This document shows, piece by piece, positions 1-41,198 of a stretch of DNA of 41,198 bases. The DNA lies in NCBI GenBank assembly GCA_030647255.1, contig JAUSJK010000078.1, positions 1 through 41,198 on the forward strand. The letters are read 5' to 3'. The stretch's first letter is position 1. Each line of letters starts with the position of its first letter. The notes under the pieces are model-generated. The model did no database searches. It had not been told where the DNA came from and saw nothing but the letters and a program-made list of their open reading frames with translations. Made by a program: the position numbers and the translations under genes. This stretch comes from a bacterium (GTDB taxonomy: Bacteria; Patescibacteriota; Microgenomatia; UBA1406; GWC2-37-13).

Positions 1-192
1 GCTATGACGTCAATTGCTTATAATACGCCCATTGTTACCGCTAATCTTAGAGATTATCCTTCTCCGTTCTTTCATTGCATGACTCATAAAAATATCGTTT
101 ATAAAAAAAGCGGGAAAGATATAATGATAAACGTTGGTGTCGTTAGGGCAAATTATTCCTATATTACGAATAAGTTTAATAACAGAAGTTGA
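1..192 (+). CDS. Possible 3' fragment of a GT4-type glycosyltransferase (partial at left edge)
   Basis: The frame is open from the first base and ends at TGA 190-192. The fragment contains AMTSIAYNTPIVTANLRDYP, which resembles the C-terminal donor-site segment of GT4 enzymes (consensus of the type EAMAxGxPVIxSxxxGxP). A normal GT4 has about 100 residues after this point, whereas only about 45 follow here, and they are not recognisable. It could be a real gene end, a decayed copy, or chance. Positions 193-367 downstream hold no gene I can support. Confidence 0.3.
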   Translation, partial: AMTSIAYNTPIVTANLRDYPSPFFHCMTHKNIVYKKSGKDIMINVGVVRANYSYITNKFNNRS

Positions 193-367
193 TTTCTTCT
201 TATTTACTCACTATCTTATCGATTATTTTTCTCCCTAGTTGACATGTTCAGGAATGGAAAAAAGCACTTTTATCAGTTAAGGTAGTTTTTTTGCAAATGG
301 TTGTTTTTCCACTTGTGAAAGCCTCTCTTAAAATCACTAATTTTTGTTTTATTCCTTAAATATTAAG

Positions 368-1129
368 TTAATAAGAATAAAACTCTGGAGTAAACAACGT
401 CATCGTTACCTTGACTGGAGAAAGGCAAGCACTACTGTGACAATCAATGCCGGCTTCTTTCAATATTTCATACGTAATATTTTTATTCTCAACAATATCT
501 GCACTGTCCCGCTTGAATATATCCACACAAGTAAATACTGAAGGCCTTTTAGTTTTAAAAGCCCGACAACATTGGTTAGTATTTCCTTTAGGTAACTCTT
601 CAGATTTTTCATCTACCTGATAATTCGCACACTCTTGAGCGACTGATTGAGGAGTTGAAGCACCGCACCAATAATAAGTTTCTTGACAGACTATATTATT
701 TTTGACAAGATAGGAAGTATTTTGTACACCTGAATCAGCACCAACCCAATATTTCCATATTGCCGATGGAGAGGAGGGCGTTGATGTAAGATCAACCGTG
801 AAAGGATACGGTTCATCTACCTTTGTTATTTCATTGAGAAATCTATCATCTTGTTCCGCTGTCAGCTCCCATCCATAAGTTTCTAAATCAAACCTTTTCT
901 TTGGTACATATTTAAGTACTGTTTTGATTGGAGTACTTGATATTTTTGAGATAGTATTCGGTTGTATTGAGATTGAAGGAGGACTGGTCTGACTTGACGG
1001 AATAGAAGGAGCCATTTTTTGATATTGAATACCCAAATAAAATCCTATTATAGGAAAAATAATAAAAAAAATACCCGCGAGTATTTTAGATAACGGAGTG
1101 ACAGTTGTTGCCCACACGGGTAGTTTCAT
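368..1129 (-). CDS. Membrane-anchored Cys-rich hypothetical protein
   Basis: This 253-aa protein is of unknown function. Residues about 12-36 form one hydrophobic segment (PLSKILAGIFFIIFPIIGF) preceded by few charges, an arrangement I recall from Patescibacteria hypothetical proteins. A Ser/Pro/Thr-rich linker follows (about 40-65), then a mostly polar, probably extracytoplasmic domain. That domain has eight Cys in its last ~110 residues, including a CC pair, which suggests disulfides. The ATG at 1129 is supported by TATTAT ending 7 nt upstream. The gene stands alone, back to back with nothing else, and no enzyme motif was seen. The coding call is firm; the role is unknown. Confidence 0.8.
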   Translation of the reverse strand: MKLPVWATTVTPLSKILAGIFFIIFPIIGFYLGIQYQKMAPSIPSSQTSPPSISIQPNTISKISSTPIKTVLKYVPKKRFDLETYGWELTAEQDDRFLNEITKVDEPYPFTVDLTSTPSSPSAIWKYWVGADSGVQNTSYLVKNNIVCQETYYWCGASTPQSVAQECANYQVDEKSEELPKGNTNQCCRAFKTKRPSVFTCVDIFKRDSADIVENKNITYEILKEAGIDCHSSACLSPVKVTMTLFTPEFYSY

Positions 1130-1136
1130 ACTTAAG

Positions 1137-1142
1137 ATAATA
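1137..1142 (-). promoter_or_regulatory. -10 element for the 1129 CDS, leaderless type
   Basis: On the minus strand TATTAT lies exactly 7 nt before the ATG, so the transcript would start at or within a base or two of the start codon. A weak -35 (TTTACT) lies 17 nt further upstream. There is no Shine-Dalgarno site. Confidence 0.5.
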
Positions 1143-1240
1143 CTGTTTTATCTAAAAAAAGTAAATGTTTATAAAAAAATTCAACGATGGTTTTAACGAA
1201 AAACATCGACTTCCTTAGATCAGAAGAACTCACAAAGACT

Positions 1241-1275
1241 TAAATGTTCTATGTTACATGTTCAATGTTTCGTGT
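1241..1275. repeat. Heptamer-period tract A (5 units, consensus TNNATGT)
   Basis: Five contiguous 7-bp units read on the plus strand: TAAATGT, TCTATGT, TACATGT, TCAATGT, TTCGTGT. Positions 1, 6 and 7 are constant. The tract stops 2 bp from the stop codon of the minus-strand CDS ending at 1278. Related tracts occur at 36526-36568 and 40641-40703. Confidence 0.7.
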
Positions 1276-1277
1276 CT

Positions 1278-2717
1278 TCATTTGAAGTCTGTGCCGAAGG
1301 TGATGACCACATCGGCAGTTTCTTTGTCGTCGAGTTCGGCTATCTTAGGAGAGACAACGTTGTCTTTGAGATCGGTTTTGACCATTTCGCTAATTCCAGT
1401 CTGATTTTTCTTTACTTGTATGACGGTGGTGGTAAAGTCATAATTGTCCGCATTGTCCGTGAGAATTTCCTCGTACCCTTTTTCTTTGAGAATATTTTTG
1501 ACAACAGTGGCTTTGCCGGCTATTCCTGAACCGTTGAGGACTTTTATTTTGAGATCTTTTCTAGCGATAGAGGGACTAGGCGTGGGAGTTGCCGGGATAG
1601 GACTGGGAACAGTCGTCGGCGTAGGCGTGGCCTTCATAGGAAGGGTAATAAATTTTTGCACATTAAGAGATGAGAGGACTATAAAAAGAAGAAAAGAAAG
1701 CAAGAAAGATGACAGGAATATAAAAACTTCCTTTTTAGGAAGATTGGCTTTGGGTAAAGATAAGAGCGAAGCAGAGCTCGTGGAATTTTTTTTAAGAACG
1801 GAGAATTGTTTATGTTCCAGAGAAAAAATGAAAGCTCCGACACAGACGTCGTATTCCAATATTGGCAAAGGTTTTGCCCCCGGCACCAAAAGAATCTTCA
1901 GGTATTCCTGATAGAACTGAGGAATGATACGTTTGAGAGGATTTGTCCATACGCCTGTATTTTTAGTAAACGTATCCTGGCGTATTGTATCGGAATCTTT
2001 TCCCGATAGGATAAGACGATTTAATTTGACTTCTTTTTCAAATTCTCCAACCTGCTTTTTCAATACGTCTTCCAAGGATTTATTATCGTTGACAAGAGAA
2101 TAAAAACGGGGCGTTTCCAAAGGTCCATATGAATCGAATCGATATGCTACGAGTTCAGAATCCTCGAAATTGACATATAAGATCTGCTCCTTTTTTTCTT
2201 TACGGAGCGTTTTTTCAAACATCGTAAAGTAAGCAATTGTGTCGGGTATGACTGAAGTCGCACGAAGCCCGAGAAGAGATATGGCATCTTGATAGCCTTT
2301 CCATTTACTTTTTTCCAATACGGCAATGGTTATCTCCCGTTGATTCTCTTTCTGAATCGAAAGATAATCGGATATATAACTGTCGATTTCTTCGGATAAA
2401 CTGGAGCGTATTTTTTCTTTCACAAAAGAATCTACGGCTCCGGGGACTACATCCATCGGTACTTCGGTTCTTAAAATATAAAATGCGGTCTGAGGTAATA
2501 CAACGTATAGTTCTTTGTCTTTTCCATTTTGTGATAACGACGTAGTTGCTTCCTTGATAGCTGAGGCGAGAAGGTCTATATTTGTTACGTTTCCTTGATC
2601 GTCGATGAATGTGACATTGTGTCGTTTCTGATATGAAGAGACTTCATACTGACCCATTAAGGATTTTTTAAGGAGAAGTAATTTGAGTTTACTTTTATCT
2701 ATATAAATATATATCAT
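1278..2717 (-). CDS. PilM-like actin-fold protein with C-terminal LytR_C domain
   Basis: This 479-aa protein has four parts. Residues 1 to about 310 resemble the cytosolic actin/PilM fold of type IV pilus assembly proteins: it begins IYIDKSKLKLLLL and later has QILYVNFEDSELVAY, a phosphate-loop-like strand-turn. One TM helix lies at about 332-355 (VFIFLSSFLLSFLLFIVLSS). A Pro/Thr-rich linker follows (about 366-388). A LytR_C domain fills about 390-479, starting LKIKVLNGSGIAGKA and containing NYDFTTTVI. The inferred topology is N-terminus in, LytR_C out, so it may couple a cytosolic scaffold to the envelope. No catalytic LCP domain is present. It is divergent from dnaG with a 67-bp gap. Domain calls are by eye; LytR_C is the surer one. 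Confidence 0.8.
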   Translation of the reverse strand: MIYIYIDKSKLKLLLLKKSLMGQYEVSSYQKRHNVTFIDDQGNVTNIDLLASAIKEATTSLSQNGKDKELYVVLPQTAFYILRTEVPMDVVPGAVDSFVKEKIRSSLSEEIDSYISDYLSIQKENQREITIAVLEKSKWKGYQDAISLLGLRATSVIPDTIAYFTMFEKTLRKEKKEQILYVNFEDSELVAYRFDSYGPLETPRFYSLVNDNKSLEDVLKKQVGEFEKEVKLNRLILSGKDSDTIRQDTFTKNTGVWTNPLKRIIPQFYQEYLKILLVPGAKPLPILEYDVCVGAFIFSLEHKQFSVLKKNSTSSASLLSLPKANLPKKEVFIFLSSFLLSFLLFIVLSSLNVQKFITLPMKATPTPTTVPSPIPATPTPSPSIARKDLKIKVLNGSGIAGKATVVKNILKEKGYEEILTDNADNYDFTTTVIQVKKNQTGISEMVKTDLKDNVVSPKIAELDDKETADVVITFGTDFK

Positions 2718-2724
2718 CAGTTCA

Positions 2725-2754
2725 ATTATAATGGAGAACCGCCAAAGTACACAA
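2725..2754 (-). promoter_or_regulatory. Promoter of the PilM-like/LytR_C gene, leaderless type
   Basis: On the minus strand TTGTGT (2754-2749), an 18-nt spacer and a perfect TATAAT (2730-2725) precede the ATG at 2717 by 7 nt. There is no room for a leader or ribosome binding site. Confidence 0.65.
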
Positions 2755-2769
2755 GCATTTTTAAATTGA

Positions 2770-2775
2770 TAAAAT
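2770..2775 (+). promoter_or_regulatory. -10 element for dnaG, leaderless type
   Basis: TAAAAT ends 9 nt before the dnaG ATG. No good -35 is visible and there is no Shine-Dalgarno site. It lies back to back with the minus-strand promoter at 2725-2754. Confidence 0.45.
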
Positions 2776-2784
2776 GTACACAGT

Positions 2785-4542
2785 ATGGAAAATCAAATAG
2801 ACGAAGTAAAAAAGAAAATAGATATAGTCGAGTTTATTGGTGCTCACATCGAATTAAAAAAAGCCGGCAGAAATTTTAGAGCCATATGTCCGTTTCATCA
2901 AGAGAAGAGTCCTTCTTTCATTGTCTCTCCGGACAGGCAAATTTGGCACTGTTTCGGTTCCTGCGGAGAGGGGGGAGACGTCATCAAGTTTCATATGAAA
3001 TGGGAGAACATTCCATTTGGCGAAGCATTTAAAGAACTGGCTCAAAAGGCCGGAGTGGCTCTTAAAGAAGACACCACGGAAGACGAAGAATGGAAGAAAA
3101 AGGCAAAACTTATGTCATTAAATCAACTCGCAGCGCAATACTTCGAGTATATACTTCATAGTACGTCATACGGTGAGAAAGCCAGAAAATATCTTGATAT
3201 GAGAGGAATTCATTCTCAGATAATTAAAAAATTTCAGTTGGGCTACTCGCTTTCTTCATGGAACTCGCTTCTCAATTTTCTTAAAAAAAAGAAGTTTACC
3301 GTATATGAAATATTTGAAGCGGGTCTCATCGTCAAAAGTGACAACGGGACATATTATGATCGATTTCGAGGAAGACTGATGTTTCCTATAAAAGACATAA
3401 GAGGAAATATAGTGGGTTTTTCAGGACGAATGCTCAAGGAAGATACACAAGGAATGAAGTATGTAAATAGTCCTGAAACACCTATCTATCACAAAAGAGA
3501 GTCACTTTTTGGTATACATCTTGCCAAAGAGGGAATACGGAAGTTAAACAATGTTATTTTGGTGGAAGGAGAATTTGATATGATCACCCCATATCAGCAT
3601 GGAATAGAAAATATCGTCGCTATTAAAGGATCAGCGGTGACGAAAGAACAGTTGCTTTTGTTGAAACGGTATACAGGAAGAATTACGCTGGCGCTTGATG
3701 GTGATGAGGCCGGAGAAGAGGCGGCCAAAAGAGCGATTCAAGAGACAGAACAGTTGGAACTCGAAACATTTGTATGTGTGTTTGATTACGCCAAAGATCC
3801 GGACGAGGCGGTTAAAAAAGATCTCATCTTATTTAAGAAACTCATTGCCAAGCCTGAACCGATCTATGACTTTCTTATTTCTCTGTCTGAAAAGAAGCAT
3901 GGGACAGAGGATGCATTTGCGAGAAAAACAATCGGAGATGAGATTGCCCCTTTTATTTCCCGTATAGCCAACCCGATCGTTAAATCTTTCTATATAAAAA
4001 AACTAAGTGATTTGCTTGAAGTAAAAGAGGAGGCGATAGAAGACCTTATTAAAAAATCGTCGTATGAAAAACGCAAACGTTGGCGATCACAGTTTACAAA
4101 GACACAACAGGAAGAGTCTCCGCAACGAGAATATGTACTTCAAAAGTATCTCATCGGAGTAATGTTTCAGAATGAGTCTCCTTACTCCATTGCAGAAGAA
4201 TTATTTAACATTTTGAGCGTGGAAGACCTTACTATTCCTTCACTTAAGAAGCTCTGTGCTTTATTTCTTGAATATAAACAGAAAAATCATGTATTCAACC
4301 TGGAAGTATTTGTCGCTACATTGCCAGCTGAACTTAAAGCGGTTCTTAATGAATTATATTTATTTGCATCGACGGATGCTATTGGAGAAGTAAGCATACG
4401 ACGTCTTGCTTATGAAATTAAAAAATATTCCCTTAAATTGAAGATAACCCGCACGGTAAAAAGCGACGACACTCCTTCGTCTTCTCTTCACGATTGGGCA
4501 ACAGAATTGAAAGAGGTAGAAAAAAAGATGAGTTCATTGTAG
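2785..4542 (+). CDS. dnaG: DNA primase DnaG
   Basis: This 585-aa enzyme synthesises RNA primers at the replication fork. The N-terminal CHC2 zinc domain has ligands C35, H38, C56 and C60 (CPFHQEKSPSF, then WHCFGSCGEGGD). The last pair is spaced C-x3-C instead of the usual C-x2-C. The RNA polymerase core contains DRFRGRLMFPI (192-202). The TOPRIM subdomain has VEGEFD (E261) and ALDGDEAGEEAAKR (D305, D307). The helical C-terminal part (about 430-585), expected to bind the helicase, is divergent. Length is typical for the family. It is followed after 9 bp by rpoD, as in the bacterial macromolecular-synthesis operon, but rpsU is absent upstream. Confidence 0.97.
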   Translation: MENQIDEVKKKIDIVEFIGAHIELKKAGRNFRAICPFHQEKSPSFIVSPDRQIWHCFGSCGEGGDVIKFHMKWENIPFGEAFKELAQKAGVALKEDTTEDEEWKKKAKLMSLNQLAAQYFEYILHSTSYGEKARKYLDMRGIHSQIIKKFQLGYSLSSWNSLLNFLKKKKFTVYEIFEAGLIVKSDNGTYYDRFRGRLMFPIKDIRGNIVGFSGRMLKEDTQGMKYVNSPETPIYHKRESLFGIHLAKEGIRKLNNVILVEGEFDMITPYQHGIENIVAIKGSAVTKEQLLLLKRYTGRITLALDGDEAGEEAAKRAIQETEQLELETFVCVFDYAKDPDEAVKKDLILFKKLIAKPEPIYDFLISLSEKKHGTEDAFARKTIGDEIAPFISRIANPIVKSFYIKKLSDLLEVKEEAIEDLIKKSSYEKRKRWRSQFTKTQQEESPQREYVLQKYLIGVMFQNESPYSIAEELFNILSVEDLTIPSLKKLCALFLEYKQKNHVFNLEVFVATLPAELKAVLNELYLFASTDAIGEVSIRRLAYEIKKYSLKLKITRTVKSDDTPSSSLHDWATELKEVEKKMSSL

Positions 4543-4545
4543 AAT
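4540..4545 (+). promoter_or_regulatory. Possible internal -10 element for rpoD
   Basis: TAGAAT overlaps the dnaG stop codon and ends 6 nt before the rpoD ATG. No -35 is seen at normal spacing. It could give a separate leaderless rpoD transcript, but cotranscription with dnaG is equally possible. Confidence 0.35.
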
Positions 4546-4551
4546 GAGCAC

Positions 4552-5640
4552 ATGAAGCAGCGGTTTCCTAAAACATACAAGGATCTTATCAAACAAGGAG
4601 AGGAAGATGGATTTTTGGTGCAGGAAGACATTCTTCTTGTCTATCCTGAGCCTGAAAAGCACGTAAATGAGATTGATGAATTTTTTGATATTGCATTTAA
4701 AAAAGGAATAGACATATTTGAAACTATCTCGACTAGAGAAGAATCAGACGCAAATAAATCTACGGAACAGATAGAAAAAGAGCTTGAACAGCTTGTCAGC
4801 TTAAAACACGGCGAGTCTCTTGATCCGATCAAGAAATATCTAAAAGAGATAGGTAAAACTCCTTTGCTCACTTTTAATGAAGAGATTGAGTTGGCCAAAA
4901 GATATGAGAAAAATGACGCGGCAGCCAAAGAAAAGCTCATTCGTGCCAATCTGAGATTGGTTGTATCTATAGCCAAGAAATATTTAGGCAGAAGACTGTC
5001 ATTTTTAGATCTCATCCAGGAAGGGAACAAAGGGCTTATACGAGGAGTCGAGAAGTACGATTGGAGGAGAGGCTATAAGTTCTCCACATACGCCACGTGG
5101 TGGATACGCCAGGCAATCACACGAGCGATTGCAGATCAGTCGAGAACAATTCGTATTCCTGTCCACATGGTTGACCAAATAAACCGATTTTATAAAACGC
5201 AAAGGAGATTAACTCAAAAACTAGGCAGAGAACCTGTGGTGAAGGAAGTTGCTAAAGAGATGGAACTGAGAACGGACGAGGTAGAAAATTTAATGAAGAT
5301 CTCACAGCAACCCAAATCCCTTTCTACTCCTGTAGGAGACGACAAAGAAGCCACTTTGGAACAGTTTGTTGCAGACCAATCACAGCCAACATTGTATGAT
5401 AAAGTTTCCCGAGAACTTCTGAAAGACGCTCTGCAAAAAGTACTAGAGACACTCTCTCCCCGGGAACGCAAAGTTTTAATGATGAGATTTGGGCTGGAAG
5501 ATGGAAAACAAAAAACTCTGGAAGAAGTAGGTAAAGAGTTCAAGGTTACCCGTGAACGAATACGGCAGATTGAAGCGAAAGCGATACGAAAATTAAAGCA
5601 TCCGACAAGAGCAAGGAAACTTAAAGATTTCTTAGAATAA
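4552..5640 (+). CDS. rpoD: Primary sigma factor RpoD (sigma-70)
   Basis: This 362-aa protein directs RNA polymerase to housekeeping promoters. A short region-1.1-like N-terminus (about 4-57) is followed by region 1.2 ([21 protein letters not shown], from 91). Region 2 contains [20 protein letters not shown] and [20 protein letters not shown], with 2.3/2.4 at about 178-193 ([17 protein letters not shown]). Region 3 has [13 protein letters not shown]. Region 4 has [15 protein letters not shown] and the helix-turn-helix [20 protein letters not shown] (322-341). Full 2.4 and 4.2 regions imply recognition of ordinary TATAAT/TTGACA-like sites, consistent with the hexamers listed here. It is compact, lacking the long spacer of proteobacterial RpoD. 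Confidence 0.97.
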
Positions 5641-5709
5641 TATCTTCTACAATTCTTACTTTGGTTTTGCATGTTATTTAGAGCCTCATAAGGCTAATAT
5701 ATTAGTAAT

Positions 5710-5737
5710 TTGTGGATTATAATCCATAGACTTTAAT
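5710..5737 (+). promoter_or_regulatory. Putative promoter of the XRE regulator gene
   Basis: TTGTGG (5710-5715), a 16-bp spacer and TTTAAT (5732-5737) end 8 nt before the ATG at 5746. An alternative -10 is TATAAT at 5718-5723, inside the palindrome, giving a leader of about 15 nt. Either way the palindrome at 5713-5726 lies in the polymerase footprint. Confidence 0.45.
5713..5726. promoter_or_regulatory. 14-bp perfect palindrome, candidate operator
   Basis: TGGATTATAATCCA is its own reverse complement and ends 19 bp before the start of an XRE-family gene, overlapping its likely promoter. This position fits a dimeric repressor site used for autoregulation. A smaller inverted repeat (AGCCT-cata-AGGCT, 5682-5695) lies just upstream and is less convincing as either an operator or a terminator of rpoD. 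Confidence 0.5.
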
Positions 5738-5745
5738 CAATCAGT

Positions 5746-5982
5746 ATGGTAACTTACACTCGTATGACAGGTGCTACTTTATATAAACGTTTAGGAGAAA
5801 AAATAATCACCGAACGAAAGAAGAAAAAATTGTCCCAGGAAGATTTAGCGCTTCTTTCTGACATTGACCGAACTTATCTCGCGAGAATTGAAGAAGGTAA
5901 GGCGAATCCAAGTCTCAGGATTTTACATAAGATAGCGCGCAAACTGAAATTGCAGACGTATGAGCTTTTAACAGAGGCATAA
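5746..5982 (+). CDS. XRE-family (HTH_3) transcriptional regulator
   Basis: This 78-aa protein is essentially one Cro/CI-type helix-turn-helix domain, residues about 13-70: LGEKIITERKKKKLSQEDLA, then LSDIDRTYLARIEEGKANPS and LRILHKIARKLKL. It would bind DNA as a dimer. A second ATG at 5764 (MTGATLY) is possible; the first is kept because of the promoter-like hexamer 8 nt upstream. It is followed after 41 bp by a CPBP membrane protease, suggesting a regulator/protease pair. Candidate target: the palindrome at 5713-5726. Confidence 0.88.
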   Translation: MVTYTRMTGATLYKRLGEKIITERKKKKLSQEDLALLSDIDRTYLARIEEGKANPSLRILHKIARKLKLQTYELLTEA

Positions 5983-6010
5983 TCCTCTTGAATCAGAAGT
6001 AAAAAAAGAG

Positions 6011-6016
6011 TATTTT
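6011..6016 (+). promoter_or_regulatory. -10-like element for the CPBP gene
   Basis: TATTTT ends 7 nt before ATG 6024, matching the spacing seen at other starts in this window. The hexamer is only a moderate match and no -35 was identified. Confidence 0.3.
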
Positions 6017-6023
6017 GAGTATC

Positions 6024-6686
6024 ATGAGAGAAAAACGAGCCCATGTACAGCAAGTCCTCAACGTGTGGGCTATTATTCTTATACTCTGGAGTTTATACAG
6101 AGTAAAATTCAGGACGGATCTTCCCATTTGGTTCGATGAATTTATAGCCAAACCGTCCATATTCCTAATACCCCTGTGGTATTTTGTGACTAAAATTGAG
6201 AAGAAAGAGTTTTTCTCAGCCGTGTCTTTCCGAATGAAGAATATAGGTCATGATGTAATTTTGGGACTCGCGATTGGTCTTATTTTTTTTGCCAGTGGTT
6301 TTTTTGGAGTCGTCGTAAAACATAATGAGCTTTCTACAATTCTTAGCCGGATAACTCCCGGAACAATTCTTTTTTTTGGAGCCTTGTCACTGGCAACAGG
6401 TATAACGGAAGAAATACTATCCCGAGGTTTTGTTCTCAAAGAGTTATATGACGATTCCAAGAATATCCTTTCTTCTTGTTTCCTGGCGTCTATGTTGTTC
6501 TTTTTTCTTCATGTGCCGATATTGTTTACGAGTGACAAAATCATCGGATATCTTCTTATACGAGTTATGGTGACAGATCTTATTTTAAGTTTTACCTCGT
6601 CGTTTATCTTTATCGAAAGGAAAAATATAGTGACACCGATATTGATCCATGCTTTCTATAACTTCAGCATCTATTTCTTCATGTAA
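6024..6686 (+). CDS. CPBP-family intramembrane glutamic endopeptidase
   Basis: This 220-aa polytopic protein carries the three CPBP (CAAX protease and bacteriocin-processing, Rce1-like) motifs. Motif 1 is EEILSR (E129, E130, R134), motif 2 FFFLH (about 159-163, H163) and motif 3 HAFYN (H209, N213). About six or seven TM segments are visible. Such enzymes cleave substrates within or next to the membrane; in bacteria roles include bacteriocin maturation or immunity and processing of membrane-bound regulators. The ATG at 6024 is chosen over an in-frame TTG at 6015. It ends 1 bp before the convergent gene at 6688. The substrate is unknown. Confidence 0.88.
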   Translation: MREKRAHVQQVLNVWAIILILWSLYRVKFRTDLPIWFDEFIAKPSIFLIPLWYFVTKIEKKEFFSAVSFRMKNIGHDVILGLAIGLIFFASGFFGVVVKHNELSTILSRITPGTILFFGALSLATGITEEILSRGFVLKELYDDSKNILSSCFLASMLFFFLHVPILFTSDKIIGYLLIRVMVTDLILSFTSSFIFIERKNIVTPILIHAFYNFSIYFFM

Positions 6687-6687
6687 C

Positions 6688-8307
6688 TTACTTAGATTCG
6701 TAGATCCAGAAGATATCTTCTGTACGGATTCGTATGTGTTTCACTTTCGTTTCATCTATGCCTGTATCTTTAAATTCTTCCGGGTAGCCAATAAATACCG
6801 TTCTTTTCTTCATCGGGTCAAACGAAAAATTAAATATAAATTTATCGAACTTTTCGACTTGTCCGAACCCGTATCCGTCTGGACCCGTCAATTTTGCCTG
6901 GTTTTGGTAGTGAGCGGGGTCATAGTTCATAAAATAGAGGAAGTAGACATAAGGCTGTCCATGTTTTCGCGTGATGACAAACTGATCATATTGTGAATAG
7001 TTGTCTTGAACATAACTTACAAGCTCCTTATAACCGCACTGCCATGCTCTGACGACTGCTGCGCGCTTTGGATAGTGAAGAAAATAAATATCCCAGTTGA
7101 GTCCGGCAAAGAAAAGGTATACTCCTCCTAAAATGACTATAGAAACGGGAAGTATATATTTTTTGTGAGGAAGTGAATCGAATAAGTGGAATGCTCCATA
7201 TCCAACAAGTAATACGATGGGAAAAATAAGAAAATATGACCGTATGATAGACATGTCTTGCCAGGTGAACGCGTTAGGGAGAGGTGAAAGGAGAAGTATG
7301 AATACGATCAAATAACGGAATGGCTCTTTTCTTTTAAAAATAAAATACAGACCGATAAAAATTCCTATGTATTCAAGGGGTGTAATAAGACCCATATTTT
7401 CGTATCCAAATCTCAGGTTGGTATCCCCATGGATGACAAAAAATTCGGGAGAAATTTGCGCAAAATATCTGTGCGATACATCTCTTACTCCTTCAACAAC
7501 TTTATTATGAATAATTCTAAAGTTGTGTTCGGTGAGATATTCATTAATACGTAACTGGAAGCCTTGATTATTGAGAAAAAATAAGCTGGTGACCCGATTG
7601 GCTCCATAATAGGCGTCTATACCAAAAGGGAGTAAAACACATACGATAACAAGTACGGCTTTAAGAATAAGGTTTTTCGTTGAGTGAGAACGAAAATTTT
7701 TTAAAGCCACGAGTGCTACAGCTGCAATAAAGAAAAGTAAAAATAAGCGCCCGCTATGATAAGATGAGGCGGTCAAAAGCGAAGAGACGCAGGTAAAAGC
7801 AAAATACTTGAGTCTACCTGTCTTCGCATACCGGACGAGAAAATAAAAAGCCAAAAGAGCAAATAGAGCTCCCGGCACGCCTTCATGAGCATGTCTTGAT
7901 AATATGTATATCCAAGGAGAAATGGAGATAAAAAGAGCGCTCAGGAGAGCGATTCTTTTATCATTAAATAGTTCCTTTGCTAACAGGAAAGTAAGCGGAA
8001 TAAATGAGATGCCGATGATGACGTTGAGTAATCGGGTTGAAGTATCGTTGAGACCCAATACGGCCACTATAGGGACAGTTAGGTATGTATACACAGGTAG
8101 CTTAAAATCATCAAATGACCGAAAACGTAAAGGGAGAAATTTGCCGTATTCGTCTTTACCCGTTTTCCATATGGAAAACGCGTTGTATGAAAAAGCAACT
8201 TCGTCCGCATTTAAACAAGGGGGGACTTTATTGATATAAAACAGATGAAAAAAAACTGCAATAAGCATCACTCCTAGTAGTAAGACTGAGGCAACTTTTT
8301 TATTCAT
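6688..8307 (-). CDS. GT-C glycosyltransferase, ArnT/PMT-like (GT39 type)
   Basis: This 539-aa membrane protein has about 11-12 hydrophobic segments. After TM1, the first outer loop holds NADEVAFSYNAF with D35-E36, the acidic pair that acts in catalysis and metal binding in GT39/GT83 enzymes. KLPVYTYLTVP follows, where PMT-like enzymes have their second loop motif. The C-terminal ~110 residues form a soluble extracytoplasmic domain. It would transfer a sugar from a polyprenyl-phosphate donor outside the membrane; donor and acceptor cannot be told. It is last in a six-gene minus-strand operon and overlaps the preceding GT2 gene by 8 bp (ATGAATAA), implying translational coupling. Confidence 0.88.
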   Translation of the reverse strand: MNKKVASVLLLGVMLIAVFFHLFYINKVPPCLNADEVAFSYNAFSIWKTGKDEYGKFLPLRFRSFDDFKLPVYTYLTVPIVAVLGLNDTSTRLLNVIIGISFIPLTFLLAKELFNDKRIALLSALFISISPWIYILSRHAHEGVPGALFALLAFYFLVRYAKTGRLKYFAFTCVSSLLTASSYHSGRLFLLFFIAAVALVALKNFRSHSTKNLILKAVLVIVCVLLPFGIDAYYGANRVTSLFFLNNQGFQLRINEYLTEHNFRIIHNKVVEGVRDVSHRYFAQISPEFFVIHGDTNLRFGYENMGLITPLEYIGIFIGLYFIFKRKEPFRYLIVFILLLSPLPNAFTWQDMSIIRSYFLIFPIVLLVGYGAFHLFDSLPHKKYILPVSIVILGGVYLFFAGLNWDIYFLHYPKRAAVVRAWQCGYKELVSYVQDNYSQYDQFVITRKHGQPYVYFLYFMNYDPAHYQNQAKLTGPDGYGFGQVEKFDKFIFNFSFDPMKKRTVFIGYPEEFKDTGIDETKVKHIRIRTEDIFWIYESK

Positions 8308-9187
8308 AAAATAATTTTAAAATTTCATGGTCTGAGCATAATGTGTTTTTTTGTTTTCGTATATTTTCAATGTATTTTAGAGCATCAATAAAACCTAATA
8401 CAAAATTAATTTCTCCTTTAATGACATAATATAACAAATTAAACGGGAGAAGCAAATAATGAGAATACACAAGATTTGCATCAGATATGTTTTTCCATAT
8501 ACAGATAAATTGATTACGGAACGCAATGCGCTTAATGCTATTTTGATCAAAATAGGTACCGATAGTTGATTCATGTTCGTGAGTCACCTGTATTTCCTGG
8601 TCAAAAAAAATAGCATATCCTTTTTTCCAGGCTCTGTAGGACAGGTCGATATCCTCCCAATAAAAAGGTTTAAATATGGGGTCGAATCCGCCAAGCTCCT
8701 CAAATAATTTTTTACTGACTATAGCTGAGCCTCCTTCAAACCAGGCGGTAACTCCCGAGGTCATAAGTGAAGCTTTTTTATGAAATAACAAGCCTCTTTT
8801 CCAAAACAGAACATTCTTTCCAACGATCTCACCATTTTTTTCTTTCTGGGAAAGTGTCACTGCAAAAAGTTTGGAATCCTTTTTTAGGTGTTCAACAGCG
8901 TTCATGAAATTTGTATTATTGAGCTTTACATCCGTATTAAGAAGAAATACATATTCATGATGAGCTTGAGAGACTCCCTTGTTTACACTACTTCCAAATC
9001 CGAGATTTATTTTATTCTCGATGAGTGTTACCGCGGGGAATTTTTTCATCTCATTTTGTAATGACTCAGGAGGATAGTCGTTGACGACAATGATCTCATG
9101 ACCTTCAAGATAGGGAAGGTTATGCTCAAGATTTCGTATGAGCATCTCTTTATTTTTGTATGACGGAATTACTATCGATATTTTCAT
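8300..9187 (-). CDS. GT2 glycosyltransferase, rhamnosyltransferase-like
   Basis: This 295-aa cytosolic GT-A enzyme starts MKISIVIPSYKNKEMLIRNL, the nucleotide-binding strand of GT2. The DxD-type metal site is LLNTDVKL, preceded by INLGFGSSVNKG. The acceptor-side motif is PFYWEDIDLSYRAWKKG (ED-x-D, W), as in COG1216 rhamnosyl/GlcNAc transferases. The C-terminal ~50 residues are hydrophobic and probably lie along the membrane. It likely adds a sugar from a nucleotide donor to a lipid-linked glycan. It starts 8 bp after the GT4 gene. Confidence 0.88.
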   Translation of the reverse strand: MKISIVIPSYKNKEMLIRNLEHNLPYLEGHEIIVVNDYPPESLQNEMKKFPAVTLIENKINLGFGSSVNKGVSQAHHEYVFLLNTDVKLNNTNFMNAVEHLKKDSKLFAVTLSQKEKNGEIVGKNVLFWKRGLLFHKKASLMTSGVTAWFEGGSAIVSKKLFEELGGFDPIFKPFYWEDIDLSYRAWKKGYAIFFDQEIQVTHEHESTIGTYFDQNSIKRIAFRNQFICIWKNISDANLVYSHYLLLPFNLLYYVIKGEINFVLGFIDALKYIENIRKQKNTLCSDHEILKLFYE

Positions 9188-9195
9188 AAATGGGA

Positions 9196-10281
9196 TTAAG
9201 ATTTATTATTAATTATTTTCATTACATTTTGTTTAAAATGTTCATAGTTGAAAACCTTTTCTACATATGAAGAGGCTTTTTCCATAATCTTTTCTTGAAG
9301 ATTAGTATTCTGAAGCACAGAATCCATTTTTTCAAAAAGTTCTTCCTGCGAAGAAAACAAAAATCCGTTCTCTCCATCTTGAATGATTTCTTTTGGTCCC
9401 CCGGCTCGGTAGCAAAAGACGATTGATTTCTCCGCCATGGCCTCAAGTGGGGTAATTCCTAGGTGTTCTACCATCTCAGGATACAGTTCTTCGTCTACAC
9501 CTATGCCGGCAAAGTGCCAGTAAACGATGGATTTTTGATAGAGTTCAACGATCTCTTTTGTAGAAATATTAGTACGAAAAATGATATTTGTGTCATCGTG
9601 GGCGAGCCGCTGTAGCGTTATAAAATATTCTTTATCTTCATCTTTCAGTCCTCCGGCCAGTATGAGTTTAAAATCTTCGTACATTTGGTTTTTTTGTTTC
9701 AATACCTTGAACCACTCTATGATTTTATCTTGTCTTTTTGAATGAAGCTGGGGAAAAAATCTGCCGACGGATAGAATTATTTTATCTTTCCGAACGGGAG
9801 TAGGAGAAATGACGAGCTGATCGATGTAGGGATACAAAACCTCTGCTTCTATCCCTGAAGCGAGTAGGTGTTTTTGGGTAAACTGTGAGTTGCAAATATA
9901 TGTATAATTATATGTCTTAATTTTATTTATCATTCCTAAAGGATAGATTTTCCGATCGGGGTACATAAAGAACACAATGTTTTTTGCTGCATTAGAAAAA
10001 AAATAACTCCCATCAGTCACATATATAAATACATCGAAATCTCTTAGTGCACGAATTTTAGAAAGTACGGAAGAATGGGGGATTACGTCAGAGATGAAGG
10101 AAAGTTGTTGGAATGAAAGACCAAGCTGGGTAGATATTTTGTCCGCCACATTTTCTTTCCAGAATACAGAAACATCATATCCTTCCTCTTCAAGCACTTT
10201 CATTACAGAAAGAATATGCTTCTCACCGCCACCCATCACGTCAAGGTAAGGATCATAGAGTGCTGCCCGTTTTCTTTTCAT
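9196..10281 (-). CDS. GT4 glycosyltransferase, ALG11-like
   Basis: This 361-aa GT-B enzyme has the N-terminal acceptor loop YDPYLDVMGGGEKHILSVM, the linker strand ILSVGRFFPQLHSKRQ (R/K for donor phosphates) and a C-terminal donor site HLGITPLEAMAEKSIVF, then GGPKEIIQDGENGFLF. The GGGEKH start and the EHLGITPLEAMA motif resemble ALG11-type mannosyltransferases, but the sugar cannot be assigned. The start is placed at ATG 10281 (MKRKRAALYDPY) because that puts the first strand near the N-terminus; an in-frame TTG at 10332 would add 17 unlikely residues. It overlaps the preceding GT2 gene by 29 bp. Confidence 0.88.
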   Translation of the reverse strand: MKRKRAALYDPYLDVMGGGEKHILSVMKVLEEEGYDVSVFWKENVADKISTQLGLSFQQLSFISDVIPHSSVLSKIRALRDFDVFIYVTDGSYFFSNAAKNIVFFMYPDRKIYPLGMINKIKTYNYTYICNSQFTQKHLLASGIEAEVLYPYIDQLVISPTPVRKDKIILSVGRFFPQLHSKRQDKIIEWFKVLKQKNQMYEDFKLILAGGLKDEDKEYFITLQRLAHDDTNIIFRTNISTKEIVELYQKSIVYWHFAGIGVDEELYPEMVEHLGITPLEAMAEKSIVFCYRAGGPKEIIQDGENGFLFSSQEELFEKMDSVLQNTNLQEKIMEKASSYVEKVFNYEHFKQNVMKIINNKS

Positions 10282-11014
10282 ATAGATAAAGGTAGGTGAT
10301 CGTCTTGGAAAATGCTTGGTAAATACTCTCAATTATACCAACCTCACCGTCGAGAAATCCCAGATGTACAAACATCCTTCTATAGAGCTCTCCCATAAAC
10401 TTTCTTAAAAAAGTAAGATGAGACACATTTTTACCGGCTTTCAGGAGAAGATCGGACTCAATATCCTCAAATACAGTGGTTTTGATGACGGTTTTTTCAA
10501 TGTCTCCTTTGGAAAAGTGAAGAATAGGAGACATGAGGTATCCCATTTTGCCTGTAAATTGTGGGGTAGAATGAATCACTTTAGGCCAGGAAATAAAATT
10601 ATTTTTTTTGAAAAGCCTTATCTGATGATTTGGCCACCATCCTCCATGCTTTAGCCATATTTCTTTCCCAAATATTTCTTTTCTCGGAATTTTAAAATGC
10701 GTGAAGGTTGCACTAACGATTATTTTTTTTATTTCCTGTGCTAACTCTGATGTTATTCTCTCATCTGCATCAAGTATCAAAATCCATTCAGAATCGATCT
10801 GACTTATAGCCTCTTCTCGGGCAAGCTCTACATACGCAACGAAGGGTATATTTAGAAGAGTTGATCCTAAATTTTTTCCTATTTCATCAGTTTTATCTGT
10901 ACTTTTAATATCGGCAATATAAATACTTTTAGTGAGGGTTTGTGCTGAAATGATGACGTCTTTGATCTGTTCTTCCTCATTATGGGCAAAGATTAAGACA
11001 GAAATTTTATTCAT
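10253..11014 (-). CDS. GT2 glycosyltransferase, WaaE/KdtX-like
   Basis: This 253-aa enzyme starts MNKISVLIFAHNEEEQIKDV and has IKSTDKTDEIGKNLG and the metal motif ILDADERIT. The WaaE-type segment LKHGGWWPNHQIRLFKK (about 136-152) follows. The family includes beta-1,4-glucosyltransferases of LPS core that act on cytosolic lipid-linked acceptors. A paralogue with the same WWP-QIR-FKK pattern is encoded at 21177-22079. It is separated by only 3 bp from the upstream GT-C gene and overlaps the next GT4 gene. Confidence 0.88.
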   Translation of the reverse strand: MNKISVLIFAHNEEEQIKDVIISAQTLTKSIYIADIKSTDKTDEIGKNLGSTLLNIPFVAYVELAREEAISQIDSEWILILDADERITSELAQEIKKIIVSATFTHFKIPRKEIFGKEIWLKHGGWWPNHQIRLFKKNNFISWPKVIHSTPQFTGKMGYLMSPILHFSKGDIEKTVIKTTVFEDIESDLLLKAGKNVSHLTFLRKFMGELYRRMFVHLGFLDGEVGIIESIYQAFSKTITYLYLYEKKTGSTL

Positions 11015-11017
11015 AGA

Positions 11018-12655
11018 TCAGTAAGAATTAAAACATGTATATCTATAATCTCTTCCTAGAATTTCTTCGAATGACTTGAGCTGTTGTCGATTCAACCCCT
11101 GTGTGTCGGTAAATAAGCTTTCTGGTTTTTTGAGTATACGTTTTTGAACGAGAAGATCCCCGAATTTTTTCTCTTCAATAAATGTCGATACTTTATCTTC
11201 CGTATATACAGTTATCTCTTTCGATATAGGCGGGATTGCGCCAAGAGGTTCGATGATGAGATATCGAAGGGGCACATGTTGTTCATCGTAGGGAAGCAGG
11301 TTACTGTTCAGATACTGCTTCTGACCCGACCAGTAGGGCAGGTATCCATACTGTTTTTGCCCATAAGCTGTGTAGAGATATGACCATAGAGTATTTACAA
11401 ATAAAGGATTAGTTACTGCGCATATGCTGAATTTATTTCCATTGGCATTCTTGTATGTATAGTCCATGAGTTTTTTTTCCTGGGCGTAGGTCATGTTCTG
11501 TAGTGCGAAAAGGGAAGTATTATTGAAATTGTCTTTTTTGTATAGATTAAGATTTGAGAGTATAAAAATTACAATAAGTAACACGCCAATAGGCAGTGTT
11601 TTTTTTATGTAGAGAAGAGATCCGGCAATATAAGCAAAAAGAAGCGTCGTTCCTCCATGGATAAGAGCTGTAATCCAATAAGTATTATGTACCCCTGATT
11701 TAAATGCAAACAAAGGAACAATTGAGAGAATCCAGAATAGCAAAAAAGTCGAGCTTTTTTTTGAACGAGATTCTTTATAAATAATAAATACTCCTACGAC
11801 GAGAAACAAAAAAGCAATGAAGTTGTTAAATGAAAAGAAAGAATAGTATAGATGAAGAGATATCTTTTGAAGGAGACTTCCCAATCTCTCCATAATATCT
11901 GCTGTATTTGTATCACGACTGAGAAAAAGTAAAAAACTTCTTGTTTGATTAAAATTCCATCGTATTTCCGCTAGTGAGTGAGGAATAAAAGGAAGCGCAA
12001 AAAATAATAAGGTAATGGTCTTCTCCTTTAGGCTTAATTCTATTTCAAAATAAGTTAAGAATACGGGCAGGAGGAGTACGAGGTATAAAAGAAAAAAATT
12101 GGCATGAAAACTGGCTCCTAAAAATAACATACTCACATATAGACCCCAGGTCTTTTTCCTTAGCAGAAAAACCGCAAGTCCAAAGAAAAAAAGAAGCACA
12201 AATATAGGCATGAGAGAAGGATTAGAAAGAAACTTAGAGTAACTTGCTTGTTCGTACGATATTGCCCATAATAAAGAAGATAGAAGAGCAATAGTCTTTT
12301 TATTAAACAATATTAAACTAAACCAATAGATAATGAAGATGCCCGACATATTCACCAATGAAAGAAAAAATAAAACCGGGTTAGGATCCATTTTGGCCAG
12401 AAAGTATACGGGAGCTAAAATATAATAGTATAAAACACCGTGGAACACACCGGGAATATCTGTCTCAGGTCCGACGAGCTTAATATCTCCTTTGTGTATG
12501 ATGTCAAATATGCGTTGGGCGTCTCTGGCTTGATCATACCCGAATATGAAGTTATCCCAAAGTTTAAATGTACGCAGCCAAAGTCCGATGATAAAAATCA
12601 AAATAAGAAGAAGGAACTCTCTTGTTTTTATAAATTTAAGTACGGTCGTTATCAT
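11018..12655 (-). CDS. GT-C glycosyltransferase with DQxRD motif (GT39-like)
   Basis: This 545-aa polytopic protein has about 11-12 TM segments and a C-terminal soluble domain of about 130 residues. In the first outer loop the usual DE pair is replaced by FGYDQARDAQRI (D41, Q42, R44, D45), followed by VGPETDIPGVFHGVLYYY. The same pattern occurs in the neighbour at 12652-14166 and in 32022-33506, so these three form a paralogous subfamily. The predicted role is sugar transfer from polyprenyl-phosphate sugar outside the membrane. The start overlaps the preceding stop as ATGA. Confidence 0.82.
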   Translation of the reverse strand: MITTVLKFIKTREFLLLILIFIIGLWLRTFKLWDNFIFGYDQARDAQRIFDIIHKGDIKLVGPETDIPGVFHGVLYYYILAPVYFLAKMDPNPVLFFLSLVNMSGIFIIYWFSLILFNKKTIALLSSLLWAISYEQASYSKFLSNPSLMPIFVLLFFFGLAVFLLRKKTWGLYVSMLFLGASFHANFFLLYLVLLLPVFLTYFEIELSLKEKTITLLFFALPFIPHSLAEIRWNFNQTRSFLLFLSRDTNTADIMERLGSLLQKISLHLYYSFFSFNNFIAFLFLVVGVFIIYKESRSKKSSTFLLFWILSIVPLFAFKSGVHNTYWITALIHGGTTLLFAYIAGSLLYIKKTLPIGVLLIVIFILSNLNLYKKDNFNNTSLFALQNMTYAQEKKLMDYTYKNANGNKFSICAVTNPLFVNTLWSYLYTAYGQKQYGYLPYWSGQKQYLNSNLLPYDEQHVPLRYLIIEPLGAIPPISKEITVYTEDKVSTFIEEKKFGDLLVQKRILKKPESLFTDTQGLNRQQLKSFEEILGRDYRYTCFNSY

Positions 12656-14166
12656 AAAGTTCTATTTTTATAGAGAATAACCTCTGTGTTATTAGGAAAT
12701 TTTTTATATTGTAGTCTTACCGCATCGTGGGCAATATTTTCCCGTATCCATTTTTCCCGTCTTTCCTTAAAATCATCATATTCCAGTATAAACCAGCATG
12801 AACCGTTTACGAACTCCTTTTTTGGTTCGGGAATATTATTAGCAATTCTCTTAGAGAGGAAAAGATAATCATATGTGTAGGGTATAACCGGAGGGGTGTA
12901 TACTTTTACGCAGTATGCTGACGAGTCCTTCTCAATACTATGAATATAGTCAACCGTCTGTATCTGAACGACCAGATCTTTCTCCTTGACAGGTTTACCA
13001 ATATCTGGAAGAAACATATTCAGTCCAATAAAAAAGAGACAGATGAAAATGACTACTTTTAAGAAGAGGAAAAAATTATGAGCGGTCTCTCTTCTTGGAA
13101 TAATAGCGAAGAAAATCGCAATCACAAATATAAATATATACTGAATTCCCTCATAGTAATTTCCCCAGAAATTGTCTTTATAGAGTGTGGAAAAAAGGAA
13201 AAGTAGCAAAAGAAGCATCAATAGGAACTTAATCGCATTCTTATAGATTTTTCCTTTATTCATGATTACCAAAAGAACCGACAACACAACAAAGAATGTT
13301 ATAGCAAAAAATAAGAAATCATTAGGAAAAAGACTTCTATAATAACCATAAAACATCATTATTCTATCTTTGAGTACGTCAATATACGGCTTAGGATTAT
13401 AGAGTTTTGGCTTGAACAAAAAATTGATCAATGTTCTTGTTTGTGAAAAATTATGTTTCAGCTCAAAAAACATTCGTGGAATAAATACTATACCAAGACT
13501 TGAAAGAAATAATATACCGTTGGGTATCTTGAACAATTGTAGACGTAGGTTTTTAAACAAAGGGATAAGAATAAAATATGAGGGAACAAGAAAAAGTCCG
13601 AATGCAAACTCAAACTCTGCCACCATTCCCAAACTTAGTCCTAAGAATATAAATATAAACCATTTGTCTGTTTTCTTTTCCAGAAGGAGAAAATTAACGA
13701 TTAAGAAAAGAAGCAGAAAGGGAAGAACCATAATGTTGTTGCCCACGAATATGGAAGTGAAAATAAAATAACCAGATACACTAATCAAGAGAGTAATGAT
13801 GAATGATGTTAAAAGATCAAAATATTTTTTGAGAATAAAAAAAAGTCCAACGAATGACGCCAGGTGAAAAAAGAAACTAAAATAGTAGAATCCTATAGGT
13901 AAACCTTTAAATAGCACGAACGGAAGAGTAAGAAGGTAGTACCACCAGGCACCGTGGAAGATGCCGTCTATACCGGTCGTCGGACCTATAAATGTCGGGT
14001 TTTTGTACAGTACTATCTCCGCGGCTTTCAAAAAGTCTCTTCCTTGGTCATAGGTAAACCCGACAGTTTGAAAATAAATAGGCTTTAGTCTAAAATAGCA
14101 GAACAGGATGAAGATGAGCGCAATAATACCCATCCTTATATATTTATGAAGAGTTTGGTTCTGCAT
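12652..14166 (-). CDS. GT-C glycosyltransferase with DQxRD motif (GT39-like)
   Basis: This 504-aa multi-TM protein is a paralogue of the next gene: FTYDQGRDFLKA (D40, Q41, R43, D44), then IGPTTGIDGIFHGAWWYY. About 11 TM segments are followed by a ~110-residue outer domain ending in ILYKN. It is the first gene of the six-gene minus-strand operon 14166-6688. The annotated ATG overlaps the divergent plus-strand gene by 21 bp; an ATG at 14133 (MGIIALIF) just before TM1 would remove the overlap and is a real alternative. No clear promoter was found for either choice. Confidence 0.82.
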   Translation of the reverse strand: MQNQTLHKYIRMGIIALIFILFCYFRLKPIYFQTVGFTYDQGRDFLKAAEIVLYKNPTFIGPTTGIDGIFHGAWWYYLLTLPFVLFKGLPIGFYYFSFFFHLASFVGLFFILKKYFDLLTSFIITLLISVSGYFIFTSIFVGNNIMVLPFLLLFLIVNFLLLEKKTDKWFIFIFLGLSLGMVAEFEFAFGLFLVPSYFILIPLFKNLRLQLFKIPNGILFLSSLGIVFIPRMFFELKHNFSQTRTLINFLFKPKLYNPKPYIDVLKDRIMMFYGYYRSLFPNDFLFFAITFFVVLSVLLVIMNKGKIYKNAIKFLLMLLLLLFLFSTLYKDNFWGNYYEGIQYIFIFVIAIFFAIIPRRETAHNFFLFLKVVIFICLFFIGLNMFLPDIGKPVKEKDLVVQIQTVDYIHSIEKDSSAYCVKVYTPPVIPYTYDYLFLSKRIANNIPEPKKEFVNGSCWFILEYDDFKERREKWIRENIAHDAVRLQYKKFPNNTEVILYKNRTL

Positions 14167-15600
14167 ATAAAAAAGAACTGGCCACTGTATATTTTAATAG
14201 TCGCCAGCATATTCCTCTTTTTCTTTCATTTAGATTATAACACAATCACCAGTTGGGACGAGGGATGGTACGCATCTATAGCGAGAGATATTGTAAGATC
14301 GGGTGATTTCATGAATTTAAACTGGAATGGAAAGCCTTTCTACGACCATCCTCCAATGGGATTCTGGCTCATGGCAATAACCTATAAATTTTTTGGTATC
14401 AATGAATTTTCAACGCGTTTTCCTTCTGCTATCCTTGGGGTTTTAAGCATGATTCTTGTCTATAAGGTAGGAGAGGCGATATCTAAAAGTAAAGCCGTTG
14501 GTTTCTCAAGCGCCTTAATTTTGATGACGTCAGTTTGGTATCTTATCCGGGTAAGATCGGGGAATTTGGATTCGCCTTTTATTTTCTTTTATATATTAAC
14601 TATTTGTCTTTCATTAAAAAGCGAGAAGGATTTCAGGTGGTTTCCTGTAACTATGCTCAGTTTTGGAGCTTTGGTTATGACCAAAACCCTCATTGGTATT
14701 TCAGCTGGACCAATAATTTTTCTTCTTATTTGGAGACAGCTTCTGAGCGCTAAAAAAAATATAGGCTATTTTATTGCCGGAATTGCCGGGTTTTGGCTGG
14801 TTGTCTATCCTTGGTATCACTATCATATTCAAATGTATCCCGATTTCATAGAGCATCATTTTTTTAATATAGGGATGAGGGATAAAACATTGGCATCTTA
14901 TTTCCAGCTTTCTTGGGAGCAGCCATTATTTTATATTCATATGGGTGTGAGAAAGTGGTATAAAATGTGGTTATTATTGGCGGCCTATTTAATAATCCGT
15001 CTGTCATTCCTTAAGAAATATATTTTTATATTATTACTTTGGAATATAGCCGTACTTTATCCATTTTTGACGTCTACAAAAACGGAGTTATGGCATCTCA
15101 TTCCCGTCTATCTTCCTTTGTCATTTATTATTAGCATCGGACTCTTAGATTTATTTACCTTAGGGACGAAAATATTAACGCATATTCCTTACTTTAAAAA
15201 AATAAAGCTCACCCTACTTCCTGAAATAAGTCTGGTAATAGTCATCTTGATCATCGCATTTTTCCAAATGAAAACTTTTTATAAAGAAGTATATCCGGCG
15301 TCCAAATATATTCCTGACGATGTAGAAATATCTAAAGAAGCGGGGAGATTTAATGAGAATGTGTATCTTGACGATGATTATACCCCTTTGGCAGTATTTT
15401 ATGCAGATAGACAGATTACGAACGTAGGTACTCTGCCAGATGACAGAAGAACATTGGAAAAACTGATTCAATCAGACGAGAAAAATTATGTTGTTATTGC
15501 CCGCAACTGGGCAGTGGAAGATTTAAAGAAAAAAAATATTCCGTTTAAACTCTTAAAAAGAAATAACACATTCTCAATTTTGACAAAGTCTTCTCTATGA
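14146..15600 (+). CDS. GT-C glycosyltransferase, ArnT-like (GT39/GT83)
   Basis: This 484-aa membrane protein carries the canonical ArnT/PMT_2 signature: NTITSWDEGWYASIARDIV with D38-E39 in outer loop 1, then GKPFYDHPPMGFWLMAITYK and STRFPSAILGVLS. About 10-12 TM segments precede a ~120-residue outer C-terminal domain. It would transfer a sugar from an undecaprenyl-phosphate donor to a lipid, glycan or protein acceptor. It forms a two-gene unit with the next gene, overlapping as ATGA. Its 5' end overlaps the divergent gene, so its promoter would lie inside that coding region. Confidence 0.88.
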   Translation: MKSLVLHIKKNWPLYILIVASIFLFFFHLDYNTITSWDEGWYASIARDIVRSGDFMNLNWNGKPFYDHPPMGFWLMAITYKFFGINEFSTRFPSAILGVLSMILVYKVGEAISKSKAVGFSSALILMTSVWYLIRVRSGNLDSPFIFFYILTICLSLKSEKDFRWFPVTMLSFGALVMTKTLIGISAGPIIFLLIWRQLLSAKKNIGYFIAGIAGFWLVVYPWYHYHIQMYPDFIEHHFFNIGMRDKTLASYFQLSWEQPLFYIHMGVRKWYKMWLLLAAYLIIRLSFLKKYIFILLLWNIAVLYPFLTSTKTELWHLIPVYLPLSFIISIGLLDLFTLGTKILTHIPYFKKIKLTLLPEISLVIVILIIAFFQMKTFYKEVYPASKYIPDDVEISKEAGRFNENVYLDDDYTPLAVFYADRQITNVGTLPDDRRTLEKLIQSDEKNYVVIARNWAVEDLKKKNIPFKLLKRNNTFSILTKSSL

Positions 15601-16676
15601 AATATCTCTATGCTCTTCTTCTTATAGTATTGTGCGTCTACTCGTATGTTTTGATTGACCCTAATATTACGTTTATCAATGATCCTTTCTGGCCTGTGCT
15701 ACAAGAAAAATTTACGTATGTTGGCTATTATATGAGAGAGACTTCCTGGCGGATTTATTTGATTTCTGTTATTCTTCTATTCGCTTTTCATTTCTGGTTT
15801 ATAAGAAGCAAAAAAAAACATAATGCTCTTTCTATTTCTCTCATCGTCGCTATCTGTCTGGTATTGGCATATCCTTTTTTATCTCATGACTTTTTCAATT
15901 ACATGTTCGATGCAAAGATTCTTACTTATTATCACCAAAATCCTTATTTGTTTAGAGCTTTAGATTTTCCAGGTGATCAATGGTTGCGATTTATGCATTG
16001 GACACATAGAACGTATCCCTATGGACCAGCCTTTTTGATTATAAGCAGTATTCCTTCATTTTTTTCTTTCGGAAAATTTATTGTAAGCTTCTTTCTTTTT
16101 AAAAGTATGTTTATAGGATTTTATATTGGAGCAGTTTTTTTTCTAAAAAAAATTGACAATAAAAAGGCCCTTATATTTGCTACTCATCCTTTAGTCATTC
16201 TTGAGGGACTTATTTCTTCACATAATGATCTTATCGCTGTTTCTTTAGGGATAATTGGTATATATTACTTACTGCAAAAAAACAATAAAATTTCAACATT
16301 GCTGTTTCTTTTATCCGGTGGAATAAAATATATTACTTTGCCTCTTCTTATTTTGATGAGAAAGAATACATTATTCTATAGGGGAGCTTTTATGTCGGTA
16401 CTTTTACTTTTAATATATCTTTCTATCCGTGAAGAGGTTCAGCCGTGGTATTTTCTTAATGTGCTTATATTTTTGCCTTTTTTTTCGGAATTTATTTCTG
16501 ACCTGAAGCTTTTCTTTTTTGGACTGTTGATGTCATATTATCCTTATATCCGACTGGGAGGATGGGATACGGCAGAAAAAGTGGGTCTGAAGCATACAAT
16601 CATATTTGTCTTTTTTGTGTTGAATATAGTCTATCTTTTGTATAAAAAATCAAGGATACAATTTTTGACCAGATGA
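15597..16676 (+). CDS. Polytopic GT-C-type mannosyltransferase-like protein (GT87/MptB-like)
   Basis: This 359-aa protein has about 10 TM segments. The loop after the third TM, LSHDFFNYMFDAKILTYYHQNPY (D98, D105), and the later THRTYPYGPAFL resemble the polyprenol-phosphate-mannose-dependent alpha-mannosyltransferases and GT87 proteins. HPLVILEGLISSHNDLIA is also typical of that group. No soluble C-terminal domain is present, which sets it apart from its neighbours. It is translationally coupled to the preceding ArnT-like gene (ATGA). The 3' end overlaps the convergent GT2 gene by 46 bp. Confidence 0.8.
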   Translation: MKYLYALLLIVLCVYSYVLIDPNITFINDPFWPVLQEKFTYVGYYMRETSWRIYLISVILLFAFHFWFIRSKKKHNALSISLIVAICLVLAYPFLSHDFFNYMFDAKILTYYHQNPYLFRALDFPGDQWLRFMHWTHRTYPYGPAFLIISSIPSFFSFGKFIVSFFLFKSMFIGFYIGAVFFLKKIDNKKALIFATHPLVILEGLISSHNDLIAVSLGIIGIYYLLQKNNKISTLLFLLSGGIKYITLPLLILMRKNTLFYRGAFMSVLLLLIYLSIREEVQPWYFLNVLIFLPFFSEFISDLKLFFFGLLMSYYPYIRLGGWDTAEKVGLKHTIIFVFFVLNIVYLLYKKSRIQFLTR

Positions 16677-17461
16677 AATTTTGTGCGAAGGGGCATGTAT
16701 TTGAGTCCAAATTTCAACCTGCTCGATCGTTGATATTTTAGATGTAAAGATGAACCGGGTCCTCCCGTAGATTGAGCATTTTTATGCCATATAACAATAT
16801 TCGGGTTGTAGAAGAGTGGTACATCTTTTATTTTCGCTCTTTCGCAGTAATCGGCGTCCTCGTAATAGAGAAAATACGACTCATCCCACAGTCCCACCGT
16901 TTTGATTACTTTTGTATCCAGGCACATAAGACAGCCATTGACAAATGAGGTGGGCATGAATGAGTCAAACTGTCTCTTATCTACTTCGTCTACACCGATG
17001 TGGGGAGTAAGAGCATGATTTTGGTCAATATTCCCTCCCGCATACCAGATAACACTTCCTTTGTCTTTATCCTCATATCGTGTCTTGTGATACTCATATC
17101 CGGAAGCATAATATATTTTTCCTGCGACTATCGATGATGGATGTTCTTGTAAACTTCTTAGTACTTCTTTCACAAAATTATTTTTAAGTATAGTATCGCA
17201 GTTCATGATGCTAAACGTAGTGTAACCATCATAGATAGCTTTTTTTAATCCGGTATTTATGCCGTGTGCATATCCTTTATTTTCCACAGAAAATGTCTTA
17301 ATATCGAGGCCGTTGTAATTGATAGGTTGAGGATGTGGTGTCGCATCAGCGATATATATGACCACATTTTTGTCTGTTTGTGCGTTGATACTCTCAAAAA
17401 AATCCTGTAAGATAGTATAGTTTTTATATATAACTGTTATGATTGCAAGTGTATGAGGCAT
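16631..17461 (-). CDS. GT2 glycosyltransferase, rhamnosyltransferase-like (COG1216)
   Basis: This 276-aa cytosolic enzyme has ITVIYKNYTILQDFFESI, FSVENKGYAHGINTGLKKA, the metal motif FSIMNCDTIL and the catalytic-side motif DESYFLYYEDADYCERAK. A short basic C-terminus follows. It stands alone on the minus strand between two plus-strand units. Its last 46 bp overlap the upstream GT-C gene on the other strand and its first 9 bp overlap the divergent gene. TATAAT 7 nt before the ATG supports this start. Confidence 0.87.
   Translation of the reverse strand: MPHTLAIITVIYKNYTILQDFFESINAQTDKNVVIYIADATPHPQPINYNGLDIKTFSVENKGYAHGINTGLKKAIYDGYTTFSIMNCDTILKNNFVKEVLRSLQEHPSSIVAGKIYYASGYEYHKTRYEDKDKGSVIWYAGGNIDQNHALTPHIGVDEVDKRQFDSFMPTSFVNGCLMCLDTKVIKTVGLWDESYFLYYEDADYCERAKIKDVPLFYNPNIVIWHKNAQSTGGPGSSLHLKYQRSSRLKFGLKYMPLRTKFHLVKNCILDFLYKR
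17438..17443 (+). promoter_or_regulatory. -10 element for the 17453 GT-C gene, inside the opposite CDS
   Basis: TATGAT ends 9 nt before ATG 17453, within codons of the minus-strand GT2 gene. There is no Shine-Dalgarno site. Confidence 0.45.
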
Positions 17462-19156
17462 ATCCTGGATTATATCAAAAAGTATCCCTTACTTCTTTTT
17501 CTGATTATTACTGGCTTCTTCGTTCACATGCTTATTATTCTCCCGAGCGGTACGTTTATCTGCACAAAAGTGGCCTGCGGATATCAATTTTGGGGTGTCC
17601 ATGGGCACGATTCCATATGGCATCTAGCCATTGTAAATGTCTCGTTCAACACGTTTCCTTTTCAGGCTCCGACATATGCGGGAGTAGAGCTCTCGGGATA
17701 TAATTATTTGCTAGACTTGGTGATATTTCTACTTTCTAAATCGGGACTATCTTCTTTATTTATCTACTTTAAGTTGTTGCCAATAATGTGGTTTGTTTTA
17801 TTTACGGCTTTACTCATTGCGTTGGGGAGAAAAATAAAAGATTCTCCATTATTTGTAACAATCTTTCTATTTATAAGTTACTTTGCCGGATCTTTTTCAT
17901 ATATCCTGACCATCATACATGACGGAACATTGAAAGGGTCGTCTACGCTTCTTCCCCTCCATGCGATGCATAGTATGTCGAATTTACCTTATGCATTTTC
18001 ACTTCTTATATTTCTCTCACTTCTAATACTTGTGAAGGATAAGAAAGTGAGCGTAGGCAAGGTGATTCTCATGGCGGTTTTGATATTTTTTAATCTGGGA
18101 ATGAAGTTTTATGCCGGAGCAGTAAGTAGTTTTTTGGTTGGGATATATTTGATCACAATATTTTCAGAGATCGGAATCAAAAAGTTTCTCACGTATACCT
18201 TGATTGTTGTTTCGGGAGCTTTTTTTGGGATACTACTTTTTTATGATCCATTCAATTCTTTTAAAACAGGATCAATTTTCGCATTTGTTCCTCTGGCACT
18301 TATTCATCCGATTACAGAAGATCCCGGTATGTTTTATCTTCAGAGCATGACAGACGCCAGATATTTCCTCAATACCGTTGGTATAGGTCCGCGACTCATA
18401 GGAATAGAAATATTAAATATTTTTCTCTTCCTCTTTTTTTATTTGGGAATACGATTTTTTGGATTTATTTATATTGTCTATCTCTTTTTCAAAAGAAAGT
18501 TGACGAAATATGATACGATATTAATTCTTACCACAATCTTCTCATTTACCCTTACTGCGACACTTGTTCAGAAAGCAGAGTGGTGGAACACGATACAATT
18601 TTTCTTTTACGGTCTTTTTATTTTAACCATATATGTATCCCGAGGAGTTGAAGAATTAATTACAAAGAAAAGTATAATCTCGGTATTTATTGCGTTATGT
18701 TTGCTTCTTTCATCACTTCCGGCGTCGTTTGATGTGATGAGACTATTTGCTTCATTTCCCGGAGCGGCATATGTATCTAAAATAGAGATGGGAGCTCTGG
18801 AATTTTTAAAGAATCAGCCGGATGGAGTTGTTCTAGCGCCTCTTTATAATAAATCGTGGAAAAAATTTGACGAGACAAATCCGTTATATCGATATGAAGA
18901 TACTTCTTACATACCTGCATTTTCTCAAAAGCCCGTCTACTTGGCCGACATTCTTCAACTTCGTCTGACGGGAGTAAATTATGAGAAAAGATTGGAACGT
19001 CTGCAGAAATTTGACTGTAGCATACTCAAAGAGGTTGACTACATATATGAGATACGACATATTGAAAACGAAGGAAGGTTTGTTGCCTGTGCACCTCACA
19101 AAATGAAAAAAATCTTTAACGGAGAAGAAGTGTTTATTTATGCTATCAGCCACTAA
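17453..19156 (+). CDS. Large polytopic GT-C-like membrane protein
   Basis: This 567-aa protein has about 12 TM segments and a C-terminal outer domain of about 130 residues. The first outer loop contains WGVHGHDSIWHLAIVNVSF and, further on, SGYNYLLDLVIFLLSK. This is a D-x2-x-H arrangement like that of some GT-C enzymes but not the plain DE of GT39. I do not recognise a named family. Its place among 13 other GT-C genes suggests a glycosyltransferase or related carrier-linked sugar enzyme. It ends 2 bp before the convergent gene. Confidence 0.7.
   Translation: MRHILDYIKKYPLLLFLIITGFFVHMLIILPSGTFICTKVACGYQFWGVHGHDSIWHLAIVNVSFNTFPFQAPTYAGVELSGYNYLLDLVIFLLSKSGLSSLFIYFKLLPIMWFVLFTALLIALGRKIKDSPLFVTIFLFISYFAGSFSYILTIIHDGTLKGSSTLLPLHAMHSMSNLPYAFSLLIFLSLLILVKDKKVSVGKVILMAVLIFFNLGMKFYAGAVSSFLVGIYLITIFSEIGIKKFLTYTLIVVSGAFFGILLFYDPFNSFKTGSIFAFVPLALIHPITEDPGMFYLQSMTDARYFLNTVGIGPRLIGIEILNIFLFLFFYLGIRFFGFIYIVYLFFKRKLTKYDTILILTTIFSFTLTATLVQKAEWWNTIQFFFYGLFILTIYVSRGVEELITKKSIISVFIALCLLLSSLPASFDVMRLFASFPGAAYVSKIEMGALEFLKNQPDGVVLAPLYNKSWKKFDETNPLYRYEDTSYIPAFSQKPVYLADILQLRLTGVNYEKRLERLQKFDCSILKEVDYIYEIRHIENEGRFVACAPHKMKKIFNGEEVFIYAISH
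17469..17474 (-). promoter_or_regulatory. -10 element for the 17461 GT2 gene, inside the opposite CDS
   Basis: A perfect TATAAT on the minus strand ends exactly 7 nt before the ATG at 17461. It lies within codons of the divergent GT-C gene. No clear -35 was found. Confidence 0.55.
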
Positions 19157-19158
19157 TC

Positions 19159-21180
19159 TTAATTTGACTCTTCATTACCTATCTTTGACCTTTTTATTAA
19201 TATGATTGAGCTTATTAATATGATCAATGTAAAAGGAATGTACAGAAGGAAGAATTTAGGCTTATTTTGTATATGAAAAGATAGGGCATTAAAGACATCA
19301 TCTATCCCATATACTCCTCTAAATCCAACCATAAATTTAGTCTTCGGATAGGAAGTTGTTATATATTCACTATCGAGAGGTTCATCATAGCCGGTCTTAA
19401 ATCTGCCTAGTCCCATATACCTGCCAGGAATAAATAGTGCCTCCTGGAGGGCGATTTCATTATATCCATGTTCTTTATATATCTCCAGAATAAGCTTTTT
19501 TTCAGATACTGGTTTTTTAAGAAACACTGTTACATATTCTCTTACGGTGGGAAATGCGTAATCGCTTACTTTTGTTTCAGAAAGAATTTTTCCTTGAGGA
19601 TTTTTGAAACGCAATACGGTCGTATCAGGGAACGTGATCTGTTTTCTTCTAATCGCCAGGTCAACAGTAGTTATTGTGTTGGGTTTAGGATTTTCTATAT
19701 ATATAGAAAGTGGTTTACCAGTCAAGGCAATTTCTTTTTGACTTTCTTCCAAATTAGGACTCGGCAAGGGGATGAAGCGTGATTTGAATGTAAAATCTGC
19801 CAATAAAAGAAGTAAGTATAAGAAAAAAATGAGTTTTGTTACTTTGACCAAATCCCATTTTAATTTTCCTATGGTCTCATGTAGTCGGTTGAGAATGGGC
19901 AAAGTTATAAATTCGTTAAGTAGGCTACCTATTGCTAGAATTTGTAAAAACCCCGCAAAGGAGGTGAGTATGAGCCCTATTAAATTAGGAGAAAAATAGG
20001 CCTGTATAAATGTTTTATAATCTATGACTGAGCCTAGTCGATTGCCAAGGGTTGGAAGAAATACACCGGCTAAAAGGTCACTGTCTGTGATGAATCTCTT
20101 CATAAAAAGAACAAAAGGTATAAAAAGCATCCAGCTGTAGGCGGGTTTATGTAAAGATATAAGTGCTAGGAATGGGAGAATCCAGATGCTAAATTGTGGA
20201 AATAAAAGAGCTGCATCTTCAGTAATGTAGACAATAAATATAACTATAGCGATAAGATAAATCGTATATATTCCTTTGAACTTCTCCTGATTTAAAAAGT
20301 AAAAGAAAAGAATAGCAAAGTAAGCAAATAAAAATAAAGAAACTCCGTTAAGTTGAAAGTTAAAAATAGCTGTTGACTCGATAGAGTTAAGGAAAAATTG
20401 TTTGATAAGTTGAGTATCGCTTCCCCATGATTGTCCCAAGAGAATATAAAAGACACCCGCACATAAAGAATAGACAAGAAATGACTTTATATTTTTGGAA
20501 AATGAAATCAATGCAAACGGTATAAAAAGCATTGGTACCTGTTTGGTTATTCCTCCTAGCACGAAAAAGAATAAACAAAGTAATTTTGGCACAATGGATT
20601 TATTATGTTCATCCGAGGTAGATTTTAGCCAAAAATATGTTCCTGCCATGAGAAACGAGAGCATCGCAAAATCTGACTGAAACATAGCGTAGGGAATTAG
20701 AATGAGAAAGGGAGTAACAGCCCAAAATAACATGAGTGCTTTGGAATTTTTGAGACGAAGTAAAGAGCCTGTTTTAATAAGAAAGATAACGAAAAGGATG
20801 TCGTAAAATACCTGAGAGAGTTTGATTGCTACCATTTGGTAGAGTGGTACGCCCCACTGGAAAAGCCCATCCATATAGGTATAGGAGTCTTTAAAAGGCT
20901 TAGTATCAAAGATATACTTGATCTCGAGAATCTTTACTTTCTCAAGAATAAGAAGCCAGAAGGCAGCAATTTGATAATATATCTTTCCATACAGTTGTAT
21001 CTGGAATCCATGTCGACTCAGAGCCAAAAATCCATCCGACATATTACCCGTATCAGCGACTGATTTAATGATGGCCAGGATATTAAAAAAATCGTATGAA
21101 TAATTGAGAAGAAAAACAGCGACGAGTCGAATAAAGATGCCAAGAAGTAGTAATCCTATCAATACCGATTTATTTTTCAT
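19159..21180 (-). CDS. GT-C mannosyltransferase-like protein with large outer domain
   Basis: This 673-aa protein is the largest glycosyltransferase in the window. TM1 is followed by NYSYDFFNILAIIKS (D30) and GFQIQLYGKIYYQIAAFWL. About 11 further TM segments occur, including FLVLGGITKQVPMLFIPFA-like sequence typical of PIG-M/GT50- and GT87-like enzymes. Residues about 480-640 form an extracytoplasmic beta-rich domain, then a last TM (FFLLYIPFTLIILISSIILI) and a short basic tail, so the outer domain is tethered at both ends. It overlaps the upstream GT2 gene by ATGA and forms a flippase-GT2-GT-C unit. Confidence 0.78.
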   Translation of the reverse strand: MKNKSVLIGLLLLGIFIRLVAVFLLNYSYDFFNILAIIKSVADTGNMSDGFLALSRHGFQIQLYGKIYYQIAAFWLLILEKVKILEIKYIFDTKPFKDSYTYMDGLFQWGVPLYQMVAIKLSQVFYDILFVIFLIKTGSLLRLKNSKALMLFWAVTPFLILIPYAMFQSDFAMLSFLMAGTYFWLKSTSDEHNKSIVPKLLCLFFFVLGGITKQVPMLFIPFALISFSKNIKSFLVYSLCAGVFYILLGQSWGSDTQLIKQFFLNSIESTAIFNFQLNGVSLFLFAYFAILFFYFLNQEKFKGIYTIYLIAIVIFIVYITEDAALLFPQFSIWILPFLALISLHKPAYSWMLFIPFVLFMKRFITDSDLLAGVFLPTLGNRLGSVIDYKTFIQAYFSPNLIGLILTSFAGFLQILAIGSLLNEFITLPILNRLHETIGKLKWDLVKVTKLIFFLYLLLLLADFTFKSRFIPLPSPNLEESQKEIALTGKPLSIYIENPKPNTITTVDLAIRRKQITFPDTTVLRFKNPQGKILSETKVSDYAFPTVREYVTVFLKKPVSEKKLILEIYKEHGYNEIALQEALFIPGRYMGLGRFKTGYDEPLDSEYITTSYPKTKFMVGFRGVYGIDDVFNALSFHIQNKPKFFLLYIPFTLIILISSIILIKRSKIGNEESN

Positions 21181-22079
21181 GTAAGTTTATTAATGATTCG
21201 TATTTTAATCTTTTCTATGCCTGATATCAAATTAAACTTTAAGAGCCAAAAATTAGTCTCTCTTAGTCCTTGTGAAAAAAATCCTCTGGACGTCTGCGCG
21301 ATATTCTCTGCCGGTACGTGTGGAAATTTTTTCAGTTCAAGATAATATGAGTACACAATAAAATAATACATCATTTGCAAGAATGCTAAGACAAATGCTA
21401 ATGTGCCATGTTTATATCCCTCCCCTGCAAAAAAACGACTGATAAATTCGGATAGAGCTTTATTAATAGTTTCCTTGAGTTCCAGAGTTTTACCTTCACT
21501 GACTATCTGTGTTGCTTCGGCTTTCGCATACCTCACGGCTTTTTCCAAGTATTGGTCAAGCGTGTCGTAGTTGTAATGGGTAAGGGAAAATTCTTCTTTT
21601 GTCTCAAATGTATATGCTTTGCCTTCTACAATAGGTTGGGGATGGATATGTGCTGGCCATATAACTGTTTCTTTTTTGAAGAAACGGATCTGTGGATCAG
21701 GCCACCATCTGGAGTGATTGATCCATTTGCCAAACATAATATTTTTTCTTGGAAAGATGAAGTAGTCATACAGGTCGAGTTTATCTTTGATAATCTCAAC
21801 TGCTTTTTGTGGGAACAGTTCATCAGGATCGATATAAAGAATATGTGTGCCACTGGCTTTTTTCTTTAAATCTTCTTTTACCATGTCGGCAAAAGGAATA
21901 TCGGGCGGGAGTTCAATGAGCTTTATTTTTCGATTATTTGATAAAGATTTTTTTAAAGAATCTTCTACCTGAATACAGCCGAGTATTATTTCATCAGCGA
22001 GTGAGCTGATAGATGACAGACATTCTTCCAAATGGGGAGGATTATCTTTAATGACGATAACCGCTGATACTTTAGTCAT
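21177..22079 (-). CDS. GT2 glycosyltransferase, WaaE/KdtX-like
   Basis: This 300-aa cytosolic enzyme starts TKVSAVIVIKDNPPHLEECL and has the metal motif LYIDPDELFP. The WaaE-type segment INHSRWWPDPQIRFFKKE aligns with the paralogue at 10253-11014. The C-terminal half is more hydrophobic (FVLAFLQMMYYFIVYSYY), probably a membrane-associated helical tail. It overlaps the flippase gene by 8 bp and the next GT-C gene by 4 bp. Confidence 0.86.
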   Translation of the reverse strand: MTKVSAVIVIKDNPPHLEECLSSISSLADEIILGCIQVEDSLKKSLSNNRKIKLIELPPDIPFADMVKEDLKKKASGTHILYIDPDELFPQKAVEIIKDKLDLYDYFIFPRKNIMFGKWINHSRWWPDPQIRFFKKETVIWPAHIHPQPIVEGKAYTFETKEEFSLTHYNYDTLDQYLEKAVRYAKAEATQIVSEGKTLELKETINKALSEFISRFFAGEGYKHGTLAFVLAFLQMMYYFIVYSYYLELKKFPHVPAENIAQTSRGFFSQGLRETNFWLLKFNLISGIEKIKIRIINKLT

Positions 22080-23520
22080 AAGTAAAAATATGTTTTATTT
22101 CTTTCATTATATTCACGGAGAAGAGAAAATGTAAAGAAAGAATATATAATGAGCCGCCAACTACAATAGAAGCGATAAATGCGTAGAGAGACCAGTTTAA
22201 GAAGATAAGAATACCTATTATTCCTGCTCCCATGATACACGAGGAGACAATGGGTTTATATATATTGGGAATAAAGCGAAACGTAATGAGTTTTTTGGCC
22301 TCAAATACAACGATGAAAAAAGTAAGAGACAGAAGCAGTTGATTCATAGGAAAACCAGGTCGTCCAAAAAAATGTGTCAGAAAGGGAGTCAGTATCCACG
22401 TGGCCGTAGTCCAGGCGATCATGAGGTAGAGTGAAATTTTCACTTTGCCAATAGCATTAAATAAATTTATAAAAGGTGTTGAATAAGAAGAAAATAGCGA
22501 AGCCGCGGCAAAAATATAGAACAAAGGAAGTGCCGGTTCCCACTTAGCATATTTTGGGATAAGAGAGACAAACGTTCCCATAAGCAACATCATACCTATG
22601 ATAGTCGGAGCTAATATGAGGGTTTGATAATGAAGTATTTTTTCGACAATTTTAGACGCAAATCCTTTGTCGTTTTGAGTGCGGGATAATACTGGAAAAA
22701 GTACCCGGCTTATATTGTCCATAATGATACGTATAGGTGCCTCGGCCCATTTCTTAGCCCATCCTATATACCCAACTCCTTCAAATCCCAATACTTTCCC
22801 GAGATAAAGAATAATAAAATCATCTTTTATCAAGGCGAGAAACGAGTTTGCCTGAATAGGCAGACCGAAGGATAATAATTCTTTTAAACTTTTTGTAGAT
22901 ATGCCAAGTGAAGGACGCCAGAAGGCTATACTATAGATAGTTACGAGACCAACGACAGACCGAAGAAGGACGGCGATGGTAAAGGAATTGAGTTTAAACC
23001 CAAGAAGTGCAAAAACAATGATGGTAATATAAAAAATGGTATTCTCTACAACTTGAACAAAGACTATTTTCTGAAACTTGACATTTCTTTCAAGGAGAAT
23101 AGAAGGAATTGTTTTTAATGATGATATAAAAAAGCCGGCGAGGAGGGCCCAGAATAAGAATTGTCCTTCACGGGGAAGCTTATAGAAACTCATGATGAAA
23201 GGCGTAAGAAGGAATCCTATGACAATAGCACTCACAATCAATAATTGCTGTACTGTGAAGGTCGTTTTAATATCGTCGTCTGTTATTTCCTTTTTTTGAA
23301 TTAAAGAGGCTCCTAAACCAATGTCTGAAAAATAATTAAGAACGGAAAGAAAAGAGAGAGTTGTTATATAAATACCGAATATCTGAGGAGAAAGAAGAAT
23401 GGTAACGACGAGATTGGCGGCAAGGCCGAGAAATGCTGCGTAGCCGCTTTGAAAGAAAAGACTCAGTGTGCTTGTGACAGTTCTTTTTTTTAAGGAAGCT
23501 CCTTCAAATGTGGTGTTCAT
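22072..23520 (-). CDS. Wzx-like polysaccharide/oligosaccharide flippase
   Basis: This 482-aa protein of about 12-14 TM helices has the opening of MOP/MATE-type flippases: SLKKRTVTSTLSLFFQSGYAA, then LLSPQIFGIYITTLSFLSVL and DIGLGASLIQKKEI. It would move lipid-linked glycan across the membrane. The start is set at ATG 23520 (MNTTFEGASLKK); an upstream in-frame ATG at 23592 would overlap the divergent gene and add 24 residues unlike this family. It is the only transporter of this type in the cluster, and heads a unit with a GT2 and a GT-C. Confidence 0.9.
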   Translation of the reverse strand: MNTTFEGASLKKRTVTSTLSLFFQSGYAAFLGLAANLVVTILLSPQIFGIYITTLSFLSVLNYFSDIGLGASLIQKKEITDDDIKTTFTVQQLLIVSAIVIGFLLTPFIMSFYKLPREGQFLFWALLAGFFISSLKTIPSILLERNVKFQKIVFVQVVENTIFYITIIVFALLGFKLNSFTIAVLLRSVVGLVTIYSIAFWRPSLGISTKSLKELLSFGLPIQANSFLALIKDDFIILYLGKVLGFEGVGYIGWAKKWAEAPIRIIMDNISRVLFPVLSRTQNDKGFASKIVEKILHYQTLILAPTIIGMMLLMGTFVSLIPKYAKWEPALPLFYIFAAASLFSSYSTPFINLFNAIGKVKISLYLMIAWTTATWILTPFLTHFFGRPGFPMNQLLLSLTFFIVVFEAKKLITFRFIPNIYKPIVSSCIMGAGIIGILIFLNWSLYAFIASIVVGGSLYILSLHFLFSVNIMKEIKHIFTYD

Positions 23521-23525
23521 ATTGA

Positions 23526-23531
23526 TATAAT
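23526..23531 (+). promoter_or_regulatory. -10 element for the 23549 gene
   Basis: A perfect TATAAT lies 17 nt before ATG 23549 in the 28-bp divergent gap, giving a short leader of about 10 nt. No Shine-Dalgarno site is seen in that leader. Confidence 0.4.
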
Positions 23532-23548
23532 TGTGACAGCTCAACACT

Positions 23549-25291
23549 ATGGGAAAAAAAAGGTGGATTATAGAGATTTTATTTCTCCTCATTATAACAG
23601 TTCCCTCTTTCTGGATACTTCTGAATAATCATTATTTTTCTATGCATGATGACCAGCATATCGCAAGGTTGTTTTTGCTCGATCAGGGTATCCGGCAAGG
23701 ATATTGGTTTCCCCGATGGGTAGATACACTCGGGTTCGGGTACGGATATCCGCTTTTTAATTTTTATCCGCCTCTTATTTACTATATCGCCGAACTGTTT
23801 CACCTGGCCGGATTTTCTTTTATATGGTCTATTAAGATGCTCGTCATATTCGGATATGTAGCCGGAAGTTTGGGTATATATGGATTTGTAAAATCCGTCT
23901 TGAACAAGTCGTCGGCCATATTGGGTGCAGCACTTTATACTTATTTTTTTTACCATTCCATAACTTCATACGTGAGGGGAGCGCTGGCTGAGTTTTTTGC
24001 TATTACTGTCCTGGCTTATGTATTTTGGCAGCTTTATAGACTCTGGAAAAATCCAAATGTGTTCAATGCGATTCTTTTTGGGATAGTCTACGGATTACTC
24101 ATCCTCACCCATCCTTTGATTGCATTTCCTGCTCTTATATTCATCGGCATTGCTACCATGGTCTATTTTTTCTTTACTCTAAAGCGCAGAATTCTATTTG
24201 TCTTATATGTAGGACTAGGTATGTGTATATCCTTCGTATTGAGTGCTTTCTTCTGGATACCTTCAATGTTCGAGAGGCGTTTCACGCTGATCGACAGAAT
24301 TTTAACAGGAGAACTGGCCGATTATAAACTGCACTATATCTATCCCCAGCAACTGTGGTATTCTCCTTGGGGATATGGTGGCTCGACTCCCGGCCTGGGT
24401 GACGGAATAACCTTTCAATTGGGAAAGCTTCATATCGTGTTTGTTTTTATTGCTTGCGTAGCAGCAATTGTTTATTTTCTGAAAAGGAAAAAAGTGGATC
24501 TTCCTTTACAGTTTTTTATATTAAATTTCTTTTTATTTAGTGTCTCTATCTCTCTTTCTCTCGGTTATTCATCATTTGTTTGGGACAATATCCATTATCT
24601 TGCCTATATTCAATTTCCTTGGAGAATGCTGACGTTTACCAATATATTTATCGCACTTGTCGGTACTTCAGGGGTATATTTTATCGGACAGTTAATTACA
24701 CCTCAGTACAAACGTAATGTAGTCGTCCTTGTTCTCTCAATTGTACTTTCTCTTGTCGTTGTGTATAGATACTCTCCTTATTTTCGGCCGCAACAACTTA
24801 TTTCTACATCTGACGAACAGAGGACAGCATATGATGAGATTGCTTGGAGAGTTAGTTCTACCTCATATGAGTTTGTTCCCAAAGAGGCATCGACAAAAAA
24901 AACCGCATATGGCACAACGACTTTGGCCATTGAAAGAAAAGACATTCCCAAAAGTTCTTTTGAAATCCCTTTCGGGAAAGCAACTGTCAAAGAGCATAAA
25001 ATTCTTTTCGGTCTCAAGGAATACGAAGTCGATGTTGCCGGACAGGCCCTTTTTCAACTAAATACGTATTATTTTCCGGGTTGGAAAGTGTATATCGATG
25101 GCGTCGAGACAAATGTGGGTTATACAAATAGACTTCATCTAATGCAGGTTCCTCTGAGTTCGGGAAGACACACTCTTGTGTTTGTTTTTTCCAATACTCC
25201 AGTAAGAAACATAGCCGACGGAATTTCAGTTATGGGATTCTTGGGTATAATTTTATTTCTTGGAGTTCGGTATTTTTTCAGAAATTCATAG
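23549..25291 (+). CDS. Membrane protein with PTPS-related (PF10131-like) GT-C domain
   Basis: This 580-aa protein has about 11 TM segments. The N-terminal loop MHDDQHIARLFLLDQ, then GYWFPRWVDTLGFGYGYPLF and NFYPPLIYYIAEL, is the hallmark of the 6-pyruvoyl-tetrahydropterin-synthase-related membrane family, which despite the name is a GT-C-like fold. The C-terminal outer domain has YYFPGWKVYIDGV and SSGRHTLVFVF, the beta-sandwich seen at the end of YfhO-like proteins, then a last TM. It is a single-gene plus-strand unit, divergent from the flippase and ending 9 bp before the convergent gene. Confidence 0.82.
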   Translation: MGKKRWIIEILFLLIITVPSFWILLNNHYFSMHDDQHIARLFLLDQGIRQGYWFPRWVDTLGFGYGYPLFNFYPPLIYYIAELFHLAGFSFIWSIKMLVIFGYVAGSLGIYGFVKSVLNKSSAILGAALYTYFFYHSITSYVRGALAEFFAITVLAYVFWQLYRLWKNPNVFNAILFGIVYGLLILTHPLIAFPALIFIGIATMVYFFFTLKRRILFVLYVGLGMCISFVLSAFFWIPSMFERRFTLIDRILTGELADYKLHYIYPQQLWYSPWGYGGSTPGLGDGITFQLGKLHIVFVFIACVAAIVYFLKRKKVDLPLQFFILNFFLFSVSISLSLGYSSFVWDNIHYLAYIQFPWRMLTFTNIFIALVGTSGVYFIGQLITPQYKRNVVVLVLSIVLSLVVVYRYSPYFRPQQLISTSDEQRTAYDEIAWRVSSTSYEFVPKEASTKKTAYGTTTLAIERKDIPKSSFEIPFGKATVKEHKILFGLKEYEVDVAGQALFQLNTYYFPGWKVYIDGVETNVGYTNRLHLMQVPLSSGRHTLVFVFSNTPVRNIADGISVMGFLGIILFLGVRYFFRNS

Positions 25292-25300
25292 CTCCCTAAA

Positions 25301-26854
25301 TTAAGGCTTTGTATATAGCATAAGACTCAATTGTTCCCATTGATTCAGGGTTATTAGGGCATATTTTCTATTATGTAGGTAGAGATTGGATGGCTTACCA
25401 AGATGATTAAGTTGAGTATAATCTTTTTTCAAAATGGCCATGATATAGTTGTCAATAACTGAGTTTTTTCTCAATCCTGTATCTATTACAAACTCAGGTG
25501 GTTTGTTTGCAAACGTATTCATTATTTCGCTTCGATACGCAGGAATAGTATATACCCAGTCATAATACTCAAGTATGCGAGTTGCTATATCAATGTCGGC
25601 TACCCAGTGGACAACGGTGTCGTTGGGTATAGCCGCTAATCTATCATTGGGATCTTTTAGTATCTTTATTGCTCTTCCGTATGTTTCAGAGTAAGAATAG
25701 TTTATATAGTTTTCAGTGATTACATCTTTCTTTTCTCGGAGTGCATTCGGAGTAAAAAAATAGATAAATACGATAACAATGATTATCGTTAAATAGAAAA
25801 TTTTTCCCATATACCACTGGCTCATTTTTGTTTTTTTTATAGACAGATAATAGATTGTCAGAATTGTGACAAATAGTAGACTAGCAAACCAAGGAAGAAG
25901 ATGAAAGCTGCCAAACTCCCGATTGGCTACGCGAGAGTTAGAAAGAGATAATATAACCATAATCCCGATCCATGCAGTCAACCTTTTTATCCTTATGACG
26001 AAATAGGTTAAAAATAAAAATAAGAAAGTAAAAAAAGTAATAATAAGTTGGGAAGGAGTGTAAGGAGGTATAAAAGAGTAGAATGGAAGTAGAAATAATC
26101 CGAATAAAGAAGGCTTTTCTCCGGAAGCTGGGAAAAAATATTTTGCATTATATATTATTGTTTCCTTGATAAAATCAGTTGGTGAAATGTACAAAAAAAG
26201 AAATAAACTAAATATGACGAAGGGAAAAAGAATACAGATTAATTTTTGCCACTCTTTCCGAAAAGCGTAAACCATCATTATATTCAGAAATAGAATAAGC
26301 GGCCATAAGGGTAATAGAGAAAACATTGCCGTGAAAGTACTTATAGAGAATAGAAGTAAACTTATCTTGCTCACTTTTTCTTTGAAAAGGAAGATTTTAA
26401 TGAAAATACCAATGAGATATAAAGTAGGATATACCGCAAGGGTCTCTCCTAGCAATTTGTATCCAGAATACCAGTATTTACTTATCTCAAAAATCAGAGA
26501 AAATAAAAGTATTATCGGACCGAATGTTACAAAATATAGAATATTCCAAACAGCTCCATATATAAAAATTGCTTCTCTCTGGCGGGCGATATAAATATAT
26601 AAATTTTTAGGAGAACTCACCTTCTCTACTAGTGCGCTAAAAATATAATTTAAGGGTTGATGGTTGAACTGCATATCTGTGTAAGGAATTTTTCCTTTCA
26701 AGATAAAATGTCCTCCTATCATGTGCGCAGTTTCATCTCCAAAACGATCTGATTGGGAGTAGTTGTGGGCGACAAATCCCATAAGAACAAGATATAGGGA
26801 TATAAGGAACAAAGTGGCAAAAAATATTACCTTTTTCTTATGTATATTAATCAC
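25301..26854 (-). CDS. GT-C glycosyltransferase, GT39-like
   Basis: This 517-aa polytopic protein has DRFGDETAHMIGGHFIL with D40-E41 in outer loop 1 and FNHQPLNYIFSALV in place of the usual KPPL motif. About 11 TM segments are followed by an outer C-terminal domain of about 120 residues. The start is a GTG overlapping the upstream stop as GTGA, so translation probably depends on coupling. It is the last gene of the seven-member minus-strand block 33506-25301. Confidence 0.85.
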   Translation of the reverse strand: MINIHKKKVIFFATLFLISLYLVLMGFVAHNYSQSDRFGDETAHMIGGHFILKGKIPYTDMQFNHQPLNYIFSALVEKVSSPKNLYIYIARQREAIFIYGAVWNILYFVTFGPIILLFSLIFEISKYWYSGYKLLGETLAVYPTLYLIGIFIKIFLFKEKVSKISLLLFSISTFTAMFSLLPLWPLILFLNIMMVYAFRKEWQKLICILFPFVIFSLFLFLYISPTDFIKETIIYNAKYFFPASGEKPSLFGLFLLPFYSFIPPYTPSQLIITFFTFLFLFLTYFVIRIKRLTAWIGIMVILSLSNSRVANREFGSFHLLPWFASLLFVTILTIYYLSIKKTKMSQWYMGKIFYLTIIIVIVFIYFFTPNALREKKDVITENYINYSYSETYGRAIKILKDPNDRLAAIPNDTVVHWVADIDIATRILEYYDWVYTIPAYRSEIMNTFANKPPEFVIDTGLRKNSVIDNYIMAILKKDYTQLNHLGKPSNLYLHNRKYALITLNQWEQLSLMLYTKP

Positions 26855-28359
26855 CTTATCATTTCGAGAAATGTAATGGCCGTTTTTCCTCCGGGTTTTT
26901 CATAACGCCGTATGAGTCTTACTGAGCCGTCTTGAGGGTATTCAGATTGGTACGGAAGTACCACAAATACAAAATGATCTTGTAACTCCTTCTTATTTTC
27001 TTCGTATGAAGTATGGTCGAAAGGCCAGTAGCTTTTGATAAATATCTTATCGTTAGGTTGAGTAAAAATATCAAGAACATCTCCGGCCATACCGAAAAAA
27101 CCTTCCGTGATGATAATTACCGGTTTTTCTTTTGACCTCTCTCGGGCATATTGTAAGATCTCTCGTGCCCCAAGACCGACAGTTCCTCCCTCAACGTATT
27201 GGCCCCGATCAATAGGTGGCAGAGAAATACGTGTGTAGTCAAAGATCATGGGATAAGAGAAAAAAACAGATATGATAATTATGATTCCTAATAAAATAGA
27301 GGTGTATTTTCCTATATGAGCGATGAAGTATGCTGCTAATATCGTATAGATCGCGGCAAAGAAAATAAGATAACGAGGGAAAATAACCTTAGACACAGAG
27401 CAGATAATGATAAAAGATAGAAAAAACCAACAAAAAAGATAGATGGCCATTCTTTTGTCTTTTTTATAAAGGAGTATAAGTCCTCCAATAGCACAAAGAG
27501 GCAGTAGAAATCCTGATTCCCAGAAAGTATAAAGAGAGACTGCCTTCAGATTTCCTACAAAAAGTGCAAATGGATGATGGAGAAATTCTTCCGGTGTGAC
27601 TATAAATGTTTTATTCTTTTCAGCTACATAGTGAAAAAAGGGCGAGAGTCTTTGCACATTGTATAGAACTAAAGACATAATCCCGACAATCCCCATGAGA
27701 GTAAAAAAATTGAGGGTTTTGGTCCAGGTCTGTTTATCTTTCCGACTGATAATAAGTAGAGGGGCAAGAGCGGATAAGCCAATAAATATGCGGACAGAAG
27801 ATTTAGCGAGAAGAGCGACTCCTGATAGAATCCCAAACATCAAAGCGACATCTAGACGGACGGTTCTTATAAGAACTATAGAGAAGAAAAGTATCCATAT
27901 AAAAAAAGCATTTACTCCTGAATCTACGAGTGCCATCCGGTCATAAAACACAAAGTAAGGCGTAACAACATACAAAATTGCCCCAATCAATGCGGTTTTT
28001 TTCCCAAATAAATAATGAAGAAGCGTAATCATACCTAGTAGTCCAAAGAAGCCTGTGGCGACAGAAAAAAGTCTTCCTCCCGTAAGGAGGTCATAAGGAA
28101 AAAGTTTAAGAAATGGTATGGTGCCCCATGTTTGAAGAGGTTGTTTTCCATCCGTAAGGGATATAAATCTCCACGAGGCATCATGCCAAGCAACCTTAGC
28201 CCAGTGTATATAGATGGCCTCATCAGAGAAAATAGGAAGATTATCTAATTTGATGGTTCGTGTAAGAAAATAAAACAAGATTATAAAAAATAAAAATATC
28301 TTTTCCTTAAAGACGAAGAGTTTATTGGTTTTTTTGAGTATATGTACTATATTAAACAT
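26851..28359 (-). CDS. GT-C glycosyltransferase, ArnT/PMT-like (GT39)
   Basis: This 502-aa enzyme has LPIFSDEAIYIHWAKVAW with D46-E47 and GKQPLQTWGTIPFLK matching the KPPL/W loop of PMT_2 enzymes. PYFVFYDRMALVDSGVNAFF, also typical of the family, follows. About 11 TM segments precede a ~130-residue outer domain. ATG 28359 is preferred to an in-frame TTG at 28368. It lies 22 bp downstream of the truncated ORF 28382-28591. Confidence 0.88.
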   Translation of the reverse strand: MFNIVHILKKTNKLFVFKEKIFLFFIILFYFLTRTIKLDNLPIFSDEAIYIHWAKVAWHDASWRFISLTDGKQPLQTWGTIPFLKLFPYDLLTGGRLFSVATGFFGLLGMITLLHYLFGKKTALIGAILYVVTPYFVFYDRMALVDSGVNAFFIWILFFSIVLIRTVRLDVALMFGILSGVALLAKSSVRIFIGLSALAPLLIISRKDKQTWTKTLNFFTLMGIVGIMSLVLYNVQRLSPFFHYVAEKNKTFIVTPEEFLHHPFALFVGNLKAVSLYTFWESGFLLPLCAIGGLILLYKKDKRMAIYLFCWFFLSFIIICSVSKVIFPRYLIFFAAIYTILAAYFIAHIGKYTSILLGIIIIISVFFSYPMIFDYTRISLPPIDRGQYVEGGTVGLGAREILQYARERSKEKPVIIITEGFFGMAGDVLDIFTQPNDKIFIKSYWPFDHTSYEENKKELQDHFVFVVLPYQSEYPQDGSVRLIRRYEKPGGKTAITFLEMIR

Positions 28360-28381
28360 AATGTTCAAAGCGGAACTTAAG

Positions 28382-28591
28382 TTATAAGATTATTTTAATA
28401 TATAGGGGAAAGTAAAGGATCATCAGATATCGAGGAGATATGGGGATAATGTATTGAGTGTAGTTATATTTCTTTTCATATAATTGAGGATCATACTTTT
28501 GCATAAGTCTATCTTGATTTTGAAATATGGTTATTGCCAATAACATAACCGCTCCTGATATACACAGTAAGGAGAGAATGAGTCGTATCAT
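28382..28591 (-). pseudogene. Truncated and frameshifted remnant of a GT39-like gene
   Basis: An open frame of 69 codons starts ATG with ATGA overlap to the upstream gene. It encodes a TM segment (LILSLLCISGAVMLLAI) then KYDPQLYEKKYNYTQYIIPI, resembling the region just before the catalytic loop of a CPR GT39 subfamily as I recall it (SQYVIP...ISDExLYxYAG). In the +1 frame from 28433 the reading is SISDDPLL, the expected acidic motif, and it ends within 12 codons. So a 5' gene fragment with a frameshift near 28434 is likely. The rest of the gene is missing. A small intact membrane protein is the alternative. Confidence 0.5.
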
Positions 28592-30057
28592 AAAGTAGAT
28601 ACAGTTTTATAAAGATAATAAGGATCAAACTGTTTGATTTTATATAGATTTAAAGATTTGGCTATTTCATTCATATTCCTTTTTTCTACCAAAACACATT
28701 GATTTGCCTGTAGATGTTGTAAGTTGGTATGAAACATATCACGCGAGTAGATAAAGTCGACTTTTTTTCCATAATAATATACGATACTTGGATGACTTCC
28801 CCACCATTCGGATGTTGAAATAAGCAAATTCATCCCCGCCAGCACATCGTGTGTTTTACGCGTATCATCATCTACATACACAATAAGTGGTCCAGAACAT
28901 GTATTTTTGGCATAGATTGCGGCCGTATGGTAGGGTTCGAGAGAAGAATAATATGTAGTTAATATATTACTTTTGGCTATGAACTGAGTATATATGCAGA
29001 TCAGAAGTAAAAGTATGCCTCCTGCATATATAAATGTGTTCTTCCTAAATATGACCAATGAGAACGTGATCAAGAAAGCAAATTGTGGGATTACAGGGTA
29101 AATATACCAGGCGATTTTAGTTTTTGTGAGATTGAGAAAGATAAACCAGGGTACAAAAAGTAGAATCAGAAAATATTTTTTTTCAAATTTATGTTTGAAT
29201 AGCCAAAGAGCGTAGAGTGTTCCTGTAACAATAAAAACTGACAAAATCTGGAATTGATCAAGAAGAGTATCAATATAAAATGTTTTTTTTCCAAAATGAG
29301 ACTCTATTGAAGCCGTTACTCGTTTCAAATGGCTTTCGACAAAATGATACTTCCAGAACTCTTTTCCATAGGCGGCAAACATGCCAACATACCATAGTGT
29401 GACTATGCCCATCTGTAATATAATTTTTTTGAGAATAGAGTGGTATTTTGTATTGTCGACTTTACCTATCATTCGAAGAAATGTATAAACTCCTACGATC
29501 ATAAAAGGTGGATAGTATCCCAGAAGAGACTTACTTAAGACTCCGATACCGAGAAAAAGAAGACCCAGAAAGAAATGTTCATAAAAAAGTACGTAGCCCG
29601 ACCATCCAAGAAGTAAAAATACATCTACATTAAGTACTTGGCTTCGTTGAAGAAATACGGTAGTGAATGCAGTCAGAATAATCGTAAAAGTTGATATGAC
29701 GGCATTCCGTGTAATTTTGTAGTAAAAACAGTAAATGAGTCCAAGGGCGATGACGGAAAGAAGAAGTGTAAATACTCGAGTAGATACCTCCGGACTCACA
29801 GGAATAATTGATTCGACAATACCGTAGGTAAGTGGGGCGAGAGGAGGTTTGTCCAACCACACCTGGCCTTGCCATAATGGTACGAAGGATTTTTGCTGTA
29901 CCATTTCTCGGCCAACCTGGGCGTATATTGACTCATCCCAATCAAAAAAGGGAGTCGGGTGTGTAATCAATTTAGCACCAAGAACAAATGTGAAGATAGC
30001 CAAAAAAAGAATACACAAGGAGTGCTTTCTCATGGATATCAATTTTACTATATTCAT
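28588..30057 (-). CDS. GT-C glycosyltransferase, ArnT-like (GT39/GT83)
   Basis: This 489-aa protein is the most canonical ArnT/PMT_2-type sequence here: TPFFDWDESIYAQVGREMV (D41-E42), GQVWLDKPPLAPLTYG (K70-P71-P72) and STRVFTLLLSVIALG. About 11 TM segments are followed by an outer domain of about 120 residues. It should transfer a sugar from polyprenyl-phosphate donor outside the membrane. It begins 3 bp after the upstream GT-C gene; a second in-frame ATG at codon 9 (MRKHSLC) is possible. Confidence 0.9.
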   Translation of the reverse strand: MNIVKLISMRKHSLCILFLAIFTFVLGAKLITHPTPFFDWDESIYAQVGREMVQQKSFVPLWQGQVWLDKPPLAPLTYGIVESIIPVSPEVSTRVFTLLLSVIALGLIYCFYYKITRNAVISTFTIILTAFTTVFLQRSQVLNVDVFLLLGWSGYVLFYEHFFLGLLFLGIGVLSKSLLGYYPPFMIVGVYTFLRMIGKVDNTKYHSILKKIILQMGIVTLWYVGMFAAYGKEFWKYHFVESHLKRVTASIESHFGKKTFYIDTLLDQFQILSVFIVTGTLYALWLFKHKFEKKYFLILLFVPWFIFLNLTKTKIAWYIYPVIPQFAFLITFSLVIFRKNTFIYAGGILLLLICIYTQFIAKSNILTTYYSSLEPYHTAAIYAKNTCSGPLIVYVDDDTRKTHDVLAGMNLLISTSEWWGSHPSIVYYYGKKVDFIYSRDMFHTNLQHLQANQCVLVEKRNMNEIAKSLNLYKIKQFDPYYLYKTVSTL

Positions 30058-30060
30058 AGT

Positions 30061-31299
30061 TTACTTTTTCATCCTTTCATCAAGAGGAGATTTAATTTCA
30101 AATGCTTTGTTAAAAATAAAACGTTGAAAATGAAAATATGTGCGTATCTCATAAATCACTGATACGGTACAAATAATGAAAATGATCACGATGTATTTCT
30201 TTGCAGAAAAAAGTCGGGCGCTAAACGAGAGAAAACTCTGACCGACAAAATAAGACAGGCAGGGGAGTATTGTAAATGTCCGAAGCATATTGGGGTTTTC
30301 GGAAGGTATCGTCAGTAAGGCAGGAATGATAGAAATTGTAAAATAAAAGAGAAATAATTTATTGTATGAGGATTTGAAATTCTTTATAGATAAAAGAAAA
30401 CCGATAAAAAAAAGGATTCCCAGTAAAGGATTCATTGCCGGCTTGCCGGGATAGTTATGTCTTCCGTTTAAATCTCCCTCAGAAAAAAACATAGCGAGAG
30501 TTAATTTGATATTTTGTATGAAATACATAATTTTTTCCCAAATATGAATAGGTTTACCGATATAACTTAACTCATCTATCCTTGTTTCCGGATGACTGAT
30601 GAGATATGCCGTAAGAGGTAAAACAAGAAGGATAAAAGGCAGAATGAAAAAAAGAAAAGTTTTTTTGTTTTTGAAGTCATGGAAAAACAAAAGAAATAAA
30701 GGTACCAAGAAAAAAATTCTTCCCGGAGTATAGGAATTAAACGCCAGTCCCGCGCATATAGCCGACAGCACGATATAGAATATTTTTTTTGATTTAATGT
30801 ATTGAACAGTTGCTAGTAGACTGGATAGTTCCAAAAAAAGGAGAAACGTCGCCTCAAATGAATAACGAGCAAAGGTAATGTACCAATGGGATGTAAAACT
30901 TATGAAAACGGATAAAAAAGTTATCAATAGAATACGGGAAGGCAATTTTTCTTTAGGTTGATCTGAGATAAAAACAATCTTTAAAAGAAAAAAAATGAGC
31001 ACAATATTGAGAATCCCGAAAATAAAAGATGGAAACCGTAATGCAAGGGTATTGATACCAAATACGTGAAACGAAAAATTGAGAATATAAAAGTATAAAG
31101 TTGAATGACCTGTGGCAAGCTGACTAAAAGGAGCGTAAGAGATATGATCCAATGATAGTGCCAGTTTCGCAAACTCTACTTCATCAAACGCGAGATACTT
31201 CGGGACGTCGTTAAAAAGGAATCCTGTCGCAAATATTGATCCTAGCAGTAAAAGAAATATATAGAATATTTCTTCACGTATATTTTTGAGTAATGTCAT
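30061..31299 (-). CDS. GT-C glycosyltransferase, GT39-like
   Basis: This 412-aa polytopic protein has PKYLAFDEVEFAKLALSL (D39-E40), GHSTLYFYILNFSF and LALRFPSFIFGILNIV, the PMT_2 layout. It has about 10-11 TM segments and, unlike most neighbours, ends about 30 residues after the last TM, so the outer C-terminal domain is lacking. Its start lies within the last 26 bp of the upstream GT2 gene. This pairing suggests the two share one donor sugar. Confidence 0.87.
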   Translation of the reverse strand: MTLLKNIREEIFYIFLLLLGSIFATGFLFNDVPKYLAFDEVEFAKLALSLDHISYAPFSQLATGHSTLYFYILNFSFHVFGINTLALRFPSFIFGILNIVLIFFLLKIVFISDQPKEKLPSRILLITFLSVFISFTSHWYITFARYSFEATFLLFLELSSLLATVQYIKSKKIFYIVLSAICAGLAFNSYTPGRIFFLVPLFLLFFHDFKNKKTFLFFILPFILLVLPLTAYLISHPETRIDELSYIGKPIHIWEKIMYFIQNIKLTLAMFFSEGDLNGRHNYPGKPAMNPLLGILFFIGFLLSIKNFKSSYNKLFLFYFTISIIPALLTIPSENPNMLRTFTILPCLSYFVGQSFLSFSARLFSAKKYIVIIFIICTVSVIYEIRTYFHFQRFIFNKAFEIKSPLDERMKK

Positions 31300-32032
31300 A
31301 ATATTTAATTTTTAATATGTCTTTGAATGTTTCTATTGAATCATGAAAAAAATTAACATTTTTGGTTTCCACGTGTTTCCACACTACGGGGACTTCCTTA
31401 ATTTTATATCCCATTTTTTGGGCCAGGAATAAAAATTCCAGATCAAAAGCCGCGTTGACGGAAGATCCTTTAACGGTATGATCCTGATTGGAAACCTTCA
31501 GTTTTTTTATAATTAATAACGCTTTACCTTTGGCAAAGATTTTAAATCCACATTGTGTATCACGGATTCCCTGTAACCCGATAAGAATATCACGGACAAC
31601 AATAAAACCCCGGGCCATAATCTTGCGGAACAGAGGTGCGCCATCACGGCTTGAATTCCTTGATCCTATGACAATGTCATATCCTTGACCAACTTCTTCT
31701 ATCAGCTTTTCCGATTCTTCAAGAGGGGTCGCTAAATCAATATCAGAAAACATAGCATATGTCTCCTTCGCATGTGTAATACCGCTGATGACTGCGCCTG
31801 CTTTGCCCAAATGCCTATTTTCAATAAGTCTGAATTTAGGAAAGTTTGGTAAATATTTTTCCTTTACGATACTTTTAGACTGATCTGTAGATCCATCATC
31901 AACGATTAATACTTCTCCAAAAGTATGATTACTATTGGTATAGTTTCCGATTTTATCAAGGACACCTTTTTGGATATTTGTTTCTTCATTGTAACAGGGG
32001 ATAATGAGAGTGACTTTGACATTACTTTTCAT
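31274..32032 (-). CDS. Polyprenyl-phosphate glycosyltransferase, ALG5/DPM1-like GT2
   Basis: This 252-aa GT2 enzyme has VTLIIPCYNEETNIQKGV, VLIVDDGSTDQSKSIV, RHLGKAGAVISGITHA and the metal motif FSDIDLATPLEE, followed by IVIGSRNSSRDGAP and DTQCGFKIFAK. This is the dolichyl/polyprenyl-phosphate glucosyl- or mannosyltransferase pattern. It would make the lipid-phosphate sugar that GT-C enzymes need as donor, so it is a key supplier for this cluster. No C-terminal TM pair is seen. ATG 32032 is chosen; the longer frame to 32179 would lie in the preceding gene and has no family-like sequence. Confidence 0.9.
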   Translation of the reverse strand: MKSNVKVTLIIPCYNEETNIQKGVLDKIGNYTNSNHTFGEVLIVDDGSTDQSKSIVKEKYLPNFPKFRLIENRHLGKAGAVISGITHAKETYAMFSDIDLATPLEESEKLIEEVGQGYDIVIGSRNSSRDGAPLFRKIMARGFIVVRDILIGLQGIRDTQCGFKIFAKGKALLIIKKLKVSNQDHTVKGSSVNAAFDLEFLFLAQKMGYKIKEVPVVWKHVETKNVNFFHDSIETFKDILKIKYYDITQKYT

Positions 32033-33506
32033 GAATAAGTTTATAAATAGTAAGATTTTCCACTTGCCATATTCTATCAATTTTACTTTTTCCAAACATA
32101 GATATATTCCATGAAGGCGAATCGACCACCTGGCATGGCTTGTCGATACACAATACGAACATTTGATTCGTAATTTCAAGCTTTTTCCTATCCGCAGGTG
32201 TGTGCCCGGCTAATATAAGAAAATACACAAAATTATCCTCGGTAAAGCTTACTGGCCAGGTCGCAATATTATATGGCTCATTCCCAATTTGTGTACCGAC
32301 AAAAGAGGCGATACGTTTGGAGTAAGCGATTTGATTGGGTCCTTGAGGATTGAAGAAATAATAATGTATAGCGTTGAGATATATGTAAGTGATAAGAAGA
32401 CACGGTATCACAAAGTAGCGAAAAATTTTATATGTGTGCAGTTGGCTCAAAATGAATGCCAAAATGAGAAAGAAACTGAAATATATTACGCCGTAATAAT
32501 GCGGATGGCGAAAGCTATTGACGAAGGAAAAAGCTACCAAAAAAAAGAATATGGACAGAAGGTGCAGTTCAAGAAGAATACCGTATTTCTTTTTCCTCAA
32601 CAGTATTAGTGTCAGTAAGGCAACGATCAGTGTTATTCCTCCGGCATAGAATGAGGAAAGTTCAATTTGGAATACGTTGTTAATAAATGATTGATTTACG
32701 TCGAGGAATCCGGAAACCAGCGATCCATGAGAAATAACCTGTTCTTTTGAAAAAAGAGTGATAAAGTTGCGGGTATTGATAAAACCATGGCGGAGATCAA
32801 AGATGACAAGAGGCGAGATAAAGACAATAAAACCGAGGATAGAAAAAAATAAATTGCGTACAAATTTTATCTTTCCCTTGTCCGTCAATATCGTCTGGAA
32901 TGAAATAAATCCGATGGGAAGGACGAGAAATACTGCCAAATGATGCAGTTGAATAGCTAAGGAAAGGAAGGCTCCAAAGAGAAGGGAATATACGATTGCT
33001 TTCTTTTTAATAAACATATAGAACAGATAGAGTGTGGCGAAGCAGAAGACAGGTAAAAGATTGGGATTCCAGGAAAAGCGTGAAAGTTCAATATTCACGA
33101 AGGAGAAAGTTACCAGAATGGCGAAATATATAGCGGTTAGATAGCTACCCTCTCTTTTTATTCCTATATAAAAAATAATTAAACCAAGGATGGTAAAAAA
33201 AGCGACTCCAAAGGTCATGCCCACAGGATTAAAGTTAAAAAGAAGAAGAAAAGGTGCGACTAAATAATAATAAAATGGACCCAAAAAAATCTGTCCAATT
33301 GAACTGGGTGCGCCAATGGCGGTAAAGTGTGTCAGTGTCGCGATATCTCGCACGATGATGGCGTCTCGACCTTGGTCGCTCAAAAATGTGGTAAATTCTT
33401 CCAGTCTATAGAGGCGCAAAAAAGCGGCAATACTCACAATGATAGTTGCGAGTTTATTTTTTGATACAATATCCACTATGGTGCGTAGACCTCTTTTGAC
33501 AAACAT
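32022..33506 (-). CDS. GT-C glycosyltransferase with DQxRD motif (GT39-like)
   Basis: This 494-aa polytopic protein has TTFLSDQGRDAIIVRDIATL (D44, Q45, R47, D48), then IGAPSSIGQIFLGPFYYYL, matching the paralogues at 11018-12655 and 12652-14166. About 11 TM segments and a ~110-residue outer domain follow. It heads the minus-strand block 33506-25301. ATG 33506 is chosen because TAAAAT ends 8 nt upstream; an in-frame ATG at 33554 would add 16 residues. Either start overlaps the divergent gene. Confidence 0.8.
   Translation of the reverse strand: MFVKRGLRTIVDIVSKNKLATIIVSIAAFLRLYRLEEFTTFLSDQGRDAIIVRDIATLTHFTAIGAPSSIGQIFLGPFYYYLVAPFLLLFNFNPVGMTFGVAFFTILGLIIFYIGIKREGSYLTAIYFAILVTFSFVNIELSRFSWNPNLLPVFCFATLYLFYMFIKKKAIVYSLLFGAFLSLAIQLHHLAVFLVLPIGFISFQTILTDKGKIKFVRNLFFSILGFIVFISPLVIFDLRHGFINTRNFITLFSKEQVISHGSLVSGFLDVNQSFINNVFQIELSSFYAGGITLIVALLTLILLRKKKYGILLELHLLSIFFFLVAFSFVNSFRHPHYYGVIYFSFFLILAFILSQLHTYKIFRYFVIPCLLITYIYLNAIHYYFFNPQGPNQIAYSKRIASFVGTQIGNEPYNIATWPVSFTEDNFVYFLILAGHTPADRKKLEITNQMFVLCIDKPCQVVDSPSWNISMFGKSKIDRIWQVENLTIYKLIHEK
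33465..33470 (+). promoter_or_regulatory. -10 element for the 33478 gene, inside the opposite CDS
   Basis: TACAAT ends exactly 7 nt before ATG 33478, inside the coding region of the divergent GT-C gene. No ribosome binding site is seen. Confidence 0.5.
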
Positions 33507-34617
33507 ACCTTCATATTTTACCCCAATTTTATTGACTTTATTCAGCACCTTCATTTTATGGCTTCCTTTTCTGTTAAAACTTAAGAATATATTTGGAATA
33601 GAGGTAGAAAATGTAGACTTTTCCTATATCTATAGACATTTTGATGGTCTGTTGTATATCATCGTCGCCAAATCATGGTATTACCCGTTTGTCATACAAA
33701 ATCTCGGTATAGAGTTACCAATCGGTCCGGAGTATTTTGCCGCCCATCTGCCTCTTTATCCTTTCCTGATATCGATTTCCGCTAGTGTAATAGGATATCT
33801 GAAAGGGATGATAGTTGTAACATTGCTTTCCAGTATGGCTCTTTCTTTGGTCTTTTTTTACGTAATTCGATATTTCAATCTGACAAAGCACCCCGTTTTA
33901 TTGACAGCCGTATTTATGATGTTCCCACGATTATTGATCGTCCGTTCTGTAGGCGCACCTGAGGCTTTGTTTTTGTTTTTGATTCTTTTATCACTCTATT
34001 TCTTTGAGAAAAAAGAATATCTTTTCGCAGGTTTATTTGGGGGTTTATCTGTGATGACGAAAACTCCGGGAGTATTACTTTTTGCTGCATATATCTCGGT
34101 TGCTGTCGAGCAGTACCTACGTACTCGAAAAGTAGAAAAAGGAATAGTTTGGACACTACTTATTCCATTGGGTCTCATATGTGTATTTATTATTCAATCC
34201 CTGGGATATGGAGACTTTTTTGCCTATTTTAAATCCGGAGATAATATTCACCTTGCATTTCCTTTCTCTGTGTTTAACTTTCAGAAAATATGGATAGGCA
34301 CCGCATGGCTGGAGGACATAGTATTTACCTTCTTTTTATATGGCCTAGCAGTTGTATATTTATGGAAGTCAAAACACAGAAGTTTTTTTTATTTTACAGT
34401 TATTTTTTTTGTAGCGACAATCTGCATACAGCATAGAGATATTTCTCGTTATAGTCTGCCTATGTGGGCAATGGCATGTATAGCATTTGATCAATTTTTC
34501 ACTTCAAAAAAATTCTGGATTATATTTCTTATTTTGGTTCCGGGAATTTTTCTGTTCGCGTGGAATTTTCTTCTTTACAATGTCATGCCTATCTCTAATT
34601 GGGCACCATACCTGTAA
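33478..34617 (+). CDS. GT-C mannosyltransferase-like protein, PIG-V-type
   Basis: This 379-aa polytopic protein has YIYRHFDGLLYIIVAKSWYY (R53, D56), the R-x2-D-G-x2-Y-x2-I-A loop of PIG-V-like enzymes. AAHLPLYPFLISI follows, then RLLIVRSVGAPEALFLFLIL and GLFGGLSVMTKTPGVLL, also typical of that family. About 9-10 TM segments and no C-terminal domain. The family transfers mannose from dolichyl/polyprenyl-phosphate mannose. The start at ATG 33478 is supported by TACAAT 7 nt upstream; an ATG at 33439 is in frame but unlikely. Confidence 0.82.
   Translation: MVRRPLLTNIPSYFTPILLTLFSTFILWLPFLLKLKNIFGIEVENVDFSYIYRHFDGLLYIIVAKSWYYPFVIQNLGIELPIGPEYFAAHLPLYPFLISISASVIGYLKGMIVVTLLSSMALSLVFFYVIRYFNLTKHPVLLTAVFMMFPRLLIVRSVGAPEALFLFLILLSLYFFEKKEYLFAGLFGGLSVMTKTPGVLLFAAYISVAVEQYLRTRKVEKGIVWTLLIPLGLICVFIIQSLGYGDFFAYFKSGDNIHLAFPFSVFNFQKIWIGTAWLEDIVFTFFLYGLAVVYLWKSKHRSFFYFTVIFFVATICIQHRDISRYSLPMWAMACIAFDQFFTSKKFWIIFLILVPGIFLFAWNFLLYNVMPISNWAPYL
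33515..33520 (-). promoter_or_regulatory. -10 element for the 33506 gene, inside the opposite CDS
   Basis: On the minus strand TAAAAT ends 8 nt before ATG 33506. It lies within codons of the divergent gene. No convincing -35 is visible. Confidence 0.4.
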
Positions 34618-34655
34618 TGTGTTAGAATGAAATAGAAGCTTAGTTCCCTTTTTAT

Positions 34656-35702
34656 ATGAAGCGCTTTCTTACAGGTAAAAAATTCATTATTTTCATTATT
34701 TTTCTCATTGTAGTAGCTTTTTTTGGGAAAAACGTACTCCTTGAATCAAGTACACAAAAAAAAGAAAAACCTTATAAAGTAAAGCGGCAAACACTCAAAG
34801 AAACACTGTCTTTATCGGGTAAAATAGACGCAGACGAAAAAGCTACTCTACGTTTTCAGTCATCCGGAAAATTGGTCTGGGTTGGGGTCAAACAAGGTGA
34901 TGTAGTAGAAAAAAATCAAGGGATAGCGGCTCTTGATAAACGGGAGATAGAGATGAAACTCAAAAAATATCTTAATTCATTTCTTGATTCGCGGTGGAGT
35001 TTTGATCAGGAAAAAGAAGATAATCGTGAGTCGGTCATAGGCAGTCTGACGGAAGAACAACGACGAAAGGCGTTACGTCTTGTTGATAAAGCCCAATTTG
35101 ATCTCAATAATGCGATTTTGGATGTCGAATTACAGAATATGGCAGAGGAATTTGCCTATTTATCGTCTCCCATAGATGGAATCGTCACTGTTGTCGACGC
35201 TCCCACTGCCGGAGTGAATATTGCCCCCACCCAGGCAGAGTTTGAAATAATAAACCCTTCAACTGTGTATTTTTCTATCTCTGCTGATCAAACAGAGGTT
35301 ATAAAGCTTTTCAAAGGTCAAACGGGGAAAGTGACTTACGACGCCTACCCTGAAGATGTCAAATCTGGTACGATCATAAATATTTCGTTTACACCTAAAT
35401 CAGGGGAGACAGGCACAGTGTATGAAGTCAAAATGGGGATGGCAGAGGATAACTCGCTTGCCCGTTACAAAATCGGCATGACGGGGGATGTGGACTTTAT
35501 ACTAAAAGAGAAACAAAATGTAATAGCGATTCCTGTTTCTTATGTAAAAACTGAAAATGGTAAATCATATATTTTGAAATCTATAAATGGCACAGATGAA
35601 AAAACGCTCATCACCCTAGGCGACACAACAGACGAGTTAATAGAAGTGACTTCGGGATTAAAAGAAGGAGAGGTTATATATACATATGATTCAACTCCAT
35701 AA
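34656..35702 (+). CDS. MacA-like membrane fusion (periplasmic adaptor) protein
   Basis: This 348-aa protein has an N-terminal anchor (about 9-27, KFIIFIIFLIVVAFFG). The lipoyl-like half-motifs are split by a short helical hairpin: LRFQSSGKLVWVGVKQGDVV with NQGIAALDKREIEMKLKK, and later LSSPIDGIVTVVDAPTAGV. The beta-barrel region has GQTGKVTYDAYPEDVKSG and a C-terminal membrane-proximal domain NVIAIPVSYVKTENGKSYI. In a cell without a second membrane such adaptors work with MacB-like permeases to export lipids, peptides or drugs. It begins 38 bp after the PIG-V-like gene and overlaps the ATPase gene by 17 bp. Confidence 0.9.
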   Translation: MKRFLTGKKFIIFIIFLIVVAFFGKNVLLESSTQKKEKPYKVKRQTLKETLSLSGKIDADEKATLRFQSSGKLVWVGVKQGDVVEKNQGIAALDKREIEMKLKKYLNSFLDSRWSFDQEKEDNRESVIGSLTEEQRRKALRLVDKAQFDLNNAILDVELQNMAEEFAYLSSPIDGIVTVVDAPTAGVNIAPTQAEFEIINPSTVYFSISADQTEVIKLFKGQTGKVTYDAYPEDVKSGTIINISFTPKSGETGTVYEVKMGMAEDNSLARYKIGMTGDVDFILKEKQNVIAIPVSYVKTENGKSYILKSINGTDEKTLITLGDTTDELIEVTSGLKEGEVIYTYDSTP

Positions 35703-36360
35703 TATAAGTAAAGAGTACCGGTTGGATAATGAAATAGTATTTACTTCTCTTAAAGGGATAAATCTGACAATCGAAAACGGAGAGTTTTCTTCTATAGTCG
35801 GTCCTTCAGGGAGTGGGAAGTCTACCCTCATGCATATCATTGGCCTTTTGGATAAACCGACAAAAGGCGAAGTGTTGATCGAAGACAAAAATATTAAATC
35901 CTTAAGCGATGACGAATTATCGACGTTGCGGAATGAAACTGTAGGCTTTGTATTTCAACAATTTAATCTCCTCAATAAACTCACTGTCGCGGAAAATATT
36001 TTATTACCCACTGTATACATGAGAAAAAAGCCCGAATTTGATCCGGAAGAGAGAGCAAAATATCTTATGGAGCGATTTGGACTTTCAGATAAAAAAAACT
36101 CGTATCCAAACAAAATTTCAGGAGGTCAACAACAACGAGTTGCTATCGCCCGCGCCCTCATTATGAAACCGAAACTGGTCCTTGCGGATGAACCAACAGG
36201 AAACTTGGATACGAAAACGGGAAATGAAATTATGAAACTTTTAAAAGAAATGAATAGGGAAGATAAAGTAACCGTTATTATTGTAACTCATGAACAAAAT
36301 ATAGCGGACCAAACAAAACGGGTGATACGGATAGTGGATGGACAGATAAAACAATCGTAA
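35686..36360 (+). CDS. MacB/LolD-type ABC transporter ATP-binding protein
   Basis: This 224-aa ATPase has Walker A GPSGSGKST (39-47), Q-loop FVFQQFNLL (Q91), signature ISGGQQQRVAIARAL (144-158), Walker B LVLADEPTGNLD (164-175) and the switch His in IVTHEQ (H202). It is complete and of usual length. It powers the permease encoded at 36565-37770. The reading frame starts inside the last codons of the adaptor gene, indicating coupling; the permease gene instead follows a 204-bp gap filled by repeats. Confidence 0.96.
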   Translation: MIQLHNISKEYRLDNEIVFTSLKGINLTIENGEFSSIVGPSGSGKSTLMHIIGLLDKPTKGEVLIEDKNIKSLSDDELSTLRNETVGFVFQQFNLLNKLTVAENILLPTVYMRKKPEFDPEERAKYLMERFGLSDKKNSYPNKISGGQQQRVAIARALIMKPKLVLADEPTGNLDTKTGNEIMKLLKEMNREDKVTVIIVTHEQNIADQTKRVIRIVDGQIKQS

Positions 36361-36390
36361 GTATTTAGTATGAAAAGTTAGAAGACATCT

Positions 36391-36515
36391 CGTCATTCTG
36401 GGGAACGAAGCCAGGTACAGTCTTGCACCTGGCGAAGTTGACTCCAGAATCGTAGTGAATGAAATTAACAACGATCCTGGATGCGCTTTATAAATCATCT
36501 CTTACCAGGATGACG
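36391..36515 (-). repeat. Two-hairpin REP/MITE-like element, copy R1
   Basis: This 125-bp element is the reverse complement of copies at 39162-39306 and 40523-40624. Ends are CGTCATTCTGGGG and CCAGGATGACG. Inside, CCAGAATCGT and AACGATCCTGG mark two back-to-back hairpins. The loop of one arm holds a perfect inner stem GCCAGGT (36410-36416) with ACCTGGC (36427-36433). It sits between the ATPase and permease genes. Confidence 0.85.
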
Positions 36516-36525
36516 TAGATAATAA

Positions 36526-36568
36526 GGAATGTTACCTTGTTACATATTCAATGTTCCATGACTCATGT
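36526..36568. repeat. Heptamer-period tract B (6 units)
   Basis: Units on the plus strand are GGAATGT, one extra T, then ACCTTGT, TACATAT, TCAATGT, TCCATGA, CTCATGT. Consensus resembles tract A (TNNATGT); 18 of 21 bases match tract A over TTACATATTCAATGTTCCATG. It lies 10 bp from repeat R1 and its last unit includes the ATG of the permease gene. Confidence 0.6.
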
Positions 36569-37770
36569 TTTATTTTCTTTTTATTCTCAAATCTGCGGGG
36601 GCTGATTTTGCCAGAAATAAAGGCAGAACCATTTTGACGTCTCTGGGTATACTCATTGGCGTATTGTCTGTGGTTTTGCTTGTCGCTTTTGGACTGGGAT
36701 TACGGAAGTATATAAAGGATCAATTTGAGAGCTTAGGAACGAACGTCTTGCGTATTGTACCGGGAAAACTATTGCAGGGGGGAAACTTCAGTAGCGGAAG
36801 TTCGTTGGGAGTGATTCGATTTGATGAGAGAGATATCCAAACTTTGAAGAAATTGAAAGAAATCGAGTATGTCGCGCCCGTATTCTCCAAATCTATCACT
36901 GTGGATGCGGGTCGAAACACACAGGATGGAAATATGTACGCGAGCTCAGCGGATATTTTTTTGATTCTCAACCTGAGTCCGCAGTACGGTGAGGTTTTTA
37001 CAAAAAGAGATGTCGACAAAAGGACAAAAGTGGTGGTAATTGGTCCTAAAATTGCAGAAAAGCTTTTTTCGGATAGAGAAAGTGCGATAGGTAAAACCAT
37101 AAAAGTAGACGGACAGGCATTTAGAGTCATGGGGGTATTGGAGTCAAAAGGAGGTGGTGGGTTTGGCGGACCGGATCTCGACTCTTTTGTCTATATGCCT
37201 TATAAAACTGCATATATTTTTAATACGGATAAAAAATTTATTGCCATAGTGGCCAATGCCAAAACGGATGTGACTATCGCAAAAGCAAAAGAAAGCATAC
37301 AGATAGGACTTACCAAAAGATATAAAGCTGATGATTTTTCAGTCATAGAACAAACTGAGATTCTCAATGCCATATCGTCTATCTTTGGCATTGTCAACGC
37401 GGTGCTTGTGGCCATTGCGGCAATCTCTCTTATCGTAGGAGGTATAGGCATCATGAACATTATGTATGTCACTGTGACAGAAAGAATAAAGGAGATTGGT
37501 ATCCGGCGGGCCATTGGAGCCAGGAGAAGTGATATTTTATATCAATTTCTTATAGAGTCTATTATTCTATCACTTTTTGGGGGTTTTATGGGTTTATCTT
37601 TAGCATTTATTATCGTTTTTTTCATTCAACGTATTTTTCCTGCGTACATCGATGTTCCCACAGTTGCCGTGGCTCTGGGAGTTTCTTCGGGAATCGGCAT
37701 TGTGTTTGGAGTTTTTCCGGCAAAAAAAGCGGCTGACCTTTCACCAATAGACGCAATACGGTACGAATAA
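36565..37770 (+). CDS. MacB-like ABC transporter permease
   Basis: This 401-aa protein has the MacB layout: a first TM at about 22-46 (TILTSLGILIGVLSVVLLVA) and a large MacB_PCD extracytoplasmic domain (about 50-275) with GPKIAEKLFSD and GKTIKVDGQAFRVMGVLESKG. Three C-terminal FtsX-type TM segments (about 280-395) follow, with MYVTVTERIKEIGIRRAIGA between the first two and PAKKAADLSPIDAIRYE at the end. With the adaptor and ATPase it forms a tripartite exporter. The start codon falls within heptamer tract B and no Shine-Dalgarno site is seen. It ends 4 bp before the convergent gene. Confidence 0.93.
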   Translation: MFYFLFILKSAGADFARNKGRTILTSLGILIGVLSVVLLVAFGLGLRKYIKDQFESLGTNVLRIVPGKLLQGGNFSSGSSLGVIRFDERDIQTLKKLKEIEYVAPVFSKSITVDAGRNTQDGNMYASSADIFLILNLSPQYGEVFTKRDVDKRTKVVVIGPKIAEKLFSDRESAIGKTIKVDGQAFRVMGVLESKGGGGFGGPDLDSFVYMPYKTAYIFNTDKKFIAIVANAKTDVTIAKAKESIQIGLTKRYKADDFSVIEQTEILNAISSIFGIVNAVLVAIAAISLIVGGIGIMNIMYVTVTERIKEIGIRRAIGARRSDILYQFLIESIILSLFGGFMGLSLAFIIVFFIQRIFPAYIDVPTVAVALGVSSGIGIVFGVFPAKKAADLSPIDAIRYE

Positions 37771-37774
37771 GTCT

Positions 37775-38842
37775 TTACTTCTGCCACTTAAATAATGGAG
37801 ATTTATCCAAGTAGCGGTGCTTCCAACCATAATCCTCTTGAAGAGTATCGATAAACTCAAATTTATTTTTGATCGCGTCTTCAAATTCCTTATACATCAT
37901 AAAAACTCCTATACCATTAAATTCGGCAATATTATTGGCGCCGATAGGAGTACAATAGATATTTTTATATTCTAGAATCAAATCTATAGCTGCCGTCTTT
38001 CTTCCGATATCCACTTTTATAAATTTAGCCTCATATGTTTTGGCTTTTTTGACCAACAGTTCAAATGTTTTTTTCATTCTTTCATCTTCAAATATGCTTT
38101 TGTGATTTTCGTCTGATTTGAATCTCTGAATATTCAGTTTAAAAAGCATTCTCATGCATTCTTCATTATATCCTTTGACTATTGTGATACGAGGTTTCTG
38201 TTTTTCAATTTTTTTTACGTCATACTTAAAGTTATACCTTCTTTTTTTATTAAATGACCTCAGCAAATCATCAATACTGGAATATTCCGTCAATTTTTTT
38301 ATATTTTTTGGATCGTCAGGAATAATCTCTGAGAATATATTTTTATTTTTCCATTGTGTCTGATATTCAAAAGAACCGAGATATATAGGAGACGGCAGAA
38401 TTTTAAAAAGAAGATCGATATATTCGTGATCTTTGAAAAAAAATTTATTATCTTCCATCCAGTCGGACCCAAACCATTCGTATATATTCTTGCTTTTGTT
38501 GTACCAGAGAGGAACAGAGCCCACAATATTTTTTCCTTCGTATAGTGTGTAGAAAAAAGGTTCATTCTCAAAACCCTTATACCACGCGTATCTGAATTCC
38601 CATTCATCAAATACTGATTTTTTTTGGGTAAAATTCTCCCATATTTCATAGCATTCATTTATATCAATATGAGCCTTCACTTTTAGTCGGGGGATGATAT
38701 GAGAGAGACCGTTTTTATAGAAAAAAAAGTTGTGCTTCGTTTTTGGAATAAAATAAGAGAGGGGGATTCCTTGTTGTAGTTCTTTGAAAAAAATCCTTGA
38801 CTCATCTGAAACCATTGCAAACAAATTTCCATTATTTTTCAT
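37775..38842 (-). CDS. FemAB/BioF2-like GNAT acyltransferase
   Basis: This 355-aa protein has no TM segment. The central and C-terminal region fits the BioF2-like (PF13480) GNAT domain: EWEFRYAWYKGFENEPFFYTL, NKKRRYNFKYDVKKIEKQ (about 205-222), a long helical part, AKFIKVDIGRKTAAIDLILEY, and a GANNIAEFNGIGVFMMYKEF donor-like strand. The end DTLQEDYGWKHRY is usual for that group. Relatives acylate exopolysaccharide or transfer amino acids in cell-wall synthesis, so modification of surface glycan is a reasonable inference. ATG 38842 is favoured over ATG 38854 by TATGAT 7 nt upstream. Confidence 0.8.
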   Translation of the reverse strand: MKNNGNLFAMVSDESRIFFKELQQGIPLSYFIPKTKHNFFFYKNGLSHIIPRLKVKAHIDINECYEIWENFTQKKSVFDEWEFRYAWYKGFENEPFFYTLYEGKNIVGSVPLWYNKSKNIYEWFGSDWMEDNKFFFKDHEYIDLLFKILPSPIYLGSFEYQTQWKNKNIFSEIIPDDPKNIKKLTEYSSIDDLLRSFNKKRRYNFKYDVKKIEKQKPRITIVKGYNEECMRMLFKLNIQRFKSDENHKSIFEDERMKKTFELLVKKAKTYEAKFIKVDIGRKTAAIDLILEYKNIYCTPIGANNIAEFNGIGVFMMYKEFEDAIKNKFEFIDTLQEDYGWKHRYLDKSPLFKWQK

Positions 38843-38849
38843 GTCTATT

Positions 38850-38880
38850 ATCATATTAAATACTTATTATTATTTGTCAA
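38850..38880 (-). promoter_or_regulatory. Promoter of the FemAB/BioF2-like gene, leaderless type
   Basis: On the minus strand a perfect TTGACA (38880-38875), a 19-nt spacer and TATGAT (38855-38850) end 7 nt before ATG 38842. The spacer is longer than usual; TAATAT at 38858-38853 gives 16 nt as an alternative. Confidence 0.55.
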
Positions 38881-39161
38881 TATGATAATGAGTTTTTTTA
38901 AGAAATATTTTTTATTTTTTAAAATGTAGGCACGAAATATTTTTTGAAGATAAAAAAAGAAAAAAATATTTGAAGAAAATTATTGAAATTTTTCTTGAAA
39001 TTTTATTTTTTTTGAAATAAATTTAAGACTTTTTATTGAAGAAAATGTAAAATATGAAATAAAATTTTATGAAATATTCATTATTTAAAATAAAAATCTA
39101 ACATTGTATGACAAAGTAGTAAGGCATCATGAAGTATAAGAATCCTAATGAAGATTTTCCA
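38881..39161. other. Extremely AT-rich noncoding stretch
   Basis: The 549-bp gap between 38843 and 39391 has no gene I can support. Its first ~240 bp are almost only A and T and carry TTGAA six times between 38944 and 39040, at spacings of 12-26 bp, within A/T tracts. No RNA gene or clear origin box is seen. The rest of the gap holds repeat R2 and, just beyond it, a small inverted repeat TCCTA-AA-TAGGA (39321-39332). Confidence 0.6.
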
Positions 39162-39306
39162 CGTCATCCTGGTAAGTCCTGAGTGAAGCCAGGTCTGACT
39201 TGGCGAAGCCGAAGGACGCATCCAGGATCGTTGTCAATTAATTCACGATTCTGGAGTCACTTTGCCAGGTGCAAGACCGTACTTGGCTTCGTTCCCCAGA
39301 ATGGCG
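39162..39306 (+). repeat. Two-hairpin REP/MITE-like element, copy R2
   Basis: This 145-bp copy reads CGTCATCCTGG, 45 or so variable bases, TCCAGGATCGTTGTCAAT, a short linker, ACGATTCTGGAGTC, a variable loop and CCCCAGAATGGCG. The first and third blocks pair with the second and fourth to give two hairpins. The second loop contains GCCAGGT and ACTTGGC as an inner stem. It is the longest copy, and lies in the gap downstream of the small membrane protein gene. Confidence 0.85.
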
Positions 39307-39391
39307 AAAAAGTTTATATATCCTAAATAGGACAGCTCGCGAGATGTCACTACATTAAGATATGACTTTGTTAAAGGTGAGGTTTCGAATA

Positions 39392-39592
39392 TTATTTTGC
39401 GATACCAGCTTTCTTTCCTATCCAAACGATTATTCTTATTACGATCATGATAATGATCGCATTCACAATTAAATTGACTATAAATTTAGTTACGTCTCCT
39501 TCGATAAGATGATTTACGGTGATCAAAAAAGAAATGACCAGCGATATAAGAAATAATTTTTTATCTGCTCCGCTTGTTGGTAATACTTTCAT
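39392..39592 (-). CDS. Small two-TM membrane protein, hypothetical
   Basis: This 66-aa protein has a polar start (MKVLPTSGADKK) and two hydrophobic segments: LFLISLVISFLITVNHLI (about 13-30) and a longer FIVNLIVNAIIIMIVIRIIVWI (about 37-58). A basic end (GKKAGIAK) follows. The layout is a helical hairpin with both ends probably inside. It lies 59 bp downstream of mutM on the same strand. A GGTGAG stretch ends about 5 nt before the ATG, one of the few Shine-Dalgarno-like sites in this window. No function is recognised. Confidence 0.6.
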   Translation of the reverse strand: MKVLPTSGADKKLFLISLVISFLITVNHLIEGDVTKFIVNLIVNAIIIMIVIRIIVWIGKKAGIAK

Positions 39593-39651
39593 ATAGACTC
39601 ACCACCCTTCATATAGAAACTTTTATTATCACTTCTCAATTATATTTGTGT

Positions 39652-40491
39652 TCATTTTTGACATTTTTCACAATAAAAACTACTTCTTCCTCCCTGTTTT
39701 ATTCTTTTGATGATTGTTTTACAGTTGAAACATGGTTTATTCTCTCGATGGTAGACTTTGAAATGAAATTGATATGCACCTTTCGTGCTGTCGGGCATGA
39801 TATACATCTCATCCTGCGCGGATGATCCTCGGTACTCTATTCCCTCTGCAATTACTTTTTTAATAGCTTCATATAATGTTTTTATTTCCTTTTCATCGAG
39901 TGAATTGGCTTTTCTCGTTGGAAGTATACCGGCGATAAAAAGGGAGTCGTTTGCGTATATATTGCCTATACCCGCAATAAACTCCTGATCCATGAGTATG
40001 ACTTTGATGGGTTTTCTTGAGGCACTCAACTTTTTCTTTATATATTCTATTGTGAACTCTTTTGACAAAATATCGGGAGATGTGGGTGCTTCCGGTTGTG
40101 GGGTAAGTTTGACCCAACCAAATTTTCTCACGTCGTTGAAGTAAAGTACCGAGTTATCTTGAAAATAAAAAATTATTCGTGTGTCGGCGGCGGGCATTTT
40201 ATTCGTATATGTCCGGGGAATTTCATTTTTAAAGAGAGAATTATCTTTGTCGTGATGAAAAAGTATCTGCCCCGTAAGTTTGAGATGAAAACTAAGATAA
40301 AGATCGTTTGATAATTTGAGAGACAACACTTTACCTTTTCTTTGAACAGCGCTCACTTTTTGTTGTATTGCTTTTTGAGGATCACCTACAAACTGTTTTT
40401 TTTCTCTTATATCAATGGAGAAGATAGTTTTACCGATAATATCTTTCTCTAAAGATCGGCGAATTGTTTCAACTTCTGGTAACTCAGGCAT
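39652..40491 (-). CDS. mutM: Formamidopyrimidine-DNA glycosylase (Fpg/MutM)
   Basis: This 279-aa base-excision-repair enzyme removes oxidised purines such as 8-oxoguanine and nicks the strand. It starts MPELPEVETIRRSL, so after Met removal P2 is the nucleophile and E3 the acid. RKGKVLSLKL carries the conserved Lys, and LSFHLKLTGQI and LYFNDVRKFGWVKL follow. The helix-2turn-helix is QEFIAGIGNIYANDSLF. The zinc finger at the end has four Cys (CFNC and CEKC) and the GRSSF substrate-contact loop. ATG 40491 is required because an in-frame ATG at 40506 would bury the catalytic proline. Confidence 0.96.
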   Translation of the reverse strand: MPELPEVETIRRSLEKDIIGKTIFSIDIREKKQFVGDPQKAIQQKVSAVQRKGKVLSLKLSNDLYLSFHLKLTGQILFHHDKDNSLFKNEIPRTYTNKMPAADTRIIFYFQDNSVLYFNDVRKFGWVKLTPQPEAPTSPDILSKEFTIEYIKKKLSASRKPIKVILMDQEFIAGIGNIYANDSLFIAGILPTRKANSLDEKEIKTLYEAIKKVIAEGIEYRGSSAQDEMYIMPDSTKGAYQFHFKVYHRENKPCFNCKTIIKRIKQGGRSSFYCEKCQK

Positions 40492-40522
40492 ATATAAGAT
40501 GTACAAAATTCTTTATTATTTA

Positions 40523-40624
40523 CGTCATCCTGGCTTGTATCGCGAAGCGATACTTGTCCAGGATCGTTGTCAATGTAGTAACTACGATTCTGGAGTCGTC
40601 ATTTTATTCCTCCCCAGAATGACG
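40523..40624 (+). repeat. Two-hairpin REP/MITE-like element, copy R3
   Basis: This 102-bp copy is the shortest. CGTCATCCTGG and CCAGGATCG form the first hairpin, whose loop has its own stem TATCGC-GAA-GCGATA. CGATTCTGGAGTC and CCCCAGAATGACG form the second. The central block GATCGTTGTCAAT is shared with R2. It lies between mutM and the upstream GT4 gene. Confidence 0.85.
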
Positions 40625-40640
40625 AAGTACTTTTTTACTT

Positions 40641-40703
40641 CTTATACCAAATACAAAATACTAGATACTAATGTCTAACTCTTAACACTTAACATTCCTA
40701 ACT
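40641..40703. repeat. Heptamer-period tract C (9 units)
   Basis: Nine consecutive 7-bp units on the plus strand: CTTATAC, CAAATAC, AAAATAC, TAGATAC, TAATGTC, TAACTCT, TAACACT, TAACATT, CCTAACT. The pattern drifts from NNNATAC to TAACNNT. It lies 16 bp from repeat R3 and runs across the stop codon of the GT4 gene, encoding its last residues. Confidence 0.65.
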
Positions 40704-41198
40704 TTTCCTTAACAAATTCTTCCATTTTCTTTTTAAACACTTCTTCCGAATACTTTTCTGCTTCTTTTCGAGCGTTTTTTCTCATCTGTCCATATTCTTT
40801 TTCTGAAAGAGACTCAAGTTTTTTTATTTTCTCTATCAAACTTTCTTCCTTTAACTCTGAATATAAGTATCCGTTTACTTCATCTACAACAGTTTCTTTA
40901 AGTCCTCCCGAACTGTAAGCTATGACGGGGACTCCGTATCTCATTGCCTCAACAGGAGCAATACCAAATTCCTCATCGACGGACGCAAAAAGAAACGCTT
41001 TTGCATTGTGATATACATTTTTTAATTCCTCATCAGACAGACCTGTGAGAAATTCGACAGTTGGTCCAGCAATTGACCGTAAATATGTTTCGTCTCTGCC
41101 CGAGCCGACTATTTTTAGATTGAATTTCATTGAGTTTGCAGTTTTGACAAGAATATCAATGTGTTTTGCTCGAGCAAGACGAGAGACGGAAATATAAT
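40675..41198 (-). CDS. GT4 glycosyltransferase, C-terminal part (runs off right edge)
   Basis: The frame stays open to the window edge, so the first in-window ATG (41130) is internal. The 174 visible codons start YISVSRLARAKHIDILVKTA, the donor-domain opening of GT4 enzymes, followed by LKIVGSGRDETYL, FLTGLSDEELKNVYHNAKAF and the EX7E site DEEFGIAPVEAMRYG (E to E). GGLKETVVDEVNGYL and a helical end complete it. It probably transfers a sugar from a nucleotide donor to a lipid-linked acceptor. The last seven residues (GMLSVKS) and the TAG stop lie in heptamer tract C. Confidence 0.9.
   Translation of the reverse strand, partial: YISVSRLARAKHIDILVKTANSMKFNLKIVGSGRDETYLRSIAGPTVEFLTGLSDEELKNVYHNAKAFLFASVDEEFGIAPVEAMRYGVPVIAYSSGGLKETVVDEVNGYLYSELKEESLIEKIKKLESLSEKEYGQMRKNARKEAEKYSEEVFKKKMEEFVKEKLGMLSVKS

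Follow-up and report, generated by a model that had tools for sequence, protein, structure and literature searches.

A CGTC-tagged palindrome dimer with heptamer arms at a glycosyltransferase–mutM junction

The GT4–mutM junction and its composite repeat

The window considered here is a stretch of bacterial DNA of 41,198 nucleotides (contig JAUSJK010000078.1), at the right end of which a GT4-type glycosyltransferase gene is followed downstream by mutM (Table 1). The contig ends at 41198, within the GT4 gene, which is therefore incomplete. The closest named proteins to the mutM product have only 31–40% identity to it, the best of them being in a Ca. Woesebacteria genome, and the affiliation suggested by them is no more than indicative. 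Between the GT4 stop codon and the mutM start codon lies a composite repeat, consisting of a palindromic core flanked by two arms of heptameric units, the right one of which extends 29 nt into GT4 and contains its stop codon (40675–40677). As RNA, the sequence from the GT4 stop to the mutM start has a fold z of −3.3, with nested hairpins predicted across the whole junction.

Table 1. Positions of the genes and repeat features in the window
Feature	Position	Strand	Basis or remark
mutM (formamidopyrimidine-DNA glycosylase), next gene downstream of GT4	39652..40491	-	PF01149, PF06831
Degenerate left arm	40493..40522	+	40493–40508 pairs 14/16 with 40631–40646 (inverted repeat I1)
CGTC-tagged palindrome a, CGTC-ATCCTGG-(loop with TATCGC/GCGATA hairpin)-CCAGGAT	40523..40564	+	sequence
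Spacer, complementary ends (CGTTGT..ACTACG)	40565..40586	.	
CGTC-tagged palindrome b (inverted), ATTCTGG-(loop)-CCAGAAT-GACG	40587..40624	-	sequence
Core-proximal part of right arm, heptad phase kept (GAAGTACTTTYTTAC)	40625..40640	.	similar in other armed copies; core–ATAC gaps step by 7
Nine heptamers, right arm of composite	40641..40703	-	period-7 test; GTAT-type string recurs at unrelated loci L100, L079 and L039
GT4-type glycosyltransferase, 3′ part (173 residues + stop), 5′ part lost	40675..41198	-	PF00534, E 5.7e-30, residues 2–144
Further core of same family, ATAC arm of 2 units	36444..36480	-	
Further core of same family	39222..39254	+	

Read on the GT4 strand, the nine heptamers are AGTTAGG, AATGTTA, AGTGTTA, AGAGTTA, GACATTA, GTATCTA, GTATTTT, GTATTTG and GTATAAG, that is, five TTA-type units on the gene side followed by GTAT-type units on the core side. 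The units are degenerate, and Tandem Repeats Finder reports only 2.7 copies for the tract. The region is AT-rich, which would be in keeping with a tract arisen by chance; however, 36 of 56 positions match at a lag of 7, a score never reached by shuffling of the tract, either for composition (mean 17.8, maximum 31) or as a dinucleotide chain (mean 18.5, maximum 35; 20,000 shuffles each). No 63-bp stretch of the window reaches a score of 36 at periods 5, 6 or 8–12; the period-7 signal of the tract is real and exceeds that of every other period between 5 and 12 in the window. A chance origin, which is also at odds with the repetition of the arrangement across the genome in fixed orientation, is vanishingly improbable and is already refuted by the shuffle results. 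The layout first read from the sequence, in which a core (40523–40624, termed R3) is separated by 16 bp from nine heptamers running through the GT4 stop codon, is confirmed.

The tail of GT4 and the question of phase variation

The original prediction held that the tract encodes the last seven residues of GT4, and that gain or loss of units could make it either a phase-variable tail on a surface-glycan enzyme or a scar of repeated slippage. The C-terminus is indeed encoded by the tract, which specifies eight complete residues (LGMLSVKS) rather than seven, and the stop codon. A switch of the C-terminus through slippage among the heptamers is a tempting reading, because the period is indivisible by 3 and the tract overlaps the coding end of a glycan gene, as in the phase-variable simple sequence repeats of surface genes. 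When changes of −2 to +6 units were simulated, however, the GT4 fragment always had 173 residues, and loss of three or four units gave 177, so that only the last few residues were altered and the product was not switched. The near constancy of length is due to a stop codon in every unit near the end of the gene: the units nearest the stop (GTTAAGT, GTTAAGA, GTTAGAC, ATTAGTA and TCTAGTA on the GT4 strand) each contain TAA or TAG, and since the unit length does not divide by 3, the frame of the stop shifts from one unit to the next and every frame is closed in the course of three units.

The residues affected by the tract lie beyond the Pfam domain, which ends at residue 144, and beyond the part common to relatives, similarity to which ends at about residue 163–169. 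Past this point the tails of the relatives' GT4 proteins are unrelated and differ freely. Two orthologue tails, ...SFPRKRESRFK (L141) and ...GHSREDGNPC (L138), look to us as if they were encoded by other dispersed repeats, and the GT4 3′ end may therefore have been invaded repeatedly. Because the tails differ freely and at least two look repeat-derived, the 3′ end of GT4 is a permissive site, and the tract does not look like a switch. In contrast to known phase-variable repeats, its units are degenerate, probably too much so for ordinary slippage switching, there is no on/off outcome, and it stands at an unconserved 3′ end. Since the gain of units, or the loss of one or two, barely alters the protein, we consider a phase-variable tail very improbable, and this part of the prediction, being unsupported, is removed.

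Copies of the core and its arms across the genome

The core is a head-to-head dimer of palindromes with the CGTC tags facing outward, and its fold z as DNA is −5.0. Exact cores number 92 in this genome, mostly between ORFs, with no match to a reversed-pattern control, and copies other than that at GT4 also carry heptamer arms; the expectation that the composite is a repeated one is thus borne out. The core was absent from all 184 genomes of relatives searched, and a search of the window against Rfam gave no match.

The closest likeness is to CGTC-tagged REPs, which are mostly head-to-head dimers with a stem of 8–9 bp, a loop of 4–5 nt and no dedicated transposase (PMC3733652). The two have in common the outer CGTC tags (unpaired at one palindrome end in most copies of our core), a stem starting with AT, a mostly head-to-head dimeric form with structured spacers, and an intergenic position close to gene 3′ ends; the core too occurs in many copies with no flanking RAYT transposase. 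Unlike those REPs, its stem is 7 bp instead of 8–9, for which reason it is to be called CGTC-type-like, outside the four described families. It also differs in regularly having heptamer arms of fixed orientation and phase, and in that its loops, of 4–5 nt in the simplest copies (CTTGT, ACAAG), are enlarged by exchangeable hairpins in others, including the GT4–mutM copy. Both loops can carry such modules (TAGTGAGCTTGTCGAACTA, CCTGCCTGCCGGCAGGCAGG, CCCGCCGGGCAGAGCCCTCTGGGCGGCG, CCCGACGTCAAACCTCGGGA and others) in many combinations, for example at L009, L094, L109 and L127, which gives the impression that small palindromes become inserted there. At L109 (G000:C47:35153 and 35330), two neighbouring cores, about 180 bp from each other, have a common spacer sequence, with TAAC-type heptamers between them.

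No transposase is tied to the core, in that none of the four Y1 transposase loci of the genome is directly flanked by one. At one of these loci (L130:1533–2116, G000:C30) the palindrome GTAGGGAACGGTTTNAAACCGTTCCCTAC lies just upstream of the Y1 gene and a similar palindrome inside it, an arrangement suggestive of a GTAG-tagged REP that has a transposase (RAYT) of its own. Palindromes related to GTAGGGAACGGTTTNAAACCGTTCCCTAC adjoin cores at L050, L058 and L112.

By a strict pattern test, a heptamer arm is present in 36 of the 87 core copies with both ends readable (~40%), and ~59% of copies are without arms. The arms have a fixed side and direction: AAC-type heptads are found on the left of the core in 27/87 copies (reversed in 2/87), and ATAC-type heptads on the right in 17/85 (on the left in 0/87, reversed in 1/85). 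The gap between core and ATAC array is mostly 20–21 bp, and also 13–14 or 28 bp (10 and 12 bp once each), and these steps of 7 indicate that the heptad phase reaches the core. A string of 36 bp in the GT4 arm (C12) is identical at C39 (L100), beside an ORF of 466 residues, while L079 and L039 share 26–27 identical bases with the GT4 arm and are each longer by one unit. The sharing of unit strings between unrelated loci suggests that arms are copied as blocks, while the one-unit differences among sister arms suggest that single units are gained or lost. The proposed slippage scar therefore stands in part: the differences of one unit at other loci agree with it, whereas the long identical strings indicate that the GT4 tract arrived at least partly as a copied block. 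Fixed side, common gap and shared unit orders together argue that arms travel with the core.

Armed copies are also associated with gene ends. With genes called simply as ORFs of 80 codons or more, 19 of 23 armed copies have a gene end at the right arm, compared with 28 of 59 copies without a right arm (Fisher p 0.006), and in most armed copies the arm begins within ~10 nt of the stop codon. An excess of stop codons in heptamers read inward (per 100 nt) holds in this genome (8.7 vs 5.5) but not in relatives (8.4 vs 8.0), and was dropped as a class-wide rule.

Heptamers in relatives and the origin of the composite

Heptamers are not confined to core copies. Intergenic DNA of this genome is enriched for period 7 at a looser threshold, with 31 tracts where 2 are expected (other periods from 4 to 13 give 3–7), and small samples of relatives have the same trend. 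Of 116 genomes, 67 contain heptamers of the TAGTAT type and 54 contain those of the GTTNCAT type, both counts to be taken as upper figures because a reversed control also matched in several genomes. An exact pattern of paired heptamers facing inward was found in 21 of the 116 and the outward pair in none, with controls at zero; the inward matches overlap within single junctions, so that separate places are fewer than matches. In a phylum-wide sample the inward pattern was present in 4 of 153 genomes. In several relatives (L216, L218, L220–L223 and L227–L233), inverted pairs of heptamer arrays fill whole junctions from stop codon to start codon and fold well; in several of these the first heptad includes the TAG or TAA stop, and the ATG is reached by the last one. 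Ten heptamer-pair junctions in relatives have fold z values of −1.6 to −4.6, which are illustrative since the examples were chosen for their heptamers. One contig end (L189:1–99, G042:C3 start) carries a near-perfect array of ~12 ATGCTTC heptamers, and is a better candidate for variation in unit number than the GT4 tract.

These observations bear on a second reading, in which heptamers already marked gene junctions of the lineage, as inverted pairs between stop and start codons that fold into an mRNA hairpin, before the CGTC core was inserted in or beside them; the arms would then be hosts and not parts of the element. The occurrence of heptamers and inward pairs in relatives that have no core accords with it, as does the intergenic enrichment for period 7. 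The locus itself offers a further point, since in two other genera (L137 and L144) other heptamers stand at the GT4–mutM junction. In the genome under study, ATAC arrays also occur with no core within 60 bp, and the ~59% of copies lacking arms mean that arms could be older junction DNA beside which cores insert. Nevertheless, identical unit strings and the same core–array gap at unrelated loci need block copying, and in this genome the left arm usually differs in type from the right one, rather than being its mate in a pair. We consider it rather doubtful that the arms are only hosts.

The feature is probably a copy of a dispersed, non-coding, species-specific composite, made up of a REP-like CGTC dimer and heptamer arms, that was inserted at the GT4–mutM junction, although the lack of a Y1 transposase tied to the core weakens this interpretation. 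Arm and core would have been copied together to many gene junctions, a mobility that the shared arm strings point to. In keeping with insertion, mutM directly follows GT4 at about half of the loci examined in relatives, where the two genes stand without the element, with a spacing from overlap to roughly 90 bp and with unrelated C-terminal tails of GT4. At the GT4–mutM junction of this genome the arm supplies the last residues of GT4 and its stop codon. The insertion may have been tolerated there since the GT4 tail is free of constraint and translation is ended within a few residues, whatever the frame, by the TAA- and TAG-containing heptamers near the stop; this would also account for the position. 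The composite is likely to be a junction element of selfish or neutral character, and it may affect the mRNA between GT4 and mutM.

The composite is a novel variant of known repeat kinds. Direct repeats of the heptamer TAACTGA are recorded in Beggiatoaceae and cyanobacteria, where stop codons in every frame restrict their overlap with ORF ends (PMC4679880). The units here are likewise tandem 7-nt sequences, mostly intergenic, placed beside start or stop codons and with stops in all frames; in contrast to near-identical units of one sequence, however, those of the GT4 tract are degenerate, of several types and joined to a palindromic core, and the heptamers of relatives are arranged as inverted pairs. 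The heptamers GGGAATC of Xanthomonas and GGGGATT of Nostoc (PMC4692102) are also intergenic, with conserved location and variable length, but ours differ in sequence, are not G-rich and adjoin a palindromic core. A limited literature search turned up no description of CGTC palindromes that carry heptamer arms, of operon junctions with inverted heptad pairs, or of heptamer repeats in candidate-phyla bacteria.

Finally, it is possible, and we suggest tentatively, that inverted pairs of degenerate heptamers extending from a stop codon to the next start are an unrecorded functional junction element of a group with small genomes (probably of Microgenomates type), working as mRNA hairpins where the genes of an operon meet, and that the CGTC dimer of this species took up such arms. 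The composite links two repeat classes that have been described separately, CGTC-tagged palindromes and heptamer arrays. The junction layout with a strict orientation rule that it exposed in many relatives is a more interesting lead than the GT4 copy, and raises the question of whether, in bacteria with very compact genomes, the expression of neighbouring genes is controlled or coupled by paired arrays of heptamers that lie between a stop codon and the next start.
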